Shown here one piece after another: positions 1 through 64,000 of a stretch of 64,000 bases of DNA. The DNA lies in contig JAIBAT010000031.1 in NCBI GenBank assembly GCA_019695055.1, positions 1 through 64,000 on the forward strand, in the 5' to 3' direction. The number at the start of each line of letters is the position of its first letter. Position 1 is the stretch's first letter. The position numbers and the translations under genes are program-made. Under the pieces are notes generated by a model, which searched no databases, was not told the origin of the DNA, and saw only the letters and a list, made by a program, of their open reading frames with translations. The DNA is from Candidatus Sumerlaeaceae bacterium (GTDB lineage: Bacteria; Sumerlaeota; Sumerlaeia; Sumerlaeales; Sumerlaeaceae).

Positions 1-12
1 AATGCTTTCTGC

Positions 13-84
13 AAAGCTTCACAATGTCACCTCGAAATGGGAACTGTAATCTGCAATTCGGTTTCTACGGCATTGTGAAGCTTT
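13..84. repeat. 14-bp perfect inverted repeat, 44-bp spacer
   Basis: AAAGCTTCACAATG at 13-26 is the exact reverse complement of 71-84. The pair lies in the 190 bp beyond the 3' end of the ABC permease gene, where I see no gene. The arms are long for chance, but the spacer is too long and no T-run follows, so a simple intrinsic terminator is unlikely. It could be the ends of a small intergenic repeat or a long hairpin at the end of the transcript. Confidence 0.6.
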
Positions 85-190
85 CTATTTTCTCTACTTA
101 CCACTCCGAAACCTTTAAACAGAAGTGGCAGGAATGCCCGCCCTCCTTTGAAGAAGCCAGGAGAAAATAGTGCCAGCCAAAGGCGCGGTG

Positions 191-1306
191 CTAGGAGCGG
201 AGCGATTGCACGGGGTCCATGCGGGCGGCGCGCCATGCGGGGTAGACGCTGCCGCCGATGCCGAGGATGAGAGCCGCGGCGCAGACCTGGATGACCTGCT
301 GGCTGCTGACCTGGACTTCCAGGAATCCGCGGGCCTGCGGGAAGCGCTGCAGCAGGGCGAGCAACTGGTATGACGCGGCGGCGCCGAGGACGCTGCCGGC
401 GGTGGACACCGCGAGACCTTCGATGATGACCATGGAGACGATACGGCGGGTGCTCCAGCCGACGGCGGTCAGGATGCCGATGTCGGCGCGGCGCTCGATG
501 ACGGACATCGTCACCGTGTTAAGTATGACCAGCAGCCCCATGATGATGGAAATGACCGAGTTCACCCACGCGGCGGAGTGGAGGAGCTGGAACATTTTGT
601 TGTCTTCCGTGATTTTGTTTGTCTCGTTGACCTGAAGGCCCGGGAATTTTGCCACAAGGGCTTTGTGGGTGGCCGTGGACTTTTCCCGATCCTCGGGGTG
701 GGTGATGCGGATGTGGAACACGGTGACCCTGCCGGGCCGCCCGAGCATTTGCTGCATGGTGGTCAGGTCCATCATGAGCAGGCTATTGTTCATGGCCCCG
801 GCAAAGCGCGATATGCCGCAGATGGTGAAGGGTTCGTTGTGGATTTCGATGGAGTCGCCCGCCTTTTTGCCAAGGGCCTCTGCGACGTTCGCGCCCAGCA
901 CGGCTTCGGGCTGGCCCTTGGCGGGCAGGCGCCCCGAGGACAGCGTGAGGGATTTCCAGATGTGGCAGCTCTCGGGAATCCCCGTGGCGATGACGGCTTG
1001 TTCGTCCTCCAGTTTTATGAAGTCGGTCATTTCGCCGCTGACTTCCTCCACGCCGGGAACGGCGCGGATTTCGGCGGCAAGGGATTCGTCGAGGGAACCG
1101 GTGAGCAGGTCCACGCTGTTGCGGCTGGTGGCCAGCATGTGGGTGCCGCGTTCGGAAAGGCTGTTGGTCCAGGCGTGCTCGAGGCCGTTGCACACGGCGA
1201 GGAGTGCCGTGAAGCTGCACACGGCGACGGCGATGCCGCCGACGGTGAAGGTCGTGCGCAGCGGGCGCTGGAGAAGGTTGCGGAGTGGGATGGCGGAGAA
1301 GATCAT
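191..1306 (-). CDS. ABC transporter permease, MacB/FtsX type
   Basis: This 371-aa membrane subunit belongs to a MacB/LolCE-type ABC exporter. One N-terminal membrane segment (about residues 15-40) is followed by a periplasmic MacB_PCD-like domain (about 45-240). Three more membrane segments form the FtsX domain (about 250-365), which contains the usual ERRADIGILTAVGWS-like coupling stretch. The start ATG overlaps the stop of the upstream ATPase gene as ATGA, so the two are translationally coupled. Transporters of this kind act mechanically on periplasmic or outer-membrane substrates (lipoproteins, peptides, antibiotics). The substrate here is unknown, and no MacA-like adaptor gene is adjacent. 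Confidence 0.9.
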   Translation of the reverse strand: MIFSAIPLRNLLQRPLRTTFTVGGIAVAVCSFTALLAVCNGLEHAWTNSLSERGTHMLATSRNSVDLLTGSLDESLAAEIRAVPGVEEVSGEMTDFIKLEDEQAVIATGIPESCHIWKSLTLSSGRLPAKGQPEAVLGANVAEALGKKAGDSIEIHNEPFTICGISRFAGAMNNSLLMMDLTTMQQMLGRPGRVTVFHIRITHPEDREKSTATHKALVAKFPGLQVNETNKITEDNKMFQLLHSAAWVNSVISIIMGLLVILNTVTMSVIERRADIGILTAVGWSTRRIVSMVIIEGLAVSTAGSVLGAAASYQLLALLQRFPQARGFLEVQVSSQQVIQVCAAALILGIGGSVYPAWRAARMDPVQSLRS

Positions 1307-2022
1307 TGGCCGGCCCCAAGCGCGGTGAGGCGGTTCGCGATGACGCGGCCATCGAGGATGCGGATGATGCGGGTGCAGCGCTGGGCGATTCTTTCGTCGT
1401 GGGTGACGATGACCAGCGCCGCGCCGTGGTCGCGGTGCATTTCGAGGAGGAGGCGAAGGACTTTCTCGGCGTTGGCGGAGTCGAGGTTGCCGGTGGGTTC
1501 ATCGGCGAGGATGAGCTGCGGTCCATTGGCAAGGCTGCGGGCGATGGCCACGCGCTGGCGCTCGCCACCGGAGAGTTCGCCGGGATAATGGTTGCAACGC
1601 GCACCAAGCCCCACGGCCGTGAGAAGCTGCGTGGAGCGCCGCGAGCGCTCGCCGGAGCTTGCCGCCACGCCCATCATCGGGACTTCGACGTTCTGGGCGG
1701 CGGTGAGCGTGGACAGCAGATGAAAGGACTGGAAGACGAGGCCGATGTTGCGGGCGCGGATGGAGGTCCAGTCGCGTTGGGATTTCGGGGCCTGGCCGCC
1801 GAACAGGATTTCGCCGGACGTGGGGCGGTCGAGCCCGCTGATGAGGTTAAGGAGTGTGGTCTTGCCGCTGCCGCTGGGGCCGATAATCGCAACCGATTCA
1901 CCTGCATGAAAAACCAGCGACACATCCTGGAGCGCTGTGACATGTTGCTTGTCGAAGCGACGCGTGACCGCGCGCAACTCCACGGCCGGCATCAAGGGCG
2001 CGGGAGTTGTCGGCACGGTCAT
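1303..2022 (-). CDS. ABC transporter ATP-binding protein, MacB/LolD type
   Basis: This 239-aa nucleotide-binding subunit powers the permease that follows. It shows Walker A GPSGSGKTT, the signature LSGGERQR and Walker B LILADEPTGNLD, the last typical of the LolD/MacB/FtsE class. The reading frame is open upstream to 2385. I take ATG 2022, just before the MPAVELRAVTRRF strand, because residues upstream of it do not look like ABC sequence. It ends in an ATGA overlap with the permease gene. A gene for a DUF5995 lipoprotein lies 40 bp upstream and may share the transcript. Confidence 0.92.
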   Translation of the reverse strand: MTVPTTPAPLMPAVELRAVTRRFDKQHVTALQDVSLVFHAGESVAIIGPSGSGKTTLLNLISGLDRPTSGEILFGGQAPKSQRDWTSIRARNIGLVFQSFHLLSTLTAAQNVEVPMMGVAASSGERSRRSTQLLTAVGLGARCNHYPGELSGGERQRVAIARSLANGPQLILADEPTGNLDSANAEKVLRLLLEMHRDHGAALVIVTHDERIAQRCTRIIRILDGRVIANRLTALGAGQ

Positions 2023-2062
2023 TTCGCGATTTTCGTCTGTCTGTACCACATGGACACAAAAG

Positions 2063-2980
2063 CTATTGGTGGCATGGCGGGCAATCAAGGCCTGAAAATG
2101 CGGGCGATGCCACGGGCCAAAGGCCGCGCTGCTCGATGCAAGCCAGCTGGCGCGCAAGCCATGGCATGTGGCAGCCAGGAGCAAGGAAGCGATTCGCCTG
2201 AGCCAGTGCGTAGGCCTCGATTTCGGCGGCCACACGATTGCGATCTGCAATTGTGGGGGCCGTGATAAGGCAGACGCCATGGCGCCACGCAATATTGCGT
2301 GCATGGCGGATCGCGGCAAGGACGACAGTTTCGTCAAGCCGCCCGCTGAGGGTTTCGATCTGGCGCAAGCCGGGTGCGTAATCACGGGCGACGCAATCCT
2401 GGATGTCGTCCACGATGGCTTCGAGGGAATGATTTACGGCAAGGAAGTCGCGGTAACGTATCGTTGGGTCGGGTTGAATGCCGGCCTGTTCGAGCGCGAA
2501 GGGAAGGTCGCGGTTGATATGGGCGCTGACCCCGAGGACGAGGTCTTCGAGCACGGTGACATGGTTCGATGCCGCAGCATCAAAGGAAGCGCGCCAGGCC
2601 GGAGGCACCCGGTCGAGGCAGCCGGACTGGTAGTTCAGGAGTGCGTCACGATAAAGATTGGCAAAGATAACGAGACCCCTGTCGGCCCATTTGCGATCAT
2701 GGAATAGGCCCGAGTGGATATCGGCGCGGATTTGGCGCGTGGTGACCAGGTAGGCCACCGCGAAGACGCCGCGCCGGTCGCCATTTCGGCGAAACTGGCG
2801 TTCGATGCTTGCGAGGCCTGCCTCCGAATTTGCGGGTGTTGTGAACTTTGGTGGAATACTTATGGATTTGGAGCTGACGGGATGGTGTGCCGGGGTGCGC
2901 GGGTGAATGGCGCATCCCGCGAGCAGAAGTGTGGCGCAGACTGAAACACCGCGCAGGGCCGACAGGACGGTTAATCCCAT
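2063..2980 (-). CDS. DUF5995-family lipoprotein
   Basis: This 305-aa protein has a lipoprotein signal peptide with lipobox LLAGC (Cys at about residue 22). The body carries features I associate with DUF5995: a GDRRGVFAVAYL segment, a PPAWRASFDAA segment, and the central motif LGVSAHINRDLP at about 150-161. The family is predicted to be helical and has no known activity, although the conserved AHINxDLP patch suggests a buried polar or metal site (inference). It sits between a small secreted protein gene and the ABC exporter genes on the same strand, with short gaps, so co-expression is plausible. Family assignment is from remembered motifs, not a search. Confidence 0.75.
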   Translation of the reverse strand: MGLTVLSALRGVSVCATLLLAGCAIHPRTPAHHPVSSKSISIPPKFTTPANSEAGLASIERQFRRNGDRRGVFAVAYLVTTRQIRADIHSGLFHDRKWADRGLVIFANLYRDALLNYQSGCLDRVPPAWRASFDAAASNHVTVLEDLVLGVSAHINRDLPFALEQAGIQPDPTIRYRDFLAVNHSLEAIVDDIQDCVARDYAPGLRQIETLSGRLDETVVLAAIRHARNIAWRHGVCLITAPTIADRNRVAAEIEAYALAQANRFLAPGCHMPWLARQLACIEQRGLWPVASPAFSGLDCPPCHQ

Positions 2981-2998
2981 TGCGCGGACTGTTGGTCC

Positions 2999-3229
2999 CT
3001 ATTCCACATGGAACAGGGGGGTCTCGACAGGCACCGCATTGAAACCATGTAATTGATAGCGCTCGGGCCGAATCCATTCCTGGGCCACAAGGGCTTTCTG
3101 CGGGGAGGGTTGGTCAGTTCCCGCCCATGCCCCGTCAGGGGAAAGGGGCGCCGCGGCGAAGGAGTGGGCGGCCGGCCACAACAGCGCCGCCGTCAAACAG
3201 CGGGTGAAACTTGAAACACGTCTATTCAT
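2999..3229 (-). CDS. small secreted protein of unknown function
   Basis: This 76-aa ORF has a clear N-terminal signal peptide (MNRRVSSFTRCLTAALL then AHSFAAAP, cleavage near residue 24), leaving a mature part of about 50 residues with no recognised motif. The frame extends 13 codons further to a TTG at 3268, but ATG 3229 places the signal peptide correctly. It ends 18 bp before the DUF5995 gene on the same strand, which supports a real gene in an operon. No Shine-Dalgarno is obvious. Function unknown. Confidence 0.55.
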   Translation of the reverse strand: MNRRVSSFTRCLTAALLWPAAHSFAAAPLSPDGAWAGTDQPSPQKALVAQEWIRPERYQLHGFNAVPVETPLFHVE

Positions 3230-3328
3230 TGGGTGTGCAATCCGCAGCCCTTCCGGTAAAAAAGGCAATAGAACATTTTGGCCGGGAAAAGTTCAACGGT
3301 CCCAGAAAGATACCGCCGCCCAGTGGCG

Positions 3329-4951
3329 TCAGTTCACGTCCGGGTCTTTGAGGTTGAGCGAAGCCGTGGTGCCGAAAACGTTGTTGGCGTCGTCACTGAT
3401 GCTCTGAGCGCGAGTCATGGTGGCCCCTGCGGCAGTATTGTTGAGGCTGAGGTAGCCCTGGAATGTGGAGCCGTAAATGCGGGCGTTGGCGTCGCAGTTG
3501 GTGCCATTAGAGCCCCAGATGCAGTTTTCCATGCGCCCGCTGAAGGCTCCGCCCCAAGGGCCAATCAACCGGCAGTGGTAGAGTTTGGCGCCGCTGGTTG
3601 ACCCTCCGCTGCCGAAAGAGTCGGTCAGGCCGGTACAGTTTATAAACATACCGTTGGCAACACCGTCGGCGCCGCCGAAGGAGTAGTCGCCGCCGTTGCA
3701 ATTTGTGAACGTTCCGCTCGCCGTGCCGGCACCTCCAAACGAGTAGTTACCGCCGGTGCAATTTGTGAACGTTCCGCTTGCCGTGCCGCCTTCGCCGCCA
3801 AAAGAGTGTGTGGTGCCTTTGCAGTTCGTGAAGGTTCCACTCGCGACGCCTCCGCCACCGAAGCCGTCAACGTCGGTTGACGTGCAGTTGGTGAAGGTGC
3901 CACTCGCAAGGCCCTGGTCGCCGCCGAACGCGGAGCGGCCGCCCGTACAGTCGATGAACGTCCCGGTCGCCGCGCCCAGGTACCCACCGAAGGCTTCGTT
4001 GCCGCCTTTGCAACCGGTGAACCTCCCGCTGGCCGTTCCCGATGAGCCGCCGAAGATATGATCGCCACCATCGCAGTCCTCGTAGGTACCCGAGTAGTTA
4101 ATGCCAACGCGCATGGCCCAGGCGTGCTGATTGTTCGATTCGAACTTGCAGTTTCGGATCACCGTGGCGGGCAGGTCGGACTCGGGAAAGTAGGCAGCGA
4201 GGCCGTGGGGAAAATAAACATAGGGAGGGCCGGACGTTTGGGTGCAATGCACGCGCAGGTTCTCCAGGCGCACGTTGTTTGCGGTTTGGCGAAGAACCCC
4301 GGTTGTAACCCCATTCGCCGTGCCAAGGCCGTAAATATACTGGTCGTCGCGGGCGCTGGAGATGCCCGCAATGTCCACAAATTCCGTGTCCATGACCAAT
4401 TGGTTTGTTCCCAAGTCGTAGTTGCCCGGCGCAACCAGCACGACGGCGCGGTTGTCCGCGGAAAGAGGCTGGCCGTGCGGTGTCAGCGCCTTTGCGCGGT
4501 TGTATGCCGCGATCAGGTTTGACCCATTGGTCGAGGCGCTGGCAGTTACTTCGGCAACAACATAAGCCGGGCCGGATGATGGCAGGGCGTTGAGCGCGAA
4601 GGCGACCGGTGTCACCCGTCTGCGGGGCGTCACGTCTGTTCCATCCACATTCGCGTTCAGCCAAACGCCGTTGGAGGCAAATATTGACGCCGGGATGAGG
4701 TTTCCGGGATCGTCGCCGACGTCGGTGGAGAAGACGCCGTTCACGGGAAGCACGGAATCCGTGTCGGAAAATCCGCCGCCGAGCTGGTTGCCACCACTGG
4801 CGGCATCCCAGAAGGTGAAGGTGACGTCCACAATGGAGTTGATGGGTTGGCCATTGCTGTCGGTAACCTTTGCCTCGTAGCTCAGGATGCCGGGAGTGGC
4901 GCCAGCCTGTAGCGAATACAGCAGGAAGGCCAGGGTGGCAAAACGTCTCAT
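3329..4951 (-). CDS. secreted Cys-ladder beta-helix repeat protein, copy 2
   Basis: This 540-aa paralogue of the upstream gene has a signal peptide (1-18), then an N-terminal module (about 20-120: LSYEAKVTDSNGQP, FTFWDAA, TPRRRVTPVAFALNA) that recurs at the front of many bacterial secreted structural proteins. A parallel beta-helix-like region follows. From about residue 285 to 430 a unit of about 20-24 residues recurs, each with the core TASGTFTNC then a Gly-rich SFGG turn. One Cys and one Phe per rung would stack as ladders. Its ATG overlaps the stop of the upstream copy by one base (TGATG), so the two are translationally coupled. Probable surface or matrix protein; no catalytic residues seen. 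Confidence 0.8.
   Translation of the reverse strand: MRRFATLAFLLYSLQAGATPGILSYEAKVTDSNGQPINSIVDVTFTFWDAASGGNQLGGGFSDTDSVLPVNGVFSTDVGDDPGNLIPASIFASNGVWLNANVDGTDVTPRRRVTPVAFALNALPSSGPAYVVAEVTASASTNGSNLIAAYNRAKALTPHGQPLSADNRAVVLVAPGNYDLGTNQLVMDTEFVDIAGISSARDDQYIYGLGTANGVTTGVLRQTANNVRLENLRVHCTQTSGPPYVYFPHGLAAYFPESDLPATVIRNCKFESNNQHAWAMRVGINYSGTYEDCDGGDHIFGGSSGTASGRFTGCKGGNEAFGGYLGAATGTFIDCTGGRSAFGGDQGLASGTFTNCTSTDVDGFGGGGVASGTFTNCKGTTHSFGGEGGTASGTFTNCTGGNYSFGGAGTASGTFTNCNGGDYSFGGADGVANGMFINCTGLTDSFGSGGSTSGAKLYHCRLIGPWGGAFSGRMENCIWGSNGTNCDANARIYGSTFQGYLSLNNTAAGATMTRAQSISDDANNVFGTTASLNLKDPDVN
3655..4075. repeat. degenerate tandem coding repeats (60-72 bp units)
   Basis: Within the gene, near-identical phrases encoding GTFTNC plus a Gly/Ser-Phe turn recur about every 60-72 bp (plus-strand reading contains gtgaacgttccgct-type cores). 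These are protein repeats. Unit length varies and they lie in frame, so this is not a CRISPR array. Such tracts can shrink or grow by recombination with the matching tract at 5280-5690. Confidence 0.75.
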
Positions 4952-6582
4952 CAGTTTACGCTCACATTTGCGTTCTCAACATTGAGCGCGGCGGCGCTCG
5001 TGCCGCCGAAAACGTTGTTGCCCTCGTTGGTGATATCCGTGGCGCGGGTCATTGTGACGCCGGCGGCTGTGTTGTTAAGGTCAATGGTTCCGGCGAAGGT
5101 GCAGCTGTAAATTCTGGCGTTGGCATTGCAGGTTATTCCGGGACCCCAGGTGCAGTTTTCCATCCGGCCACCGAAAGTTCCCGACCATACGCCAAGCAAC
5201 CGACAGCCAACGAGCTGGGCGCCGTTTGTGGAACCGCCACCGCCGAAGGAACCGGAAACGGCCGAGCAGTACTGGAATTTACCCGACGCATTGCCGCCCC
5301 CTCCACCAAAAGAGTCGGCTCCCCCGGTGCAATTCACGAAAGTTCCGCTCGCCGTGCCGGAATTGCCGCCGAAGGTGCCGTAAGGGGCGGTGCAGTTGGT
5401 AAACGTTCCGATTGCCGCGCCGCCATACCCGCCGAAGCTCGCGTAGTCTGCGGTGCAGTTGGTAAACGTTCCACTTGCCGTGCCGCCATACCCGCCGAAC
5501 GCCCCGACGGCGCCGGTGCAGTTGGTAAACGTACCGCTTGCTGTTCCGAAGGCGCCGAAGGATGAATTCCCGGCAGTGCAATTTGTGAACACCCCATTCG
5601 CCGTGCCGTCTTTTCCAAACGAATAATGACCAGCCGCGCAGTTGGTAAACGTCCCGCTCGCCGTGCCGCCAGCCATGCTGAAGCCTCCGCCGAAAGCATA
5701 TTGTCCGCCGGTGCACTTCTCGTAGGTCCCGGCATAGATGGCCCCCAGTCTCATGGACCAAGCTTGTGTGTCATTGGCTTCAAACGTGCAGTTCCGAATG
5801 ACAGACTGCGGGAAGCCGCCATCGGGAAAGTATGCCGCCGGATCGGAGGAGTTGTCCATTACAAGCCCGCTTGACCGAGTACAACGCACGCGCAGGTTTT
5901 CAATCCTCACGTCGTTCGCCGTCTGATGCAGGACGCCTGTACCGGCATCGTTGGCGGCCCCAAGGATGTACTGATCATCGCGAATGGAGGAGAGGCCAAT
6001 CACGTCCACGAATTCCGTGTCGAGTAGCAACTCACTTGTTCCGAGGTCGTAGTTGCCCGGCGGAACAATCACGGTGGCCCGATTCTGGGCGGAGAGCGCC
6101 TGCCCATGGGGCAACAGCGCCTTGGCGCGGTTGTAAGCCGCGAGGAGGTTTGTGCCGTTAGTGGCCGCGTTGTTTGTCACCTCGGTGATGGCATAGGCCG
6201 AGCCAAAGAGCGAGACGGCGTTCAGGGCATACCCGCTGGCAGCGATGCGGGTGCGGGGGGTTACGTCATTTCCCCCCACGTTCACGTTAAGCCAAACCGA
6301 ATCGGATGCAAAGACTGAGGCTGGGACGGGATTGCTGGGGTCGTCGCCGATGTTCGTGGAGCAGACGCCGTTGGCGGGAGTCACGGAATCAGTGTCGGAG
6401 AAACCGCCGCCGAGCTGGGTGCCCGAGGTGGCGGCGTCCCAGAAGGTGAAGGTGATGTTCACTGTGGAATTGAGGGGCAGACCGTTGCTGTCGGTCAGCT
6501 TGGCCTGGTAGTTAATAAGGCCCGGTGCGGCATGGGCCGACAGGGCGGAAAGCAATAGACTCAAGACGATCAAACGTCGCAT
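4951..6582 (-). CDS. secreted Cys-ladder beta-helix repeat protein, copy 1
   Basis: This 543-aa secreted protein is paralogous to the gene that follows it (same length, same order of parts). It has a signal peptide (1-18), the shared N-terminal module (INYQAKLTDSNGLP, TFTFWDAAT, TPRTRIAASGYALNA), then a beta-helix-like region (about 150-290). About eight rungs follow (about 295-470) with the core GTASGTFTNC and a Gly-rich turn. C-terminal to these both copies share a capping stretch (GGRMENCTWG, NNTAAGVTMTRA, NNVFGG). Each rung has a Cys preceded by Asn, the pattern expected for a stacked Asn/Cys ladder. The fold is inferred from the periodicity. Likely a surface fibre, adhesin or matrix component. 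Confidence 0.8.
   Translation of the reverse strand: MRRLIVLSLLLSALSAHAAPGLINYQAKLTDSNGLPLNSTVNITFTFWDAATSGTQLGGGFSDTDSVTPANGVCSTNIGDDPSNPVPASVFASDSVWLNVNVGGNDVTPRTRIAASGYALNAVSLFGSAYAITEVTNNAATNGTNLLAAYNRAKALLPHGQALSAQNRATVIVPPGNYDLGTSELLLDTEFVDVIGLSSIRDDQYILGAANDAGTGVLHQTANDVRIENLRVRCTRSSGLVMDNSSDPAAYFPDGGFPQSVIRNCTFEANDTQAWSMRLGAIYAGTYEKCTGGQYAFGGGFSMAGGTASGTFTNCAAGHYSFGKDGTANGVFTNCTAGNSSFGAFGTASGTFTNCTGAVGAFGGYGGTASGTFTNCTADYASFGGYGGAAIGTFTNCTAPYGTFGGNSGTASGTFVNCTGGADSFGGGGGNASGKFQYCSAVSGSFGGGGSTNGAQLVGCRLLGVWSGTFGGRMENCTWGPGITCNANARIYSCTFAGTIDLNNTAAGVTMTRATDITNEGNNVFGGTSAAALNVENANVSVN
5280..5690. repeat. degenerate tandem coding repeats (60-72 bp units)
   Basis: In-frame repeats encode the GTFTNC rungs of the first beta-helix protein. 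The plus strand shows the phrase gcagttggtaaacgt recurring at intervals of about 60-70 bp, with the intervening sequence also partly conserved. They are homologous to the tract at 3655-4075, giving two direct-repeat blocks about 1.6 kb apart that could recombine. Confidence 0.75.
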
Positions 6583-6673
6583 GGAAAAATCCTGTTTCGG
6601 ATAGGTGGTTAACGAACTTGGTTCGGAAGAGACTTAGACCGAATTTGAATTAATCAACCTAAAATGCCAGCGA

Positions 6674-7615
6674 CTAAGTGCGGGGGCGCTCGCTGTAGCG
6701 GGCAATGGCGACGGTGATGTTGTCGGTGCCACCGGCTTCGAGGGCCTGCTGGATTAGGGTTTTGCAGTTGGTGCGGGCTGGTCCGCCAGTCTTCAGAACT
6801 TCCGCAATGGCGGGCTCGGGCACCATGTTTGTCAGCCCGTCGGTGCAGACGAGGATGCAGTCGCCAAAATCGAGATGCATCTTGAGCAGTTGCGTGTCGA
6901 CTGGGCGTTCCGCGGCGGTGAGGGCGCCAGTAAGAACGTGGCGTTGCGGGTGGCGCTTTGCTGTTTCCGGGGTCAACTTACCGGCGTCGATAAGTCCCTG
7001 TACAAGTGTCTGGTCCCGGGTGACCCGCAACAACTCGCCGCCGCGAAAAAGATAGGCCCGGCTGTCGCCCACATGGGCCACGGTGAAGTCGAGGCCAAGG
7101 GATGCCACCACAGTCAGGGTGGTGCCCATGGATTCCGTGGTGGGGTAGCAAGCGGCGTAGTCGCCGAGGGCCTGCTGGATCTGGTCAAACCGCTCCCGCT
7201 GGCGTCGCAGGTGTTCCTCGGCGGCACCGGGAGTGGCGCGCATGATCCAGCCGGGGGTTTGCATGACCAGTTCGAGCAGGGTGCGGATGGCAAGCTTGCT
7301 GGCGACGTCGCCGGCGCGAGTCCCACCCATGCCGTCGGCCACGACCATCCCGTAGGCCGTTTCGCCGTAGTTGCGGGGAATGAAGTCCGCAGAAATGTTG
7401 GTGTCGAGGATGTCCAGGGACCGCTGGATATGGCCGACAAGGAAGTGGTCCTGGTTGGTGGCGCGCACCATGCCGCGGTGGGACGCACCGGCGATGTCGA
7501 CGGAAACATTTGCCGTCTGGCTTTCGTGAAAACGCCTGAGGACCTCGGGCGTCAGGAGAAATGGCGCCGTGTCGGCGTTCGCAAGGGCATCGGTTTTGCG
7601 GTCGGGTAAGGCCAT
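6674..7615 (-). CDS. PP2C-family Ser/Thr protein phosphatase
   Basis: This 313-aa protein is of the PPM/PP2C fold. It shows the metal-binding signatures RATNQDHF (near residue 55), VVADGMGG (about 93-100), HVGDSRAYLFRGGEL (about 175-190), CTDGLTN (about 255) and GGTDNITVA near the C terminus. There is no membrane segment or extra domain beyond a short N-terminal extension of about 40 residues. It should dephosphorylate Ser/Thr phosphoproteins in the cytoplasm, usually opposing Hanks-type kinases. No such kinase is in the window, though an FHA protein is encoded at 45.2 kb. ATG 7615 is preferred to an upstream TTG at 7654. The beta-helix genes lie 91 bp downstream. Confidence 0.92.
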   Translation of the reverse strand: MALPDRKTDALANADTAPFLLTPEVLRRFHESQTANVSVDIAGASHRGMVRATNQDHFLVGHIQRSLDILDTNISADFIPRNYGETAYGMVVADGMGGTRAGDVASKLAIRTLLELVMQTPGWIMRATPGAAEEHLRRQRERFDQIQQALGDYAACYPTTESMGTTLTVVASLGLDFTVAHVGDSRAYLFRGGELLRVTRDQTLVQGLIDAGKLTPETAKRHPQRHVLTGALTAAERPVDTQLLKMHLDFGDCILVCTDGLTNMVPEPAIAEVLKTGGPARTNCKTLIQQALEAGGTDNITVAIARYSERPRT

Positions 7616-7783
7616 GGTCGGGAAGAAACGCGCACAACATGGGGTGGTTTGCAAGAGTGAAGCGAGTTTACAACGCGGAAGAGAGTTGTTGCCGCGCCGG
7701 TGGGAAACATCCCATACTTGTGGGCAATATTGTTACAATTATGGCGGCGGGGTTCGGGGGGCGATGCGCCGGGAGGTCAGGGA

Positions 7784-8233
7784 ATGAAACGTCTGGGAAA
7801 TTGGGGTGATTTCTTGTTTCGGATTGCGGCAATTGCGGGAATGGCGTGCGTGCTGTCGGGGTGCGGCGGTTCGGCCAAGAAAGTGGAGTTGCCAAACGCT
7901 GTGATGGCCAAACAGGTGCCGGTTTACCCGGGGGCAAAGTTGGAGAGCCAGATGGGGGGCACAACGTCGGATGGTGTCGGAGGCCGCGAGATCACGAAGA
8001 GCATGTCGTGGTTTCTGAAGGTGAGCGATCCTCCGGAAAAGGTCGTGGAGTTTTACGAAAAGGAATGGTCCTCGGCAAGCAAGGGGCAAAACGATGACGG
8101 AGACACGGTCTTTGACGGGACTTTCGACGGCGCGGAATCGGAGGAGTCGCTTAAGGTTACCGTTAGGTCGGATGAAATCCAGATCACAGAGATTCTCAGC
8201 CCCAGCCGCGTGAAGGACCGGTACGACGACTGA
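7784..8233 (+). CDS. small lipoprotein of unknown function
   Basis: This 149-aa protein has a lipoprotein signal peptide ending in VLSGC (Cys about residue 23). The start ATG 7784 follows a strong GGAGGTCAGGGA ribosome site, deciding against upstream in-frame starts. The mature domain has the pattern VPVYPGAKL followed by FLKVSDPPEKVVEFYEKEW, which I have seen in many bacterial proteins in which a short alpha/beta domain predicts a pressure-like 'steps per residue' fold of unknown role. No catalytic motif. It is the only plus-strand gene between the PP2C and M50 genes and converges on the latter. Confidence 0.75.
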   Translation: MKRLGNWGDFLFRIAAIAGMACVLSGCGGSAKKVELPNAVMAKQVPVYPGAKLESQMGGTTSDGVGGREITKSMSWFLKVSDPPEKVVEFYEKEWSSASKGQNDDGDTVFDGTFDGAESEESLKVTVRSDEIQITEILSPSRVKDRYDD

Positions 8234-8253
8234 AAATCGGTAGAACTGGTTGC

Positions 8254-9153
8254 CTACTTAATAGTATAGGTTGGTGTGTTTCCGGGATGCGACGGATCAT
8301 AGGGCTGATAGTCGGCCCGTCGCCTAGATTTGCCACGACGGAACAGTTCACGTCGCACCTCGCCGAGGGCTTCCTGACGGGCGGACCACGTGACGAGGAA
8401 TGCCAATAAGCCCAATCCCGCACCGGCCCAGAAAATTCCCAGGAGCTCCCACGACATTCCCGTCAGCCGTGCCAGCGCAATGACGTCACTACCGACAGTG
8501 TCGCCGCGGACCTGGAAACCCTCCTGCGCGACGCCAAACAACTCGGCCGCAACGTCCAGCACCGGATAAAGGCACGACGCCGTGCCAACGATGCGAAGTA
8601 TAACGCGCTTGGACCCATCCGACAGATAAACAGCGCCCCAGATCATCACGATAAGGGTTCCGTACCCAAAAATGGCAGTGAAATCATTGAGCCAGCCCAT
8701 GACCAGCGAGGCACCGGAGAATACGGTCAGCACGATCCACACGTCACCGGGTTTCCAGATGGCGCTAAGTGCGTAGAGCGTGGCGCCCATGAGCAGGCTG
8801 CCAATATATCCAGCGGCCACGATCAAGAGTTGATTCCCCCCCATCCCCAGCGTGACTCCCGCCCCACCGGGATCAATGGCCATTCCGAAGATGGTGGCGC
8901 CTGTGGCATAGCCGGCAATGACATGGGAGAACTCGTGGAAAAGTACCACAAGCAACTTCACCGGGTTCACGATGGGAATCTGCCACACCAATAGCAGCCC
9001 AACAAAGCACGCCAACTGGATAAGGTAAGATCGCTTCTGAAATGGCAGCCCGGTTTCACGGATCCACTCCGCCTTACGCTCCTCGCGCAACGCCGGATGG
9101 CGCACCGCCTCATCGTCCGCGGGCCCCGGCCGCCGACGGCCCGCCATGGTCAT
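8254..9153 (-). CDS. M50B-like membrane metalloprotease
   Basis: This 299-aa integral membrane protein contains the zinc motif HEFSH (about residues 73-77) inside the first hydrophobic region, followed by several membrane segments and the stretch MGWLNDFTAIFGYG, where M50-type proteases often supply the third ligand (Asp). This matches the Peptidase_M50B-like group rather than the PDZ-containing RseP group. I chose ATG 9153 because it overlaps the upstream stop as ATGA; the frame reaches 9249 but that part is shadow of the partner gene. The partner is a secreted protein, so the pair may act together at the membrane (inference). Activity of M50B-like proteins is largely untested. Confidence 0.8.
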   Translation of the reverse strand: MTMAGRRRPGPADDEAVRHPALREERKAEWIRETGLPFQKRSYLIQLACFVGLLLVWQIPIVNPVKLLVVLFHEFSHVIAGYATGATIFGMAIDPGGAGVTLGMGGNQLLIVAAGYIGSLLMGATLYALSAIWKPGDVWIVLTVFSGASLVMGWLNDFTAIFGYGTLIVMIWGAVYLSDGSKRVILRIVGTASCLYPVLDVAAELFGVAQEGFQVRGDTVGSDVIALARLTGMSWELLGIFWAGAGLGLLAFLVTWSARQEALGEVRRELFRRGKSRRRADYQPYDPSHPGNTPTYTIK

Positions 9154-10130
9154 TTCACCGCGACGTCGCGAACCAGTGTGGAACTGGGACCCTTGATGTT
9201 CCACTGATCGAGGGAAACCGATGCTCGACCGTGGAAGAACCCGGCCCACGACGCATCGAGGTCCGAGACTTCTTTGGTGGTAATGCCAAGAACAGGCTGA
9301 CGCTCGATGGCGCGCTCCGCAATTCCCTCGAAATGCTTTGCGCCGTCACCGGTGATCACCAGCAGTTCTGCGTCGGTTTCTCCCTTTTCGAGCGACGAGA
9401 TGCGAAGGGGATAATGGACACGGTCACTGAAGAAGCGATACTCAATGGGTTCGCGGCTTTGGAGCGTGCCGTCCATCTGAATCACGTCGAACGCAAACCA
9501 ACGGTATCCCTCGTCGAGATAGCTCTGGATGATCTTTACAAACTCCGGGCGGATGGGTGCCTCCTTGGTCTGGTAATGGTCGCGCAGGTAGCCCTGAACA
9601 AAGTCCACGAATCCCGACGGGCTGGTGACCTGTGCCACAGCGAGGTCGTGGGCGCCCATCTTCTCGGCGAAGGTAATGCGCCCCGCATCTGCGGGCAACT
9701 TTAGCAAATCCGCCGGTGCACCCGGGTGCGCGCAGGCCCACATGCGCTTCTCCACAACCAGCTTCTGTGCAAGGGAGAACGTCTTGAATGAGCCGAGGCG
9801 GACCTTGGGCTCGGAGGGCAGGGGGATCACTTCCAGCACTGCCGACCTCTGCGTCGCGCGTTGGTCCGTGCTCAGGAGAAGGACTTCCTCGTAGCCATTC
9901 CACAGGATGATTGCGCGCTGCTTTGGCTCGAAGACAGAAACCTTGAGGGGATCAAAATCCACGCGGGTTGTCGAGTTTGAACCCGGGTCGTTGGTGGACA
10001 CAAGGTCTATGGGCTGCAATATCGGAGCGTAAAACGGAATACTGCCGCAGTCGGCATGGGCCCGCGAAAGCGGCAGCACGAGAATGGCACAAGTAACAAC
10101 TTTCAAGGGCAACGAAACAATGCGGATCAT
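9150..10130 (-). CDS. secreted protein of unknown function, paired with M50B gene
   Basis: This 326-aa protein has a signal peptide (1-26, ending SRAHA). The mature part contains conserved-looking phrases FEPKQRAIILWNG, EVLLLSTD and LEVIPLPSEP near residues 65-110, and a C-terminal region with EYRFFSDRVHYPLRIS. It loosely recalls the DUF2330-type periplasmic proteins, but I cannot confirm the family. No catalytic motif is visible. Its TGA overlaps the ATG of the M50B-like gene (ATGA), indicating translational coupling and probably a joint job, for example as substrate, regulator or lipid-side partner of the protease. Confidence 0.7.
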   Translation of the reverse strand: MIRIVSLPLKVVTCAILVLPLSRAHADCGSIPFYAPILQPIDLVSTNDPGSNSTTRVDFDPLKVSVFEPKQRAIILWNGYEEVLLLSTDQRATQRSAVLEVIPLPSEPKVRLGSFKTFSLAQKLVVEKRMWACAHPGAPADLLKLPADAGRITFAEKMGAHDLAVAQVTSPSGFVDFVQGYLRDHYQTKEAPIRPEFVKIIQSYLDEGYRWFAFDVIQMDGTLQSREPIEYRFFSDRVHYPLRISSLEKGETDAELLVITGDGAKHFEGIAERAIERQPVLGITTKEVSDLDASWAGFFHGRASVSLDQWNIKGPSSTLVRDVAVK

Positions 10131-10360
10131 TTCATCCCTCCACCCTAAGCGTTGTATTACTTAAGTACTGTCGAACCAACACTTACACTCACCAAATAGG
10201 ACGACGGGAGCCCCGCAAATTGCAAATGTCAGTGTTGCCAACACCCGACCGAAAACAGGCCTTTTGTTATTAAGAGACGAAAACGTGCCGGATTTCTTGC
10301 ATCTAATTCGGCGAATCCTGCCAGAAATTCCGGCCGTCGTTGCGCCATCCATCAAATTCC

Positions 10361-11200
10361 TCAGAAATACCGCTCCAGGAAACCACGTTGATGAAAATGC
10401 GGATCGTTGGCGGTGGCCGGCAGCCCCCCGTTGTCGACCATGGTCGCGCAGTAATCCCACCTGCCGCCGTAACTCGGATAGGCTGGGAAGACATGGAATG
10501 ACGGCCTGCCCTTTTCGTAGCTGATGGGAACAACATCCACCGTGAAAAGCCCGGGCTGGGGAGTGTCCAAGTTTACCTTGTAGCGGTAACCCTGAAAGGT
10601 GCCGTCCTTGCGAATGGAATCGGGAATCATTTCCTCGCCGTTCCGCAAAAGTGTAGCCGTGGTCAGTCCCATGGCGGGTTGAGCTGCCGTTGCCACGGCC
10701 GCGTACGTATCTCCCTGCAGAAATGCCGTGATGCGCCGGATCATCCGAAGCTGATCGCGAGTGGCATCTGGAAACGATGCCGGCAACTGATATGCGTTCG
10801 AATCGGAGTAAATCCACATTGCAGACAGCAAGACAGGAAACCACATAATAACCGCCAGCGCGGCGGACTGGCATCGCCGTCGAGTCCAGCCCGACGGATC
10901 TCCAAGTCGCAGCAACTTGTAGTTCATGACAAGCAGAGCGATGAACCAGCCGGTGACAACCACGTGAATGGGTGCGTACATTACCGCTTCCTGAAAGAAC
11001 CAGTTGCAGGCCCAGGCAGACGCCAACAAGGCTGGGAGGGCGAACCACCCTCCTCCACTACTTTGATGGAGCCGCCAGATCCTGAATACCAGAAATGCCG
11101 TGAAAATCACGGCAACAGCCACAATCCCGTCAAGGCCGGGAGGGTTCTCAATTTCGCCGATTCCAGTGGAATTGGATTCGAAATGTCCAAGGGCCAGCAT
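10361..11200 (-). CDS. polytopic membrane protein with C-terminal soluble domain
   Basis: The hydrophobic frame encodes about four membrane segments in its first 150 residues (IVAVAVIFTAFLVF, then a Trp-rich pair, then LAVIMWFPVLLSAMW). A C-terminal domain of about 130 residues follows with GYRYKVNL, PGLFTVDVVPISY and FHVFPAYPSYGG, a pattern reminiscent of pilin-like C-terminal modules. ATG 11200 is used; a GTG at 11287 would overlap the palindromic operator of the efflux operon. A competing minus-strand frame (10161-11048) lacks this hydrophobic pattern. Function unknown. It is divergent from the RND operon and could share its regulatory region. Confidence 0.6.
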   Translation of the reverse strand: MLALGHFESNSTGIGEIENPPGLDGIVAVAVIFTAFLVFRIWRLHQSSGGGWFALPALLASAWACNWFFQEAVMYAPIHVVVTGWFIALLVMNYKLLRLGDPSGWTRRRCQSAALAVIMWFPVLLSAMWIYSDSNAYQLPASFPDATRDQLRMIRRITAFLQGDTYAAVATAAQPAMGLTTATLLRNGEEMIPDSIRKDGTFQGYRYKVNLDTPQPGLFTVDVVPISYEKGRPSFHVFPAYPSYGGRWDYCATMVDNGGLPATANDPHFHQRGFLERYF

Positions 11201-11270
11201 GAAACAAACATCTGCACTGATGGCCCATGTTGGGCAAGGCAAAAGGGGCCCGTTGAATAAGCCGATGGTA

Positions 11271-11288
11271 AGTGAGTAAACACTCACT
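11271..11288. promoter_or_regulatory. TetR-type operator palindrome of the efflux operon
   Basis: AGTGAGT-AAAC-ACTCACT is a perfect 7-bp inverted repeat with a 4-bp centre, the size and style of a TetR-family operator. A second overlapping inverted repeat pairs CACTCACTGAC (11281-11291) with GTCAGTGGGTG (11307-11317), 10 of 11 matches. Both lie 38-84 bp before the TTG start of the adaptor gene. The TetR gene at the end of the same operon is the obvious ligand-responsive repressor (inference). Confidence 0.75.
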
Positions 11289-11354
11289 GACTCAAATGCA
11301 CCCGGTGTCAGTGGGTGGGAGCACGCTTCATCATGTCAGGTCGGGATTAATACC

Positions 11355-12575
11355 TTGAACCCACTATCCAGCAGTTCCTTTTTGTCATTGAAGCCCTTTG
11401 CTGCTATCATGCTGCTTGCGCTTGTCCTTTCCGGATGCGGAAGAAATACGGCGCCGCCCGTGGTTGAGCGCCCGCCGGCGCCGGTATCCGTGGTGGCGGC
11501 CATCAGCCGGAACGTTCCCGATTACCTCGATGAGATTGGCAAGTGCGTGGCGCGGGAATCGGTTTCGATATTACCGCAGGTCTCGGGGCGGATCACGAAG
11601 ATCCATTTCACGGATGGTGCGGACCTGAAGACGAGCGACCTGTTGTTCACAATTGATCCGCGGCCGTATGAAGCTCAACTCAACATCGCGGAAGCGGCCG
11701 TGAAGCAGAAGAAAGCGACGCTGGAACTGGCGCGCATCGAGTATAACCGAATCTCAAACCTTGTGGACACCAACGCCGCGGCGCGTCAGGATTTTGACAT
11801 TCGCAAGAATGCGGTGCAAATCGCCGAGGCGCAGGTGGAGTCGAGCGAGGCGGACGTCCAGACAGCGAAGCTGAACCTGGAGTACTGCTCGATTCGTTCG
11901 CCAATCAACGGCCGCGCCGGACAGCGTCTGGTGGACGTGGGGAATGTGGTGTCTCCGACCAACGCGACGCCGCTGCTCCTGATTCAGAACCTTGATCCCA
12001 TTTATGTAGACTTCACGGTTACAGAAAATGACCTGACGGATGTTCAGCACCACATGGCTGACAAAACCCTCAAGGTTGAGGTGAGACTGCCAGACGAACC
12101 GAACAGTCCGCGGGTTGGCGAGTTGACGTTTCTGGACAACGCAGTACAGGCAGGCACGGGGACGGTTAAGGTTCGCGCGACCATTGCGAATGCGGACCGC
12201 CGATTCTGGCCGGGCCGATTTGTGCGGGTGCGCCTGATCCTCTCAACGCGGGAGAATGCGGTGCTGGTTCCCGCGGATGCCCCGCAGATGTCGGCTAAGG
12301 GCGCATTTGTTTATGTTGTAAAGCCGGACACAACGGCGGACTTGAGGTTGGTGAAGCTGGGCCAGCGCCAGGACGACCTTGTGGTTGTCACCGATGGTCT
12401 CAAGGCGGGCGAGCAAATTGTCACGGCGGGCCAGCTGACGCTGGCACCGGGTGCGAAGACCCGCATCGTGGATACGAGCAGTACCGGAACCGCCACAACC
12501 ACTGGAACGTCGACAGTCGCTGCGGCGCCTTACGATGCCGCCACGTCGGACCCAGGCACGGTTAAGACCAAGTGA
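11355..12575 (+). CDS. RND efflux periplasmic adaptor (MFP) lipoprotein
   Basis: This 406-aa membrane-fusion protein is of the AcrA/MexA kind. It has a lipoprotein signal with lipobox VLSGC (Cys about 28), a lipoyl-like half (SGRITKIHFTDGADLKTSDLLF), an alpha-helical hairpin (about 100-160), the second lipoyl half (IRSPINGRAGQRLVDVGNVV), then the beta-barrel (YVDFTVTENDL) and membrane-proximal parts. It bridges the inner-membrane pump and an outer-membrane channel. Translation starts at TTG 11355; the next ATG (11409) would destroy the signal peptide. Its stop overlaps the GTG of the pump gene (GTGA). No TolC-like channel gene is present, so the channel must be encoded elsewhere. Confidence 0.93.
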   Translation: MNPLSSSSFLSLKPFAAIMLLALVLSGCGRNTAPPVVERPPAPVSVVAAISRNVPDYLDEIGKCVARESVSILPQVSGRITKIHFTDGADLKTSDLLFTIDPRPYEAQLNIAEAAVKQKKATLELARIEYNRISNLVDTNAAARQDFDIRKNAVQIAEAQVESSEADVQTAKLNLEYCSIRSPINGRAGQRLVDVGNVVSPTNATPLLLIQNLDPIYVDFTVTENDLTDVQHHMADKTLKVEVRLPDEPNSPRVGELTFLDNAVQAGTGTVKVRATIANADRRFWPGRFVRVRLILSTRENAVLVPADAPQMSAKGAFVYVVKPDTTADLRLVKLGQRQDDLVVVTDGLKAGEQIVTAGQLTLAPGAKTRIVDTSSTGTATTTGTSTVAAAPYDAATSDPGTVKTK

Positions 12576-15500
12576 ATCTCTCCGAACCCTTCATCCGACG
12601 CCCCGTGATGACGGCCGTGTTGACGGCCTCCGTCATTTTGTTTGGCGTGCTGGCGTACTTGAAGCTGCCAGTGAACGACCTTCCGGCCGTGGATTACCCC
12701 GTGATTCAGGTGCAGGCGAACTACCCGGGCGCCAGCCCGGATACGATGGCCAACAATATTGCGACGCCCCTGGAACGTCAGTTCATGCAGATCAACGGGC
12801 TGGAGCTGGTGACCTCGAAGAGCACGCAAGGGCACGTAAGCTTTACGCTCCAGTTTAACCTGAACAAAAGCATCGACGCCGCTGCGACGGACGTGCAGAC
12901 GGCTATATCGCAGGCGACGGGCAGCCTGCCCGCAGACCTGCCGTCACCGCCAACCTTTTCAAAAACCAACCCGAACGACCAGCCGGTTCTTTACATTGCT
13001 TTGACAAGTGATTCCGTCACGCCGGGCCAACTTTATGATTACGGTAACACGCAGGTGGGCCAGCGCATCAGCATCCTGCCGGGTGTAAGCCGCGTGGCGG
13101 TGTTTGGCACGAAGTCAGCCATTCGGATCAAGGCGGATCCGTCGGCCATGTGGGCGCGCGGGATTTCGGTGGATGACCTGACCAATGCGGTCAAGACCGG
13201 CACCAGCTACATTGGCGCAGGGCAGCTGGACGGCTCGGCGGGAACGGTGCTGCTGCGGCCCAAGGGTCAGCTGGACACGGCCGAGGGCTACAGTGATTTG
13301 ATTATCGGTGAGAAGGACGGCTCGGCTGTCCGCCTTCGCGATGTGGCCAAGGTCGAGAACTCCGTGCAGGACGAGCGCGTCAACATGCGCTTCTGGGTGC
13401 GCGGGTATCCGGCTCCCTCTGCCACGGTCGTGGTGGCTGTCTTCCGGCAGGCCGGGGCAAACGCGGTGGAGGTGGCAAAGAGTGTTCGCGCGTTGCTGCC
13501 CATTGTTGGCAACGAATTGCCGGCCTCTGTGCGCGTGACACCGATCTATGATCGCTCGCGGTCTATCGTGAACTCGGTCCTTGAGGTGCAGGAGACTCTC
13601 GCCCTCGCGTTCATCCTGGTTGTGCTCGTCATTTTCGTGTTCCTTGGCCGCGCAACGGACACCTTGATTCCTGCCGTGGCACTGCCGCTGTCCCTGCTGT
13701 TGACGTTTATTGTCATGAATCTCCTCGGATACAGTCTCGACAATCTGTCCCTTATGGCGCTCACGCTGGCCATTGGGTTTCTTGTGGATGATGCCATTGT
13801 ATTTCTGGAGAATACCGTGCGGCGCATGGAGGGTGGTGAGAAGGCCATGCCCGCCGCCATCGCCAGTGCAAAGGAAATCAGTTTTACAATTCTTTCCATG
13901 ACGATCTCGCTGGCGGCGGTGTTCCTGCCGCTGGTTTTCATGTCGGGGCTGGTGGGGCGCATCTTCCGAGAGTTTGCCATCACGATCGTGGTGGCGATTC
14001 TTGCGTCGGGATTAGTGTCGCTTACGCTGACGCCGCTCATGTGTGCGCGACTTCTCAAGGATCGCGGCCACGGATCGAAGCGCACCTGGATGGAGCGCGT
14101 CATCGGCGGTGTGGAGAAGCGGGTACTCGGCGTCTATGGTTCCTCGCTCTGGTGGTTCCTGCGGCATCGCTGGATCTCGATGCTGATCTGGCTGGCGTGC
14201 CTCGGTGGAACCGTTGCGTTGTTTATGGTGGTTCCGAAAGCGTTCCTGCCGGTGGGAGACAGCAGCTTCATCTGGGGCGTCATGATCGGCCGCGAGGGTG
14301 CCTCGCCCAGCCAGATGCGAGAGTTGCAGGACAAGACGGATAACGTGATGCGCGAGGATCCGGCGGTTGGCGCGACTTTCACCATGACGGGAAACAGCCA
14401 GTTTCTTTCCTCGAACCAAGGTTTGCTGCTGGCATTCCTAAAGGGTCCGCAGGATCGCGCGCCCATCCAATTTGTGGCTGGTGGATTGATGGGAAAGCTG
14501 AGCGCCATCCCGGGGGTGCTTGCCTTTCTTCGGCCCTTCCCGGTACTGGAAATCAGCACCGGCGCCACGAACCAGAACCAGGGCCAGTATGCCTATTCGC
14601 TGTCGGGCGTGAATGGGGCGGAGGTCCACGACGTTGCCACGAAGTTCATGGACAAGCTTCGGACATACCCGGGATTCGCGACGGTGTCGTCGGATTTCTT
14701 CAACAACACGCCGAACGTCGACATCGAGATACGCCGTGAACAGGCCCGGTTGAACGGCGTGTCGGAGTCCCGCATCCTTGACCTGCTCAAGAACGCCTAT
14801 TCGCAGAATTATCTGTATCTCGTGAAGAAGCCGGAGGACCAGTACCAGGTGATCCTCGAGGTGGCCGACCAGGCGCGTTCGAAGCCCGGCGACCTGTCGC
14901 TGCTCTACATCAAATCGGACGACGGGAAGAAACTCATCCCGCTGTCGGCCCTTGTAAACTGGAAGCAGACCCTCGGACCGCAGGCGGTTAACCACCTCAA
15001 TCAATTCTCGAGCGTCACCATATTCTTTAACCTGAAACCAGGTGTGCCCATTGGGGACGCAACGGATTTCATCGAGAAGACAGCGAAGGAAATCGTGCCG
15101 CAAAGCGTGCGCGCCAGCCTGCAGGGCGAGGCACTTACGTTCTCCAACACGGTTCGCGATCTCACCATTCTCATGCTGCTGGCGGTCTTCGTGATGTACG
15201 TGATCCTTGGAATCCTTTACGAGAGCTATGTGCACCCGCTGACGGTGCTTTCCACGCTGCCGACGGCGTTGGTGGGCGGTCTGCTGACGTTGTTTATCTT
15301 CGGCCAGGAAGCTTCGCTCTATGCGTTCGTCGGGATGTTCATGCTGATGGGCATCGTGAAGAAGAATGGAATCATGATCGTGGACTTCGCGCGGCATCGC
15401 GTGGATGCTGGCGAGGAGGCGGCCAAGGCGATCCACGATGCCAGCATGGACCGTTTCCGGCCGATCATCATGACGACTCTCGCCGCGGTGATGGGCGCGG

Positions 15501-15742
15501 TTCCCATCGCGCTGGGCATTGGCGCGGACGGCGCCGCGCGACGACCGCTGGGCCTTGTGATCGTGGGCGGCTTGATCGTTTCCCAGTTCATCACGCTTTA
15601 TGTCACGCCTGTGATCTATCTCTATCTGGAGGATTTCCAGGAGAAGGTGCTGGATCGCATGGCGTTCTTCCGGTCGCAGCGCGCGACGCGGTTGTGGCAG
15701 GAAGCCCACGAGAAGGAAGCTCTTGGGGAGGCGGGCGCATGA
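12572..15742 (+). CDS. RND multidrug efflux permease (HAE1/AcrB type)
   Basis: This 1056-aa inner-membrane pump has the standard RND layout: two sets of six membrane segments, each preceded by a large periplasmic loop. The proton-relay pair is visible as the double Asp in [15 protein letters not shown] in TM4, and the second half carries [16 protein letters not shown]. The N terminus ([16 protein letters not shown]) is typical. It uses proton influx to expel hydrophobic drugs, dyes or detergents through the adaptor and a channel. Start GTG 12572 overlaps the adaptor stop, and its own stop overlaps the TetR start (ATGA), so all three genes form one coupled operon. Confidence 0.95.
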
Positions 15743-16422
15743 GCCGGTCAGCCGCCGCGAAGAAGCGGGTGAAGATGGATTCCACGGAACGCCGCGACAT
15801 GATTGTCCGGGACGTGCGCCGCGTTTTCGCTGAAAAGGGTTTCAAGGGGGCGACGACCCGCGAACTGGCGCGCGCGGCGGGAGTTTCGGAGGCGCTGCTG
15901 TTCAAACATTTTCCCACCAAGGAAGCTCTGTATGAGGCCATGCTGCTGAAGTGCAAGGCCCAGGACAGCGCGTGCGAGTGGGAGAGAATTGCGGTGATGA
16001 AACCGTCGACGGATACCCTCGTCCATTGCGTGCGCCACTTGGTCACCTACCTCGCCACAAAGGACAAGACGGATCCCGAGGGGCTGATCACGGACCGCCT
16101 GCTTCTTCGCAGCCTGTGTGAGGATGGCACCTTTGCGCGGGTGCTTTTCGGGCGGATCAATGAGCACATCATCGCCCAGATGGATGCGAGCATTCGTGCT
16201 GCCACGAGGGCCGGCGACATCCCCGGTGGAAAGGGCTCGCGCGCGCGCGCGTGGTTTGTGCTCCATGTCGGGATCATGATATTGTTTTCACGTCTGCCTT
16301 CCAAGCCCGCCCTGGAATACGGGGCGACGGTGCCGCAGCTCATTGAGGAGGCGGTGGCGTTTTGCCTTCGCGGGCTTGGGCTCCGCGAGTCGGCGATTAC
16401 TGGTGGAAAACGAAGCCGCTGA
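15739..16422 (+). CDS. TetR-family repressor of the efflux operon
   Basis: This 227-aa regulator has an N-terminal TetR DNA-binding domain (about 15-65: [23 protein letters not shown] then [21 protein letters not shown]) and a C-terminal ligand domain with a hydrophobic last helix region. ATG 15739 overlaps the pump stop as ATGA; upstream in-frame starts lie inside the pump gene. Being last in the efflux operon, it would be made in proportion to the pump, giving negative feedback through the palindrome at 11271-11288. The inducer is not predictable from sequence. Confidence 0.92.
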
Positions 16423-16468
16423 TTCCGGAAAACTTGCTGACGGGTGGGGCTGCGGACGGCAGGACCCG

Positions 16469-16933
16469 TTAGTCAATCACGGGCAGGTTTAGTTCCGTGC
16501 GCCAATCTGCCGGGTTGGCGCTGGTTTCGGGGCCAACGAGATAAACTTCCCAGAGTCCGGCGCCGACTTTAAGTCCCTGCCCGGCAATCCATGCGTGGAA
16601 CTCGCCCCAAGCTTCCGCAAGTCCCTCATAGCGCCCGTCGTGAACCGTCCGGGCCATTTTCATGGCGGGCCATTCGCCCGGTTTCACGCGGCCCCGGGTT
16701 TCCACGGGCGACGCGACGGGAACGCTGACCTCGAAATCGAAAACATCCGTGGGACGATGGAGATGATGGGTGAACCACGGCCCGGCGGGGGCAATGCCCT
16801 GCGCCGAGATGGTGGAGTAGACCTCGCCGATGGTGGGGCCCATGACGTTCTTGATCTCGGAAATCGGGACTTTGAGTGGAATGAACGCCGTCAACCTGGC
16901 GGTTGTCTGGATGATTTGCGGTGTCTCAATCAT
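16469..16933 (-). CDS. GyrI-like / effector-binding domain protein
   Basis: This 154-aa stand-alone protein has the SOUL/GyrI-like fold of the AraC effector-binding group. It shows the ARLTAFIPLKVP strand, then GPAGPWFTHHLH-type and DVFDFEVSVPVASPV segments, the Gly-rich GRYEGLAEAWGEFHAWI helix, and the closing GLWEVYLVGPETSANP. Stand-alone members can sequester drugs or bind DNA gyrase. ATG 16933 follows GGAGTCTCCCC, a good ribosome site, and is preferred to an upstream start at 16969. It converges with the TetR gene of the efflux operon, which may hint at a drug-related role (inference). Confidence 0.85.
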   Translation of the reverse strand: MIETPQIIQTTARLTAFIPLKVPISEIKNVMGPTIGEVYSTISAQGIAPAGPWFTHHLHRPTDVFDFEVSVPVASPVETRGRVKPGEWPAMKMARTVHDGRYEGLAEAWGEFHAWIAGQGLKVGAGLWEVYLVGPETSANPADWRTELNLPVID

Positions 16934-17480
16934 GGGGAGACTCCTTGCTGTTTTGCGGTTCGTGGCCACCCCTGAAAACCCGGTGCAGTCAGAACGCTGT
17001 TCATGTTAATACAAGGGCCATCGCGGACAATTGTCCAGCGGCTTCTATTGAAGGGTCAATTCCACAGTTCTCGTGTTGTTCCCCAAGTCTGCGTAGTCGT
17101 TGACGTGGTCGGGGGTGGCAATGGCGATGTGACGCTTCCTGCGGTGGATGCAGGGAATGGAGAATTGGACTGAAAGAAGGTGTGTGGTCGCGAGGATTTT
17201 GGGGCAAGTTTGGGGGCGGAGTTGGTGGTGGGGGAGCGATGCGGCGGCGTTGTGGGTTGATTCGGTTGGATTTGGGAGCGACCCAAGCTTTGGGGGGAGA
17301 ATTGCGGGGTGGCGCGTGGTGGTGTAGGTGGTCGGCGGAGCGGTCTTCGAATTTCAGCGAAATTTATCCATACTCATTGGGTAGAAGTTACGTTTCACCA
17401 ATGGTCCCGGCCCTGCCATGGACCTAAAGCGCGCTATTGACGCGCCCTACGACACAGTGTAAGAGCTACGCCAACCTATA
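16934..17480. other. gene-free region with G-rich tract
   Basis: This 547-bp divergent intergenic region lies between the effector-binding gene and korA. From about 17200 to 17330 the plus strand is strongly G-rich (several GGGGG and TGGGGG runs). Short ORFs here have no coding character. No RNA gene or long palindrome was recognised apart from the promoter-like pair listed separately. Confidence 0.6.
17437..17465 (+). promoter_or_regulatory. candidate korAB promoter
   Basis: TTGACG (17437-17442) is followed after 17 bp by TAAGAG (17460-17465). Transcription would begin within about 10 nt of the korA ATG at 17481, giving an almost leaderless mRNA, which fits the lack of any Shine-Dalgarno there. 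The -10 match is only moderate. Confidence 0.35.
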
Positions 17481-19358
17481 ATGAGCCTTCAGACAGACGC
17501 GGATTCGCCCACGGCGACCGCAACTCCCCTTCCTTCCACCGCGCCCATCGGTAACGAGGCTGACGCCATCGTGAACGACGTGGTCATTCAGGTGGCCACC
17601 TCCAACGGCACGGGCAGCCAGTCGGCGAACCTTGTGCTGATGCGGACCATCTTCGAGATGGGCGTGCCGGTGAGCGGCAAGAACATGTTCCCGTCGAACA
17701 TCCAGGGGCTGCCAACCTGGTTCACGATCCGCGTGAACAAGGATGGCTGGTCGGCGCGGCGGCGCGACGCAGATGTGTTTGTGGCGATGAACCCCGAGTC
17801 GGCGGCGGAGGATATCGCGGGCATGAGGCCGGGCTCGATCCTGATCCTGAACGAGGAACTCCAGAAGTTTCAGAACCGCGACGACATCCATGTGTTTGTG
17901 GTGCCGTTCAACAAGCTGGTAATTCCGGTTTGCCCGGATGGGCGACTGCGCCGGCTTGTGGTGAACATGATGTATGTCGGTGTCGTGGCGTATCTGCTTC
18001 ACCTGGACGTCGAGGAGCTCAAGGGCGCCATCGCGCGGCAGTTTTCCAAGAAGCCCAAGGCCGCGGAACTCAACAGCAATGCGGCGCTGGCCGGCTATCA
18101 GTGGGCGGCCGAGAACCTGCCGAAGCAGTACAAGTTTGTCGTGAAGCGGATGGACAAGACCAAGGGCAAGGTCATCATTGATGGCAACTCTGCCGCGGCG
18201 CTGGGCCTGATGTATGGCGGGATCACGGTGTTTGCGTGGTATCCCATCACGCCGAGCAGCAGCTTGGGCGAGGCGCTCATTGATTACATGGCGCGCTACC
18301 GCCACGACCCGGAAACGGGAAAGGCGACCTATGCCATCGTGCAGGCCGAGGATGAACTGGCCGCCATGGCGATGGTGGTGGGCGCGGGTTGGGATGGCGC
18401 GCGGGCGGCGACGTCGACCTCAGGGCCGGGCATCTCGCTCATGGCGGAGCTGACGGGTCTCGCCTACTTTACAGAAATTCCCGCTGTCATCGTGGATGTG
18501 CAGCGTGTGGGGCCGAGCACGGGCCTGCCGACGCGCACGAACCAGGGCGACATGCTGAAGGCGTACTTGCTGTCGCACGGTGACTGCAAGCATCCCCTCC
18601 TGATCCCGGGCAACGTGAAGGAATGTTACGAGTTTGGCATCGAGGCCCTGAACCTGGCCGAGCGGCTGCAGACACCGATCTTCCTGATGACGGACCTCGA
18701 CATGGGAATGAACCTGTGGATGACGGACCCCTTCGAGGCACCGACGAAGCCGCTGGACCGGGGCAAGGTGCTGACGGCGGAAGATCTGAACCGCCTCGGC
18801 GAGTTCGCGCGCTATCGCGATGTGGACGGCGACGGCATTGGCTATCGCACACTGCCGGGGACGAAGCATCCCAACGCGGCCTTCTTCACGCAGGGCGCGG
18901 GGCACGATGATCGCGCCAAGCGCTCCGAGAAACCGGAAGACTGGCAGGGCAACCTGGACCGGCTCACGCACAAGTTTAACCACGCGCGCACCATAATGCC
19001 CAAGCCGGTGCTCAATGCCGACGAGGGGGCCACGCTGGCCATCATCGGGTTCGGCACCAGCGACCCGGCCATCGAGGAGGCGCGACACATCCTCCGCACG
19101 CAGCATGGTGTGAAATCCAGCTACCTGCGGCTGCGGTCGCTGCCCGCCAGCGCCGAGGTGATCCAGTATTTGAAAGACAACGACAAGGTTTACCTTGTCG
19201 AGCAGAACCGCGATGCCCAGGTGGCCAGCATTCTCCGCATGGAGAACCCGGAACTGGGCAACAGGATCGTCAGCGTGCTGCATTACTGCGGCCTGCCGCT
19301 GGACGCGCAGAGCATCGTGGAGCAGCTTGAAGTTCATCTCGGAAAGAGGAAGTCATGA
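17481..19358 (+). CDS. korA: 2-oxoacid:ferredoxin oxidoreductase, fused gamma-alpha subunit
   Basis: This 625-aa subunit of 2-oxoglutarate-type ferredoxin oxidoreductase carries an N-terminal gamma domain (about 30-205, with SNGTGSQSANLVLMRTIFEMG and GKNMFPSNIQGLPTW) fused to the alpha pyrimidine-binding part (about 225 onward, with GLMYGGITVFAWYPITPSSSLGE and AEDELAAMAMVVGAGWDGA) and a C-terminal domain. The enzyme turns 2-oxoacid and CoA into acyl-CoA, CO2 and reduced ferredoxin. The two-gene form without a ferredoxin-like delta subunit is the kind found in aerobes. Its stop overlaps the korB ATG (ATGA). No Shine-Dalgarno precedes the start. Confidence 0.93.
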   Translation: MSLQTDADSPTATATPLPSTAPIGNEADAIVNDVVIQVATSNGTGSQSANLVLMRTIFEMGVPVSGKNMFPSNIQGLPTWFTIRVNKDGWSARRRDADVFVAMNPESAAEDIAGMRPGSILILNEELQKFQNRDDIHVFVVPFNKLVIPVCPDGRLRRLVVNMMYVGVVAYLLHLDVEELKGAIARQFSKKPKAAELNSNAALAGYQWAAENLPKQYKFVVKRMDKTKGKVIIDGNSAAALGLMYGGITVFAWYPITPSSSLGEALIDYMARYRHDPETGKATYAIVQAEDELAAMAMVVGAGWDGARAATSTSGPGISLMAELTGLAYFTEIPAVIVDVQRVGPSTGLPTRTNQGDMLKAYLLSHGDCKHPLLIPGNVKECYEFGIEALNLAERLQTPIFLMTDLDMGMNLWMTDPFEAPTKPLDRGKVLTAEDLNRLGEFARYRDVDGDGIGYRTLPGTKHPNAAFFTQGAGHDDRAKRSEKPEDWQGNLDRLTHKFNHARTIMPKPVLNADEGATLAIIGFGTSDPAIEEARHILRTQHGVKSSYLRLRSLPASAEVIQYLKDNDKVYLVEQNRDAQVASILRMENPELGNRIVSVLHYCGLPLDAQSIVEQLEVHLGKRKS

Positions 19359-20428
19359 GCGCCACCGAAGCGCCAAAGCCCGCCCCCGCGGGTGCCCCCA
19401 GCAAGGCCCCGGCCACCAACCGCATAGGCCACACCCTCCAGGATTACAAGGGCGCGGCCAGCACGCTGTGCGCCGGCTGCGGCCACGACTCCATCACGAG
19501 CCAGATCCAGCGCGCGCTGTTCGAGTCGGGCGTCAATCCTTACAACGTTGCCAAGATGAGCGGCATTGGTTGCTCCAGCAAAACGACTGCCTACTTCCTC
19601 AGCCTTTCGCATGGTTTCAACTCCGTCCACGGCCGCGCGCCGGCTGTGGCCACGGGCAGCTATCTCGCAAATCGGGAACTGTTGCACATCTGCGTCAGCG
19701 GCGACGGCGACACTGCCTCCATCGGTCTCGGCCACTTCATGCACATGATGCGGCGCAACGTGCCGATGGTTTACATCATCGAGAACAACGGCGTGTACGG
19801 CCTGACCAAGGGCCAGTTCTCCGCCACCGCCGACAAGGGCTCGACCCACAAAAAAGGTTTTGAAAACGAGATGATGCCCATCGATGCCTGCGCACTGGCC
19901 ATCGAGATGGGTTGCGATTACGTGGCGCGCAGCTTTTCCGGCGATATCAAGCAGCTCGTTCCGCTGCTCAAGGGCGCCATGTGCCACGGCGGCACCTCGA
20001 TCGTGGATGTCGTTTCCCCCTGTGTCACGTTCAACAACCACGAAGGTTCCACAAAGAGCCTCAAGTTTGCCCGCGAGAACGAGGAGCCGCTCCAGGAAAT
20101 CGGGTTTGTTCCCTATTACGACGAGATCAAGGCGGACTACCCCGAAGGTACGATGAAGACCATCGAACTGACGGACGGCTCCAAGCTCACCCTGAAGAAA
20201 CTCGAGCGCGATTACGATCCGTCCGACAAGATGAGGGCCCTCGACCTGCTCCAGAAAGCCCGCGACGAGCGGCTTTTTCTCACGGGGCTTCTTTATCACA
20301 ACCCCAATTCCTCCAAGGGAATTGCCGATCAGCTCAACATGGTGGATGTCCCACTGGCCCACCTGCCGGAATCTGTCACGGTGCCCAGTGCCGCGGTTCT
20401 GGCGGAGATCATGGAAGAGTATAAATAG
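19355..20428 (+). CDS. korB: 2-oxoacid:ferredoxin oxidoreductase, beta subunit
   Basis: This 357-aa catalytic subunit binds thiamine diphosphate and an iron-sulfur cluster. The N terminus holds CAGCGH (Cys 39 and 42) and a third Cys in GIGCSS (about 73), likely cluster ligands. The thiamine-diphosphate motif runs from GDGD (116-119) to ENN (143-145). With KorA it oxidises a 2-oxoacid, most likely 2-oxoglutarate, to the acyl-CoA with ferredoxin as acceptor; the exact substrate cannot be set by eye. ATGA overlap with korA ensures stoichiometric synthesis. The first hip operator-like palindrome starts 8 bp after the stop and may also serve as a transcription stop. Confidence 0.94.
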   Translation: MSATEAPKPAPAGAPSKAPATNRIGHTLQDYKGAASTLCAGCGHDSITSQIQRALFESGVNPYNVAKMSGIGCSSKTTAYFLSLSHGFNSVHGRAPAVATGSYLANRELLHICVSGDGDTASIGLGHFMHMMRRNVPMVYIIENNGVYGLTKGQFSATADKGSTHKKGFENEMMPIDACALAIEMGCDYVARSFSGDIKQLVPLLKGAMCHGGTSIVDVVSPCVTFNNHEGSTKSLKFARENEEPLQEIGFVPYYDEIKADYPEGTMKTIELTDGSKLTLKKLERDYDPSDKMRALDLLQKARDERLFLTGLLYHNPNSSKGIADQLNMVDVPLAHLPESVTVPSAAVLAEIMEEYK

Positions 20429-20432
20429 CTTA

Positions 20433-20456
20433 AAAAGTCTGCCCCGGCAGACTTTT
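20433..20456. terminator. hairpin after korB (terminator and/or operator 1)
   Basis: AAAAGTCTGCC-CC-GGCAGACTTTT forms an 11-bp perfect stem and is flanked by A and T runs, as in a bidirectional intrinsic terminator. The loop is only two bases, so in RNA the stem would open by one or two pairs. The same sequence contains the first of three 18-mer operator-like sites for hipBA. Confidence 0.6.
20436..20453. promoter_or_regulatory. HipB operator-like site 1
   Basis: AGTCTG-CCCCGG-CAGACT is an 18-bp palindrome. Together with sites at 20486 and 20536 it fits WGTCTK-N6-CRGACW, and the three sites start exactly 50 bp apart. HipB-type antitoxins bind several spaced palindromes before their own gene, so these are the natural candidates. 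Confidence 0.65.
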
Positions 20457-20485
20457 CGGCTTGGAATTTCAGGGTTGTTCAAAAA

Positions 20486-20503
20486 AGTCTGAATTTTCAG
20501 ACA
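20486..20503. promoter_or_regulatory. HipB operator-like site 2
   Basis: AGTCTG-AATTTT-CAGACA shares both half-sites with site 1 (one outer base differs) but has an unrelated centre, which argues for a protein binding site and not a simple duplication. Confidence 0.7.
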
Positions 20504-20534
20504 TTGCGCGCTGTTTGGTATTCCATAGTGCAAA

Positions 20535-20795
20535 ATGTCTTCTAAATCGGACATTGGCCCCAAGCGGCGCGTCCATTCCTCGACTGGAGATAACCCGGTC
20601 CTCCTTGCCCTTGGCGACCGATTTCGCGCGGCGCGTGGCGCGGCTGGTCTGACCCAGGATGAGCTGGCGATGGCGGCCGGGGTGGGGCGCGAACTCATCA
20701 TTCGACTCGAAAATGGCAAACCCGGAGTGGCCCTGAATCACGTCGCACGCGTGGCGGCGGCCCTCGGGTTGCGTCTCGAGCTGACGCCGCGATAA
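20535..20795 (+). CDS. hipB: HipB-like antitoxin/repressor
   Basis: This 86-aa protein has an Xre/Cro-type helix-turn-helix (about 28-80: LGDRFRAARGAAGLTQDELA then AGVGRELIIRLENGKPGVAL), the usual HipB layout. It should neutralise HipA by complex formation and repress the operon. The ATG lies one base before the third operator-like palindrome, so repressor binding there would cover the start of the gene. hipA begins 2 bp after its stop. A long N-terminal tail (about 25 residues, basic) precedes the HTH. Confidence 0.9.
   Translation: MSSKSDIGPKRRVHSSTGDNPVLLALGDRFRAARGAAGLTQDELAMAAGVGRELIIRLENGKPGVALNHVARVAAALGLRLELTPR
20536..20553. promoter_or_regulatory. HipB operator-like site 3, over the hipB start
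   Basis: TGTCTT-CTAAAT-CGGACA is the weakest of the three related 18-mers. An extended reading pairs AATGTC (20534-20539) with GACATT (20550-20555). It overlaps the hipB start codon. It begins exactly 50 bp after site 2 and 100 bp after site 1. Confidence 0.55.
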
Positions 20796-20797
20796 CC

Positions 20798-22039
20798 ATG
20801 CTCCTTGTTTTCCACGACACGACGCTGGCGGGCCGGTTGTGGCAGGAAAACCGCGTACTGCACTTCTCCTATGAATCCGAGTGGCAGAAGTCCGCGAATG
20901 GCCTCGACCTGTCGCCGCGATTGCCTCTGGGTTCGGGCGTGCTCAGCGGGGACGACGTCCTCTCGTTTTTTGCCGGCCTCCTTCCCGAGGGGCCGGTCCT
21001 GTCGGCACTCCTGAAGTTCAAGCGCTTGCCGGAAGGCGACGTTTACAGCCAACTCGAAGCCTTTGGCGAGGAAGCCGCTGGAGCTTTCGCCATTGTGCGC
21101 GACGAGCGCCAATTCCATCGCGCGCCGGAGTACATCCCCTACGAACCGGACCAGATTCGCGCGGATCTCGAACGTCTCCGTGAAAACCAGCCACTCCTCG
21201 GCCTCCACGGGGAGTTGCGCCTTTCGCTGGCGGGCGCGCAAAACAAAATTCCGGTGAAATGGGAGGACGGGCAATTCTTCCTTCCCGCAGGTGGCGCACC
21301 ATCCACACACATCTTGAAACCGGCGCTTCAACCGGAGCGGATGTTCCCCCACTCTGTCTGGAACGAGGCTTTTTGCCTTGCGCTGGCACGCAAATGCGGT
21401 CTGGACGCGGTTGGCGCGGAAATCGTGCAACTACCGGAGCCTGTAATGGTCACCTCGCGCTATGACAGGGTCATCAGTGATGGCAGGATCACCCGGCTCC
21501 ACCAATTGGATTTCTGTCAGATTGCGGGCCTGCTTCCCGATCAGAAATACGAGCAACACGGCGGGCCATCGTTCCCGCAAATTATGAAGATGCTGGACGA
21601 TCATGCCATGGTTCCCGCAGCAGACCGCATCAGGGCCCTGGACTGGCTGGTGTTCAACTACCTTGTGGGTAATGGCAATGCGCACGCCAGGAATCTCGCG
21701 ATGCTGTGCGGGCCCGGGGGGAATCTGGCGCTGGCGCCGTTCTACGATATCCTTTGCACGGCGGTTTACCCGGAATTCGATCCGCGAATGGCCATGAGCA
21801 TCGGGGGGGAATTTCGCCCCGACTGGGTCATGCAACGCCACCGCGAGCGATTTGCCGCTGACGCCGGTGTAAATCTCGCCTTGTTTTCGAGGCGTGCTCA
21901 TGCGCTGGCAGAGCGTGCGGTTTCAGAGTTCGACAACGTGGCCGGTGCCATGGAACTTGATGTGTCGACGGAGTTTGTGGCGAGAGTGAGAAACGTGGTG
22001 CACCAGCGCGCCAAATGGCTCGGCTCCGCCCCCAAGTAA
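20798..22039 (+). CDS. hipA: HipA-like kinase toxin with altered catalytic Asp
   Basis: This 413-aa protein has the HipA fold: an N-terminal subdomain (about 1-100), the ATP-loop region SLAGAQNK (Ser143, the autophosphorylation-loop position) and THILKP (Lys174), and a C-terminal kinase part with FYDILCTAVY (Asp317, metal ligand). The catalytic loop that reads GATDGHAKN in E. coli HipA reads GNGNAHARN here (291-299): the catalytic Asp is Asn294. The codon is AAT, one base from GAT. Active HipA proteins phosphorylate glutamyl-tRNA synthetase and cause dormancy; this copy may be inactive or may bind without catalysing. Otherwise full length and apparently intact. Confidence 0.9.
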   Translation: MLLVFHDTTLAGRLWQENRVLHFSYESEWQKSANGLDLSPRLPLGSGVLSGDDVLSFFAGLLPEGPVLSALLKFKRLPEGDVYSQLEAFGEEAAGAFAIVRDERQFHRAPEYIPYEPDQIRADLERLRENQPLLGLHGELRLSLAGAQNKIPVKWEDGQFFLPAGGAPSTHILKPALQPERMFPHSVWNEAFCLALARKCGLDAVGAEIVQLPEPVMVTSRYDRVISDGRITRLHQLDFCQIAGLLPDQKYEQHGGPSFPQIMKMLDDHAMVPAADRIRALDWLVFNYLVGNGNAHARNLAMLCGPGGNLALAPFYDILCTAVYPEFDPRMAMSIGGEFRPDWVMQRHRERFAADAGVNLALFSRRAHALAERAVSEFDNVAGAMELDVSTEFVARVRNVVHQRAKWLGSAPK

Positions 22040-22094
22040 GCACTTGCTTTCGATTTCCGCCGCCGTGACCGTGGAACGTTTTAATTGTATTTGT

Positions 22095-22112
22095 GCGCGC
22101 TTTACCGCGCGC
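22095..22112. other. GCGCGC hairpin upstream of PLD gene
   Basis: GCGCGC-TTTACC-GCGCGC forms a 6-bp GC stem with a 6-nt loop, 31 bp before the next ATG and after the hipA stop. There is no T-run. It may act as a weak terminator for hipBA or sit in the leader of the next gene. Confidence 0.35.
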
Positions 22113-22142
22113 TGAAACACCAGAACCGGATCGGCACTAATC

Positions 22143-23432
22143 ATGAAGAACACCCAGTCTCCCCGCACGCGCCTTATTGGAACTTTTGCGCGGCTCATTC
22201 TGTCGGTTGTCGTCGTCGCCTGCTTTGCGGCGTCGGCTTTCAGCCTCCCAGTTGAGGCCATCACCCCCATCAACAATCGCGAATACGCGCCAGCCGTTCG
22301 CACGCTTTTCCAAAACGCGAAGAAGCGCATCCTGCTGCACCTTTACCAGGCGCGGTACTATCCCGAGTATCCCGACACGGCGACGAACTACTTCCTCACG
22401 GACCTGATCGCCGCCAAGAAGCGCGGGGTGGACGTCAAGGTCCTGATGGATATGGGTGACTGGAACCCGTCAAACAAGAATGAGTACAACGCGGATTTCT
22501 GCGACCGCCTTACCACCTCCGGCATCGAGATCTGGTATGACAGCCCGACTGACGTAAGCCACGAGAAGGTCATAGTCGTTGACGAGACGATCACCGTCGT
22601 GTCGAGCCACAACTGGACGTTTTACTCCCTCGCGAAGAACAACGAGGTTGGGGTGGTCATTTTTTCGCCCGAGGTGAACGCGTGGTTCACGCGCTACTGG
22701 GCGGACCACGCGAAACTCGGCCAGCCCAAGGCCAACACCATACCAGCCAGCTTGGAGTTGGCCAACTACAAGGCCCCGGCCAATGCCGGCGCCGCCACTG
22801 GTTCGCTGACGGGGGCTGATTTGAAGGATTTTCGCAAGTATCCGGCCGCTGACGTGGAGCCCATTGCCGACCGCCTGTTCTACCCGGCCATGCACCGCGA
22901 GTTCCTGAACGCCAAGCAGTCCATCGATGTGGTCCAGCGCTCCCTGTCCCTTTACGATAACCTGCCGCGCATTGCCGGCAAGTCTCCGTTGCCCGGCGAG
23001 CCAGCCAGCATGACCAACGTATTGGCAGAGGATCTGGTAAGTGCGCACAAGCGTGGCGTCAAGGTTCAGGTCATCCTCTCCACTCCGGAGGGTTTTGACA
23101 CCAGCGACAGCGATAAGACTGCCGCTTATCTGATGCCAAAGGGTGTGGCCGTTTATCACGACGACCCCAAGGTGCAGACCCACGCCAAGATGGCCATGGT
23201 GGATAGTGACAAGACCATCGTTGGCTCCACCAACTGGACTTATCCGGCCATCGAGCAGGGTAACGAGGCCAGCGTGATCGTCACCAGCCCCGAGGTAAAT
23301 AAAGTCTATCAGGACTATGTAGCCACGATTTTGAAGTCTGGTGCGCCGTACAAGGTCCAAGCAGGCAAAAGCATCTGGGATTCCACCTCCAACGCGTCCT
23401 CCCGGGGAAGTGCAAAAGCTCCAGCGGATTAG
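22143..23432 (+). CDS. secreted phospholipase D-like protein with two HxK motifs
   Basis: This 429-aa protein has an N-terminal signal peptide (about 1-38) and two PLD-like domains. Domain 1 has SHEKVIVVDETITVVSSHNW with NNEVGV after it (about 140-175). Domain 2 has THAKMAMVDSDKTIVGSTNW with GNEASV (about 340-375). The pattern HxK-x4-D plus a downstream Asn/Glu is the active-site signature, and one from each domain builds a single catalytic centre. It may cleave phospholipids or nucleic acids outside the cytoplasm; the substrate is not predictable. No Shine-Dalgarno is evident. Ribosomal protein S1 follows on the same strand. Confidence 0.88.
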   Translation: MKNTQSPRTRLIGTFARLILSVVVVACFAASAFSLPVEAITPINNREYAPAVRTLFQNAKKRILLHLYQARYYPEYPDTATNYFLTDLIAAKKRGVDVKVLMDMGDWNPSNKNEYNADFCDRLTTSGIEIWYDSPTDVSHEKVIVVDETITVVSSHNWTFYSLAKNNEVGVVIFSPEVNAWFTRYWADHAKLGQPKANTIPASLELANYKAPANAGAATGSLTGADLKDFRKYPAADVEPIADRLFYPAMHREFLNAKQSIDVVQRSLSLYDNLPRIAGKSPLPGEPASMTNVLAEDLVSAHKRGVKVQVILSTPEGFDTSDSDKTAAYLMPKGVAVYHDDPKVQTHAKMAMVDSDKTIVGSTNWTYPAIEQGNEASVIVTSPEVNKVYQDYVATILKSGAPYKVQAGKSIWDSTSNASSRGSAKAPAD

Positions 23433-23524
23433 GCTCCAGGTAGATTCTTGCGGGCATTGGTTTTGTGCGCGCAGGCAAGTTGTTCAGTCAACGCCCCGTG
23501 CGTATTTTGAGGAGAGTTGTGCCG

Positions 23525-25261
23525 ATGATGGGCGCCATGAATACCCCCGCCCCCAATGAACCGCAGGATGCGGCTAATCCCGACGAGGATGGGCAATTTG
23601 ATAGCCTGATGTCGAGCTATCTCGACTCGGTGAAGGAACTTGCCTATGGCCAGCTCACCAAGGCGCGCGTGGTCGCCGTGCGAAAGGACTATGTCCTCCT
23701 CGACGTGGGGGACAAGGCCGAAGGCATCGTCGAGATAAAGGAATTTGAGGATTTCCGCGGAAACGTGAAGATCTCCGTCGGCGACGAAGTGGACGTCGTC
23801 CTCCAGGGGCGCGACCCGGAAACCGGCCAGATCCTCGTGAGCTACCGCCAGGCAAAGCAGCGGGCGAACTGGGATCATGTGGTGGAAGCATTTGAGAAGA
23901 ACCAACCCCTTCACGGGCATGTGAGCCGTGCTTTGGCCAAGGGCGTCATGGTGGAAGCGGGAATTCCCTGTTTCATGCCGGCCTCGCAGTGCGACATCGG
24001 CCATGTGGATGATCTGGCAACACTTGTTGGGCAGGAAGTTGACGTTTACGTCATTGATCTCGACAAGGCGAAGCATCGCGCCGTGGTTTCGCGTCGCAAG
24101 CTTCTCTCCGAGGAAGTGAAGAAGAAGCGCGAGGAAACCCTTAAGACCCTCGAAGAAGGAACCACGGTCAGCGGCAAGGTCAAGAATATCGTGGACTTCG
24201 GCGTCTTTGTGGATCTTGGCGGTGTGGATGGCCTGGTGCCTCGCGAGGAAATTGCCTGGGAAAAGAACGTGGAAGCGGCCGAGGCGCTGAAGGTTAATTA
24301 CAACTACAAGTTCAAGGTGCTGACCGTCGATCGCGAGCGCGGGCGAGTCTCGCTCAGCCGTCGCCAGCTAAAGCCCGATCCGTGGCTTAAGATAGAGCAG
24401 GACTATCCGAAGGACCTCAATGTGAAGGGCGTAGTCACGAACATGACGCGCAATTGCGCCTACGTGCGCCTCGAGGATGGCATCGAGGGGCGCATCCATC
24501 GCAATAACCTGAGCTGGAACATGTCCATCAACAAGCCGCAGGATGTGTTGAAGGAAAACGACACGGTGCGCGCGGTTGTTCTGGATTACGATCGCGAAAA
24601 GCGACTTCTCGACCTCGGTCTCAAGCAGATTAGCGTCGATCCGTGGCTGGAAATCGAACAGAAGTATCCGATCAATTCGCGCCAGAAGGTTAAGATTCTC
24701 GAAACCGTTCCCTACGGCGCTTTTGTCCAGCTTGACGACAATACCAAGGGGCTCATCCACGTTTCCGACATGAGCTACGATCGCAGCTTCAAGGACCCGA
24801 AGAATCTGGTCAAGGTCGGCGACGAAATCGAAGCCGTTGTGCTGAAGCTCGACATGGATGCCCGACGCATCAATCTCGGCATCAAGCAGCTTGAGCAGGA
24901 TCCGTTCGAGGCCTACGTCCGCGCGCATCCCGTGAACAGCATTGTCACGGGCAAGGTGAAGGGCGTGACAAAGTTTGGCGCTTTTGTGGAACTCGCGCCC
25001 CACGTCGAGGGTCTGCTGCACAAGACGCAATGGTCCCGCGACAAGGTGGAGACCATCGAGGGCCTCGTGAAGGAAGGCGAAGAGGTAACGGCCAAGATCA
25101 TCAAGATCGAAAAGAAGGACAAGAAGGTCAGCCTGAGCCGCCGCGCCCACCTTCATGACGAGGAGCGTCGCGAGATCGATGCCTACGCGCGCCAGAACCC
25201 GAAGGACGCCACGACCAGCCTTGGCAGCCTTTTGAAAAACCTGAAGATCAACGTGAACTGA
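23525..25261 (+). CDS. rpsA: 30S ribosomal protein S1
   Basis: This 578-aa protein has six S1 (OB-fold) domains, the full bacterial complement. Recognisable cores include VVAVRKDYVLLDVGDKAEGIV in the first, GKVKNIVDFGVFVDLGGVDG in the third and GKVKGVTKFGAFVELAPHVEG in the sixth. The first two dock on the ribosome and the others bind mRNA, helping initiation on messages with weak Shine-Dalgarno sites, which fits this window where many genes lack one. ATG 23525 is chosen because GGAGAG lies 8 bp upstream; the frame extends back to 23465 without ribosome site. The C terminus lacks a long extension. Confidence 0.96.
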   Translation: MMGAMNTPAPNEPQDAANPDEDGQFDSLMSSYLDSVKELAYGQLTKARVVAVRKDYVLLDVGDKAEGIVEIKEFEDFRGNVKISVGDEVDVVLQGRDPETGQILVSYRQAKQRANWDHVVEAFEKNQPLHGHVSRALAKGVMVEAGIPCFMPASQCDIGHVDDLATLVGQEVDVYVIDLDKAKHRAVVSRRKLLSEEVKKKREETLKTLEEGTTVSGKVKNIVDFGVFVDLGGVDGLVPREEIAWEKNVEAAEALKVNYNYKFKVLTVDRERGRVSLSRRQLKPDPWLKIEQDYPKDLNVKGVVTNMTRNCAYVRLEDGIEGRIHRNNLSWNMSINKPQDVLKENDTVRAVVLDYDREKRLLDLGLKQISVDPWLEIEQKYPINSRQKVKILETVPYGAFVQLDDNTKGLIHVSDMSYDRSFKDPKNLVKVGDEIEAVVLKLDMDARRINLGIKQLEQDPFEAYVRAHPVNSIVTGKVKGVTKFGAFVELAPHVEGLLHKTQWSRDKVETIEGLVKEGEEVTAKIIKIEKKDKKVSLSRRAHLHDEERREIDAYARQNPKDATTSLGSLLKNLKINVN

Positions 25262-25326
25262 GTGCTTATGGCCCCAGGGGCGGAGGCGAGCAGCGTCCGG
25301 GGGCCAGGGAAGATTCGCGCAGATAA

Positions 25327-27024
25327 ATGCCGGGCGCTTCGATGAGCGCTGAAATTCAACTCCTCGATGATGGCTATTTCGCCCTCAGCTTCGCCTACGA
25401 TGCGGCCCGCGTCGCGCGCGTTCGTTCCCTGAAGAACCGGCGCTGGAACAAATCTGAAAAGCGCTGGGAAGTCGGGATCAATCATCTCGGCGAGGTCATG
25501 AAGATTTTCAACCTCGCACCCGAGAAGCTGGATTCAAAGCTCCTGAGAAAATACAAGGTCCACCAGATCAAGCACTATCGCGCGCGATTGATGGTCGGAA
25601 ACGTGGAAACGACGATCATCGGCACCGGGCTGCCCGTGAAACAAATAGATGCCGCCACCTGCTTTTACCTGCCGGGCTACCAGTTCATGCCGCGCTATAT
25701 CGAGGGGCGCTGGGATGGCAAGCGCCACCTCTACGATCCGCGCAAGTCCACGATTCCCTCCGGGCTGGTGTCGAGGGTCCGTGAGATTCTGGACAAGGAG
25801 GGCGTGGAGTATGATATCGGCGAACCGACACGGGAGGAGAGCTGGAAACCCCTCGGCGCGAAGAAGCCCCGGTTCACCCTGCGCGACTACCAGGAGGATT
25901 GCGTAAAGGCCGCCCTGGAAAACAAGCGCGGCGTCATTGAACTGGCAACGGGTTCCGGGAAGACGGCCGTGGCCACGTGGCTCATCCACACTCTGGACCG
26001 TCCTGCGGTTTTCTTTGTCCACACCCGCGACCTGTTGCACCAGACCCGGGATTACATGGAAGATCAGCTTGGATTGACGGTGGGGCAGGTGGGCGACGGC
26101 AAGGTGGACATCCGACCCGTTACGGTTGCGACCGTGCAGACCTGCGCAAAGGCCCTCGGCATCAAGGTCGTGAAAAGTGATGAAGACGAAACCCTTGAAG
26201 ACGACAAGACTGACATCTCGTCCGCGAAGGAAGACCTCATTCAGCACCTTCGCGAAGTGCCGCTGGTTTTCTTCGACGAGTGCCATCACCTTCCCGCCGA
26301 CACCTGCTACAGCCTGGCCATGGCCACCGAGGGCGCGGGGCATCGCTTCGGGCTCAGTGCCACACCCTACCGCTCCGACCGGATGGACCTGCTGCTGGAG
26401 GCAGCTCTAGGGGCAAAGATTTTTCGGGCCAATGCTTCTGTCCTTATCGAACGCAAGTATCTGGTGCCACCGGTCATCACAGTGCATGCGGCTCCCATTG
26501 TCAAATTTTCCGGGAAAACACCGGACTATGCATCAGTTTACCAGCAATGCATCGTGGAAAACGGCCCACGTCATCGCATGATTGCCCAGCACGCCCGGGA
26601 CCTTGTGAAGAAAGGAAAAAGCGTGCTGATTCTCGTGTCGCAGGTGCGCCACGGCGAAGCCATACAGCGCGAGTTGTCCGAGGCTGTCCTTGTGCAGGGG
26701 AGCGACGATGCAGCCAAACGCCGGACGGTCTTCAAGGCACTGGAAAACAAGACAAAGCTGGCGGTTATTGCCACCACCCTGGCCGACGAGGGGCTCGACA
26801 TCCCCAGTCTGGACGCGGTTATTCTGGCCAGCGGGGGGAAGAGCGAAACCCGCGCGCTTCAGCGCCTGGGTCGTGCCCTGCGGACCTCACCGGGAAAGAG
26901 AACCGCCACGGTTATTGATTATTTTGACATGGCGCAGTATCTTAAAGAGCACGCGTTGCGCCGAATCGAAATCTACGAGTCGGAACCCGCGTTCAAAGTG
27001 CAGACTGTCGGCTTCAAGGTTTGA
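25327..27024 (+). CDS. UvsW/XPB-like DEAH superfamily-2 helicase
   Basis: This 565-aa helicase has an N-terminal accessory region (about 1-175) with RRWNKSEKRWEV, followed by RWDGKRHLYDPRKSTIPSGL, the kind of substrate-recognition front seen in phage T4 UvsW. The motor domains follow: Walker A ATGSGKT (207-213), motif II DECHH (317-321), motif III SATP (344-347), and in the second RecA-like domain ATTLADEGLDIPSLD and QRLGRALR. UvsW-type enzymes remodel forks and D-loops. It is larger than a pure XPB motor. The 3' end overlaps the convergent TPR gene by 11 bp. Start ATG 25327; ATG 25342 is also possible. Confidence 0.85.
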   Translation: MPGASMSAEIQLLDDGYFALSFAYDAARVARVRSLKNRRWNKSEKRWEVGINHLGEVMKIFNLAPEKLDSKLLRKYKVHQIKHYRARLMVGNVETTIIGTGLPVKQIDAATCFYLPGYQFMPRYIEGRWDGKRHLYDPRKSTIPSGLVSRVREILDKEGVEYDIGEPTREESWKPLGAKKPRFTLRDYQEDCVKAALENKRGVIELATGSGKTAVATWLIHTLDRPAVFFVHTRDLLHQTRDYMEDQLGLTVGQVGDGKVDIRPVTVATVQTCAKALGIKVVKSDEDETLEDDKTDISSAKEDLIQHLREVPLVFFDECHHLPADTCYSLAMATEGAGHRFGLSATPYRSDRMDLLLEAALGAKIFRANASVLIERKYLVPPVITVHAAPIVKFSGKTPDYASVYQQCIVENGPRHRMIAQHARDLVKKGKSVLILVSQVRHGEAIQRELSEAVLVQGSDDAAKRRTVFKALENKTKLAVIATTLADEGLDIPSLDAVILASGGKSETRALQRLGRALRTSPGKRTATVIDYFDMAQYLKEHALRRIEIYESEPAFKVQTVGFKV

Positions 27025-28165
27025 GAAACAGGGCTGCAGCCGCGCCACCGCCCGACTGAAGCCGGGTGATGAGCGCATTAAGTGGAGGGATGTCCCCGCG
27101 CCGCGCCTGGAATTGTTTCGCAAGTCGCAACGCGGGCCCCAGACCTTCCGCATTTCGCACCGTCAGCACGGAGAAATTCAGCGCAGCGGTCAGGTCATCC
27201 TCCATGTAGTGGGTCCATGTCTGACTCGAAGCTACAGTGCCTGTGGTTTCCTCATAATTCACAGGGCGTTGGGCCAACCCGAGATCCGCGGCAACGAGGA
27301 ATGCCTCCAGTGATGCCGTGGTCTTCCCCTGTTCCCGCAGTATCACCCCTTTCATGACATGGAGTTGGAAGGCTTTCGGGTTGTTTTGGATCCCCTCGTC
27401 CAAAAATTTTACGGCTTCCTCCCGTTGCTTCTCCTTGTGCATGGCCTTTAGCCACCACGCCCCGATCATGTAGGCGCGGATGTTGTTCGGGTTGCTCATT
27501 GTCGCAAGGCGGTACCACGGCAGCAATTCGGTTCCCGCAGTGTGGGTGTGCGGTGTGGAGGGATCGTGCCATGGTTTCACCGCGCGCTCGAGGTCGCCCA
27601 CAAAACCGCGAAAATCCTTGTTTCGCGTGGGAACAATCGTGGCAACCCCTTCGGCCTCCTCCTCAACCCGCTTCTCTCCGGGCTTGAGTTCGGCGGTTTC
27701 GCGCATCTCGGGGGTTGCGAGGTTTGCCTCCATGACCTGCGACGGGGACGGGGCGGCCCCCGCCTTTCCGCTCGTCGTGGATTCGTGATCGTCATGCCCA
27801 TCCTTGTCGTGATGATGGGTGGGATCGGTGCAGGTGGCGGGGTCGTGCTCATATTGAGAGCCGGGGGCTCCCTTCTGCTTTACTTCACCCGTATTTGACA
27901 TCGCCTCTGTATCGAGGTGCGGAACAAACCCGACGCCGCTGTGCAAGTAGCGCTCGGTCTTGATAAAAATGAGATCGCTGAAGTCGCTGCGAAAATTCCC
28001 GAGGATGATGGCAAAGGCGCTTCGATTGCGCTGTTCGCTGGCCGTCGGGTCATCCGAGCGAATTCCGGCCGCCAGTGGCCTGCGGATGATGGCTTCTGCG
28101 AGAAGCGGGCTGAGGGCCAGCAGGACGATTCCGGTAAGTAGTGGTATTCCGGGTTTGGTACGCAT
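27014..28165 (-). CDS. TPR-type membrane or secreted protein linked to ABC-2 transporter
   Basis: This 383-aa protein has an N-terminal hydrophobic segment (about 7-25: IPLLTGIVLLALSPLLAEA), a linker rich in His/Asp (CTDPTHHHDKDGHDDHE at about 110-125) that could bind metal, and a C-terminal helical repeat part (about 225-350) with AYMIGAWWLK, AVKFLDEGIQNNPKAFQLH and REQGKTTASLEAFLVAADLG, typical of TPR. ATG 28165 gives an 11-bp gap to the upstream permease gene; it is the last gene of the ABC-2 operon. Role unknown, probably assembly or scaffold for the exporter. Its 3' end overlaps the helicase gene. Confidence 0.7.
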   Translation of the reverse strand: MRTKPGIPLLTGIVLLALSPLLAEAIIRRPLAAGIRSDDPTASEQRNRSAFAIILGNFRSDFSDLIFIKTERYLHSGVGFVPHLDTEAMSNTGEVKQKGAPGSQYEHDPATCTDPTHHHDKDGHDDHESTTSGKAGAAPSPSQVMEANLATPEMRETAELKPGEKRVEEEAEGVATIVPTRNKDFRGFVGDLERAVKPWHDPSTPHTHTAGTELLPWYRLATMSNPNNIRAYMIGAWWLKAMHKEKQREEAVKFLDEGIQNNPKAFQLHVMKGVILREQGKTTASLEAFLVAADLGLAQRPVNYEETTGTVASSQTWTHYMEDDLTAALNFSVLTVRNAEGLGPALRLAKQFQARRGDIPPLNALITRLQSGGGAAAALFLKP

Positions 28166-28175
28166 TGCCGTTTCG

Positions 28176-28979
28176 CTACAGCGACCTCCTCGAGAACACC
28201 GCGTTGGCAATGACCAAATAAACAAACGTCAGCCCGACACCGTACCCCAGGCGCAGCAACAGGTCCGTTGGGCCAAGGGGAGGAAGGCCGTCGGTGTAAA
28301 GCCGGGTCAGGTCAAGGTGGTTGAAATCCGGAACGTAGCCCGCCACCCATCGGCACACCGATCCAAAAGTGGAACCCAGCGAGCGCGCCCTGATGAACCC
28401 GGCGATGGAGTCGCCCTCGAAAATCACTATCGCCAAAAGCACCACACTCATGATCTTGGGCATGAGCAGCGAAAACAGGAGTCCCAGCGAAGCCACAAAT
28501 CCGAGGGACACAATCTGCAACAGCAGGGTTTGCAGCAGTGTCACGGCATTAAATGTCTCAAGGTGCGGAATGGGCGCCCAACCCATGAGGAAAAGGATGG
28601 ACAGGGCAATGGTTCCCGAAAGCGTGGCCGCGAACCACTTGCCCAGCAAGTACTGCCAGCGCCGGACCGGTTTTGCCAGTAACGGATGGATGGTCCGCGC
28701 CTCGCACTCGTCCGGGATTTGGCGCGTCGCGACAAGTAGCGTCAGAATCTTGGCAAAGAGAAAGGCCATGCTCAGGCCAAGGTTGACAAGGAAGGTGGCG
28801 GTGGCCGCATTGGGGATGCCGACAACCAGCGTGATCAATGCGCCAAGAAGAAACAATGCCATGAAGATAAACAGCGCGTAAAAGTCCCGCCGGCGCATCG
28901 TCTCCAGCAGCACCGCCCGCGTGATCAACAATACCGGACTCGGGGCCGGGGCAACCTGTGGGTTTCCAGAGAAGCTCAC
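28176..28979 (-). CDS. ABC-2 type permease, second copy
   Basis: This 267-aa membrane protein has about six segments. It begins at GTG 28979, overlapping the stop of the preceding permease gene as GTGA; longer starts lie inside that gene. It shares with the preceding permease a cytoplasmic signature (ATRQIPDECEARTIHPLLAKPV here, AARQLPREFESRTIYPLLAKPV there), so the pair arose by duplication and likely forms a heterodimer. Exporters of this class move lipids, polysaccharides or antibiotics or support gliding machinery. Substrate unknown. Confidence 0.88.
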   Translation of the reverse strand: MSFSGNPQVAPAPSPVLLITRAVLLETMRRRDFYALFIFMALFLLGALITLVVGIPNAATATFLVNLGLSMAFLFAKILTLLVATRQIPDECEARTIHPLLAKPVRRWQYLLGKWFAATLSGTIALSILFLMGWAPIPHLETFNAVTLLQTLLLQIVSLGFVASLGLLFSLLMPKIMSVVLLAIVIFEGDSIAGFIRARSLGSTFGSVCRWVAGYVPDFNHLDLTRLYTDGLPPLGPTDLLLRLGYGVGLTFVYLVIANAVFSRRSL

Positions 28980-29752
28980 AGCGGCTTCCTCGCAAACAAG
29001 CGAAGTGAAATCAGAAAGTAAACGGAAGCAAAGGCGATGCCGTACAGAGTGAGTGCTCCCATCACCGAGGCTGGCAGGGGGGGCCAAACCTCCGCATGGA
29101 CGGCTTTCTCCGACAGGTCAAAAAGGTCCAATTGCGGCAACAGGTAGATGGCGCCGAGCAGCAGCGCTTTTGCGTATTGGGGCACGAGATCATAGATATA
29201 GGTGGACGCCGACAGTATGACCGAGGACGTGACGTAAAACACGCAGCTTAGCGTTATCGCCGCGTCGAGGTTCATTACCATGGAAAGCCAGAACGCCAGT
29301 GTCGCGAGAACCAGCATCTGCAGCATCTGCAGGTACACATACTGGCCAAACAATGCCCATTGCGTCTTGAGGTGCAGGTAGGCCGAACCGACAAGAAAAA
29401 TACCCATGAACAGCAAAAAGCAGAACGCAGCAGCCAGCATGACGCCCAATAGCTTGCCCGCAAGGAAGGAAGTGCGACTCACCGGCTTGGCCAGCAGGGG
29501 ATAGATGGTTCGCGATTCAAACTCGCGGGGTAGCTGGCGCGCGGCGAGCACAATGACGGTGAAAGCCGTGGCGACACTCATGATCTTGAGCGCCACCTCG
29601 CGGTAAAATTTGGACAAACCCTCGATATTAAAGAAATCCACCGTCATCACTGCCCCGATCAGCACAAGCGAGACGAGCACCACCGCGTAGACTTCCCGGC
29701 GGCGCACCGCCTCCACCAGCACCGACCGCGCAATGAGCCATGCACCCCTCAT
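28976..29752 (-). CDS. ABC-2 type permease, first copy
   Basis: This 258-aa membrane protein has about six hydrophobic segments and the shared signature ESRTIYPLLAKPVSR (about 70-85). ATG 29752 lies 2 bp after the stop of the ATPase gene; the open frame continues to 30073 but only as shadow of the ATPase. With the second permease and the ATPase it would make a complete ABC-2 transporter. The order ATPase, permease, permease, TPR protein is consistent with a single transcript. Confidence 0.88.
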   Translation of the reverse strand: MRGAWLIARSVLVEAVRRREVYAVVLVSLVLIGAVMTVDFFNIEGLSKFYREVALKIMSVATAFTVIVLAARQLPREFESRTIYPLLAKPVSRTSFLAGKLLGVMLAAAFCFLLFMGIFLVGSAYLHLKTQWALFGQYVYLQMLQMLVLATLAFWLSMVMNLDAAITLSCVFYVTSSVILSASTYIYDLVPQYAKALLLGAIYLLPQLDLFDLSEKAVHAEVWPPLPASVMGALTLYGIAFASVYFLISLRLFARKPL

Positions 29753-29754
29753 GC

Positions 29755-30687
29755 TCAGGCGTTCCCGCCAGTGCCACGCACAAGGCTGATGAAGTAATCT
29801 TCCAGGGAGCGCGAGTTGGACGAGGTGCTTACAATCCGTGCTCCGCATTGGCTGAGGTCGGCAACAGCAGCGGCATATTCCGCGGTGTCGCGGATCGAGG
29901 CGCGCCAGTTGCTCCCATCCCGTTCGGGTTTGTGCCGCGAGATGCTGTCCGGCACTGGACTGCCATCGGGCAATTGAAAGACAACCTGAAACTCGTTCAG
30001 CGGTTTCATGAGCTCCTGGACCGTCGCCTCGGTGACGATGCGCCCCTTGTGGATCATGATCACACGATCGCAAAGGGACTCCACCTCGGTCAGCTCGTGG
30101 CTGCTAAAGAAAATGGTTCGACCGGCCTGCTTGAGCTTGAGCAATACCTGGCGCAAATCGAATTTTCCCACCGGGTCCAGGCCACTGGACAGTTCGTCAA
30201 AGATCAGCGCCTCGGGCTCGGCAATGATGGCCTGCGCAATGCCGAGCCGTTGCTGCATTCCCTTCGAGAAATTTTTCAGGAGTGTTTCGCCACGCCCTGC
30301 AAGGCCGACCTCCTCGAGCAGCGGGGGAATCCGTCGCTTGAGTTCCGCGCGCCCCAGGCCCTGCAGGCCACCGTAAAGTTCCAGTAGTTCCCGCGCCTTC
30401 ATGAACGGGTAGTAGAGCGCCACTTCGGGCAGGTAGCCAATGCGCTGGCGGCTTTCCACCGTGCCGGCGGGGCTGCCAAATACGCGCACCTGGCCCTGGC
30501 GGGGAAAAATAAATCCCAGCAGCGTCTTAATGGTTGTGGATTTTCCCGCACCGTTGGCCCCTATGAAGCCCACGCATTCACCGGGCATGACCTTGAAGGA
30601 GATTCCGTCCACGGCCCGTGTGGCTGTGCTGCCCCTGCCATATTCCACAACAAGGTTTTCGACTTCAATAACCGGAAGGTTGCTCAT
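29755..30687 (-). CDS. ABC-2 transporter ATP-binding protein
   Basis: This 310-aa ATPase has Walker A GANGAGKST, Q-loop region IGYLPEV, signature NFSKGMQQRLG and Walker B ALIFDELSSGLDP. The usual DEPTSGLDP is altered to DELSSGLDP, which keeps the catalytic Glu. The C-terminal 90 residues form the small extra domain common in this CcmA/NatA group. ATG 30687 (MSNLPVIEVEN) is preferred over 30723. It drives the two permeases encoded immediately downstream. Confidence 0.93.
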   Translation of the reverse strand: MSNLPVIEVENLVVEYGRGSTATRAVDGISFKVMPGECVGFIGANGAGKSTTIKTLLGFIFPRQGQVRVFGSPAGTVESRQRIGYLPEVALYYPFMKARELLELYGGLQGLGRAELKRRIPPLLEEVGLAGRGETLLKNFSKGMQQRLGIAQAIIAEPEALIFDELSSGLDPVGKFDLRQVLLKLKQAGRTIFFSSHELTEVESLCDRVIMIHKGRIVTEATVQELMKPLNEFQVVFQLPDGSPVPDSISRHKPERDGSNWRASIRDTAEYAAAVADLSQCGARIVSTSSNSRSLEDYFISLVRGTGGNA

Positions 30688-30822
30688 TCCGCTGGGTTGC
30701 CTCCATGCGGGCGAAAATACCATCTTAACGGGATGTGATTGAGCAATCTGTTGCGTTCGCGGGCAACGGAAATCTCGCGATTTGGTGCAGTAAGGCCGAG
30801 TGGCCCGTGGTGTCGCGGTGTA

Positions 30823-31572
30823 CTAAAGATCCTTTAGGAACTGGTCCACCGTGGCCACCCGCTCCACTTTTTTGATCGGCGAGCCGTCGGAGTTGTATAG
30901 CAGGATCACCCCGCTCCGAAACACCCCCAATTGGCGCGCCAGCTCGTTGTACTTGGTCGTGTCGAGCTTTACGGCAACATAGTTGGCCTCCACCGCCGCG
31001 ACGACGCGGCTGTCGCCCAGGATCGCATTTTCAATCATTTTGCTGTTCTCGCCGCCCGGGCTCACGAAAAAGAGCAGCAACTTCTGCTTCTTTGCGGCGG
31101 CCTTTTGCTGGGCCACGGCCATGTCGGTCTCCCAGGAAATGGGTTTGGAGGAAACCGAACCCGTCAATCCAGCCGGGGCCACCGGGGCACCCGTGCCAAC
31201 CCGTACCACGCTGTTGCGGCTGCCATATTTGTCGTCCACACTGTCGGGATTCTTGGGGTCGTAGCGCCAGTCGGTGCCATCCACAACGAACTTGTACTCA
31301 TACGCGCCGTCCGGAAGCTCAAACGTGGTGCTCCACTTGCCGTCGGCGCCCTTGGTCATCTCATCCTTGGTGCCATTCCATTCGTTGAAGGTCCCTGTGA
31401 TGCAAACCTTCTTGGCCGCGGGGCCGGGTTCGAATGTAAACGTTACCTTCTTCTTGCCGGCGGCACCCTCTTTTACGGTTACCGAAGAGGGCAGAGGCGT
31501 TTGCGCGGAAGCAGTATGCGCAAAAAACACCACCGCCAATCCAACCGCCAAGCACGACCAAAACCGATCCAT
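30823..31572 (-). CDS. secreted CBM48 - thioredoxin-like fusion
   Basis: This 249-aa protein has a signal peptide (1-24, ending TASA). A glycogen-binding CBM48/AMPK-beta-like domain follows (about 42-126: VCITGTFNEWNG, GKWSTTFELPDGAYEYKFVVDG, WRYDPKNPDSVDD, GSRNSVVRV). After a short linker comes a thioredoxin-like domain (about 144-249: AAAKKQKLLLFFVSPGGEN, NYVAVKLDTTKYNELARQLGV, ILLYNSDGSPI). The CxxC active site is replaced by SPGG, so it cannot act as a disulfide oxidoreductase. It may bind an alpha-glucan outside the cytoplasm while the second domain serves as a protein-binding module. ATG 31572 sets the signal peptide. Confidence 0.82.
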   Translation of the reverse strand: MDRFWSCLAVGLAVVFFAHTASAQTPLPSSVTVKEGAAGKKKVTFTFEPGPAAKKVCITGTFNEWNGTKDEMTKGADGKWSTTFELPDGAYEYKFVVDGTDWRYDPKNPDSVDDKYGSRNSVVRVGTGAPVAPAGLTGSVSSKPISWETDMAVAQQKAAAKKQKLLLFFVSPGGENSKMIENAILGDSRVVAAVEANYVAVKLDTTKYNELARQLGVFRSGVILLYNSDGSPIKKVERVATVDQFLKDL

Positions 31573-31689
31573 GGAAAAACTCCCGCAATTCAGAATCGAA
31601 CAATGCGTGTTAGGAACCCATGGCGGCGGAGTCAACGAGATTTAAACCGGTCCAAAAGAACCGGGTATTCGAGCGAGTCCAGGGCGCTT

Positions 31690-33255
31690 TTAGTACTTCC
31701 GGCGTGGGCGACGACCCTGACCGCCGCTGCCTCCGCTGCCATCGCGTCGGGGCGGCGCCGAGGATCGCGGCGGGCGATTTGCAGGAGCCTGCTCCGATTC
31801 CCCCTCCGGTTCGGGCGGGGGCGCATGGAGAGTTTCCTGATAGTAGTCGTCCAGCAGCATGGCGATCAATGCCAGCTCGTCATCGCTCTCGCCGAGGCTG
31901 CGCGCCAGCGGCATGAGCCGTTTCATCCGCTCCAGGTGCATACGATCGCGCCCGCGCAGCTTGGCCTCCAGCATGGCTGTCATGCGCTCTGTCACCACGG
32001 CTTGCACGTCCTCGTCCGTCGGCACGGGACGGCACTCCATTGTGATGCCATACTGGCGCGCCACCGCCTTCAGCGCGGCGGTCTCTGTGAGGGCCACCAG
32101 GGACATGGCGACCCCGGTGGCACCGGCCCTGGCCGTGCGGCCCGCACGGTGGATATACGATTCGGGATCCTGCGGGACCTCATAGAGGACCACATGAGAC
32201 AACTGCGAAATATCAATGCCGCGGGCCGCCACATCCGTGGCCACCAGAAACCGCAGCTTCTTCTGCCGCAGGCGCTCCAGCACCCGCTCGCGGTCGCGCT
32301 GGGACAGGTCGGCCGTCAGCTGGTCGGCGTCGTAGCCAAATCGCTGTAGCACCGTGGAGACATAGTTCACCTTGTCCTTGGTGTTGCAGAAGATGATGGC
32401 CGAGGCCGGGTTCTCCACCTCGATAATGCGTACGAGGCAGCGATCCTTGTCCATGGCCGGCACTTCGTAATAGACGTGGTGCATGCCCGTAATGTGGACC
32501 GAATCCTCGCTCAGGCTGAGGAACCCGGGCTCATTGAAGAACTCGTTGGCCAGCCCGCGCACACTCGTCGGGAATGTGGCCGAGAACATGAACCCGCTGC
32601 GGCGCTTCGGCAGGTAGCGCCGGATGCGTGTCATGTCGGGGTAAAAGCCCATGCTCATCATTCGATCGGCTTCATCGAAAATCAAGGTCTTCAGGTGATC
32701 AAGGGTCAGCGCGCGCTGCATCAGGTGGTCCAGGATGCGTCCCGGCGTGCCAACCACAAGGTGGGCGCCCTTGCGGAAAGCGTCGATCTGGGGTCCATAC
32801 CCCACGCCACCGTAAACGGCGACGGCGTTGAACCCTTCCCCCGGCGACAGCGCCAGGGCTTCCTTGTAAACCTGCTGGGCCAGCTCGCGGGTCGGCACCA
32901 TTACGAGGGCCTGACACTCGCTCTTATTGGGGTCGATCATGGAAAGAATGGGCAGCAGGAACGCGCCGGTCTTGCCGCTGCCGGTTTTGGCCTGCACCAT
33001 CATGTCGCGCCCTGCTAGCAGGTAGGGGATCGACTTGGCCTGAACCGGCATCAGCTTTGACCACCCCGCGCGGTTGGCCGCGGCGCGGACCGTGTCCGGC
33101 AGGCCATCCAGTGTCATTTCCGGCAGGGCATTTTCCGGTTCTGCAAAGCCAGTGTCCGGCGGCAGGTCTGCGTCCGTGAGGATATACTGTGATTTCGCGG
33201 GTTCTACCCCGCCTTCCCGGGCTGGTTCCGGGGTTTGCTGCGTTGGGTCGCTCAT
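31690..33255 (-). CDS. DEAD-box RNA helicase
   Basis: This 521-aa helicase has the motif order of the DEAD-box family: Q-motif region LMPVQAKSIP (68-77), AKTGSGKTG (89-97), PTRELAQQ (121-128), GTPGR (169-173), DEAD (194-197), SATFP (225-229), ATDVAARGID and HRAGRTARAG in domain 2. An N-terminal tail of about 45 residues is acidic. The C terminus is a Pro/Arg/Gly-rich tail (EGESEQAPANRPPRSS then GGQGRRPRRKY) typical of RNA-binding tails. It likely remodels rRNA or mRNA in ribosome assembly or decay. Start ATG 33255 follows GGGAG. Not assignable to a named paralogue by eye. Confidence 0.94.
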   Translation of the reverse strand: MSDPTQQTPEPAREGGVEPAKSQYILTDADLPPDTGFAEPENALPEMTLDGLPDTVRAAANRAGWSKLMPVQAKSIPYLLAGRDMMVQAKTGSGKTGAFLLPILSMIDPNKSECQALVMVPTRELAQQVYKEALALSPGEGFNAVAVYGGVGYGPQIDAFRKGAHLVVGTPGRILDHLMQRALTLDHLKTLIFDEADRMMSMGFYPDMTRIRRYLPKRRSGFMFSATFPTSVRGLANEFFNEPGFLSLSEDSVHITGMHHVYYEVPAMDKDRCLVRIIEVENPASAIIFCNTKDKVNYVSTVLQRFGYDADQLTADLSQRDRERVLERLRQKKLRFLVATDVAARGIDISQLSHVVLYEVPQDPESYIHRAGRTARAGATGVAMSLVALTETAALKAVARQYGITMECRPVPTDEDVQAVVTERMTAMLEAKLRGRDRMHLERMKRLMPLARSLGESDDELALIAMLLDDYYQETLHAPPPEPEGESEQAPANRPPRSSAPPRRDGSGGSGGQGRRPRRKY

Positions 33256-33337
33256 CCAACTCCCTTAATCTGATTCGTGTGCAATAGCTACATCTGGTGG
33301 CCCAATTTCAGTTTGTCCACCCCGATATAACTGCCCA

Positions 33338-36300
33338 TCAGAACACGATGGTGATCTTGTTCAGCCCCGGCCGGCGCACCTTCACCCTCAGGGTCTGGGC
33401 CTCAAACTGGATGTCTGTCAGTGGCAGCGGCCCGTCGTTGATGGAGGTGCTGGCCGGTTTCCTTGGCAGCACGATCTCCACCATGTCCGGCGGGTACTTG
33501 TTGTCCACCTTCAGCTCGATCTGGAGCTTCTTGTCGGCCCCTCGCCCCAGATCCGCCCCGAGAAAGGCGCACCGTCCCCAATCCGACACATGGGCCTGCG
33601 TGGGCAGGTTCATGACCTCCGCAACTACCGGCGGGGCCAGCCACCATAGGTGGGTATTCTTCTGGGCCTGCTGCAGGTAATCATTCAGGGCTTCCGCACC
33701 GTCCATGCGCATGCGCGCCCGCAGGTAGATGTGGGGCAGCGTGATGTACCCCGAATGGTCGCGATAGATCGTCGCGCGGGGATACTTGTAGCTGCCGTCC
33801 ATCCATTGCGGATAGGCGGACTCAAACATCTTCTCATAATCCTTAAGGGCGTCCGGCGCATACTTCATGTAGAGCGCAAAGTTCTCCGGCTGCACGCCGT
33901 TGCCCGAGATGGCGGACGTCACATTCCATGGATAGCGGTTCAGTTCCCCCACGAGGAAACCGCGCCCCTCGTGGAACCCGATCACCGTCGAGTTCTCCTC
34001 TTTGAAGTGATTGCGCGTGGCAAAATCGTCGTACACGAAGCGGTTCAGTGTAAACAGCGCGGCCCGCGCCGCCATGTAGGTACCGTAGTTGAATTCCTCC
34101 GTGCGCCCGGAATCGCGGGCCAGCTTTGCATAGGCCAGCATGGCCGCATACGTTGCCGACATGCAGTCGCCCGCCCCTGTTCCATGCCCGTGGATGCCAT
34201 TGGAACCGCGCATCCATTCCCAATCGTCGGACACGGGGAACCACGCGAACATCTTCTCGATCTGTTCCCAGTTGCGGGCGACCAGCTCCCAGTCGCCCGA
34301 GTACTTTACATAGTAATACAGCCCGTAAAGCGACAGGCCGTTTCCCCAATCCTGATCGTAGCGGTCAAAATACGGCCCTTCGATGAAATACGTCCACCAG
34401 AACGACAATCCTGAAAACGGCTCGACTGTTTCGTAGAATGGGCAATCCCGCAGTCCCGCCGGCACAATTTTCGCCGAATTCTCCGCCAGCCTCTTCCTGT
34501 TTTCCCCGTTGAGATAGCTGAATGCCTGATAGCCCTGCGTCCGCGACTTGTAAAATACATTAATGCCAGAATCCGTGGTGGTCGTTGCGAGGTCGTTCAG
34601 GTTCGCATTGAGCAACTTGCGAAGATCCTCGTGGCCGGGCAGCGCCAGATATCCGCGCTCCTGCATGGGAGGAATCGGCAGGTCATAGCTGAAAACCCGC
34701 AGTCGCGAGCCGTCCTTGCCGGCCGCGGGCTCGGCTGCGACCTTCTCCACCAACGGCCCCGACGTGAAGTCCACCGCAGCCAGGGGCCCGCTGAATGCCA
34801 GCGTTCCCGTGGCGGTCGTCGGGGGAAGCTCCACGGGGTACTTCAGCCTTTCCTGCGCGAAGGCCAACTGCGGTGGCGGGCAAAGAAATGGCTCGCCGGC
34901 GTCAAACCCCGGCGGTGACTTGTACTGCGAGATCTGGTAAATGCGTACCTGGTTTAGCGGTGTTCGCACTTGGAAGTACTCGTCCGTCGCCACCGGTTCG
35001 TTCAGTCCCAGCCGCAGCCAACGCCGCAGCGTCTCGTCGGGATCCATGCCCGGTTCGACCGCCCGCGCCACATCCGCAAAACTATTAGTCTGTTTTGACA
35101 AGTCGCACTGCCGCAGACCCGCCGGATAAAACAGGTAGGCCTTGGTGGGGGTCTTCCCCTCGCTGGCCGAGGAAAGGCTCACGTCGATCTGGTTGTCGCC
35201 CTGCGTCGCGTTGGCCGCGCCGCCTGCCACCGCCAAAATCGCCGGGGCCACCCCTGGGAGCGGCTCATACATCACCCACACCGTCAGGCCCGCCTTTGTG
35301 GCACCCGGCGCCACGCGCTCCAGGTCTTCCTCCGGCAGCAACTGCATGGTTCCCTTGTTTTCCGGAAACTTCAGCCGGAGCACGAGCGAGCGGCCCTTTT
35401 CGAGGGTCACCACCGCGCCAGGATAAAACACATGCTGCCGCAGCGTGTACCGGACGTCTGCTCCGCTGCATTTGCCCTCGACCCGCGACAGCTTGTGCCA
35501 GCAGGACACGCCCGGATCCGCTTCGTCCGCGGCAATGGAAACCTTGGAAACCGAATCCAGCGCCACGTCAATCTGTGGTCCGTCGCGGCTCACCACCTGC
35601 GTCGGCGAAATCTCCGATACCGCCGCAAGCCCGTCCGTGAAAAGCTCGCCGAATCGCCCGAACCCGGGGCGTTTGCGCTGAATCATGCCGCTGCCCGACG
35701 ACGATTCATCCCACGTTGCTATGGCCGCCCGCGCCGTGTCCTCCGCGATGGCCGGGATTCCATGGCCGGGATTCGCTGTGACCGCGTTCACCGCCGCCGG
35801 TGTGGGCACGAACCCAAACGTCAGCGGCTCGCGCCGGATGCCAAAGCTGCCCCGCCCGCCGATGCCGGTAATCCTGACGGCCAGCACATTGCGGCCCGGC
35901 TTGATCTGCTTCTGATCCACGGAATACAGCCGCGGATTTCCAAAATCAGAAATCCCCGCTCCTGACGTCGCACCGATGGCCACGCCATTGAAGAACGTCT
36001 CGTCATCGCCGTCAATATCGCCGATGGTCACCTCGCCGCCCATGGCTGGGGCGTCGGCAAGGTCAATAATCGTGAACAGCGTGCCCGACTGGCCCGGCTT
36101 CGTGCGAATCGTAACCGTCGGCGTAGTCTGCGTCCCCGACGCCTCGACCTGCTCCGGGGTCGCCGTCGGCGGCAGCTCGGACGACGCATACCACTTCTGC
36201 GCCATCAGGTTCAGCCCGCGCAGCCGCAGCGCGCCCGGCACCTGCGCTTCGGCAGCGTGGCTCATGCTGCCGGCCAGTGCCACCGCCACAACCAGCGCCG

Positions 36301-36358
36301 CGGATTTCGCCCTTATGTGATCAAAGATTTTCAAAGAAAACACGGTTCCAGCCTGCAC
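33338..36358 (-). CDS. large secreted glycosidase-like protein
   Basis: This 1006-aa protein has an N-terminal signal peptide (about 10-38, ending SHAAEA). It contains a beta-sandwich carbohydrate-binding-like domain (about 85-175, with EVTIGDIDGDDETFFNG and LYSVDQKQIKPGRNVLAVRITG as in sugar-binding modules of GH2-type enzymes and sialate esterases). A further beta-rich part follows, then a C-terminal helical region (about 620-910) with repeated aromatic helices such as WWTYFIEGPYFDRYDQDWG, RNWEQIEKMFAWFP and HGHGTGAGDCMSATYAAMLAY, resembling an (alpha/alpha)6 glycoside-hydrolase barrel. Family and substrate are uncertain. Start GTG 36358; GTG 36343 has a slightly better upstream GGCTGGA. 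Confidence 0.7.
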   Translation of the reverse strand: MQAGTVFSLKIFDHIRAKSAALVVAVALAGSMSHAAEAQVPGALRLRGLNLMAQKWYASSELPPTATPEQVEASGTQTTPTVTIRTKPGQSGTLFTIIDLADAPAMGGEVTIGDIDGDDETFFNGVAIGATSGAGISDFGNPRLYSVDQKQIKPGRNVLAVRITGIGGRGSFGIRREPLTFGFVPTPAAVNAVTANPGHGIPAIAEDTARAAIATWDESSSGSGMIQRKRPGFGRFGELFTDGLAAVSEISPTQVVSRDGPQIDVALDSVSKVSIAADEADPGVSCWHKLSRVEGKCSGADVRYTLRQHVFYPGAVVTLEKGRSLVLRLKFPENKGTMQLLPEEDLERVAPGATKAGLTVWVMYEPLPGVAPAILAVAGGAANATQGDNQIDVSLSSASEGKTPTKAYLFYPAGLRQCDLSKQTNSFADVARAVEPGMDPDETLRRWLRLGLNEPVATDEYFQVRTPLNQVRIYQISQYKSPPGFDAGEPFLCPPPQLAFAQERLKYPVELPPTTATGTLAFSGPLAAVDFTSGPLVEKVAAEPAAGKDGSRLRVFSYDLPIPPMQERGYLALPGHEDLRKLLNANLNDLATTTTDSGINVFYKSRTQGYQAFSYLNGENRKRLAENSAKIVPAGLRDCPFYETVEPFSGLSFWWTYFIEGPYFDRYDQDWGNGLSLYGLYYYVKYSGDWELVARNWEQIEKMFAWFPVSDDWEWMRGSNGIHGHGTGAGDCMSATYAAMLAYAKLARDSGRTEEFNYGTYMAARAALFTLNRFVYDDFATRNHFKEENSTVIGFHEGRGFLVGELNRYPWNVTSAISGNGVQPENFALYMKYAPDALKDYEKMFESAYPQWMDGSYKYPRATIYRDHSGYITLPHIYLRARMRMDGAEALNDYLQQAQKNTHLWWLAPPVVAEVMNLPTQAHVSDWGRCAFLGADLGRGADKKLQIELKVDNKYPPDMVEIVLPRKPASTSINDGPLPLTDIQFEAQTLRVKVRRPGLNKITIVF

Positions 36359-36401
36359 GGCAAACCGGCGACGTCAACCCCAAGGGGCGCCCCCCGAAGC
36401 A

Positions 36402-37499
36402 TCACACGCTGAACAGGAAATTGATGACGTCGCCGTCCTTTACGACGTAGCTCTTGCCCTCCAGCCGCAGCTGGCCGTGCTTCTTCGCATTGGCCAGTGA
36501 TCCCTGCGCCACCAGTTCGTCGTAGCCGATGACCTCCGCGCGGATGAACCCGCGCTCGAAATCGCTGTGGATGGCACCCGCGGCCTGGGGAGCCGTGCTG
36601 CCGTTGGGGATTGTCCACGCCCTCACCTCGTCGGGCCCCACGGTCAGGAACGAGATATATCCCAGCAGATTATAGCTTAACTCGATGATGCGCGCCGCCG
36701 CGGGCTCGGTGATCTTGTAGTCCGCCAGAAACGCGTCGCGGTCGGCGCCCTCCAGTTGCGAAATCTCCATCTCGATTTCCCCCGCCAGCCACGAGGTCGC
36801 CGTGTGCGGAAACCCCGTAACGGTCGGCGATTCGGCGCCCGCCAGCATCGCCGGCGCGTCGGCCATCTTGTCTTCACTCACGTTCAGGATATACATCAGC
36901 GGTTTCGCCGACAGGAACTGAAACCCGCGCACGGCCTTTTCCTCGTCCGGCGTCAGGCCCAGCGCGCGCACCGGCTTGTTCGCCTCCAGGCCGGGCTTGA
37001 TTTTTTGCAGCACGGCCAGCTCGTGGGCCATCGTGTCGCGTTCCTTGCCCTGGGTTCGCGAAATCTGCTTCTCAATTTTCGGGATGCGGTTTTCCACCTT
37101 TGCGATATCGCTGAAAATCAGCTCCAGGTGAACCGCCTCCAAATCCGACGCGGGATGCGGCTCCCCGTGGACGTCGTCCGCATAGCCCCGCACCACGGCT
37201 ATCAGCGCGTCCGCCTTGGACACGTATTGCAGCAGCGCCTCCAGCACGCCCTTGTGCTCGGTGGTGTCGTCCTTCGCCAATCCCGCTATGTCCACATATT
37301 TCACGGTGGCATAGGTGGTCTTCTTTGGCGTGTATTGCGCCGTCATGGCGTCCACCCGAGGGTCGGGCACCTTCACGACGGCGACGTTGGGTTCCAGCTT
37401 GCCGCCAACAAAGGCCGACGTCTGCGCGTGGCCCCCCGTCAGGGCGTTGAAAACGGTGGTTTTGCCTGACTTTGCCAGGCCGATGAGTGCGAGTTCCAT
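36402..37499 (-). CDS. ychF: YchF-type (OBG family) ATPase/GTPase
   Basis: This 365-aa P-loop protein has the YchF layout: a G domain split by a coiled coil and a C-terminal TGS domain (about 275-360, ending YVVKDGDVINFLF). The G1 loop reads GLAKSGKTT where most YchF proteins have GLPNVGKST, and switch II region reads VDIAGLAKDD. The base-recognition motif is NVSE, consistent with the non-GTP preference of YchF. It is a divergent branch. YchF binds ribosomes and affects translation of leaderless mRNAs and stress responses. It lies downstream of recA on the same strand, about 200 bp away. ATG 37499 lacks a clear Shine-Dalgarno. Confidence 0.88.
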   Translation of the reverse strand: MELALIGLAKSGKTTVFNALTGGHAQTSAFVGGKLEPNVAVVKVPDPRVDAMTAQYTPKKTTYATVKYVDIAGLAKDDTTEHKGVLEALLQYVSKADALIAVVRGYADDVHGEPHPASDLEAVHLELIFSDIAKVENRIPKIEKQISRTQGKERDTMAHELAVLQKIKPGLEANKPVRALGLTPDEEKAVRGFQFLSAKPLMYILNVSEDKMADAPAMLAGAESPTVTGFPHTATSWLAGEIEMEISQLEGADRDAFLADYKITEPAAARIIELSYNLLGYISFLTVGPDEVRAWTIPNGSTAPQAAGAIHSDFERGFIRAEVIGYDELVAQGSLANAKKHGQLRLEGKSYVVKDGDVINFLFSV

Positions 37500-37696
37500 G
37501 GTATGATTATCCGGTATGCGATTTACATCGAGGCAGACCGAGCCACCCGGACACGTCAAGAGGCGATAACACTGCAAAATGTGGGGCAGAGCCGCCCCGG
37601 CTCCGAATCAGCGGTGGGACGCCGCTGCCACTTTTCGGTCGGGATCCGCGGAAGGGGTTCGGACCTTCCGCGAATCCCGACAATCCTGCCTGAAAC

Positions 37697-38758
37697 CTAA
37701 TCCCCGTCCGGCCGCGAGGCCAGCACCTCGGGATTAATCTTTTCCTTAATCATCTGTTCCAGCTTGGCGGCCATCTCCGGGTGGTCTTTCAGGTACTGCT
37801 TGGCGTTTTCGCGACCCTGGCCGATGCGCTCGCCGTCAAAGCTGAACCATGCCCCCGACTTCTCGACGATCTGCGACGTGCTGCCCAGATCCACCAAGTC
37901 GCCCTCCCGGCTGATGCCCTCGCCGAACATAATGTCGAACTCCGCCTCGCGGAACGGCGGCGCCAGTTTGTTCTTCACGACCTTCGCGCGGCAGCGGTTG
38001 CCGACGTTGTCCGTGCCTTCCTTGATGGCCCCGATACGGCGTACATCCACGCGCACCGACGAGTAGAACTTCAGCGCCCGTCCGCCCGTCGTGGTCTCCG
38101 GACTGCCAAACATCACGCCGATCTTCTCACGGATCTGGTTGATGAAGATCACGCACGTCTTCGACTTGTTGATGGCCGCGGTCAGCTTGCGCAGCGCCTG
38201 GCTCATGAGCCGGGCCTGGAGGCCGACGAAGCTGTCGCCCATCTCCCCCTCGATTTCCGCTTTCGGCACAAGGGCTGCCACCGAGTCGATCACGACCACG
38301 TCCACCGCGTTCGACCGCACCAAAGTCTCCACGATGTCCAGGGCCTGCTCGCCCGTGTCGGGCTGCGAAATCAGCAGTTCGTCAATGTTCACGCCCAGTT
38401 TCCGGCAATAGATGGGGTCCATGGCGTGCTCCGCGTCGATGTACGCCGCCACGCCGCCACCCTTCTGGGCGTTCGCCACCACATGCAGCGCCAGCGTCGT
38501 CTTGCCGCTCGATTCCGGTCCGTAAATCTCCACCACGCGCCCTCGCGGGAACCCCCACACCCCCAGCGCGCAGTCCAGCGAGATGGACCCGCTGGAAATC
38601 GTGTCGATGGGGTCAACATTGTGCTCACCAAAGCGCATGATGGCACCCTTGCCATGGTTGCGCTCAATCTGCGTCAGCGCCAGGTCCAGCGATTTTACGC
38701 GGTTCGCGTCAGCCTTTGCGTCGGCTTTCGGGTCGACAGCAGTTTCCGTGCGGGCCAA
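37697..38758 (-). CDS. recA: recombinase RecA
   Basis: This 353-aa protein has the canonical RecA sequence: MAW region [15 protein letters not shown], Walker [10 protein letters not shown] (80-88), [10 protein letters not shown], the L1 loop region [51 protein letters not shown] (L2) and a short acidic C terminus. It forms filaments on single-stranded DNA for strand exchange and stimulates LexA cleavage. The start is TTG 38758: GGAGGAAG lies at optimal spacing upstream, and no in-frame ATG is nearer than the shadow start at 38854. An SOS-like palindrome is found 125 bp upstream. RecA from such a TTG start would be translationally tempered. Confidence 0.97.
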
Positions 38759-38882
38759 GGTTCTTCCTCCAAAACATAGTCGAAACAGATAGCGTTCATC
38801 CCCGGCCACCACCCCCGAAACACAACCAAAATTCGCACGCCATGGGGGGCCCAAGCCGGGAAATTTCCGCGAGCACGCTATA

Positions 38883-38894
38883 GAACAATCGTTC
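38883..38894. promoter_or_regulatory. SOS/LexA-box-like palindrome before recA
   Basis: GAAC-AATC-GTTC (with flanking A/T extending it by one pair) matches the GAAC-N4-GTTC form of LexA box known from Bacillus-type LexA. In the recA direction it is preceded by TTGACA and followed directly by TATAGC, although those are only 12 bp apart. Placement and symmetry make SOS control of recA likely; no lexA gene is in the window. Confidence 0.65.
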
Positions 38895-38938
38895 TGTCAA
38901 GAAATTCTGCACGCGTCCCGAAAAAAACATCCGGACAG

Positions 38939-38991
38939 CAAATCCCGACCACCAAGACACCCAGAACACCAAGGGAGACAGAACGGCCCCA
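38939..38991 (+). repeat. 53-bp direct repeat, left copy, flanking brnT-antitoxin
   Basis: This copy reads caaatcccgaccaccaagac and onward, and matches 39567-39619 at 42 of 53 positions without gaps (more with one compensating indel pair). It lies just left of the toxin gene and right of the recA control region. The (C)ACCAAGAC phrase is a type of short repeat that recurs in intergenic DNA of several phyla. Confidence 0.7.
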
Positions 38992-39041
38992 GCCCAGAAA
39001 GCTCATTGCGCTCCCTCTGTCGGGATTCTACTCATTTCCGC

Positions 39042-39314
39042 ATGAAATTCGAATGGGACCCGCGAAAGGCCCTGCTGAACTTCGCCAAACATGGCGTCTC
39101 TTTCGGCGAGGCAGCCACCGTGTTTCGTGACCCGCTTTCGGCCACGGCCTTTGACCCTGCTCATTCAAAGCAAGAAGATCGATTCATAACCTTTGGCATC
39201 TCCGCGCCGGGGCGCCTACTCATTGTGGCTCATACTGATCGAGGCGAAATTATCCGAATTATCAGCGCTCGTTGCGCTACAAAGCGAGAGAAACGGATCT
39301 ATGAAGAAACCTGA
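39042..39314 (+). CDS. brnT: BrnT-family toxin
   Basis: This 90-aa protein matches BrnT ribonuclease toxins through its whole length: FEWDPRKALLNFAKHGVSF at the N terminus, EAATVFRDPLS, RFITFGISAPGRLLIVAHTDRG and IIRIISARCATKREKRIYE at the C terminus. BrnT has a RelE-like fold and blocks translation by cutting RNA. ATG 39042 is the natural start of the family; an earlier in-frame start at 39006 adds unrelated residues. Its end overlaps the antitoxin gene by 14 bp. The cassette is bracketed by direct repeats. Confidence 0.93.
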   Translation: MKFEWDPRKALLNFAKHGVSFGEAATVFRDPLSATAFDPAHSKQEDRFITFGISAPGRLLIVAHTDRGEIIRIISARCATKREKRIYEET

Positions 39315-39555
39315 AACAGAACACAACGATTGGCTCAAGGATGAGTACAAGCGGCGCGAACTCGGGAAACTAACCCGCGGCAAGTACTCCGCGAGCATGC
39401 GCGCATCCACCAACATCATCGTTCTGGATCCCCAGGTTGCAAAGGCATTCCCAAACGATAAGGCCGTCAACAGCGCACTTCGCAGTTTGATGAGAACTGC
39501 TGTCCCTCCCCCCCCAACCCGTAAGCGCGCCAAATCTGTCCCAGCGCCCAAATAA
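39301..39555 (+). CDS. antitoxin paired with BrnT
   Basis: This 84-aa protein overlaps the toxin end. It has a flexible N terminus, LTRGKYSASMRASTNI, then VLDPQVAKAFPNDKAVNSALRSLM, a ribbon-helix-helix-like segment, and a basic Pro/Lys tail. It resembles the widespread small antitoxin type with RGKYA and VVVLDPDVAKxFPDxxxVNEAL more than canonical BrnA. It should bind BrnT and repress the operon. ATG 39301 follows a weak ribosome site inside the toxin gene. Confidence 0.82.
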   Translation: MKKPETEHNDWLKDEYKRRELGKLTRGKYSASMRASTNIIVLDPQVAKAFPNDKAVNSALRSLMRTAVPPPPTRKRAKSVPAPK

Positions 39556-39566
39556 TACCCAGAAAC

Positions 39567-39619
39567 CAAATCCAGACCAACAAGATACCAGAACCACCAA
39601 GGGGGACACAAAGGCGCCA
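39567..39619 (+). repeat. 53-bp direct repeat, right copy
   Basis: This copy reads caaatccagaccaacaagat and onward, and is the partner of 38939-38991. It starts 12 bp after the antitoxin stop. The two copies are 628 bp apart (start to start) and in the same orientation, enclosing only the toxin-antitoxin pair. Confidence 0.7.
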
Positions 39620-39643
39620 CAGTACTTCCTTCGCGCCCTCGCA

Positions 39644-40687
39644 TTAGGTCGTTTTCTTTTCCTCCCGCTCCGTCAGCGCCATCACCAGCGCGAACGGAAT
39701 CGCCCATACGATATACTGCAGGAAGAACACGCTGTTGAACCACACGAACCCCGCCATCACGAGGAACACCCCCGCCACGAGCCCCACCTGGCGCCGCGCC
39801 ACCAGCCACGTCGCCGTCCCCACCGCCAGCAGCATCGGGATCCGGCTCAGGTGGTCCTCCCAGTCCAGCGCTACATCCACCGATAGCAGATGGTAGTGGA
39901 CCATTGCATCCCGCGTAAACGAGAACAGCATCGTCTTTACAAACGCGTAAGGCGCTGCAATCAGGTACGGCAGGCTCACCACCAGCGGCACCGCCGCCAT
40001 CGCCCCCACCGCCCAGGCCATGGCGCCCCGCCGCCGTTCCGGTGGCGTCCCCTGCCACTGGGCCACCAGCAGTACCGGCACCGCCAGGATCGCGATATGC
40101 TTGATGCTCAGCGACACCCCCAGCGCCAGCCACGCCCATCGTGGCCATCGCTCCAACAGCATCACGCACAGCACAAAGAAGAAAAGCGCCACAAAATCCG
40201 TGTGCGCGATCACCAGCACATGCAGCGACCAGCGGTTGAACAGCCACAGCCCCGACGCCAACAACGCCGTCGCCAGCCGCCCCCGCGGCCCATACACCAG
40301 CGCGAAGACCAACACCCCGATACCCGCCCAGAAAACCACCGAAACCCCGCGCCACACCAGCAGCCACCGGTCAAAGTCCCCAAGCCCCATCGCCTCGAAG
40401 CCCGCCGCCAGCAGGTAGATTCCCGGCAGGTACGTCGCGTACTTGTGGTTGCGCTCCATATTCCCCGCCGTGATACGCGCGTAGGGGTTCTCGCCCCTCA
40501 GGATACCCTGCCCCTCTTGGAAGATATAGCGGATGTCCTCCTCCGGCCCCAGGGTGAAATTCGTCTGCACCGCCATTCGCACCAGCAGCCCCGCGCAGAT
40601 CAGCGCCCACGCCACCATCACCGCGTAATGCCACCGCGGTGGCTGCCTCATCCGTGCCGACAAGCTGCAATTTGCAAGATTATCCAT
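39644..40687 (-). CDS. polytopic membrane glycosyltransferase, GT-C (DUF2029/GT87-like)
   Basis: This 347-aa integral membrane protein has about nine hydrophobic segments. After the first segment a periplasmic loop carries the acidic and aromatic motif PEEDIRYIFQEGQGILRGENPYA, as in GT87-type mannosyltransferases using polyprenyl-phosphate sugars. Further on it shows SIKHIAILAVPVLL and FNSVFFLQYIVWAIPFALV, which fit that group. It would transfer a sugar from a lipid-linked donor on the outer face of the membrane. ATG 40687 is used; ATG 40651 is possible. The 539 bp upstream hold one of two copies of a conserved composite non-coding module. Confidence 0.75.
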   Translation of the reverse strand: MDNLANCSLSARMRQPPRWHYAVMVAWALICAGLLVRMAVQTNFTLGPEEDIRYIFQEGQGILRGENPYARITAGNMERNHKYATYLPGIYLLAAGFEAMGLGDFDRWLLVWRGVSVVFWAGIGVLVFALVYGPRGRLATALLASGLWLFNRWSLHVLVIAHTDFVALFFFVLCVMLLERWPRWAWLALGVSLSIKHIAILAVPVLLVAQWQGTPPERRRGAMAWAVGAMAAVPLVVSLPYLIAAPYAFVKTMLFSFTRDAMVHYHLLSVDVALDWEDHLSRIPMLLAVGTATWLVARRQVGLVAGVFLVMAGFVWFNSVFFLQYIVWAIPFALVMALTEREEKKTT

Positions 40688-40905
40688 GACTGGCACCCAA
40701 CCCCGCCACCCATGGGCCGCGCAAGCCCTAAAGAACCACCGTCCACCGACCCAACCACGTAATAGATGCAAAGTCGGAACAGGCAAACATTCGAGCCTGC
40801 TCCGCCCACCCTGCGCCCCCACCGGTTCAACTACCCCCACTCGCGCCGTCGCGCCTCCGCAACTTTGTGTCATTGCGTTGGCTTTGAACCCCCGGGCTTC
40901 ATTGC

Positions 40906-40968
40906 ATGGGTCCGGAAGGGGTTGTAAGAGGCTGCAAGGGAATAGACAAACCCTTTTCCCCGTGCTAG
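40906..40968 (-). ncRNA. conserved intergenic element, copy A (structured RNA candidate)
   Basis: Read toward the glycosyltransferase gene, this 63-nt element matches copy B (50760-50823) along its whole length. Highly similar blocks are CTATTCCCTT, a CAG core, and CAACCCCTT followed by GGACCCAT. It can fold as GGG-(T)-TTGT ... ACAA-CCC around a 20-nt loop. In copy B the closing pair changes from T-A to C-G, a compensatory change. Function unknown; the strand given is that of the downstream gene. Confidence 0.5.
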
Positions 40969-41026
40969 ACCCACCCCCGGTTAAGTCGCTCGGTCTTCAT
41001 TCACCCAACCCGTGCGACTCACTGCC

Positions 41027-41096
41027 AAAATGTGCACTTTCACGCACATTTGGATCGGTTTTAATCCACGAAATCTTGCGATTTAAATCGATCCAA
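41027..41096 (-). other. two mutually exclusive hairpins
   Basis: On the strand of the glycosyltransferase gene, TTGGATCG (41096-41089) can pair with CGATCCAA (41057-41050), while CCAAATGTGC (41054-41045) can pair with GCACATTTTGG just beyond. The shared CCAA means only one stem forms at a time, as in attenuator or riboswitch-like leaders. GATTTAAATC at 41089-41080 is an additional palindrome. No ligand class was recognised. Confidence 0.45.
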
Positions 41097-41154
41097 GCGC
41101 ACCACAAAGAAACAATGACCATTGATAAAAAAGGAGTTATGCAAATTCATGTCA

Positions 41155-41176
41155 CCCCCCCTCCCCCCTCCCCCTC
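41155..41176 (-). repeat. purine G-run tract A
   Basis: On the minus strand this reads as G-runs of 5, 6 and 7 separated by single A. It could form a G-quadruplex or be prone to slippage. The last G is 187 nt before the start of element A, the same distance as in copy B. Confidence 0.75.
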
Positions 41177-41226
41177 GAGAACCTGGCCGATTGGGAGCGT
41201 CGGCGATCCCACGGGGCGGGAAATAA

Positions 41227-42237
41227 TTACGGGTGGTGGGGGGAAGGCGCGGCTTTCTTATCCAGCCAAACCAGTTTCGGTTTACCCTTGGCCCGGGCGG
41301 CGTCCACGAGTTTGCGGAGGGTGCCGTCCTGGATGTATCGGTACAGGTTTTCCCCCGGGCACGACGAATCGGCCAGGTCGCGGTGGCCGTAGATCTTCAG
41401 CGGGTCGATCTTGAACTCCTCGGCGGCCCAGGCCATCATCGCCGCGATGGAAACAAGTTGCTGCGCGTTGGGCTCCACCTTGCTGTAGTTGCCAAAACAG
41501 TTGATCAGGAAATGGCCGCGCGGGTCGTAGCGGGTGTTCGTGTCGCCCACATAGTGGTAATCGCGGGCTTCGTAAACGCCGCCGTCGAGGTCGATGAAGA
41601 AGTGGTACGGCACGTCGAACCAGTTGCGGTCCGATTCGCCCCAGAGTTGCATGCCCCGCAGCTTCGTGGTGATGTCGTCATTCGCCAAATGGTTTGTCGC
41701 GCTGTGATGGAGGGTCAATTTGTCGATGGTGTGTTTCACCCGCAGGCGCGACTCGGCCCCGCCAGCTCTTGTAGCCTCCGAGACCTGCTTTGGCAGGGAT
41801 TCTATGGTCGCCACCTCAACCACGGTGGACCCAAAGCCCAGGTCGCCGCGCTTGGCGTAGATGGCCACTATGGCGACGTGGTAGCCGTTCCAGTTAAAGG
41901 CCGCGCCCTCGTCCAGGGTGCGCGTCTCGGTCGTTTTGCCGTTCGTCAGCACCACGGTCACCGTGTCGCGCTCGCCCTCTTTTTGGGAAGCCGTAGTCGT
42001 GGTCACCGTCACGGACACATCGCGGAATTTCATCGAGTCCTTCGGGGCGAGGTTCATGCGCAGCCCGTCGGCGTCCACGCCCTTCGGCGCGATCTCGCTC
42101 CATGTCGAGTGTCGGTGGATTTCCACCGTCAGCGGTCCGGTGCTCGCCGCGATGGAGGCCAGCGCATCATCTCCGGCGTTGGCCATGCACACGGCCGAGG
42201 CCGCAAGCAGGGTAAGTGACAATAGTATGTTTCGCAT
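41227..42237 (-). CDS. N-acetylmuramoyl-L-alanine amidase, PGRP/AmiD type
   Basis: This 336-aa exported protein has a signal peptide (1-22). The first half (about 25-180) is beta-rich with a domain resembling cytochrome-c-assembly or ABC-regulatory beta folds and no clear family. The second half is an Amidase_2/PGRP domain with zinc ligands in LTLHHSATNH and YGHRDLADSSCPG, and typical phrases DVPYHFFIDLDGGVYEARD and GHFLINCFGNY. It cuts the bond between muramic acid and L-Ala in peptidoglycan, in cell-wall turnover or recycling. ATG 42237 puts the signal peptide at the N terminus. Confidence 0.9.
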   Translation of the reverse strand: MRNILLSLTLLAASAVCMANAGDDALASIAASTGPLTVEIHRHSTWSEIAPKGVDADGLRMNLAPKDSMKFRDVSVTVTTTTASQKEGERDTVTVVLTNGKTTETRTLDEGAAFNWNGYHVAIVAIYAKRGDLGFGSTVVEVATIESLPKQVSEATRAGGAESRLRVKHTIDKLTLHHSATNHLANDDITTKLRGMQLWGESDRNWFDVPYHFFIDLDGGVYEARDYHYVGDTNTRYDPRGHFLINCFGNYSKVEPNAQQLVSIAAMMAWAAEEFKIDPLKIYGHRDLADSSCPGENLYRYIQDGTLRKLVDAARAKGKPKLVWLDKKAAPSPHHP

Positions 42238-42340
42238 CTCTTTGGAAGAAGTCGTCGTGGTTGGAATCGGCAACTTCAAGGGCTATTGGTCAGGTGGGTG
42301 GCACCATTTGCGCGATCAGCGCATCCTGTACCTAATTGCA

Positions 42341-42378
42341 GCTGGAAAGTGGCGGTTTTACCGCGGCACCATTCCAGC
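42341..42378 (+). other. leader hairpin before ybjQ-like gene
   Basis: GCTGGAA (42341-42347) pairs with TTCCAGC (42372-42378), and inside it GCGGT-TTT-ACCGC (42352-42364) forms a second stem. A smaller TGCGC-GATCA-GCGCA palindrome lies at 42309-42323. All are in the divergent region between the amidase and the YbjQ-like gene. They could be a structured 5' leader or operators. Confidence 0.45.
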
Positions 42379-42415
42379 CTGGAACTGAGAAACCATCGCC
42401 AAAGGAGTCGCAGCT

Positions 42416-42781
42416 ATGAGTCAATCGGGCAGGCAACAGATTATCGTCACCACGGGCAACGACTTACCCGGCTATCGCGTTGTGGAGGTTCTTGGCCTCG
42501 TGCGCGGGATCACCGTGCGCTCCATTACCCTTGGCCAGGGATTGTCGCGAATTTTCAAGGCGTCCACCTACCTGGGCGGCAAGCAGGAGGGATTTACCCC
42601 GATGTGCGAACAGGCGCGCGGGGAGGCCTGCGAGGAGATGATGCAGCATGCAGTGCAAATGGGCGCCAATGCCATCATTGCCATGCGGTACGACGCGACG
42701 GAAATCAGCTCAGGTGGGGCCAGCTCTGGAATGACCGAAGTACTGGCCTACGGAACGGCCGTTCGCGCGCAGCGGGAGTAA
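42416..42781 (+). CDS. YbjQ/UPF0145 family protein
   Basis: This 121-aa protein covers the complete UPF0145 (DUF74) family: VTTGNDLPGYRVVEVLGLVRGITVRS at the start, then CEQARGEACEEMMQHAVQMGANAIIAMRYD and TEVLAYGTAV at the end. These form homopentamers of dodecin-like beta/alpha fold with possible metal or ligand binding; no biochemical role is established. ATG 42416 follows AAAGGAG at good spacing. It is transcribed toward the convergent multicopper oxidase gene. Confidence 0.93.
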   Translation: MSQSGRQQIIVTTGNDLPGYRVVEVLGLVRGITVRSITLGQGLSRIFKASTYLGGKQEGFTPMCEQARGEACEEMMQHAVQMGANAIIAMRYDATEISSGGASSGMTEVLAYGTAVRAQRE

Positions 42782-42800
42782 TAGGTTTGGGCTGGAAGTC

Positions 42801-44999
42801 CTAAGGCTGAATGACCAGCGGTCGCATCATGTCGTGTTCCTCGTGATCCAGGATGTGACAATGCCAAACGTATTCGTAACCGCCAGTTCGTGGGCTGACG
42901 GGAACGTTGAAGGGAACCTTCGGTAGATCCCACTTCATGATGATCGTAGTCACTTCGCCGGGATTCATCTTGAAGGTTTCCTTCCAGCCAAGCTCCGTCG
43001 CGTCCGGGCCACGGGCCGGGCCGGTAAAGACCAGGGTGCCCTTCTGGTTCTGCTGGGTCGCCATGTAGGTGTCCACGTCAAACGGTTGACGGGACAATAA
43101 CTGTGCATCCGTCAGATGGATGTGAATCGGGTGCACGTCGCCAGTCAGGTTCACGACCTGCCAGACTTCGGTGCTGCCCGCCGCGGGCGTTTCCGTCGGC
43201 GCGGAATAGGGATCCATTTCGTCCGCGTAGGTCCGCGAGAAATCACCATCCGTTGTGGCCGTGTCGGTTCCCAACATCTGAATCAGGCGGCCGTAGTTGT
43301 CGAAGTTCTCATTCAAGGTTAGTTGTCTCACCACAATTCCCGGTCGATTGGGAATGGGGAGCGGCGCCGCCGTCACCTGGTTCCAGTTCAGGTACTTGGT
43401 TGGCGTATTCGGGTTCTTTCCGGCCAGCGGTGGATTGATTCCCGAACGCGAATTCCCGGCCAGTGGCGTGTTTGGCGTGATGCGGAACAGCGGGTCGCGG
43501 GGGATGTTGGTGCCGTCCTCGCGGACCTCGAAGCGCATCAGCACCTGCACGTCGCCCTGGCCCATGGCGTTGGGGTAGTCGTTCAGGCTGTCACCCATTG
43601 GGTAAGGCGCGGGCGCATCGTTGCACAGGATGTACTTTTTACCGCCGCGGCCGTTAAAGTTCACCACCACGTCCCAGCGTTCCGCCGGGCCGGTGATCAG
43701 GCTGCCGCCCGGATTTGCCGGGTCCACGGTGCGGTCGCCGGTCATGGGGTCGGTATCCACTATCAACGGTTTTGATGGGACAAGGACCGGCCTTGCGAGG
43801 AATCCGCCCTCGGCGCCGATCACAAGGAAGTCGGGGCCGGGTTTGGTGAAGTCAGGCTCGCCCGAGCGATTGTCCTCAAACAGCATGAGATTCACATAGC
43901 GCGCCTGGCAGGCGTTCAGGATGCGCAGGCGATAGCGGCGCGGGTCAACCGTCGCCTTGGGAAAGGCCGTGCCATTGACCAGCATGGTATCGCCAAAACT
44001 TTCCGGGACCACCGAGACCGGAGGCAGCGGATCGCCCCCTTCGCCCAGTTCCCAGCGATCCGTGTCGTATATGTAGGGGTACCACATATCGCCGGTCGAT
44101 CGCGCGCTTCCCGGGAAGGAAGGATTGTCGGACGGCTCAAAAATTTTGTCCTGAAGGATGAGCGGCAATTCGCGGCCGCCGTTTTCCATAAACTTGGGCA
44201 GGCCGTACTGCTTGACCAGCACGTTGGCCTCAAACGCGTCGCGAATGATGTAAGCGGAAACGGCGCCGGCATAAACATTCAGGCGCGTAATGCCGACAGC
44301 ATGATCATGATACCACTGCATGCGCGCGCTCTCGTTGTTGCCGTAAAAGTATTCCGCTTCGTTCGCGGGTACCATCTCGCCTGAGCGCAGCACCTGGTTG
44401 TTCAGGAAACTGGGACCCTGGTCGCCTTGCGGATCCCACCACGCAAAGGGGGCTCCGTCATACAGCCAGGTCGTGAAACCGCCGTGCAGGTGGACGGTGG
44501 TGCGATTCTGGGCGCCATCCGCTCCCATCAGGGTTGTGTCGACCGGCAGGATGTGTTGATTGGGCAGGTTGTTGCGGAATGTAATCTGGATGGGACGTGC
44601 TCGTTGCACTACGAATATGCCACCAAGGTGCTTCTGCGTGGGAGTCCCGATTTCGCGAAGGGCTTGTGTCGGATTATACCCCCACAACGTGGTTGCTGGC
44701 AGGTCCGGATGCAGCGTGTCGGAGAACTGGTTGATATCCAGCGTGTAGTGATCCGCCACGGTATTGTCTGGAAACTGTACTGAGCGATCTGGAGCCGCTA
44801 TAGGGATGCCACCCGGGCCGGGAACCCGCAACTCCTGGACGAACTTGGAGAGTGTCGGGCTGTGAACGAATGTGTCCGCGCACGCATGATGGGCACCGGC
44901 GACAACCAAGCCGGTCGTCAATATAACGAGCGATATCATGCGCTTGATTTGACTTCCTGGGATATTAAACAAACCGAACTGGTTTTGCTGCAAGTTCAT
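42801..44999 (-). CDS. secreted multicopper oxidase (CotA/bilirubin-oxidase type)
   Basis: This 732-aa protein has an N-terminal signal sequence (about 18-42, ending HHACA). All four copper-binding clusters are present: HLHGG (170-174), WYHDHAVG (229-236), HPIHIHL (about 625) and HCHILDHEEHDMM (about 713-725). The last contains the type-1 Cys and the Met axial ligand. It would oxidise phenolic compounds, bilirubin-like molecules or metal ions with reduction of O2 to water, showing access to oxygen. ATG 44999 has GGGAGA upstream; the open frame runs to 45251 without coding character. Longer than CotA owing to inserts of about 200 residues between domains. Confidence 0.93.
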   Translation of the reverse strand: MNLQQNQFGLFNIPGSQIKRMISLVILTTGLVVAGAHHACADTFVHSPTLSKFVQELRVPGPGGIPIAAPDRSVQFPDNTVADHYTLDINQFSDTLHPDLPATTLWGYNPTQALREIGTPTQKHLGGIFVVQRARPIQITFRNNLPNQHILPVDTTLMGADGAQNRTTVHLHGGFTTWLYDGAPFAWWDPQGDQGPSFLNNQVLRSGEMVPANEAEYFYGNNESARMQWYHDHAVGITRLNVYAGAVSAYIIRDAFEANVLVKQYGLPKFMENGGRELPLILQDKIFEPSDNPSFPGSARSTGDMWYPYIYDTDRWELGEGGDPLPPVSVVPESFGDTMLVNGTAFPKATVDPRRYRLRILNACQARYVNLMLFEDNRSGEPDFTKPGPDFLVIGAEGGFLARPVLVPSKPLIVDTDPMTGDRTVDPANPGGSLITGPAERWDVVVNFNGRGGKKYILCNDAPAPYPMGDSLNDYPNAMGQGDVQVLMRFEVREDGTNIPRDPLFRITPNTPLAGNSRSGINPPLAGKNPNTPTKYLNWNQVTAAPLPIPNRPGIVVRQLTLNENFDNYGRLIQMLGTDTATTDGDFSRTYADEMDPYSAPTETPAAGSTEVWQVVNLTGDVHPIHIHLTDAQLLSRQPFDVDTYMATQQNQKGTLVFTGPARGPDATELGWKETFKMNPGEVTTIIMKWDLPKVPFNVPVSPRTGGYEYVWHCHILDHEEHDMMRPLVIQP

Positions 45000-45046
45000 G
45001 GGATTCTCCCGAACCAATGAGTTTTTGGCTGCACCACCTAACGCCC

Positions 45047-45156
45047 GCCTTGCGCGGCAAGGCAGAGTCTTTCGCCCACAGGAATCGAGGCTGTCAATTG
45101 GAGTTCTGCGAAAACTCCGGAGTCGGCGTGGCAATTTCCCGCTTGATAATTGCCAC
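45047..45156. promoter_or_regulatory. three inverted repeats between oxidase and FHA genes
   Basis: Within the 184-bp divergent region lie GCCTTGC-GCG-GCAAGGC (45047-45063), GGAGTT-N7-AACTCC (45100-45118) and GTGGCAATT-N11-AATTGCCAC (45128-45156). The last is a perfect 9-bp repeat ending 27 bp before the FHA gene. They could be operators for the copper oxidase or the FHA gene, or a structured leader. Confidence 0.5.
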
Positions 45157-45183
45157 CCCGAAGTTCGGTAATGATGGCTCATC

Positions 45184-46188
45184 ATGGCACGTTTGCTTCT
45201 CATCACCAATGGGACCGTCCGCGAGGTCCAGCTTGGCCAGGAACTGACCATCGGCCGGGCCTACTCGAACCTTCTGAGGCTGGAGGGCGAGGAAATCAGC
45301 CGGGTGCACGCCATCATTTACCGGCGTGGCGCCGAGTACGTGGTGCGCGACCTCGATAGCAAGAATGGCGTAATCCTGAACGGGCAGAAGGTGGTGACGT
45401 CGCTACTGAACCCGGGCGACGAGATGATGATCGGCGAGTTTCATATGTGCTTTGACCCGCCGGATGATTTCGACAGCACGGATTTCCTGCGGCGCCACAG
45501 CGTGAAGCCAGATGCCGACATGGTGGCCGACAATGGCAAGGAAATGGAAACGCTCATCGGTCGCGTGAAGAAGGAACCGAAAACCGACAAGGCGCCTGCG
45601 GTGAGAAAGTCCAAGAAGCCGCCGCCGGAACAGATTTTCTTCAGCGTCGAGGAGGTCGAGACGATGGTCACGTCGCGCCATCCCGAGGCGGATTCGGTGC
45701 TGTTGGAGGATTTTCTTCAGTTCCATCGCAGCATCGTCCGCGAGATGCAGGAGGAAGACGTCGATGCCGATTCGGCACTATGCCAGCACCTGCTGAACTG
45801 CGCCGTGGCGGTGGTTGGCGCCGATCGCGGCATTATCATTTTGCGGGACGAGTCTTCAGACACGCTGCGCCATTCCGCCATCACGCCTCCAGACAAGGAA
45901 GTCGCCGTGAACCGCGTCGTGCTGCGCGCCACGCTGCAGGACAAGCAAGCCGTGATGTGCAATGATGCCATGAACGACGACCGCTTCCTGAAGACCAAGA
46001 CGGTGACCAAGGAACGCATCGGCGGATTGATGGCGTTTCCACTCATGAAGGGCGATGACGCAGTTGGGTTGATTTATGTGGATGTGATCGAGCGCAAGGA
46101 TGTGTTCCGGCGCGACCAGTTGATCCCGCTCCATATTATTGCGCGGCTGCTGGATTTGTTTCTGAGCCGTCCGGTTTTGCGGCATTAG
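45184..46188 (+). CDS. FHA - GAF domain signalling protein
   Basis: This 334-aa cytoplasmic protein has an N-terminal FHA domain (about 1-95: LTIGRAYSNLLRL, ISRVHAIIYRRG, VVRDLDSKNGVILNG), which binds phosphothreonine peptides. A charged linker rich in Lys and Pro (about 115-150) leads to a C-terminal GAF domain (about 175-330: CAVAVVGADRGIIILRDE, DKQAVMCNDAMNDDRF, GLMAFPLMKGDDAVGLIYVD). Domains in this order usually precede an output (adenylate cyclase, PP2C, sigma54), but none is present, so it may act as an adaptor reading kinase/phosphatase signalling. cinA follows 15 bp after. Confidence 0.9.
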   Translation: MARLLLITNGTVREVQLGQELTIGRAYSNLLRLEGEEISRVHAIIYRRGAEYVVRDLDSKNGVILNGQKVVTSLLNPGDEMMIGEFHMCFDPPDDFDSTDFLRRHSVKPDADMVADNGKEMETLIGRVKKEPKTDKAPAVRKSKKPPPEQIFFSVEEVETMVTSRHPEADSVLLEDFLQFHRSIVREMQEEDVDADSALCQHLLNCAVAVVGADRGIIILRDESSDTLRHSAITPPDKEVAVNRVVLRATLQDKQAVMCNDAMNDDRFLKTKTVTKERIGGLMAFPLMKGDDAVGLIYVDVIERKDVFRRDQLIPLHIIARLLDLFLSRPVLRH

Positions 46189-46203
46189 GCCACAACTGGT
46201 TAC

Positions 46204-47493
46204 ATGACGAACTTCAGGGCGCTGCACCGCGCAGCCATAATTTCCACCGGCACCGAGATTTTGCAGGGGCTTTACGCCGACACGAATGCACGCTATCTAG
46301 CCGAGCAATTGAGTGGTCTCGGTATGGACGTCGTGCTGACTGCCGCCGCGCCTGACGAAGCAGAGGAATTGGAAACCCTGCTGCGACACGCCGCGGCGCG
46401 AGCCGACCTGATCATCTGCAGCGGCGGCCTCGGGCCGACGGAAGATGACGTGAATCGCGACGTCTTCGCGAAAGTCTTCGGCGTGGAACTCGTCCGCGAC
46501 GAAAAGGCCGTGGCCATGATGCGCCAGCGGTTCGAATCGCGCGGACGCACCATGCCCGAGCGCAACGAGGTGCAGGCTTTGATTCCAAAAGGTGCGCAAA
46601 CGTTTTACAACGAATGGGGCACCGCGCCCGGTTTCTTTCTGCCGCCGGAGGCACCACGGTTGGCGCCGGGCCATTGCGCGCTCATGGCATTGCCGGGGCC
46701 GCCGAAGGAACTGGCGCCCATGTTCGAGAAAGACGGCCTCACGGTGCTGGGCGAGCGTGCCGGTGGCGGAAAACTCTTTGTGCGGACGCGGACGGTTCAC
46801 ACGTTTGGCGTAGCGGAGTCGGAACTCGGCACACTGACTCGTGACCTGTTTCGCCGCGACCCGGCGGTGAAGTACACAATCCTCGCCAAGACCTACGGCG
46901 TGGATTTTCGCATCACCGCCCGCGCCACAACTCGCGAGGAGATGAACGCCAGGATCGCCGCGTTCGAGGCGGAAACCCGCAGTCGCGTCGGCGAAAAATG
47001 CATATATGGTGCCGACACGACAACCATGCCCGAAGCCGTGGCTGCGTTGCTGCTCGAGAAAAAAGCCACCGTGGCCGCGGCGGAGTCGTGCACGGGCGGG
47101 CTTGTTTCCAAGATGCTGACGGACATTTCGGGCAGCTCTGCCTACCTCCGCGAAAGCTATGTGGTTTACGCCAACGAAGCGAAGGAACGGATCCTTGGCG
47201 TGAAGGCCGAAACCCTTGCCACGCACGGTGCCGTGAGCGAGGAAACCGCCCGCGAAATGGCCGACGGCGTGCGCCGGGTGAGCGGGGCGGATTTCGGCAT
47301 TTCCGTAACAGGAATCGCCGGCCCCACAGGCGGGACCGACGATAAGCCTGTCGGCTTGACGTTTGTCGGGCTGTCGTCAGCCCATAAAACCATTGCGATG
47401 CGGCATGTGTTTCTGGCTGATCGCGAGCAGAACCGCAATCTCGCTGCGCTCACGGCGCTTAACCTGCTGAGGCGGGAATTGCTGGGCGGCTGA
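46204..47493 (+). CDS. cinA: CinA: nicotinamide-nucleotide amidase / competence-damage protein
   Basis: This 429-aa protein has the full two-domain form: an N-terminal MoCF-like domain (about 8-175: AAIISTGTEILQG, LIICSGGLGPTEDDVNRD) and a C-terminal amidase domain (about 270-425: VAAAESCTGGLVSKMLTDISGSS, SVTGIAGPTGGT). CinA hydrolyses ADP-ribose and deamidates nicotinamide mononucleotide in NAD salvage. It lies 15 bp downstream of the FHA-GAF gene and ends 3 bp before the convergent sigma-factor gene. No clear Shine-Dalgarno. Confidence 0.94.
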   Translation: MTNFRALHRAAIISTGTEILQGLYADTNARYLAEQLSGLGMDVVLTAAAPDEAEELETLLRHAAARADLIICSGGLGPTEDDVNRDVFAKVFGVELVRDEKAVAMMRQRFESRGRTMPERNEVQALIPKGAQTFYNEWGTAPGFFLPPEAPRLAPGHCALMALPGPPKELAPMFEKDGLTVLGERAGGGKLFVRTRTVHTFGVAESELGTLTRDLFRRDPAVKYTILAKTYGVDFRITARATTREEMNARIAAFEAETRSRVGEKCIYGADTTTMPEAVAALLLEKKATVAAAESCTGGLVSKMLTDISGSSAYLRESYVVYANEAKERILGVKAETLATHGAVSEETAREMADGVRRVSGADFGISVTGIAGPTGGTDDKPVGLTFVGLSSAHKTIAMRHVFLADREQNRNLAALTALNLLRRELLGG

Positions 47494-47496
47494 CGA

Positions 47497-49368
47497 TTAC
47501 TTGGCCGCTGCCACCTGGCCGCCGGCGGGCTGGTCAGGCAGCAGGGTGGTCTTGTTGGTGGACTTCACCTGCATCTTCATCGTCACCGGCGACTTTGCGC
47601 CTGGCATTGGAATGTCCATGGACATGTCCATTGTGGTCAACGCGTTGAAGTCGGCAATGGCTCCCAATTCGGGGTCATACAGGAAGGTGCCGACCTGCGA
47701 CGCGTCGTCGTACTTCATGCCGTTTGGCATGAGGGTTGTGGGATTTTTCGACTTGCCCGTCCCGCGGACCTCGAACTGGACCTCGGCCACACGATGACCG
47801 TTTAGTGTGCGCCACCCTGTGAATTTGTACGCCCGGTCGGAGTTGTAGCCAGTCCGCTTTCCCCAATACTCGTCCTTGGTATTCCAGGTGTCACCGATCT
47901 TGACCGCGGAATTGGGAAAGCCCTTCGAGGTGAGCAGCAGGCCGAACTTGGTCTTAAAGGTATCCTCGTTCAGGGTACCGCCGAGGTACCCGCTGAAGGC
48001 GGCGGGCAACTTGGCGATGCTTGCCTTGAAGGAATCGAGAAGTGCGCTCATGCCGTCGATTGAAAGGATTTCGCCAGTGGGGCTCAGTTGCGCGGTGAAC
48101 TTCTGTCCAACCATGCTGCTCGTTATGCCAGTCAGTGACTGCATGTCCGCGGGCTTACCAGCAGTCTGCGTGGTGGCCAGGGTGCCAGAGCCCACGGAGA
48201 TCTTGTTTCCAGGCAGATCGCTGTCCATGCCCATGCCAAGGACTTCCAGTTCTATGGTTTTCCCGCCATCGGGTTTGACGGCCTTTATGGTAAAGGCGAG
48301 ATCCTCGACAGTGCGCATGCGCATCTTGCCGCCGCCACCACCGCCGGGTATCTTGCCAGCCAGGGCTGGCGGTAACTGGTAGTCGGTGTCTGTGATGGAT
48401 TCTGACTGAATGACAAGCCGCTTGCCGACGGCCGGTGTTCCATTGAAGGAGACAGCATCCGTGCCGGGTACGCGCTCGCCCGATGCGGCGGGCGGCGGTG
48501 GCAGGGGCTTCTCCTGATGTGTGAAATAGTATCCTCCGCCGGCAAGAACTGCGACGGCGGCGACTGTTGCAACTGCTTTTCCGTATCCCATGAATAATGC
48601 TCCCGTTTTGATCAACGAGAGAGACGCCAGGGCCGTCTTGCCGCTGGTGGCGGTGCCGGCGGCTGCGGCGGCTGCCTGGGCCAGCGAGCTTTTCGTGGCG
48701 GCGGGCAGGGCCAGCACGGCGGCGCCCAGCAAGGCTGTGCGTGCCTGGGCGGCGGGCCGAGCTGACAGGCCGCGCGCCATGGCGGACAGCGAGGTCTCCA
48801 TGAATCCGCGCATCGAGGCGACAGATTTCTGGATCTGGCGCGACACGGTGGACTGATGGACGCCCATGCGGCGGGCGATTTCCTCGTGGCTGATGCCTTC
48901 CATGTAATGGAGCAACACCAGTTCGCGGCTTTCGGGCCGCAGGCTGGCGAGGGCCATTTGCAGGGCGGTGCTCTGCTCGGTGCGGGCTGCCTCTTCGCGG
49001 GCATTTTCCGCGCGCGGGTTGGCGACTTCTGCGGGCACTTCCTCCAGTGGCACCATGGGTATCAACCTCGATGCGGCGTCGCCGCGGCGCTGCCAGTCGA
49101 TGGCCAGATTTCGCGCCATGCGGGCGAGCCAGTGGCTGAACAGGCCCGGTGACGCGAGCTGGTCGAGTAGCAGGAACGCGCGCAGGAAAACCTCCTGCAC
49201 GAGATCCTCGGCCTGATCGCGATTTCCGAGCCGCGCCAACCCGATGGCGTATACGACGCCAAAGTGGCGGGCGGCCAATTCGTCGAAGGCGTCCCTTCGG
49301 CCCAAGCGGGCTTCAGCTACCAACTCGGCATCGGTCTTAGCGGCCGCGTTTGACAGTGCGACACTCAT
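47497..49368 (-). CDS. ECF sigma factor fused to membrane segment and extracytoplasmic domain
   Basis: This 623-aa protein has sigma region 2 (about 14-95: DAFDELAARHFGVVYAIGLA then DQAEDLVQEVFLRAF) and region 4 (about 133-190: LRPESRELVLLHYMEGISHE then VHQSTVSRQIQKS). An Ala-rich linker follows, then one membrane segment (about 263-282: KAVATVAAVAVLAGGGYYF) and a domain of about 340 residues that resembles DUF6263-type secreted beta proteins (TVEDLAFTIKAVKPDGG, TGEILSIDG, KIGDTWNTKDEY). ECF factors are normally about 190 aa and soluble. The tail probably senses the envelope directly in place of a separate anti-sigma factor; none is encoded next to it. Start ATG 49368. Confidence 0.9.
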   Translation of the reverse strand: MSVALSNAAAKTDAELVAEARLGRRDAFDELAARHFGVVYAIGLARLGNRDQAEDLVQEVFLRAFLLLDQLASPGLFSHWLARMARNLAIDWQRRGDAASRLIPMVPLEEVPAEVANPRAENAREEAARTEQSTALQMALASLRPESRELVLLHYMEGISHEEIARRMGVHQSTVSRQIQKSVASMRGFMETSLSAMARGLSARPAAQARTALLGAAVLALPAATKSSLAQAAAAAAGTATSGKTALASLSLIKTGALFMGYGKAVATVAAVAVLAGGGYYFTHQEKPLPPPPAASGERVPGTDAVSFNGTPAVGKRLVIQSESITDTDYQLPPALAGKIPGGGGGGKMRMRTVEDLAFTIKAVKPDGGKTIELEVLGMGMDSDLPGNKISVGSGTLATTQTAGKPADMQSLTGITSSMVGQKFTAQLSPTGEILSIDGMSALLDSFKASIAKLPAAFSGYLGGTLNEDTFKTKFGLLLTSKGFPNSAVKIGDTWNTKDEYWGKRTGYNSDRAYKFTGWRTLNGHRVAEVQFEVRGTGKSKNPTTLMPNGMKYDDASQVGTFLYDPELGAIADFNALTTMDMSMDIPMPGAKSPVTMKMQVKSTNKTTLLPDQPAGGQVAAAK

Positions 49369-49490
49369 TTTCTGGCAATCTCTCTCTTAGCGTGGGGCAG
49401 TGCAATGCTATTTGTCCCCACTGGCGATATTGACGCAGGGGCGGAGGGCGCCATGCGCGGGATATCACGATTTCTGCAAAAGGAGCGGTG

Positions 49491-50450
49491 TCAGGGCGAC
49501 TCGGATGGGTCGTCGGGGGGCATGATCAGGCGCTTCTCGCGGAGGCCGACGATGATGGAGGCGCCGATGGAGGTGACAAGGATGCCGGCGATGGTGGCCA
49601 GGGACGCGCCAATGGGAATGGCGTAGGCGGTGTGGCCGAGGAGCATCTTGACGCCGACGAAGACGAGGACGGCGGCGAGGCCGAACTTGAGGTAGCGGAA
49701 AAGCTGCATGACGCCGGCCAGCAGGAAGTAGAGCGAGCGGAGGCCGAGGATGGCGAAGACGTTGGACGTGTAGACGATGAAGGCGTTCTTGGTGACGGCG
49801 AAAATGGCCGGGATGGAATCGAGGGCGAACATTACGTCGGTGGTCTCCATGACCAGCAGCACGAGGAAAAGCGGCGTGGCGAGGATGCGACCGTTTTCGC
49901 GGACGAAGAAGGATTTCTCGCGGTAGCCGTCGGTGACGGGCATGAGGCGGCGGAAGGCGCGGACGATCCAGAGCTCGCCGGGGTCGAGGGTGCTGTCCTT
50001 GTGAACGGCCATCTTAATGCCGGTGAAAATCAGGAAGACGCCGAATATATAGAGTACCCACTCGAAGCGGTTGATGAGGGCGGCGCCGGCGCCGATCATG
50101 ATGCCGCGGAGAATGAGGGCGGAGAGGATGCCCCAGAAGAGGACGCGGTGCTGGTACTTGGGGTCCACCTTGAAGTAGGAGAAGACCATGATGAAGACGA
50201 AGATGTTGTCGACGCTGAGGGACTTCTCGATGAGGTAGCCGGCGAGGAACTCCTGGGCGTCCTGCTTGCCGTGGGTGTAAAGGATCATGAGGTTGAAGAG
50301 CAGGGCTAGGGCAATCCAGGCGGCGCTCCAGCCCATGGCTTCCTTGAAGCGGACGGCGTGGGGTTTGCGGTGGAAAACGCCGAGATCGAGCGCCAGCATG
50401 GCGAGCACGAAGACGTTAAAGACGATCCATTCTGTGAGTCCGTAATGCAT
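49491..50450 (-). CDS. TerC/Alx family membrane protein
   Basis: This 319-aa protein has about nine membrane segments and the family landmarks LALDLGVFHRKP near the N terminus, EKSLSVDNIFVFIMVFSYF, METTDVMFALDSIPAIFAV and SNVFAILGLRSLYFLLAG. The conserved Asp/Asn residues in SVDN and ETTDVMFALDS are thought to handle Mn2+ or other metals. TerC proteins export manganese or metallate secreted enzymes. The family is often controlled by a yybP-ykoY manganese riboswitch; I see none upstream. Confidence 0.93.
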   Translation of the reverse strand: MHYGLTEWIVFNVFVLAMLALDLGVFHRKPHAVRFKEAMGWSAAWIALALLFNLMILYTHGKQDAQEFLAGYLIEKSLSVDNIFVFIMVFSYFKVDPKYQHRVLFWGILSALILRGIMIGAGAALINRFEWVLYIFGVFLIFTGIKMAVHKDSTLDPGELWIVRAFRRLMPVTDGYREKSFFVRENGRILATPLFLVLLVMETTDVMFALDSIPAIFAVTKNAFIVYTSNVFAILGLRSLYFLLAGVMQLFRYLKFGLAAVLVFVGVKMLLGHTAYAIPIGASLATIAGILVTSIGASIIVGLREKRLIMPPDDPSESP

Positions 50451-50548
50451 GGTTCGGGTCTACCCTAACCGTTGGCGGGGTGTGGGCATTCGCATCGGAA
50501 AGTCCATAATCGGACATGGGAGACGGGGAATGTTATTCATGAAAAACG

Positions 50549-50573
50549 GAGGGGGGGAGGGGGAGGGGGGGGG
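50549..50573 (+). repeat. purine G-run tract B
   Basis: G-runs of 2, 7, 5 and 9 are separated by single A residues, with G-quadruplex potential. The last G is 187 nt before the first base of element B, identical to the spacing at copy A (41155 to 40968). Confidence 0.75.
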
Positions 50574-50759
50574 AATTTTCGGGTTTTGCGCATTTTTGAT
50601 GCAAAGCCATTGGTGACAGCGATTGGCGCGGCTGAAAAATGGCGTTATAATTATGGTCATTTTTGCATTTATGGAGGATGCTGTTCGGGTGAGACAGGGG
50701 AGCGGCGACGTGAGGCTTGTGGGGGTATGGGTTCGTTGTGTTTTCATGATGGAGTGAAG

Positions 50760-50823
50760 CTAACACAACGGGTGCGGGCTTGCCTATTCCCTTACAGACG
50801 CTTGCAACCCCTTGTGGACCCAT
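50760..50823 (+). ncRNA. conserved intergenic element, copy B (structured RNA candidate)
   Basis: This 64-nt element matches copy A (40968-40906 on the minus strand). The hairpin GGG-(C)-TTGC ... GCAA-CCC (50776-50783 with 50804-50810) encloses a 20-nt loop, CTATTCCCTT then ACAGACGCTT. Loop length and bulge position equal those of copy A, and the closing pair is C-G where copy A has T-A. It ends 89 bp before the DUF1697 start. Confidence 0.5.
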
Positions 50824-50841
50824 ATTTTGAAAGTGCCCGTC

Positions 50842-50873
50842 CGGCAAAGGCAATCAGCCAAGCACCTTTGCCG
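50842..50873 (+). other. hairpin before DUF1697 start
   Basis: CGGCAAAGG (50842-50850) is the exact reverse complement of CCTTTGCCG (50865-50873), with a 14-nt loop. It falls between element B and the ribosome site of the DUF1697 gene, where it could affect translation or be a bound operator. No T-run follows. Confidence 0.5.
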
Positions 50874-50912
50874 AATGGTTGCAACGGGGGATCCATGGGA
50901 TTAGGACCGAAA

Positions 50913-51470
50913 ATGATGACAACCCATATCGCGTTGCTTCGTGCCATCAATGTTGGTGGAAGGGATGTTGGGATGGAGCGGCTGCGCGCGTTGTTTGCGG
51001 AACTGGGCCTGGCAAATGTGCGCAGCTACATTCAGACGGGGAATGTTTTCTTTGAAGCTCCCGCCAGGCAAATGGCCGGACTTACCGCGAAAATCGAAAA
51101 ACATCTTTCGTTCGCTTTGAAATACGAGGTATCGGTTTTTCTGCGCACACTCCCCGATTTGGAGAGTGCCCTGGCTGCGGCCCCTTTTCGGGGCAAGGAA
51201 CCTGCCCCGCATGAGCGGCACCTCGTGATGTTTCTCTCGGCGCCCATTCCCGGGACGGTGACCCTGCCACATTGTTCACCGAAGGGGTACTGCGAGCTTC
51301 TTCATGCAAGCGGTTCGGAGGCATTTGTTGTGATTCGCGTCGAGAAGGGGAAGGTCCCGAATGCCACGGCTTTTCTGGAAAAGACATTTGGCCTGAAGTG
51401 CACGGCGCGCATGTACCACACTTGCCTGAAAATTCTGGAAGCGGCGAAGTTCAAACCAGACAAAAACTAA
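50913..51470 (+). CDS. DUF1697 family protein
   Basis: This 185-aa protein has the family hallmarks: THIALLRAINVGGRD at the N terminus, LRALFAELGLANVRSYIQTGNVFFE, and a C-terminal half with ERHLVMFLSAP and CTARMYHTCLKILE. DUF1697 proteins are small two-domain alpha/beta proteins, common in bacteria and of unknown function. ATG 50913 lies after AGGA; ATG 50916 is equally possible, and upstream in-frame ATG 50895 has no ribosome site. It is preceded by a long leader with conserved elements, unusual for such a small gene. Confidence 0.93.
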   Translation: MMTTHIALLRAINVGGRDVGMERLRALFAELGLANVRSYIQTGNVFFEAPARQMAGLTAKIEKHLSFALKYEVSVFLRTLPDLESALAAAPFRGKEPAPHERHLVMFLSAPIPGTVTLPHCSPKGYCELLHASGSEAFVVIRVEKGKVPNATAFLEKTFGLKCTARMYHTCLKILEAAKFKPDKN

Positions 51471-51630
51471 TGCTGCCGAATTCTGGACGGCCAGCTCCGG
51501 CTGCGGCCGCTTATGGCTAGAATTTTCAACTTGCGGTACTTTGGACATTGCAAGTGTAACTCTGGAAAACCATACACAAGAACCAGATGGGGCTCCTTAG
51601 AGCAACATTTCTTGGGTTGGTGCACCAACT

Positions 51631-54357
51631 ATGGGAAACATAACGCCAGTCGTTCCTGATCTTTGCGGGTGGATTCCGCGCCGTGGGACACTTCGGCGTT
51701 TGGGTGACCTGCAAAGCTCTACTCGTAGCGTTTGTCGCTTCCTCGGCTTGTACACCGCCGTTGTTTGCATTCTGGCGGGCTTTCTGGCGACAGGCCACGC
51801 GACGCAACCCCTATGGAGCTTTTCACCGGTAAATTCCCTGGCAGAAACGGACAAATCAGAAGACTTCACAAGCAGTCCTCCGGCAAGAGACAATTCAGGA
51901 AACTGGATTTCAATTTGGAGATCGCAAAGCTCGGACGCCTACACATCCGTCGTCTATGCCCGCTCCACAGACGATACACAAACGTGGACCCCAAAGACGG
52001 TCTTGTTTGGCACCTCTTCCCCCTTGCCCTCCTCCAATATGGATCCCGTGATCTCGACGGATCGTGCGGGGAATTGGCTGGCGGTTTGGGCAACAAATGA
52101 CACGTTGTCTGGAACCAAAGGCACCGATTTCGACATCGTTCTCAGCAGGTCCACAACCAACGGCACCACATGGACGACACCGGTTCTGCTGAACTCCAAT
52201 GGCACCTTGGATTCCGGTAACGACACTTTACCGTGGATTGCCACCGATGGAACTGGACACTGGATGGTTGTGTGGACTTCGCAGAACCATCCCGACGGGA
52301 TCAGTCCGCCAGACCGTTCGCGCACTTGGATGGCAACCTCGGTGGACAATGGCCAGACGTGGTCATTGCCGACACCCGTTTCTCCAGGCGCGGTTGCGCC
52401 TCCACGGCAGCAGTACCACCCAAGAGTATCAGTCGGGCAGGGTGGTCGGTGGGTGGCCGCATGGTCGGGGATGGATCCGGCCACAACCTCCACACCGCAT
52501 CTTGTTCAGTTGGTTTGGTCGGACGACTTCGGATTGTCATGGACCGCGCCACTGGTCTTGAATGCTTCTGCTGGACAGTATTCTCCACCCACTGACGACT
52601 TCGCCGTGGATGTGGGAACCGACGCGGCCGGTAAATGGATGGCGGCCTGGAGCGCCCGTTCCGACAATTCGCCGACCACGCCGACCAAGGTCCATTTTGT
52701 TCGGTCGGTAGACAATGCGGAATCATGGACGGCTCCGCAACTGTTGAACCCGGCAGGGACACAACGGGAGGACTATCCCCATGTAACCGCCGGAGCAGGC
52801 GACTGGTTTATCGGTTACAGACGTAACAGCGGCCCGTCCGGTGAGCCCAATGCGTCCTACGGCTACTCAAAGGATGACGGCGGTAGTTGGTACAATACTG
52901 CAATTTTCCCCAAGATTATTAAGAGTGCGCCCGGCGCACCCTTTCTGAATGTCTATGAATATCCCAACAGCCGATACGAGCAATCGCCATTCATCAGTCC
53001 GGTGGGGGCGGGGGATTGGGCAGCTTTCTTCAGTTTCAAGGACACATCAGCCTTTGGATATCCCAACTACGGTACAGACAGTGACATCGCGCAGGTAACC
53101 ACGCATATTTTTCATGACCCCGCCTCGGATTTGGAATGGTCGGCGCCAGCCAGGCTCTTTGCCGGTTCCTATGGTGTGCTGGCTGCTGGAGCGCCGCAGG
53201 TTGCCACGGATAACAATGGAATCTGGATGGTGACGTGGAGTGTCTCCGGTTTGTTTGGTCCAGACGCGGACGTTTTCTACTCTCGCTCCACTGACGATGG
53301 AAAGAGCTGGACCATACCGGTATTGCTCAATTCCGACGGGGCGTATGATCTATACGACGACACGTTGCCCGACATCGCCGCAGATGGAAACGGCGCGTGG
53401 ATGGCGGTTTGGTGCAGGGCGGGAGCAGAAGTTGTGAAAGCAGTATCCACGGATAACGGCATAACCTGGTATTCACCGGCGCCCCTTTCTTCTCAACCGC
53501 AGGGTACGAAACCGAAAATTGCATCTCCAGGCCCGTTCCGTTGGATCGCCACGTGGAGTTCAAGCAGTGGAATCAAGTGGACCCGTTCAGAAAACAGCGG
53601 CGTCAACTGGACGACGCCGTTTGTTCTTTTCTCAAAAGTTGTGACCGGCGGCGCGGTGAGTTCCTTTCAGCAATCTTATGATGACCCAGACGTTACGGCT
53701 GTTGGGAACGGGACTTTTGCCATTGGCGCCAGTAAATATGTAGAAACAGTGTCCAGTGCCATTTATCGTACCAAGGTATTCGGGTTTGAAACGAACTACC
53801 TGCTTGATTCTGGCACTCCGTACGGCTTTTCCACCCAATTGGGTTCCCCGCAAGTGGCCACTGACGGCATGGGACACTGGGTGGGGGCTGGGATTGCCGT
53901 TCGGGAATCCGGCACCCAAACCCTTTCTCCGCTTGTAAGCAACTATCAGCTCCTTGTGAACCGGTCGAACCTAACACTACCGTCCGCAACCCCAAGCGCC
54001 GAATTTGCGTCCCTAGCCGGCGCGTGTGAGGACAGCTCTCCAAATGTTGCAACCGACGGCAGTGGCCGTTGGAGATTGGTGTGGCGGAGAAGCGGATACG
54101 GTGACTTATACGGAAGCAACCTCACCAGCCACCTCGTTTCCGGTTCCGCGGACAATGGTGCCAATTGGACGCCCCCAAAGCGACTGGAAACCGCAGTTTG
54201 GCCATCCGGTGCAATCGGGTCAAACCTCGAAATGCGCGCAAGTCGAACGGGAGAGTGGGTTGCTGTCTGGGTCAACAACGATGGTGGTGGCAACACGCTT
54301 TGGTTCTCGCGGATGAGTACCGTTTCATCTTACGTCAGGGACTGGCAAGTTTACTAA
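51631..54357 (+). CDS. secreted BNR-repeat (sialidase-like propeller) protein
   Basis: This 908-aa protein has an N-terminal membrane or signal segment (about 36-57: FLGLYTAVVCILAGFLATGHA) behind a 35-residue basic extension. The body contains at least ten Asp-box/BNR-like units, for example YARSTDDTQTW, SRSTTNGTTW, WSDDFGLSW, YSRSTDDGKSW, KAVSTDNGITW and SGSADNGANW, each followed by a TPVLLN-like strand. This is the signature of beta-propellers in sialidases. The catalytic Arg triad and Tyr/Glu of true sialidases were not identified, so enzymatic activity is uncertain. It may bind or cleave glycans outside the cell. 160 bp of plain sequence precede it. Confidence 0.8.
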   Translation: MGNITPVVPDLCGWIPRRGTLRRLGDLQSSTRSVCRFLGLYTAVVCILAGFLATGHATQPLWSFSPVNSLAETDKSEDFTSSPPARDNSGNWISIWRSQSSDAYTSVVYARSTDDTQTWTPKTVLFGTSSPLPSSNMDPVISTDRAGNWLAVWATNDTLSGTKGTDFDIVLSRSTTNGTTWTTPVLLNSNGTLDSGNDTLPWIATDGTGHWMVVWTSQNHPDGISPPDRSRTWMATSVDNGQTWSLPTPVSPGAVAPPRQQYHPRVSVGQGGRWVAAWSGMDPATTSTPHLVQLVWSDDFGLSWTAPLVLNASAGQYSPPTDDFAVDVGTDAAGKWMAAWSARSDNSPTTPTKVHFVRSVDNAESWTAPQLLNPAGTQREDYPHVTAGAGDWFIGYRRNSGPSGEPNASYGYSKDDGGSWYNTAIFPKIIKSAPGAPFLNVYEYPNSRYEQSPFISPVGAGDWAAFFSFKDTSAFGYPNYGTDSDIAQVTTHIFHDPASDLEWSAPARLFAGSYGVLAAGAPQVATDNNGIWMVTWSVSGLFGPDADVFYSRSTDDGKSWTIPVLLNSDGAYDLYDDTLPDIAADGNGAWMAVWCRAGAEVVKAVSTDNGITWYSPAPLSSQPQGTKPKIASPGPFRWIATWSSSSGIKWTRSENSGVNWTTPFVLFSKVVTGGAVSSFQQSYDDPDVTAVGNGTFAIGASKYVETVSSAIYRTKVFGFETNYLLDSGTPYGFSTQLGSPQVATDGMGHWVGAGIAVRESGTQTLSPLVSNYQLLVNRSNLTLPSATPSAEFASLAGACEDSSPNVATDGSGRWRLVWRRSGYGDLYGSNLTSHLVSGSADNGANWTPPKRLETAVWPSGAIGSNLEMRASRTGEWVAVWVNNDGGGNTLWFSRMSTVSSYVRDWQVY

Positions 54358-54435
54358 GTGGGTTCTCCTGGGGGCAACACCGACCCAATTGCCCTCCTCC
54401 TCCCTGCCACTACCATTCCCCCGCGAATTGTGAGC

Positions 54436-54464
54436 TTGATTGTGCCCTATCCACGCTGGATAAT
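54436..54464 (+). promoter_or_regulatory. sigma70-type promoter before TPR lipoprotein gene
   Basis: TTGATT (54436-54441) and GATAAT (54459-54464) are separated by 17 bp. They are followed by a 50-nt leader ending in GGGAGG and the ATG at 54515. This is the best sigma70-like promoter match seen in the window. Confidence 0.6.
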
Positions 54465-54514
54465 AGTGGAATAAATAGTCGCAATTCTTTGATGAAATTC
54501 CGGGAGGCAGTGGC

Positions 54515-56665
54515 ATGGGGCTATTCTTGCGTGGCGTTCTTCTTGGCGTGGCTACATTTGCGCTTTTCGGCTGCAATGAATCCGGGAAAGGGTCGGTCGA
54601 GGATAAGGAGGCGAACAGCGCGGCAAGTCCACGGCCCGCGCTACCAGTGGCATCTCCCGTGGCTATGGCTGCGAAGGGAACTCCCATTCCCCAGGCGAAC
54701 CTTGCGGAGGAATTGTTTCCGCTGCCAGCCGATACGGCGTTGCCGTCCACATCGACATTGGACGTCGCGGGTGGCGGCAAGGGTGCTACCGTGCTTTACA
54801 TGGCGCCCGTGCATGATCCAGACGGGGTGACAAGCAGCCCTGCGGCGACGCTTTTTGAGGAGCTGTTAAGATACTCCCTTCGCGCTGCCCCGCCAAGCGG
54901 CCTTGTCCTGAATCCTGTCCCCGCTTTTGCCGTCAGGGTTCCCTATACCCGCAGTTCCGGCACAGGGCAGCTTCATGGCAAGGGGGTGGAGGCGTATGCA
55001 GCGGATGCCAGGCAGTTGGGGTGCGACGTGTTCGTCTTTGCGACATGCCGCGAAACGAATGGAAACGTGGAAGCGGCGCTGACCCTTCGCGACTTGCGCT
55101 CGAGCCAGACGGAGAGTTGGAGCAAGTCGTTACCATTGGAAAACCTGTCTTCGCTTCTCGGTGAAGCCTCTGTGAAAGTCGCGCTGTTTTCCGGTGCCAA
55201 TGACCAGGCCGTAAAAGAGGCGGGATTGGCGCAATCGCAGGCGGGGCCGGTAACGTGGCGGTTCATGCTGCGAAATGTGGTGCCACCGCTGGCTGAATAC
55301 CGCGCGGCCATGGCACAGGAACCGGAGTCGGGTTACCTGAAGGAGGCGGCCATTACCCATGCCGGCGGGGAGTACCTGGTGGTGGCGAATGAGATCCTGA
55401 AAGCTGCGCCCAAGGACAACCGGCTGCTGCTGGCAAAAGCCGAGGCCCTGATGAACCATGATAAACCCATGTCCGGGCTGGTGATCTTCGCGGAGCTACT
55501 GCGTCGGCATCCGTCGTCGCTCATACTTGCCCACCAGGCATCGCGGTTTCTCCATGCGGCCTATTACGACGAGAAGAATTGTTCCGCAAAGACGGCGCCG
55601 GCGCCCTATGGTGCCATCATTGGGGATCTTGGCATGCTGCATACGCGGTACCCGGATAACTGGGCGCTGTCGTGGGACCTGGCCGTTTGCCATCATAATT
55701 TCGCGCGACTGGTTCGTGGCGCAGAAACAGTGGACAAGATTCCGGATGCCAACATGGAGGAATCCGAACGGGCATTTGTGAGCGCGGCGCAGCTCATCAA
55801 GCTGGCGGTGCAGCGACAACCGGATTGCCCGTACCTGCTGCAGGATGTCATTAACTATTACGATTCGGCCGGGGGGTCGAGCTGGCAGTTGCAGCAGCCC
55901 ATGCTGGAAAAGGTTCGCAAGTTGGATCCCGGAAACGTGGACGCAGAGATCATCATCATGTCCAGCCACAGCGCCGGGTGGGATGACAATGAGAGCCTTT
56001 ATCTCCGGCTGGCAAACGAAGCCCTGACAAGGCACCAGGGTGACGGAAAGGCCCTGACGAAACTGGCGGGTGCCCTGGGCACTGAATTGTCGCGCCGCAC
56101 AAGCTTCAACCGGTGGACCGCAAAGGATGCGATGTCCAGGAACCAGTTCACGGACGTCTTTCAGAAGGCTGCTGAACAGGCCATTGGGCTTGGGGGGAAG
56201 CTTGACGACTACGACGCGAAGGCCCTGTTCCTCCTGTATCACAATTCCGGGGAGACGACCAAAGCGCTGGCGTTTGCCGGCAGCGGGTCCTGGCCGCACA
56301 CTGCCGCAGAGGCTGCAAACATTGCCTATGGCGCCAACGAGACCAGCCTGGCCCTGACGCTGGCCCGAAAAGGATTGGATACCACGACAACGGAGGATTG
56401 GCAGGACAGCCTGCAGTTCATGGCGGCGCGAATCTTATACAAGGCTGGTCGCAAGGATGAAGCCATAAAGGAATGCGACGCGGGGATGAAAAAGTTTCCA
56501 GGGCGTTACTATTTCCCCTACCTGAAGGCCGTGATGCTGGCGGACCAGAAGGATCGTCAGGAGGAAGCCCTCAAGTTGGCCGAAAGGGCTTCCGCGCAGG
56601 ATCCGACGAATCCGGCCGCAAGGGACCTGGTTGCAAAGCTCCGGAAGAAACTAAACAAGCCGTGA
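54515..56665 (+). CDS. TPR-repeat lipoprotein
   Basis: This 716-aa protein has a lipoprotein signal (lipobox ALFGC, Cys 20). The region after the lipidation site to about 230 is a mixed domain with AADARQLGCDVFVFATC, resembling the adenylate-cyclase-associated or curli-type TolB-like N-terminal domain that sits before TPRs. From about 280 to the end are helical repeats of TPR/Sel1 style (LVVANEILKAAPKDNRLLLAKAEAL, KDEAIKECDAGMKKFPGRYY, ALKLAERASAQDPTNPAARDLV). Probably a scaffold in the periplasm. The start has GGGAGG at good spacing. It converges with rdgB (13 bp gap). Confidence 0.85.
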   Translation: MGLFLRGVLLGVATFALFGCNESGKGSVEDKEANSAASPRPALPVASPVAMAAKGTPIPQANLAEELFPLPADTALPSTSTLDVAGGGKGATVLYMAPVHDPDGVTSSPAATLFEELLRYSLRAAPPSGLVLNPVPAFAVRVPYTRSSGTGQLHGKGVEAYAADARQLGCDVFVFATCRETNGNVEAALTLRDLRSSQTESWSKSLPLENLSSLLGEASVKVALFSGANDQAVKEAGLAQSQAGPVTWRFMLRNVVPPLAEYRAAMAQEPESGYLKEAAITHAGGEYLVVANEILKAAPKDNRLLLAKAEALMNHDKPMSGLVIFAELLRRHPSSLILAHQASRFLHAAYYDEKNCSAKTAPAPYGAIIGDLGMLHTRYPDNWALSWDLAVCHHNFARLVRGAETVDKIPDANMEESERAFVSAAQLIKLAVQRQPDCPYLLQDVINYYDSAGGSSWQLQQPMLEKVRKLDPGNVDAEIIIMSSHSAGWDDNESLYLRLANEALTRHQGDGKALTKLAGALGTELSRRTSFNRWTAKDAMSRNQFTDVFQKAAEQAIGLGGKLDDYDAKALFLLYHNSGETTKALAFAGSGSWPHTAAEAANIAYGANETSLALTLARKGLDTTTTEDWQDSLQFMAARILYKAGRKDEAIKECDAGMKKFPGRYYFPYLKAVMLADQKDRQEEALKLAERASAQDPTNPAARDLVAKLRKKLNKP

Positions 56666-56678
56666 TAAAGGGTGAACG

Positions 56679-57284
56679 TCAGCTTAGGATCTCACACAAT
56701 CTTACGAGGTGTGGCAGCATGGCGCGCCAGGCTCGGCCTCTATGGCTGATGGCGTTTTTGTCTTCGGAGGTTAGCTCGGCGAGGTGGTGGTCGCGGCCGG
56801 CTACCAGGAAAACAGGGTCGTAGCCGAAACCGTTGGTGCCGCGGCGTTCGGTGGCAATGGAGCCTTCGAGGGTGCCGGTGGCGGTGGCGAGAACATCGCC
56901 TTCGCGGGCGAGGGCCATGACGCATTGGAATCTTGCGGTGCGGTGGGTCGGGGCAATATTTGCGAGTTCGGCGAGGAGCTTGTCGATGCGTTCGGTGTCG
57001 GTGGGGGCGTAGCGGGCGGAGTGGACGCCGGGGCGGCCGTCGAGGGCGTCGACGACGAGGCCGGAGTCGTCGGCGAGGGAGGGGAGGCCGGTTTTTGCGG
57101 CGTAGTAGAGGGCCTTGGCGCGGGCGTTGTCGGCAAAGGTTTCGCCGTCCTCAACGGGATCGGCGACTTCGGGGAAGTCGAGGGCGGAGAGGATTTCGAG
57201 GTTTGGGAATTTGGCGAGCATCTGGCGGAGTTCGCCGACCTTGTGGGCGTTTTTTGTGGCGAGGAGGAGTTTGGTTTCCGGCAT
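56679..57284 (-). CDS. rdgB: XTP/dITP diphosphatase (RdgB/HAM1)
   Basis: This 201-aa protein has the full Ham1/RdgB sequence: LLLATKNAHKVGELRQML (substrate and metal site), DGETFADNARAKAL, LADDSGLVVDALDGRPGVHSARY and RGTNGFGYDPVF near the C terminus. The enzyme hydrolyses non-canonical dITP, XTP and dXTP to monophosphates, keeping them out of DNA and RNA. ATG 57284 is the natural family start; the frame upstream to 57623 is antisense shadow of the neighbouring lipoprotein gene. Confidence 0.96.
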   Translation of the reverse strand: MPETKLLLATKNAHKVGELRQMLAKFPNLEILSALDFPEVADPVEDGETFADNARAKALYYAAKTGLPSLADDSGLVVDALDGRPGVHSARYAPTDTERIDKLLAELANIAPTHRTARFQCVMALAREGDVLATATGTLEGSIATERRGTNGFGYDPVFLVAGRDHHLAELTSEDKNAISHRGRAWRAMLPHLVRLCEILS

Positions 57285-57417
57285 GGTTCGCAATTCCTGG
57301 GTTTGGGGGTGCGGATGTGCCGGGGTGGCGACTTCCGGCGACATCGCGGGAGAGTGTGGCGGACGGAAAACCGCTTGCGCCAGAGAAAAACGGGTAGCAT
57401 TGTGGCCCGCACAATCC

Positions 57418-59448
57418 ATGAAGACTCTTTGGGAATGGACCCGCCCGGGTGGCGGCGGATTGGCGCGGTCACTGGCGGTGGCGTGGCTGGTGCTTGCAAT
57501 GGTGCTGTTTGCGGCCTGCGACCGCAAGTCGGCGGAGACGCCGGCGGCAACGCCGACGACGGGGTTCGTGGCGGGGCAGGCGATGCTGGCGGACGGGGCG
57601 AAGGGTGGCCATGCGGGGATCACGGTGTTCCTTGGGGGGACTTCCTATTCCGCGCGGACGGATGAAAATGGCAATTATACCATCAGTGGCGTGCCGACGG
57701 GGAGCTACTCGGTGCTGGCGGAGAAGTCGGGTTACCAGAACCTGACGGTGGGCAAGGCGGAGGTGAACGCGGCGGTACACACGAGCGGGAGCCCGCTGAC
57801 GCTGCAGACGGCGATCCTGGAGAAGGATGGCAGTGGCCTGACAACGGGAAGCCAAACGGCCACGGCGGCGCTGGGCACGATTCGCGGGTCGGTGGTGGTG
57901 ATCGGCGCGAAATCCGGGGAGGATGTCCGGGTCCTGATCAACGGCAGCGAGCGGGTGACGGTGACGGACGAGGCGGGGAATTACGCGTTCTTCAACGTGG
58001 ACCCGGGCAATTATAATCTGAGTCTTTCGAAAAGCGGTTACGCGCCGCAGATCACGAACGTGACGGTGAAATCGGGGGAGGTGGGCAAGCCGGCCGAGGT
58101 GACGATGCGGCCGGAGCAGGCCTCGGCGCCGAAGCCGGAGCGGGAGCTGGTGGTGACGACGCAAAGCATCGAGCAGGCGAAGCTGAACGGGAATCGCACC
58201 ATCAAGGGGTTCGTGCAGTTGCAGGATGAGGAGGGCAACCGCGTCACGGATTACAGCGATGTGCTGGTGGCCATCGATAATTCGGACTATGCGGTGACGC
58301 CGGACGAGAATGGACAGTTCAAGTTTGAGAACCTGCCGCCGGCGGTTTACGCGGTGCTGGCGACGCTGACGGGCGGGCAGCCGAAGACGGAACCCGTGGA
58401 TGTGACGGAAAAAGATGCGACGGATGTGCGGTTCAACCTTGGCGGCCCCAAAAAGGACGAGGGGGGCACTCCGGGTTCGGTGGTGGGGCGGATCGTGATG
58501 GAGCCGATGGTGGAGGGTGGCCAGGCACCGGACGGCAGCGGCGTGACGGTGGGGCTGGCGGGCATCCAGGCGGTGGCGTTCACGGCGAAGGACGGAAAGT
58601 TCAAGCTGGAGAACATCCCGGAAGGCGAGTACGCGTTTTTCGCGACGAAGGATGAGTACGAGCCGCTGCGGCAGGAGGGGGTTAACGTCAGTCCCGGAAA
58701 CACGGTTGATTTGGGTGACATCACCCTGGAGCCGAAGCGGGATTATCCCCGGGTGGTGGCCACAAGCCCGGCTGAGGGGGAGAAGAATGTGATGGTGGGC
58801 TATGACCTGGCGATCCAGGTCAAGTTCAGCAAACAAATGGACATCAACAGCGTGCGTCAGGCGGTGACGCTGGAGCCGGCGGCGGCGTGGCAGTCGTTCA
58901 TGGGCAAGGGGAGCCATCCGCTGGCGGATGATGACAACCTGGTGCTGGTGCTGAGCAACTCGGACGAGCGGCGGCCGATCAGGTACAACCAGGGTTACCG
59001 TGTGTCGATTGCGAAGTCGGCGCGGGATACGGGCGGTATCACCATGAAGAAGGATTTTTCCTTCGTGTTCTCGACGGGTGCGCCGGGGATCATCGGGACG
59101 GTGCCGCAGAATGGCGAGCGCGGGGCGTTTGGCGTGGGCGGGGCGGGCAATACGCTGCTCGTGAAGTTCAACACGCGCATCAAGCCCGACAGTGTGACGG
59201 CGAGTTCGGTGCGGATCCGGCCCTATACGGGGATTTCGCCCACGGTGACGGTTTCGGATGAACCGGGGACGGGGTGGAGCACGATGGCCATCACGGTGCA
59301 ATTGATGGACAACCAGGATTATACGGTGACGGTGAACCGGTCGGTGCGGACCTACAACGGGCAGCCCATTGCGAATACACCGTACACATTCCGTTTCCGC
59401 ACGGACCGGAACGCGCCGCCAACCCAGCCACCGCTGATTACGCGCTGA
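57418..59448 (+). CDS. lipoprotein with regulatory-like (CNA/carboxypeptidase) and Big_5 domains
   Basis: This 676-aa protein has a lipoprotein signal ending LFAAC (Cys about 35). Four carboxypeptidase-regulatory-like beta-sandwich domains follow, with cores such as YSARTDENGNYTISGVPTGSYSVLAEKSGY (about 85-110), TDEAGNYAFFNVDPGNYNLS, DENGQFKFENLPPAVY and KDGKFKLENIPEGEYAFF. Then come two SbsA/Big_5 Ig-like domains (about 440-555 and 555-665: VVATSPAEGEKNV then IQVKFSKQMD; IIGTVPQNGERGA then TLLVKFNTRI), ending PYTFRFRT. It is a surface rod of stacked beta domains, perhaps for adhesion or exopolymer contact. The frame opens far upstream (57115) but ATG 57418 begins the signal peptide. Confidence 0.87.
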   Translation: MKTLWEWTRPGGGGLARSLAVAWLVLAMVLFAACDRKSAETPAATPTTGFVAGQAMLADGAKGGHAGITVFLGGTSYSARTDENGNYTISGVPTGSYSVLAEKSGYQNLTVGKAEVNAAVHTSGSPLTLQTAILEKDGSGLTTGSQTATAALGTIRGSVVVIGAKSGEDVRVLINGSERVTVTDEAGNYAFFNVDPGNYNLSLSKSGYAPQITNVTVKSGEVGKPAEVTMRPEQASAPKPERELVVTTQSIEQAKLNGNRTIKGFVQLQDEEGNRVTDYSDVLVAIDNSDYAVTPDENGQFKFENLPPAVYAVLATLTGGQPKTEPVDVTEKDATDVRFNLGGPKKDEGGTPGSVVGRIVMEPMVEGGQAPDGSGVTVGLAGIQAVAFTAKDGKFKLENIPEGEYAFFATKDEYEPLRQEGVNVSPGNTVDLGDITLEPKRDYPRVVATSPAEGEKNVMVGYDLAIQVKFSKQMDINSVRQAVTLEPAAAWQSFMGKGSHPLADDDNLVLVLSNSDERRPIRYNQGYRVSIAKSARDTGGITMKKDFSFVFSTGAPGIIGTVPQNGERGAFGVGGAGNTLLVKFNTRIKPDSVTASSVRIRPYTGISPTVTVSDEPGTGWSTMAITVQLMDNQDYTVTVNRSVRTYNGQPIANTPYTFRFRTDRNAPPTQPPLITR

Positions 59449-59542
59449 GATAGTGCGGACCCCTTGACAGGGGCAAATCCGGGGCGGAATCCGTACTATT
59501 GCGAGTGTCAGATGCTGCAATACCGAATGAAAGAGAAGCAGG

Positions 59543-60010
59543 ATGCCTGATTTTGAGAAGATGATAGACGAAGGGCGCATCGTGGACCTGAAGGCCACGA
59601 CGAAGGAGGAGGCGCTGCGCGAGCTGGTGGATGTGCTGGCGACGTCGGCGAATGTGACCGACCGGGATGATTTGCTGCGGGCGATATTTGAGCGCGAAAA
59701 GGTGATCTCGACGGGGGTGGGGATCGAGGTGGCCCTGCCGCACGTGAAGATTCCCAGTGTGAAGGATTTCGTCATCGCGATCGGGCGCAGCCACAAGGGA
59801 ATTGATTTCGAGTCGTTGGACGAAAAACCCGTTTACATCATCGTGATGATCGGCGCGAACGACAAGCAGGCGGGGGAATTTTTGAAGATCCTGGCGCAGT
59901 TGGTCCTCAAATTGAAGGGCAAGGAATTCCGCAAGGCGGTGATGTTTGCGAAGTCGCCGAAGCGGATTCGGGAGTTGTTCACAGGCGCGGCGGATGCGGG
60001 GGCGGAGTAG
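59543..60010 (+). CDS. PTS EIIA component (PtsN/fructose type)
   Basis: This 155-aa protein is of the PTS EIIA2 fold: a helical start (KMIDEGRIVDLKATTKEEALRELVDVL), REKVISTGVGIEVALPHVKIP (the phosphorylated His in ALPHVK, about residue 67), and VYIIVMIGANDKQAGEFLKILAQLV. No EIIB or EIIC gene is nearby, so it is more likely a regulatory EIIA of the PtsN type that reads phosphotransfer state and adjusts metabolism or potassium uptake than a sugar importer. AAGCAGG lies just before the ATG. The next gene starts 6 bp after its stop. Confidence 0.9.
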   Translation: MPDFEKMIDEGRIVDLKATTKEEALRELVDVLATSANVTDRDDLLRAIFEREKVISTGVGIEVALPHVKIPSVKDFVIAIGRSHKGIDFESLDEKPVYIIVMIGANDKQAGEFLKILAQLVLKLKGKEFRKAVMFAKSPKRIRELFTGAADAGAE

Positions 60011-60016
60011 GCGTTG

Positions 60017-61462
60017 ATGCGTGGAAAATGGTTGGTTGGATTAATTTGCGCGGCGATTGGCATTGGGATGTTGCCATTGGCAGGCGCAGCATCGGAGAGG
60101 GGTTCCGCGGATCCGGGGCGCATTTATCTGTGGGCGGAATCGAGCGCGAATGTGCGTCGGTTGGGGTCCACCACCGGGGTGGTGGAGATTCTCAACAAGA
60201 TGAAGGATTCGGGGATCGACACGCTGATCCTGGAGGTCAAGCCGGTTCACGGTTATGTGATTTACCCCAGCAAACTGGCGCCGCGGCTCAAGGTGTGGAA
60301 GGGGTATCAGCTGGACCAGAATTTCGACGTGGCGAAGACGACGGTGCGCGAGGCGCACAAGCGCGGACTGCGGGTTCTGATCGCGGTGAATGTGTTCAGC
60401 GAGGGGTTGCAACGCGGGCCGGACACCGGGAAACCTTTTGGGCTGGTGTTTGACGGCAAGCAGGATTGGGCGGCCTGGAACTACGCGATGGCGGACGCGG
60501 CCCCGACGGACGGGACGACGGATGCAGCCACGCTGAAGCCGATTTATGAACACGGGAAATCCTTTGCGACGTTTGTGTCGCCGTTTCATCCCGAGGTGCG
60601 GCGGCATGAGCTTGGGATCCTGAGGGAGTTGGCGTCGAAGTATCGTCCGGATGGGATCATTATTGACCGCACGCGGTTTAACAATATTGAGAGCGACTTT
60701 TCGCCGCGGGCGCGCGCTGCGTTTGAAAAGGAGATTGGGCACGCAGTCGCGAACTGGCCGGAGGACGTAATGACGTGGCGGCGTGGCGGCGACGGGAAGC
60801 CGAAGCATGTGCCGGGGCCGCTGTTTGAGAAGTGGATCGTGTTTCGCGCTAAGACGATACGGAATTTCTTTGCGGCGGCGCGCAAGACGGTGAAGAACGT
60901 GAACCCCCGGATGAGTTTTGGGACGTACGTGGGCTCATGGTATGGTGACTACTGGAACGAGGGTTTGAACTGGGCGAGTCCGGAATATGATGCGTCACAG
61001 GATTACAAGTGGGCACCGAAGGACTGGAAAAGCGCGGGATACGCGAAGCTGCTGGACCTGCTGATGACGGGGCTTTATTACAAGACAGTGTCGGTGGACG
61101 AGGCGAAGACCTCGGGCACGAGCGTGGCGTCCACGGTGGAGGGGGGCGCGCAGCTTGTCGCGAAGGTGACGAATGGTGACGTCAAGCACGCCGGGGGATT
61201 GCAGCTTACGGATTACAAGGATAATCCGGCCCAGTTTCTGAAGGCCGCGCAAATGGTGCTGGAAAAGACCAGCGGGTTGATGATTTTCGACCTGATTTAT
61301 CTCGACGAATACAACTGGTGGGGGCAAGTGAAGCGTTTGACCCCGGAGCTTCCCGCCATCTCCAAGCCGGGCAAATCGCAGCGCCGGGCGCGCCGCGAAG
61401 CTCCGGAGGAGGAAGAGGCTCCCAAACACTATGATGGTTTCTACGAGGAGGTGTCGCAGTGA
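60017..61462 (+). CDS. secreted glycoside-hydrolase-like protein (GHL10/alpha-amylase-fold)
   Basis: This 481-aa exported protein has a signal peptide (1-25, ending LAGAA). It shows TIM-barrel signatures of the GHL10/DUF187 group: GVVEILNKMKDSGIDTLILEV, VREAHKRGLRVLIAVNVFSE, SPFHPEVRRHELGILRELASKYRPDGIIIDRTRF (strand with acidic residues), then FGTYVGSWYGDYWNEG and LLDLLMTGLYYK. It probably cuts a polysaccharide or peptidoglycan-like glycan outside the cytoplasm. ATG 60017 is preferred to TTG 60014; GGAG lies 9 bp upstream. Its stop overlaps the GTG of the purine phosphorylase gene. Confidence 0.8.
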   Translation: MRGKWLVGLICAAIGIGMLPLAGAASERGSADPGRIYLWAESSANVRRLGSTTGVVEILNKMKDSGIDTLILEVKPVHGYVIYPSKLAPRLKVWKGYQLDQNFDVAKTTVREAHKRGLRVLIAVNVFSEGLQRGPDTGKPFGLVFDGKQDWAAWNYAMADAAPTDGTTDAATLKPIYEHGKSFATFVSPFHPEVRRHELGILRELASKYRPDGIIIDRTRFNNIESDFSPRARAAFEKEIGHAVANWPEDVMTWRRGGDGKPKHVPGPLFEKWIVFRAKTIRNFFAAARKTVKNVNPRMSFGTYVGSWYGDYWNEGLNWASPEYDASQDYKWAPKDWKSAGYAKLLDLLMTGLYYKTVSVDEAKTSGTSVASTVEGGAQLVAKVTNGDVKHAGGLQLTDYKDNPAQFLKAAQMVLEKTSGLMIFDLIYLDEYNWWGQVKRLTPELPAISKPGKSQRRARREAPEEEEAPKHYDGFYEEVSQ

Positions 61463-62310
61463 CGACTGAGCAAGCGCTGGAGCCCCGCATTGCCGGGAAG
61501 GTGGAGGATCTGCGCGGCGCAATTCGTGCGGCGCTGCCCGGCAAGGTGGAAGTGGCCATCATCGCGGGAAGCGGGTTGGGCGGTTTCGCGCGGGGGGTGG
61601 AAGCGTCGGCGTCTGTATCGTACAGCGACCTGCCCCATGTGGGCGCGGCGACGGTGCAGGGTCACAGCGGAACGCTGGTCATGGGACGCGCGGCGGGTGT
61701 GCCACTGGTTCTGCTCAATGGTCGGCGACATATTTACGAAGGAATCGCTCTGGATGAGGCGACGGTGCTGCTGCGAGCGGTGCTGCTGGAAACGGGCGCG
61801 CGGATCGTGATCATTTCGAATGCTGCGGGTGGGCTGAACCCGACGTTCGACGTGGCGGACCTGATGATGCTGAGTGACCACATTAACTGGATGTTTCGCA
61901 ATCCGCTCATCGGGCCGAATAAGGAGGATTGGGGACCACGGTTTCCGGATGCGAGCGATGTGTATTCGCGGCGGCTGCGTGGGCTGGCGAGAGACGCAGC
62001 GGTGGAGGCGGGTATCACACTTCGCGAGGGTGTTTACCTGGCGGGCCACGGGCCGAGCTACGAAACGCGCGCCGAGGTGCGCATGCTGCGCACGGTGATT
62101 GGGGCGGATGCGGTGGGCATGAGCACGGCGCCGGAGGCCCTGGTGGCCGCGCACATGGGGCGCGAGGTGCTGGGCTTGAGTGTCATTACGAACCTGCTCA
62201 CGGATCCGGCCATTACAACCCACGAAGAGGTTATGGAGAATTCGAAGAAGGCCGAGGCCAACTTCAAGAAACTGTTGGAAACCCTGCTGCCGAAGCTTGT
62301 AAAGGGTTAG
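61459..62310 (+). CDS. purine nucleoside phosphorylase
   Basis: This 283-aa protein is of the trimeric PNP (NP-II/MTAP) family: IIAGSGLGGFA (phosphate loop), the ATVQGHSGTLVMG strand, RRHIYEG, GHGPSYETRAEVRML and GADAVGMSTAPEALVAAHMG around the base-binding pocket. It splits purine nucleosides with phosphate into base and ribose-1-phosphate for salvage. Start GTG 61459 overlaps the preceding stop as GTGA. It converges with the esterase gene, ending 5 bp before it. Confidence 0.94.
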   Translation: MTTEQALEPRIAGKVEDLRGAIRAALPGKVEVAIIAGSGLGGFARGVEASASVSYSDLPHVGAATVQGHSGTLVMGRAAGVPLVLLNGRRHIYEGIALDEATVLLRAVLLETGARIVIISNAAGGLNPTFDVADLMMLSDHINWMFRNPLIGPNKEDWGPRFPDASDVYSRRLRGLARDAAVEAGITLREGVYLAGHGPSYETRAEVRMLRTVIGADAVGMSTAPEALVAAHMGREVLGLSVITNLLTDPAITTHEEVMENSKKAEANFKKLLETLLPKLVKG

Positions 62311-62315
62311 ACTCC

Positions 62316-63626
62316 CTACAGACCGAGATACCGGCGGTACCAGTTGGAATTGTTGGCGCGCATGGGGCCGGGGACCTCGTGCTTCGCGCCGGGAATCACG
62401 TGGATCTCCTTTGCCACACCGGCGGGGAGCTTGTTGTAGGTGACAATTCCGCAAACAAACGGGCAGACGGGATCGATGCCTCCCATGTTGATTTGGACGG
62501 GGCAGTGAACGAGGGTCGCCATGTTCGCGCCGTCCATATAGGAAAGGGTTTTCCGGATTTTTGCGGCGACGTCGGGGGGTGAGGCGGCGAGCTTTTCGCG
62601 GAACTGGACGTGGTGTCCGGTCTGGGCCAGGAGCATTCCCTCGGGGTAGGCGGAGAATGCGGTGACGTTGGAGCAGACGCAGGCGATGCGGGGTTCGAGG
62701 GCCGCGGTGGCGATGGCGAAGAGGCCGCCCTGGCTGCCGCCCTCGGTGGCGACGCGTTTGGGATCCACTTCGGTGCGGGAGAAAAGAAACTGGGCTCCGC
62801 GCAGGCAATCCAGGAAGGCCAGTTTGTAATAACAATTTTCCGGGTCTTCGATGTTGTAGAGCATGTGCTCGACGGGGGATTTCCAGTATTGTTTCGAAGG
62901 GCCATGGTGGCGGGGGTTGAGCGAGAGGGTGATGACGCCGCTGGAGGTGCGGTCGATGGGTGGCTCCTCGGCGCCGTAGCCGGGAGCAATCAGCATTGCG
63001 GGGCAGCGACGCGTGGCCTTTCCCGCGGAGTCAAAGGTGTTGCGTGGGACATAATACCAGCAGACAATGGTGGTTTTACGGACGGTGTCGAGGTCCACGC
63101 GGTAGAGAAGGCCGGTGGCGGTGTCTTTCTCCGGAACGCGAGTCAGTGTGGCGCTGAGAGGAACCTGGTCGAGTTCCCGTTTGGCGCGCTTCCAATATTC
63201 GGCGAAATCTGAGGGCGGCGCGAGGTCTCGCTTGCCTTGGTAGGAAATGAGGGGTTTTCCCTCGGGGCGGAGAACCGTGCGCGCGCGGAAGATGGGTGCG
63301 GCGGGAGCGGGGGCGGTGGAGACGGCGATATCTGCAAAAGTATCTTGTGCTGCGGGGCGCATATTGAGGGAGAATGATCCTTGGTTCGATCCGGATGAAG
63401 GGAGCACCTTCTGTGACCACAGGGTGTGGCTGGTGGGTTGTCCAATGTCGGAGACCGTTACCAGGGTGTTGCCGGGAGGTTCGGCAAAACCGGCGGAAAG
63501 CAGCTGCGGTCCACCTTGTTCGGCGGGATCAAATTCAAATTTCGGGCCAGTGGGCTTCTGGGCCACGGCGAGGGAAGTCGCGGCAAAGGCTGCGGCGAAA
63601 AAAGCATGTTTCATCAGGCTGTTCAT
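62316..63626 (-). CDS. secreted acetyl-xylan-esterase-like alpha/beta hydrolase
   Basis: This 436-aa exported hydrolase has a signal peptide (1-22, ending SLAVA), a beta-rich N-terminal part (about 25-165), then an alpha/beta-hydrolase domain like AXE1/cephalosporin-C deacetylase. Family-like features are VPRNTFDSAGKATRRCPAMLIAPGYG, LSLNPRHHGPS and LDCLRGAQFLFSRTEVDPKRVATEG. The nucleophile Ser lies in EGGSQGG, with a likely Asp in INMGGIDPVCP and His in PGAKHEVPG near the C terminus. It would deacetylate polysaccharides outside the cytoplasm. Start chosen at ATG 63626; ATG 63635 and 63614 are also possible. Confidence 0.85.
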   Translation of the reverse strand: MNSLMKHAFFAAAFAATSLAVAQKPTGPKFEFDPAEQGGPQLLSAGFAEPPGNTLVTVSDIGQPTSHTLWSQKVLPSSGSNQGSFSLNMRPAAQDTFADIAVSTAPAPAAPIFRARTVLRPEGKPLISYQGKRDLAPPSDFAEYWKRAKRELDQVPLSATLTRVPEKDTATGLLYRVDLDTVRKTTIVCWYYVPRNTFDSAGKATRRCPAMLIAPGYGAEEPPIDRTSSGVITLSLNPRHHGPSKQYWKSPVEHMLYNIEDPENCYYKLAFLDCLRGAQFLFSRTEVDPKRVATEGGSQGGLFAIATAALEPRIACVCSNVTAFSAYPEGMLLAQTGHHVQFREKLAASPPDVAAKIRKTLSYMDGANMATLVHCPVQINMGGIDPVCPFVCGIVTYNKLPAGVAKEIHVIPGAKHEVPGPMRANNSNWYRRYLGL

Positions 63627-63711
63627 GGGGGCCATTTCGCCGCGGCAAATTCCCAATGCAATTGGCAAGTGGGGCGGCATCGATTTGTGCGATGCCTTGT
63701 AGAGCTTTCCA

Positions 63712-64000
63712 ATGTCCACGACCGCGCCCGAACAAGTTGAGTTGATCTCGGAGGCCTGCCGCGAGGCTTTTCGCCAGCAGGTGGCGGATTTGCAGGGTGT
63801 GGAGGTGTTCGCCATCGGGACGGTGGGGCCGTCGGGGGCGGTGGAGGAGCTGGACCCGATTGCGTTTGGAAATTGGGACAGTGTGCCGGCGCCAGCCCAG
63901 AATGCGCGGCCCGGTCAGGTGCTGATTCACAATCACCCGTCGGGAGGGCTGGAACCGTCGGACGCCGACATTGATGTCGCATCACTCTACGGCAAGGCCG
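63712..64000 (+). CDS. JAB/JAMM-domain protein, 5' part, probable DinG-type helicase
   Basis: The first 96 codons of a gene run off the window edge. They encode MSTTAPEQVELISEACREAF and onward, with VEVFAIGTVGPSG and the JAMM zinc motif in VLIHNHPSGGLEPSDADIDVAS (His-x-His, then Ser and Asp). This N-terminal domain precedes a DinG/XPD-like helicase in several bacterial groups, so I expect a large helicase beyond the edge. JAB domains are metal isopeptidases; the function of the fusion is unknown. It is divergent from the esterase gene, and no ribosome site is clear. Confidence 0.7.
   Translation, partial: MSTTAPEQVELISEACREAFRQQVADLQGVEVFAIGTVGPSGAVEELDPIAFGNWDSVPAPAQNARPGQVLIHNHPSGGLEPSDADIDVASLYGKA

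Follow-up and report, generated by a model that had tools for sequence, protein, structure and literature searches.

A promoter-like element shared by dispersed phage genes and amplified in one Sumerlaeota genome: a probable GTA-like gene set in Sumerlaeia

The element that recurs in the window, the whole analysed stretch of 64,000 nucleotides, is probably the promoter of a dispersed and vertically inherited phage gene set, GTA-like in Sumerlaeia, and amplified in this genome as mostly non-coding units. The observations on which this reading is built are the copy number of the element, its DNA architecture, its placement before phage genes, its conservation in other families and the inheritance of the portal gene. 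The position of the element directly before scattered, inherited capsid genes suggests a GTA-like system in the uncultivated phylum Sumerlaeota, and operation of the set in the manner of a GTA appears to be the best reading of the genomic pattern, the set being known here from its genes.

Composite units in the window and their genome-wide family

The minus strand carries a G-run, GAGGGGGAGGGGGGAGGGGGGG (41155-41176), and downstream of it an element of ~84 nt (40984-40902). A second composite exhibits the same relative order, with a G-run at 50548-50575 and then an element at 50744-50826. The composites span 40902-41176 and 50548-50826, and with 118 element copies genome-wide their recurrence lies far beyond chance; the pairing of G-run and element, claimed in the original prediction for this region, is borne out by the same order at both sites. 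The prediction had also placed the first unit upstream of a glycosyltransferase gene, which is correct by position, but the promoter-like strand points away from that gene. Its use as a promoter for either neighbour, the glycosyltransferase gene or the DUF1697-like gene, was rejected because of this wrong orientation. The features of the two copies are listed below, the -35-like hexamers being assigned from the sequence and the two elements from profile matches.

40902-40984, plus strand: element copy A, putative promoter, pointing to the G/C-run and away from the glycosyltransferase gene
40914-40942, plus strand: AAG-type repeats of copy A at 10-bp spacing, with AAG at 40916, 40926 and 40936, running into GGGAA at 40938
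40943-40948, plus strand: -35-like hexamer TAGACA of copy A, one of the six hexamers of the family
40966-40971, plus strand: -10-like hexamer TAGACC of copy A after a 17-nt spacer, without the final T of YANNNT
41048-41096, no strand assigned: two near-palindromes of copy A, operator-like, ATTTGGATCGGTTTTAAT at 41048 and ATTTAAATCGATCCAA at 41081, kept in the 30-member G-run subfamily
41155-41176, minus strand: G-run of copy A, far end of the unit, a C-run on the promoter strand
50744-50826, minus strand: element copy B, putative promoter, pointing to its own G-run and away from the DUF1697-like gene
50781-50786, minus strand: -35-like hexamer TAGGCA of copy B
50757-50762, minus strand: -10-like hexamer TAGCTT of copy B after an 18-nt spacer
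50548-50575, plus strand: G-run of copy B

A sequence-profile search of the 4.34-Mb genome of this Sumerlaeota MAG recovered the element 118 times; a second, broader model returned the identical set, no match falling between E = 3e-7 and 0.04. A blastn comparison of the window region with the whole genome gave 49 matches. The 118 copies are distributed over 64 contigs, and their intergenic positions cover all four orientation classes. In about 80 copies a G-run on the same strand lies at a distance of 54-700 nt, and some have other far ends, e.g. TGTCAAACGTTTT. Viral contigs contained no exact match to the element pattern. One locus of this genome (C70:50639-51612) holds three element copies in tandem within 1 kb, and the flanks of many copies (e.g. 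loci L015, L039 and L045) carry purine-rich simple repeats, ACCACCAAATCACCAAAGCACCAAAAG and TTCTGAATTTTGAATTCTGAATTCTGAG, often after the promoter end. Elsewhere in the window, positions 3365-6531, apparently a repetitive coding region, contain long internal repeats of 118-280 nt that are 70-77% alike.

Promoter-like architecture of the element

On the strand opposite to that first described, all 118 copies exhibit GGGAA followed by a -35-like hexamer, which is TAGGCA in 95 copies, TATGCA in 11, TAGACA in 5, TTGACA in 3, TTCCCA in 3 and TAGGTA in 1. The dinucleotide [T/C]A follows this hexamer after 17 nt (53 copies) or 18 nt (65 copies), which accounts for 118/118, and YA at other spacers is found in 0-17 copies each. 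The final T completing YANNNT is present in 66 of 118 copies. Upstream, AAG-type triplets occur at -12 (110 copies), -22 (95) and -32 (17), forming YAAG repeats every 10 bp. From this layout we infer a -35/-10 promoter whose activator repeats share one face of the helix.

A plain sigma-70 scan (at least 9/12 to TTGACA/TATAAT) called no site in 40600-41300. Weak hexamers at constant spacing, as in activator-dependent promoters, are expected to be missed by such a scan, and the miss is also a caution. Sigma-54 and ECF readings were rejected on the grounds that their spacing is unfit or that they fit more poorly than -35/-10 at 17/18 nt.

Evaluation of RNA structure

The original prediction described a conserved hairpin with the stem GGG-Y-TTGY/RCAA-CCC, and the alignment does not bear it out. 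Over 43 distinct rows, 76.7% of the cells of this stem were paired vs 77.4% in shuffles, 464 of 500 shuffles paired as often, and the covariation score was below the shuffled mean; RNAalifold predicted zero pairs on the element alignment. The change of the closing pair from T-A to C-G, offered as compensatory, is present between the two window copies, but the stem to which it belongs shows no covariation above shuffles over the 43 rows. Since TTTGCCTATTCCC, which contains the left arm of the stem, is nearly invariant and its supposed partner RCAA varies freely, this change provides no evidence of a stem. The search for further copies, which the prediction itself had named as its test, yielded many copies but no compensatory changes among them.

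It is therefore extremely unlikely that the element is a structured RNA, cis-regulatory or small, with the originally proposed hairpin. Besides the closing-pair change, an alternative GGGAATAGG/CCTATTCCC stem, which is possible in some copies, would speak for such an RNA; this 9-bp stem, like the first, does not covary above shuffles, no consensus structure emerges, and the conserved blocks fit -35/-10 spacing instead. The proposal of a cis-regulatory RNA on the GGG-Y-TTGY/RCAA-CCC stem is accordingly left unsupported. No Rfam family reached its gathering score within the window.

Phage genes downstream of the element

Only 11 copies have an ORF start ~20-50 nt downstream on the promoter strand, with gene starts taken from a simple gene caller. 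These ORFs comprise two TerL genes, a Mu-type portal gene, an endolysin-like gene, a holin-like gene (labelled by size and hydrophobicity only) and six members of one small-ORF family. For both TerL genes the caller had picked an internal start, and an in-frame ATG near the element gives the full protein. The portal is the first gene of a cluster on contig C168, followed by genes for a head-maturation protease, decoration/scaffold, major head and head-tail adaptor, and the cluster is flanked by host-type genes at either end. Profile matches were obtained for TerL (phrog_38, 1.5e-54), portal (PF06074, 2e-87), protease (phrog_976, 3e-41), major head (phrog_1005, 1e-82) and adaptor (phrog_195, 1e-16). 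The TerL genes (C90 and C51), the endolysin-like gene (C67) and the holin-like gene (C19) are isolated among host genes. In the flanks of the structural loci looked at, no replication or integration genes were recognised by eye. On C90, an excisionase/AlpA-like HTH gene (phrog_66, 1e-7; L139:2563-2814) overlaps the region just upstream of TerL and its element and may be a regulator candidate.

The product of the small ORF is predicted to form a two-helix hairpin (pLDDT 75), for which no significant PDB match was found, and some small ORFs end in an AT-hook-like GRPRK. In some families of the class, small helical ORFs lie directly before TerL. An assignment of the small ORF as small terminase was rejected, there being no profile similarity to the small ORFs before TerL (probability 0.7%).

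Inheritance of portal and TerL across Sumerlaeia

The portal family is present in 32/39 and TerL in 33/39 genomes of the class, mostly as one copy each in separate places; the portal is absent from 14/14 control genomes. In the single-contig genome G005 the two genes are 134 kb apart, and in many class genomes ordinary host genes surround the portal cluster, with further genes following the head genes in some relatives. Among the best 14 portal matches, those named are Sumerlaeota/BRC1 MAGs, two being titled 'bacterium' only. Mapping of host families on the portal tree requires 9 changes for 10 groups, where the minimum is 9, and 0/200 shuffles were as low. Families f2, f7, f12 and f13 each fall on one side of a branch, as does f1 except for one long-branch portal. 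The exceptions are the long-branch portals of G002, G010 and G025; the one in G010 adjoins a terminase of its own, as a portal in a true prophage would. The portal is inherited along host families.

The motif GGGAATTGACA (matched at no fewer than 9 of 11 positions) with YA at 17/18 nt precedes the portal at 7/30 and TerL at 5/30 loci, with ~0.2 expected per set; when the spacer condition is dropped, ~14/30 portals have the motif vs ~2 expected. In families f7 and f13 the portal cluster is retained, and no recognisable motif was found before their portals; a narrow consensus pattern gave few matches over the whole class. Of seven other genomes from the same family, six have no match and G005 has one, before its portal, so that amplification seems particular to this genome among the genomes compared. 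G008, from another family, has 16 weak motif matches, several of them before small ORFs. At four G008 loci (L158, L160, L162 and L166), motif copies are followed by short repeats, e.g. GTAGCCCGAGCGTGAGCGAGGGACAACC, several of them at contig ends, which hints at independent amplification. In G019, the motif is matched ~100 nt before an ORF starting MHIDEFLARLERAKPAPGGWLARCPAHGDRRPSLS, which by eye resembles a CHC2 zinc-finger primase (L149).

These distributions bear on the reading that the scattered phage genes are decaying prophage remnants devoid of GTA-like function, with the element an old late promoter. The genes are homologous to Mu-like and other phage families and several stand singly, as such remnants would. 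Decay over such a depth would not be expected to leave open frames that are long, about one copy in each genome of most of the class, a tree that follows host families or a motif kept across families, which renders this reading fairly unlikely.

Non-coding units and their spread

Such a downstream ORF is missing from about 107 copies, among them the two in the window, and most of these copies end in a G-run. The G-run modules form subfamilies of 30, 13, 8 and fewer members. In the first (30 members, copy A included), two near-palindromic sites lie ~33-40 nt apart. For the downstream module (19 copies), RNAalifold draws a stem from two near-palindromic sites, in which 2/15 pairs are changed on both sides, a weak signal. 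The third subfamily mixes ORF-bearing and ORF-less members; some of the non-coding units, at least, are therefore remnants of ORF-bearing ones. Non-coding copies occur in excess with the G-run end facing a gene start (71 vs 36). At loci L026, L034, L096, L113 and L130, a second block like TTCCCTTAGRACCCCTTA, again the repeat motif of the element, lies between near-palindrome and G-run, within 100 nt of the G-run.

The suggestion of a mobile intergenic repeat, made in the original prediction, holds in so far as 118 copies are dispersed between genes in all orientation classes, but the element is better explained as promoter DNA. Comparison of the left end with the reverse complement of the right end gave a mean longest match of 5.2, equal to that of shuffled pairs, and 2/76 copies share a 6-mer between their flanks against a shuffled mean of 1.9, the right border being uncertain by a few bases. 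A MITE with inverted repeats or target duplication was rejected, neither having been found. On C60, ~400 nt from one copy, lies a transposase gene of the Y1 class (IS200-like, RAYT-type; PF01797, 1.9e-22; L028:2995-3438) that might mobilise small repeats.

A stricter version of this suggestion holds that the family is only a non-autonomous mobile repeat (MITE-, REP- or HUH-element-like) that came to lie before phage genes by insertion. The dispersal of the copies over all orientation classes, three of them within ~1 kb on C70, and the nearby transposase gene agree with it; single motif copies before portal and TerL in families that have no amplified repeat do not, nor do the 20-50 nt to the start codon kept by all 11 ORF-bearing copies or the lack of terminal inverted repeats and target duplications, and we regard it as unlikely. 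For the non-coding copies alone, spread as a mobile unit is likely, so that the promoter and mobile-repeat readings overlap. That the ~107 non-coding units are working parts of a GTA-like system, activated along with the head genes and serving as dispersed packaging-initiation or control sites with the small ORFs as recognition protein, appears very unlikely; the density of the element is about one per 37 kb (118 in 4.3 Mb).

Proposed mechanism

In the preferred reading of the element as the promoter of a GTA-like gene set, the YAAGGGG repeats, placed every 10 bp, would be sites for a putative activator and would run into GGGAA and the -35-like TAGGCA/TTGACA, followed after a spacer of 17 or 18 nt by the -10-like YANNNT. 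The promoter would switch on packaging (TerL), head (portal, protease, decoration, major head and adaptor) and lysis genes (endolysin-like and holin-like) together, and their products would form particles carrying host DNA. The promoter, together with a small ORF or non-coding sequence, would have been copied to ~107 other positions between genes, including two in the window. The non-coding copies would behave as a non-autonomous repeat transcribed with the regulon when the set is on, and a small RNA may arise from these units.

A shared promoter that labels scattered genes offers a handle on the full GTA-like gene set. The multiplication of a phage-type control element about a hundred-fold across a host genome also makes the role of chromosome-wide sites in regulation or packaging testable.

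Comparison with known systems

Pho-box-like activator-dependent promoters possess phased direct repeats overlapping the -35 region. The element resembles them in its direct repeats about one helical turn apart, which run into a poor -35 region, and differs in the repeat sequence, YAAGGGG, and in that its activator is putative. With MITEs and small intergenic repeats it has in common that one genome holds many short intergenic copies, most of them non-coding, whereas its conserved promoter-like sequence, common to phage genes, and its lack of terminal inverted repeats and target duplications set it apart from MITEs. The Mu-like and tailed-phage head modules (PF06074 portal; phrog_113, 976, 673, 1005, 195 and 38) have the same gene order and give strong profile matches. 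The Sumerlaeota cluster differs from them in having no transposase, integrase or tail genes beside it in this genome, with TerL and the lysis-like genes elsewhere and host genes on both sides of the cluster.

The main genomic study of Sumerlaeota mentions neither phage nor GTA (PMC8092238), and no report of GTAs in Sumerlaeota was found in the open-licence literature, so that one may have appeared elsewhere. Outside Alphaproteobacteria, GTAs are difficult to recognise, since their genes are dispersed and resemble prophage remnants; a GTA review describes the genomic signs seen here and likewise points out how hard proof is (PMC11841831). The systems compared were RcGTA, BaGTA, DsGTA and CcGTA and the GTAs of Brachyspira, Desulfovibrio and Methanococcus (PMC11841831). 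The Sumerlaeota set resembles them in that phage-derived packaging and structural genes are kept in most of the lineage, at several separate loci, some of single genes, with inheritance along the host line and a shared control element. It differs from these systems in being known from its genes, in its Mu-type portal cluster, in a common motif with 10-bp repeats and in a promoter amplified ~100-fold in one genome.
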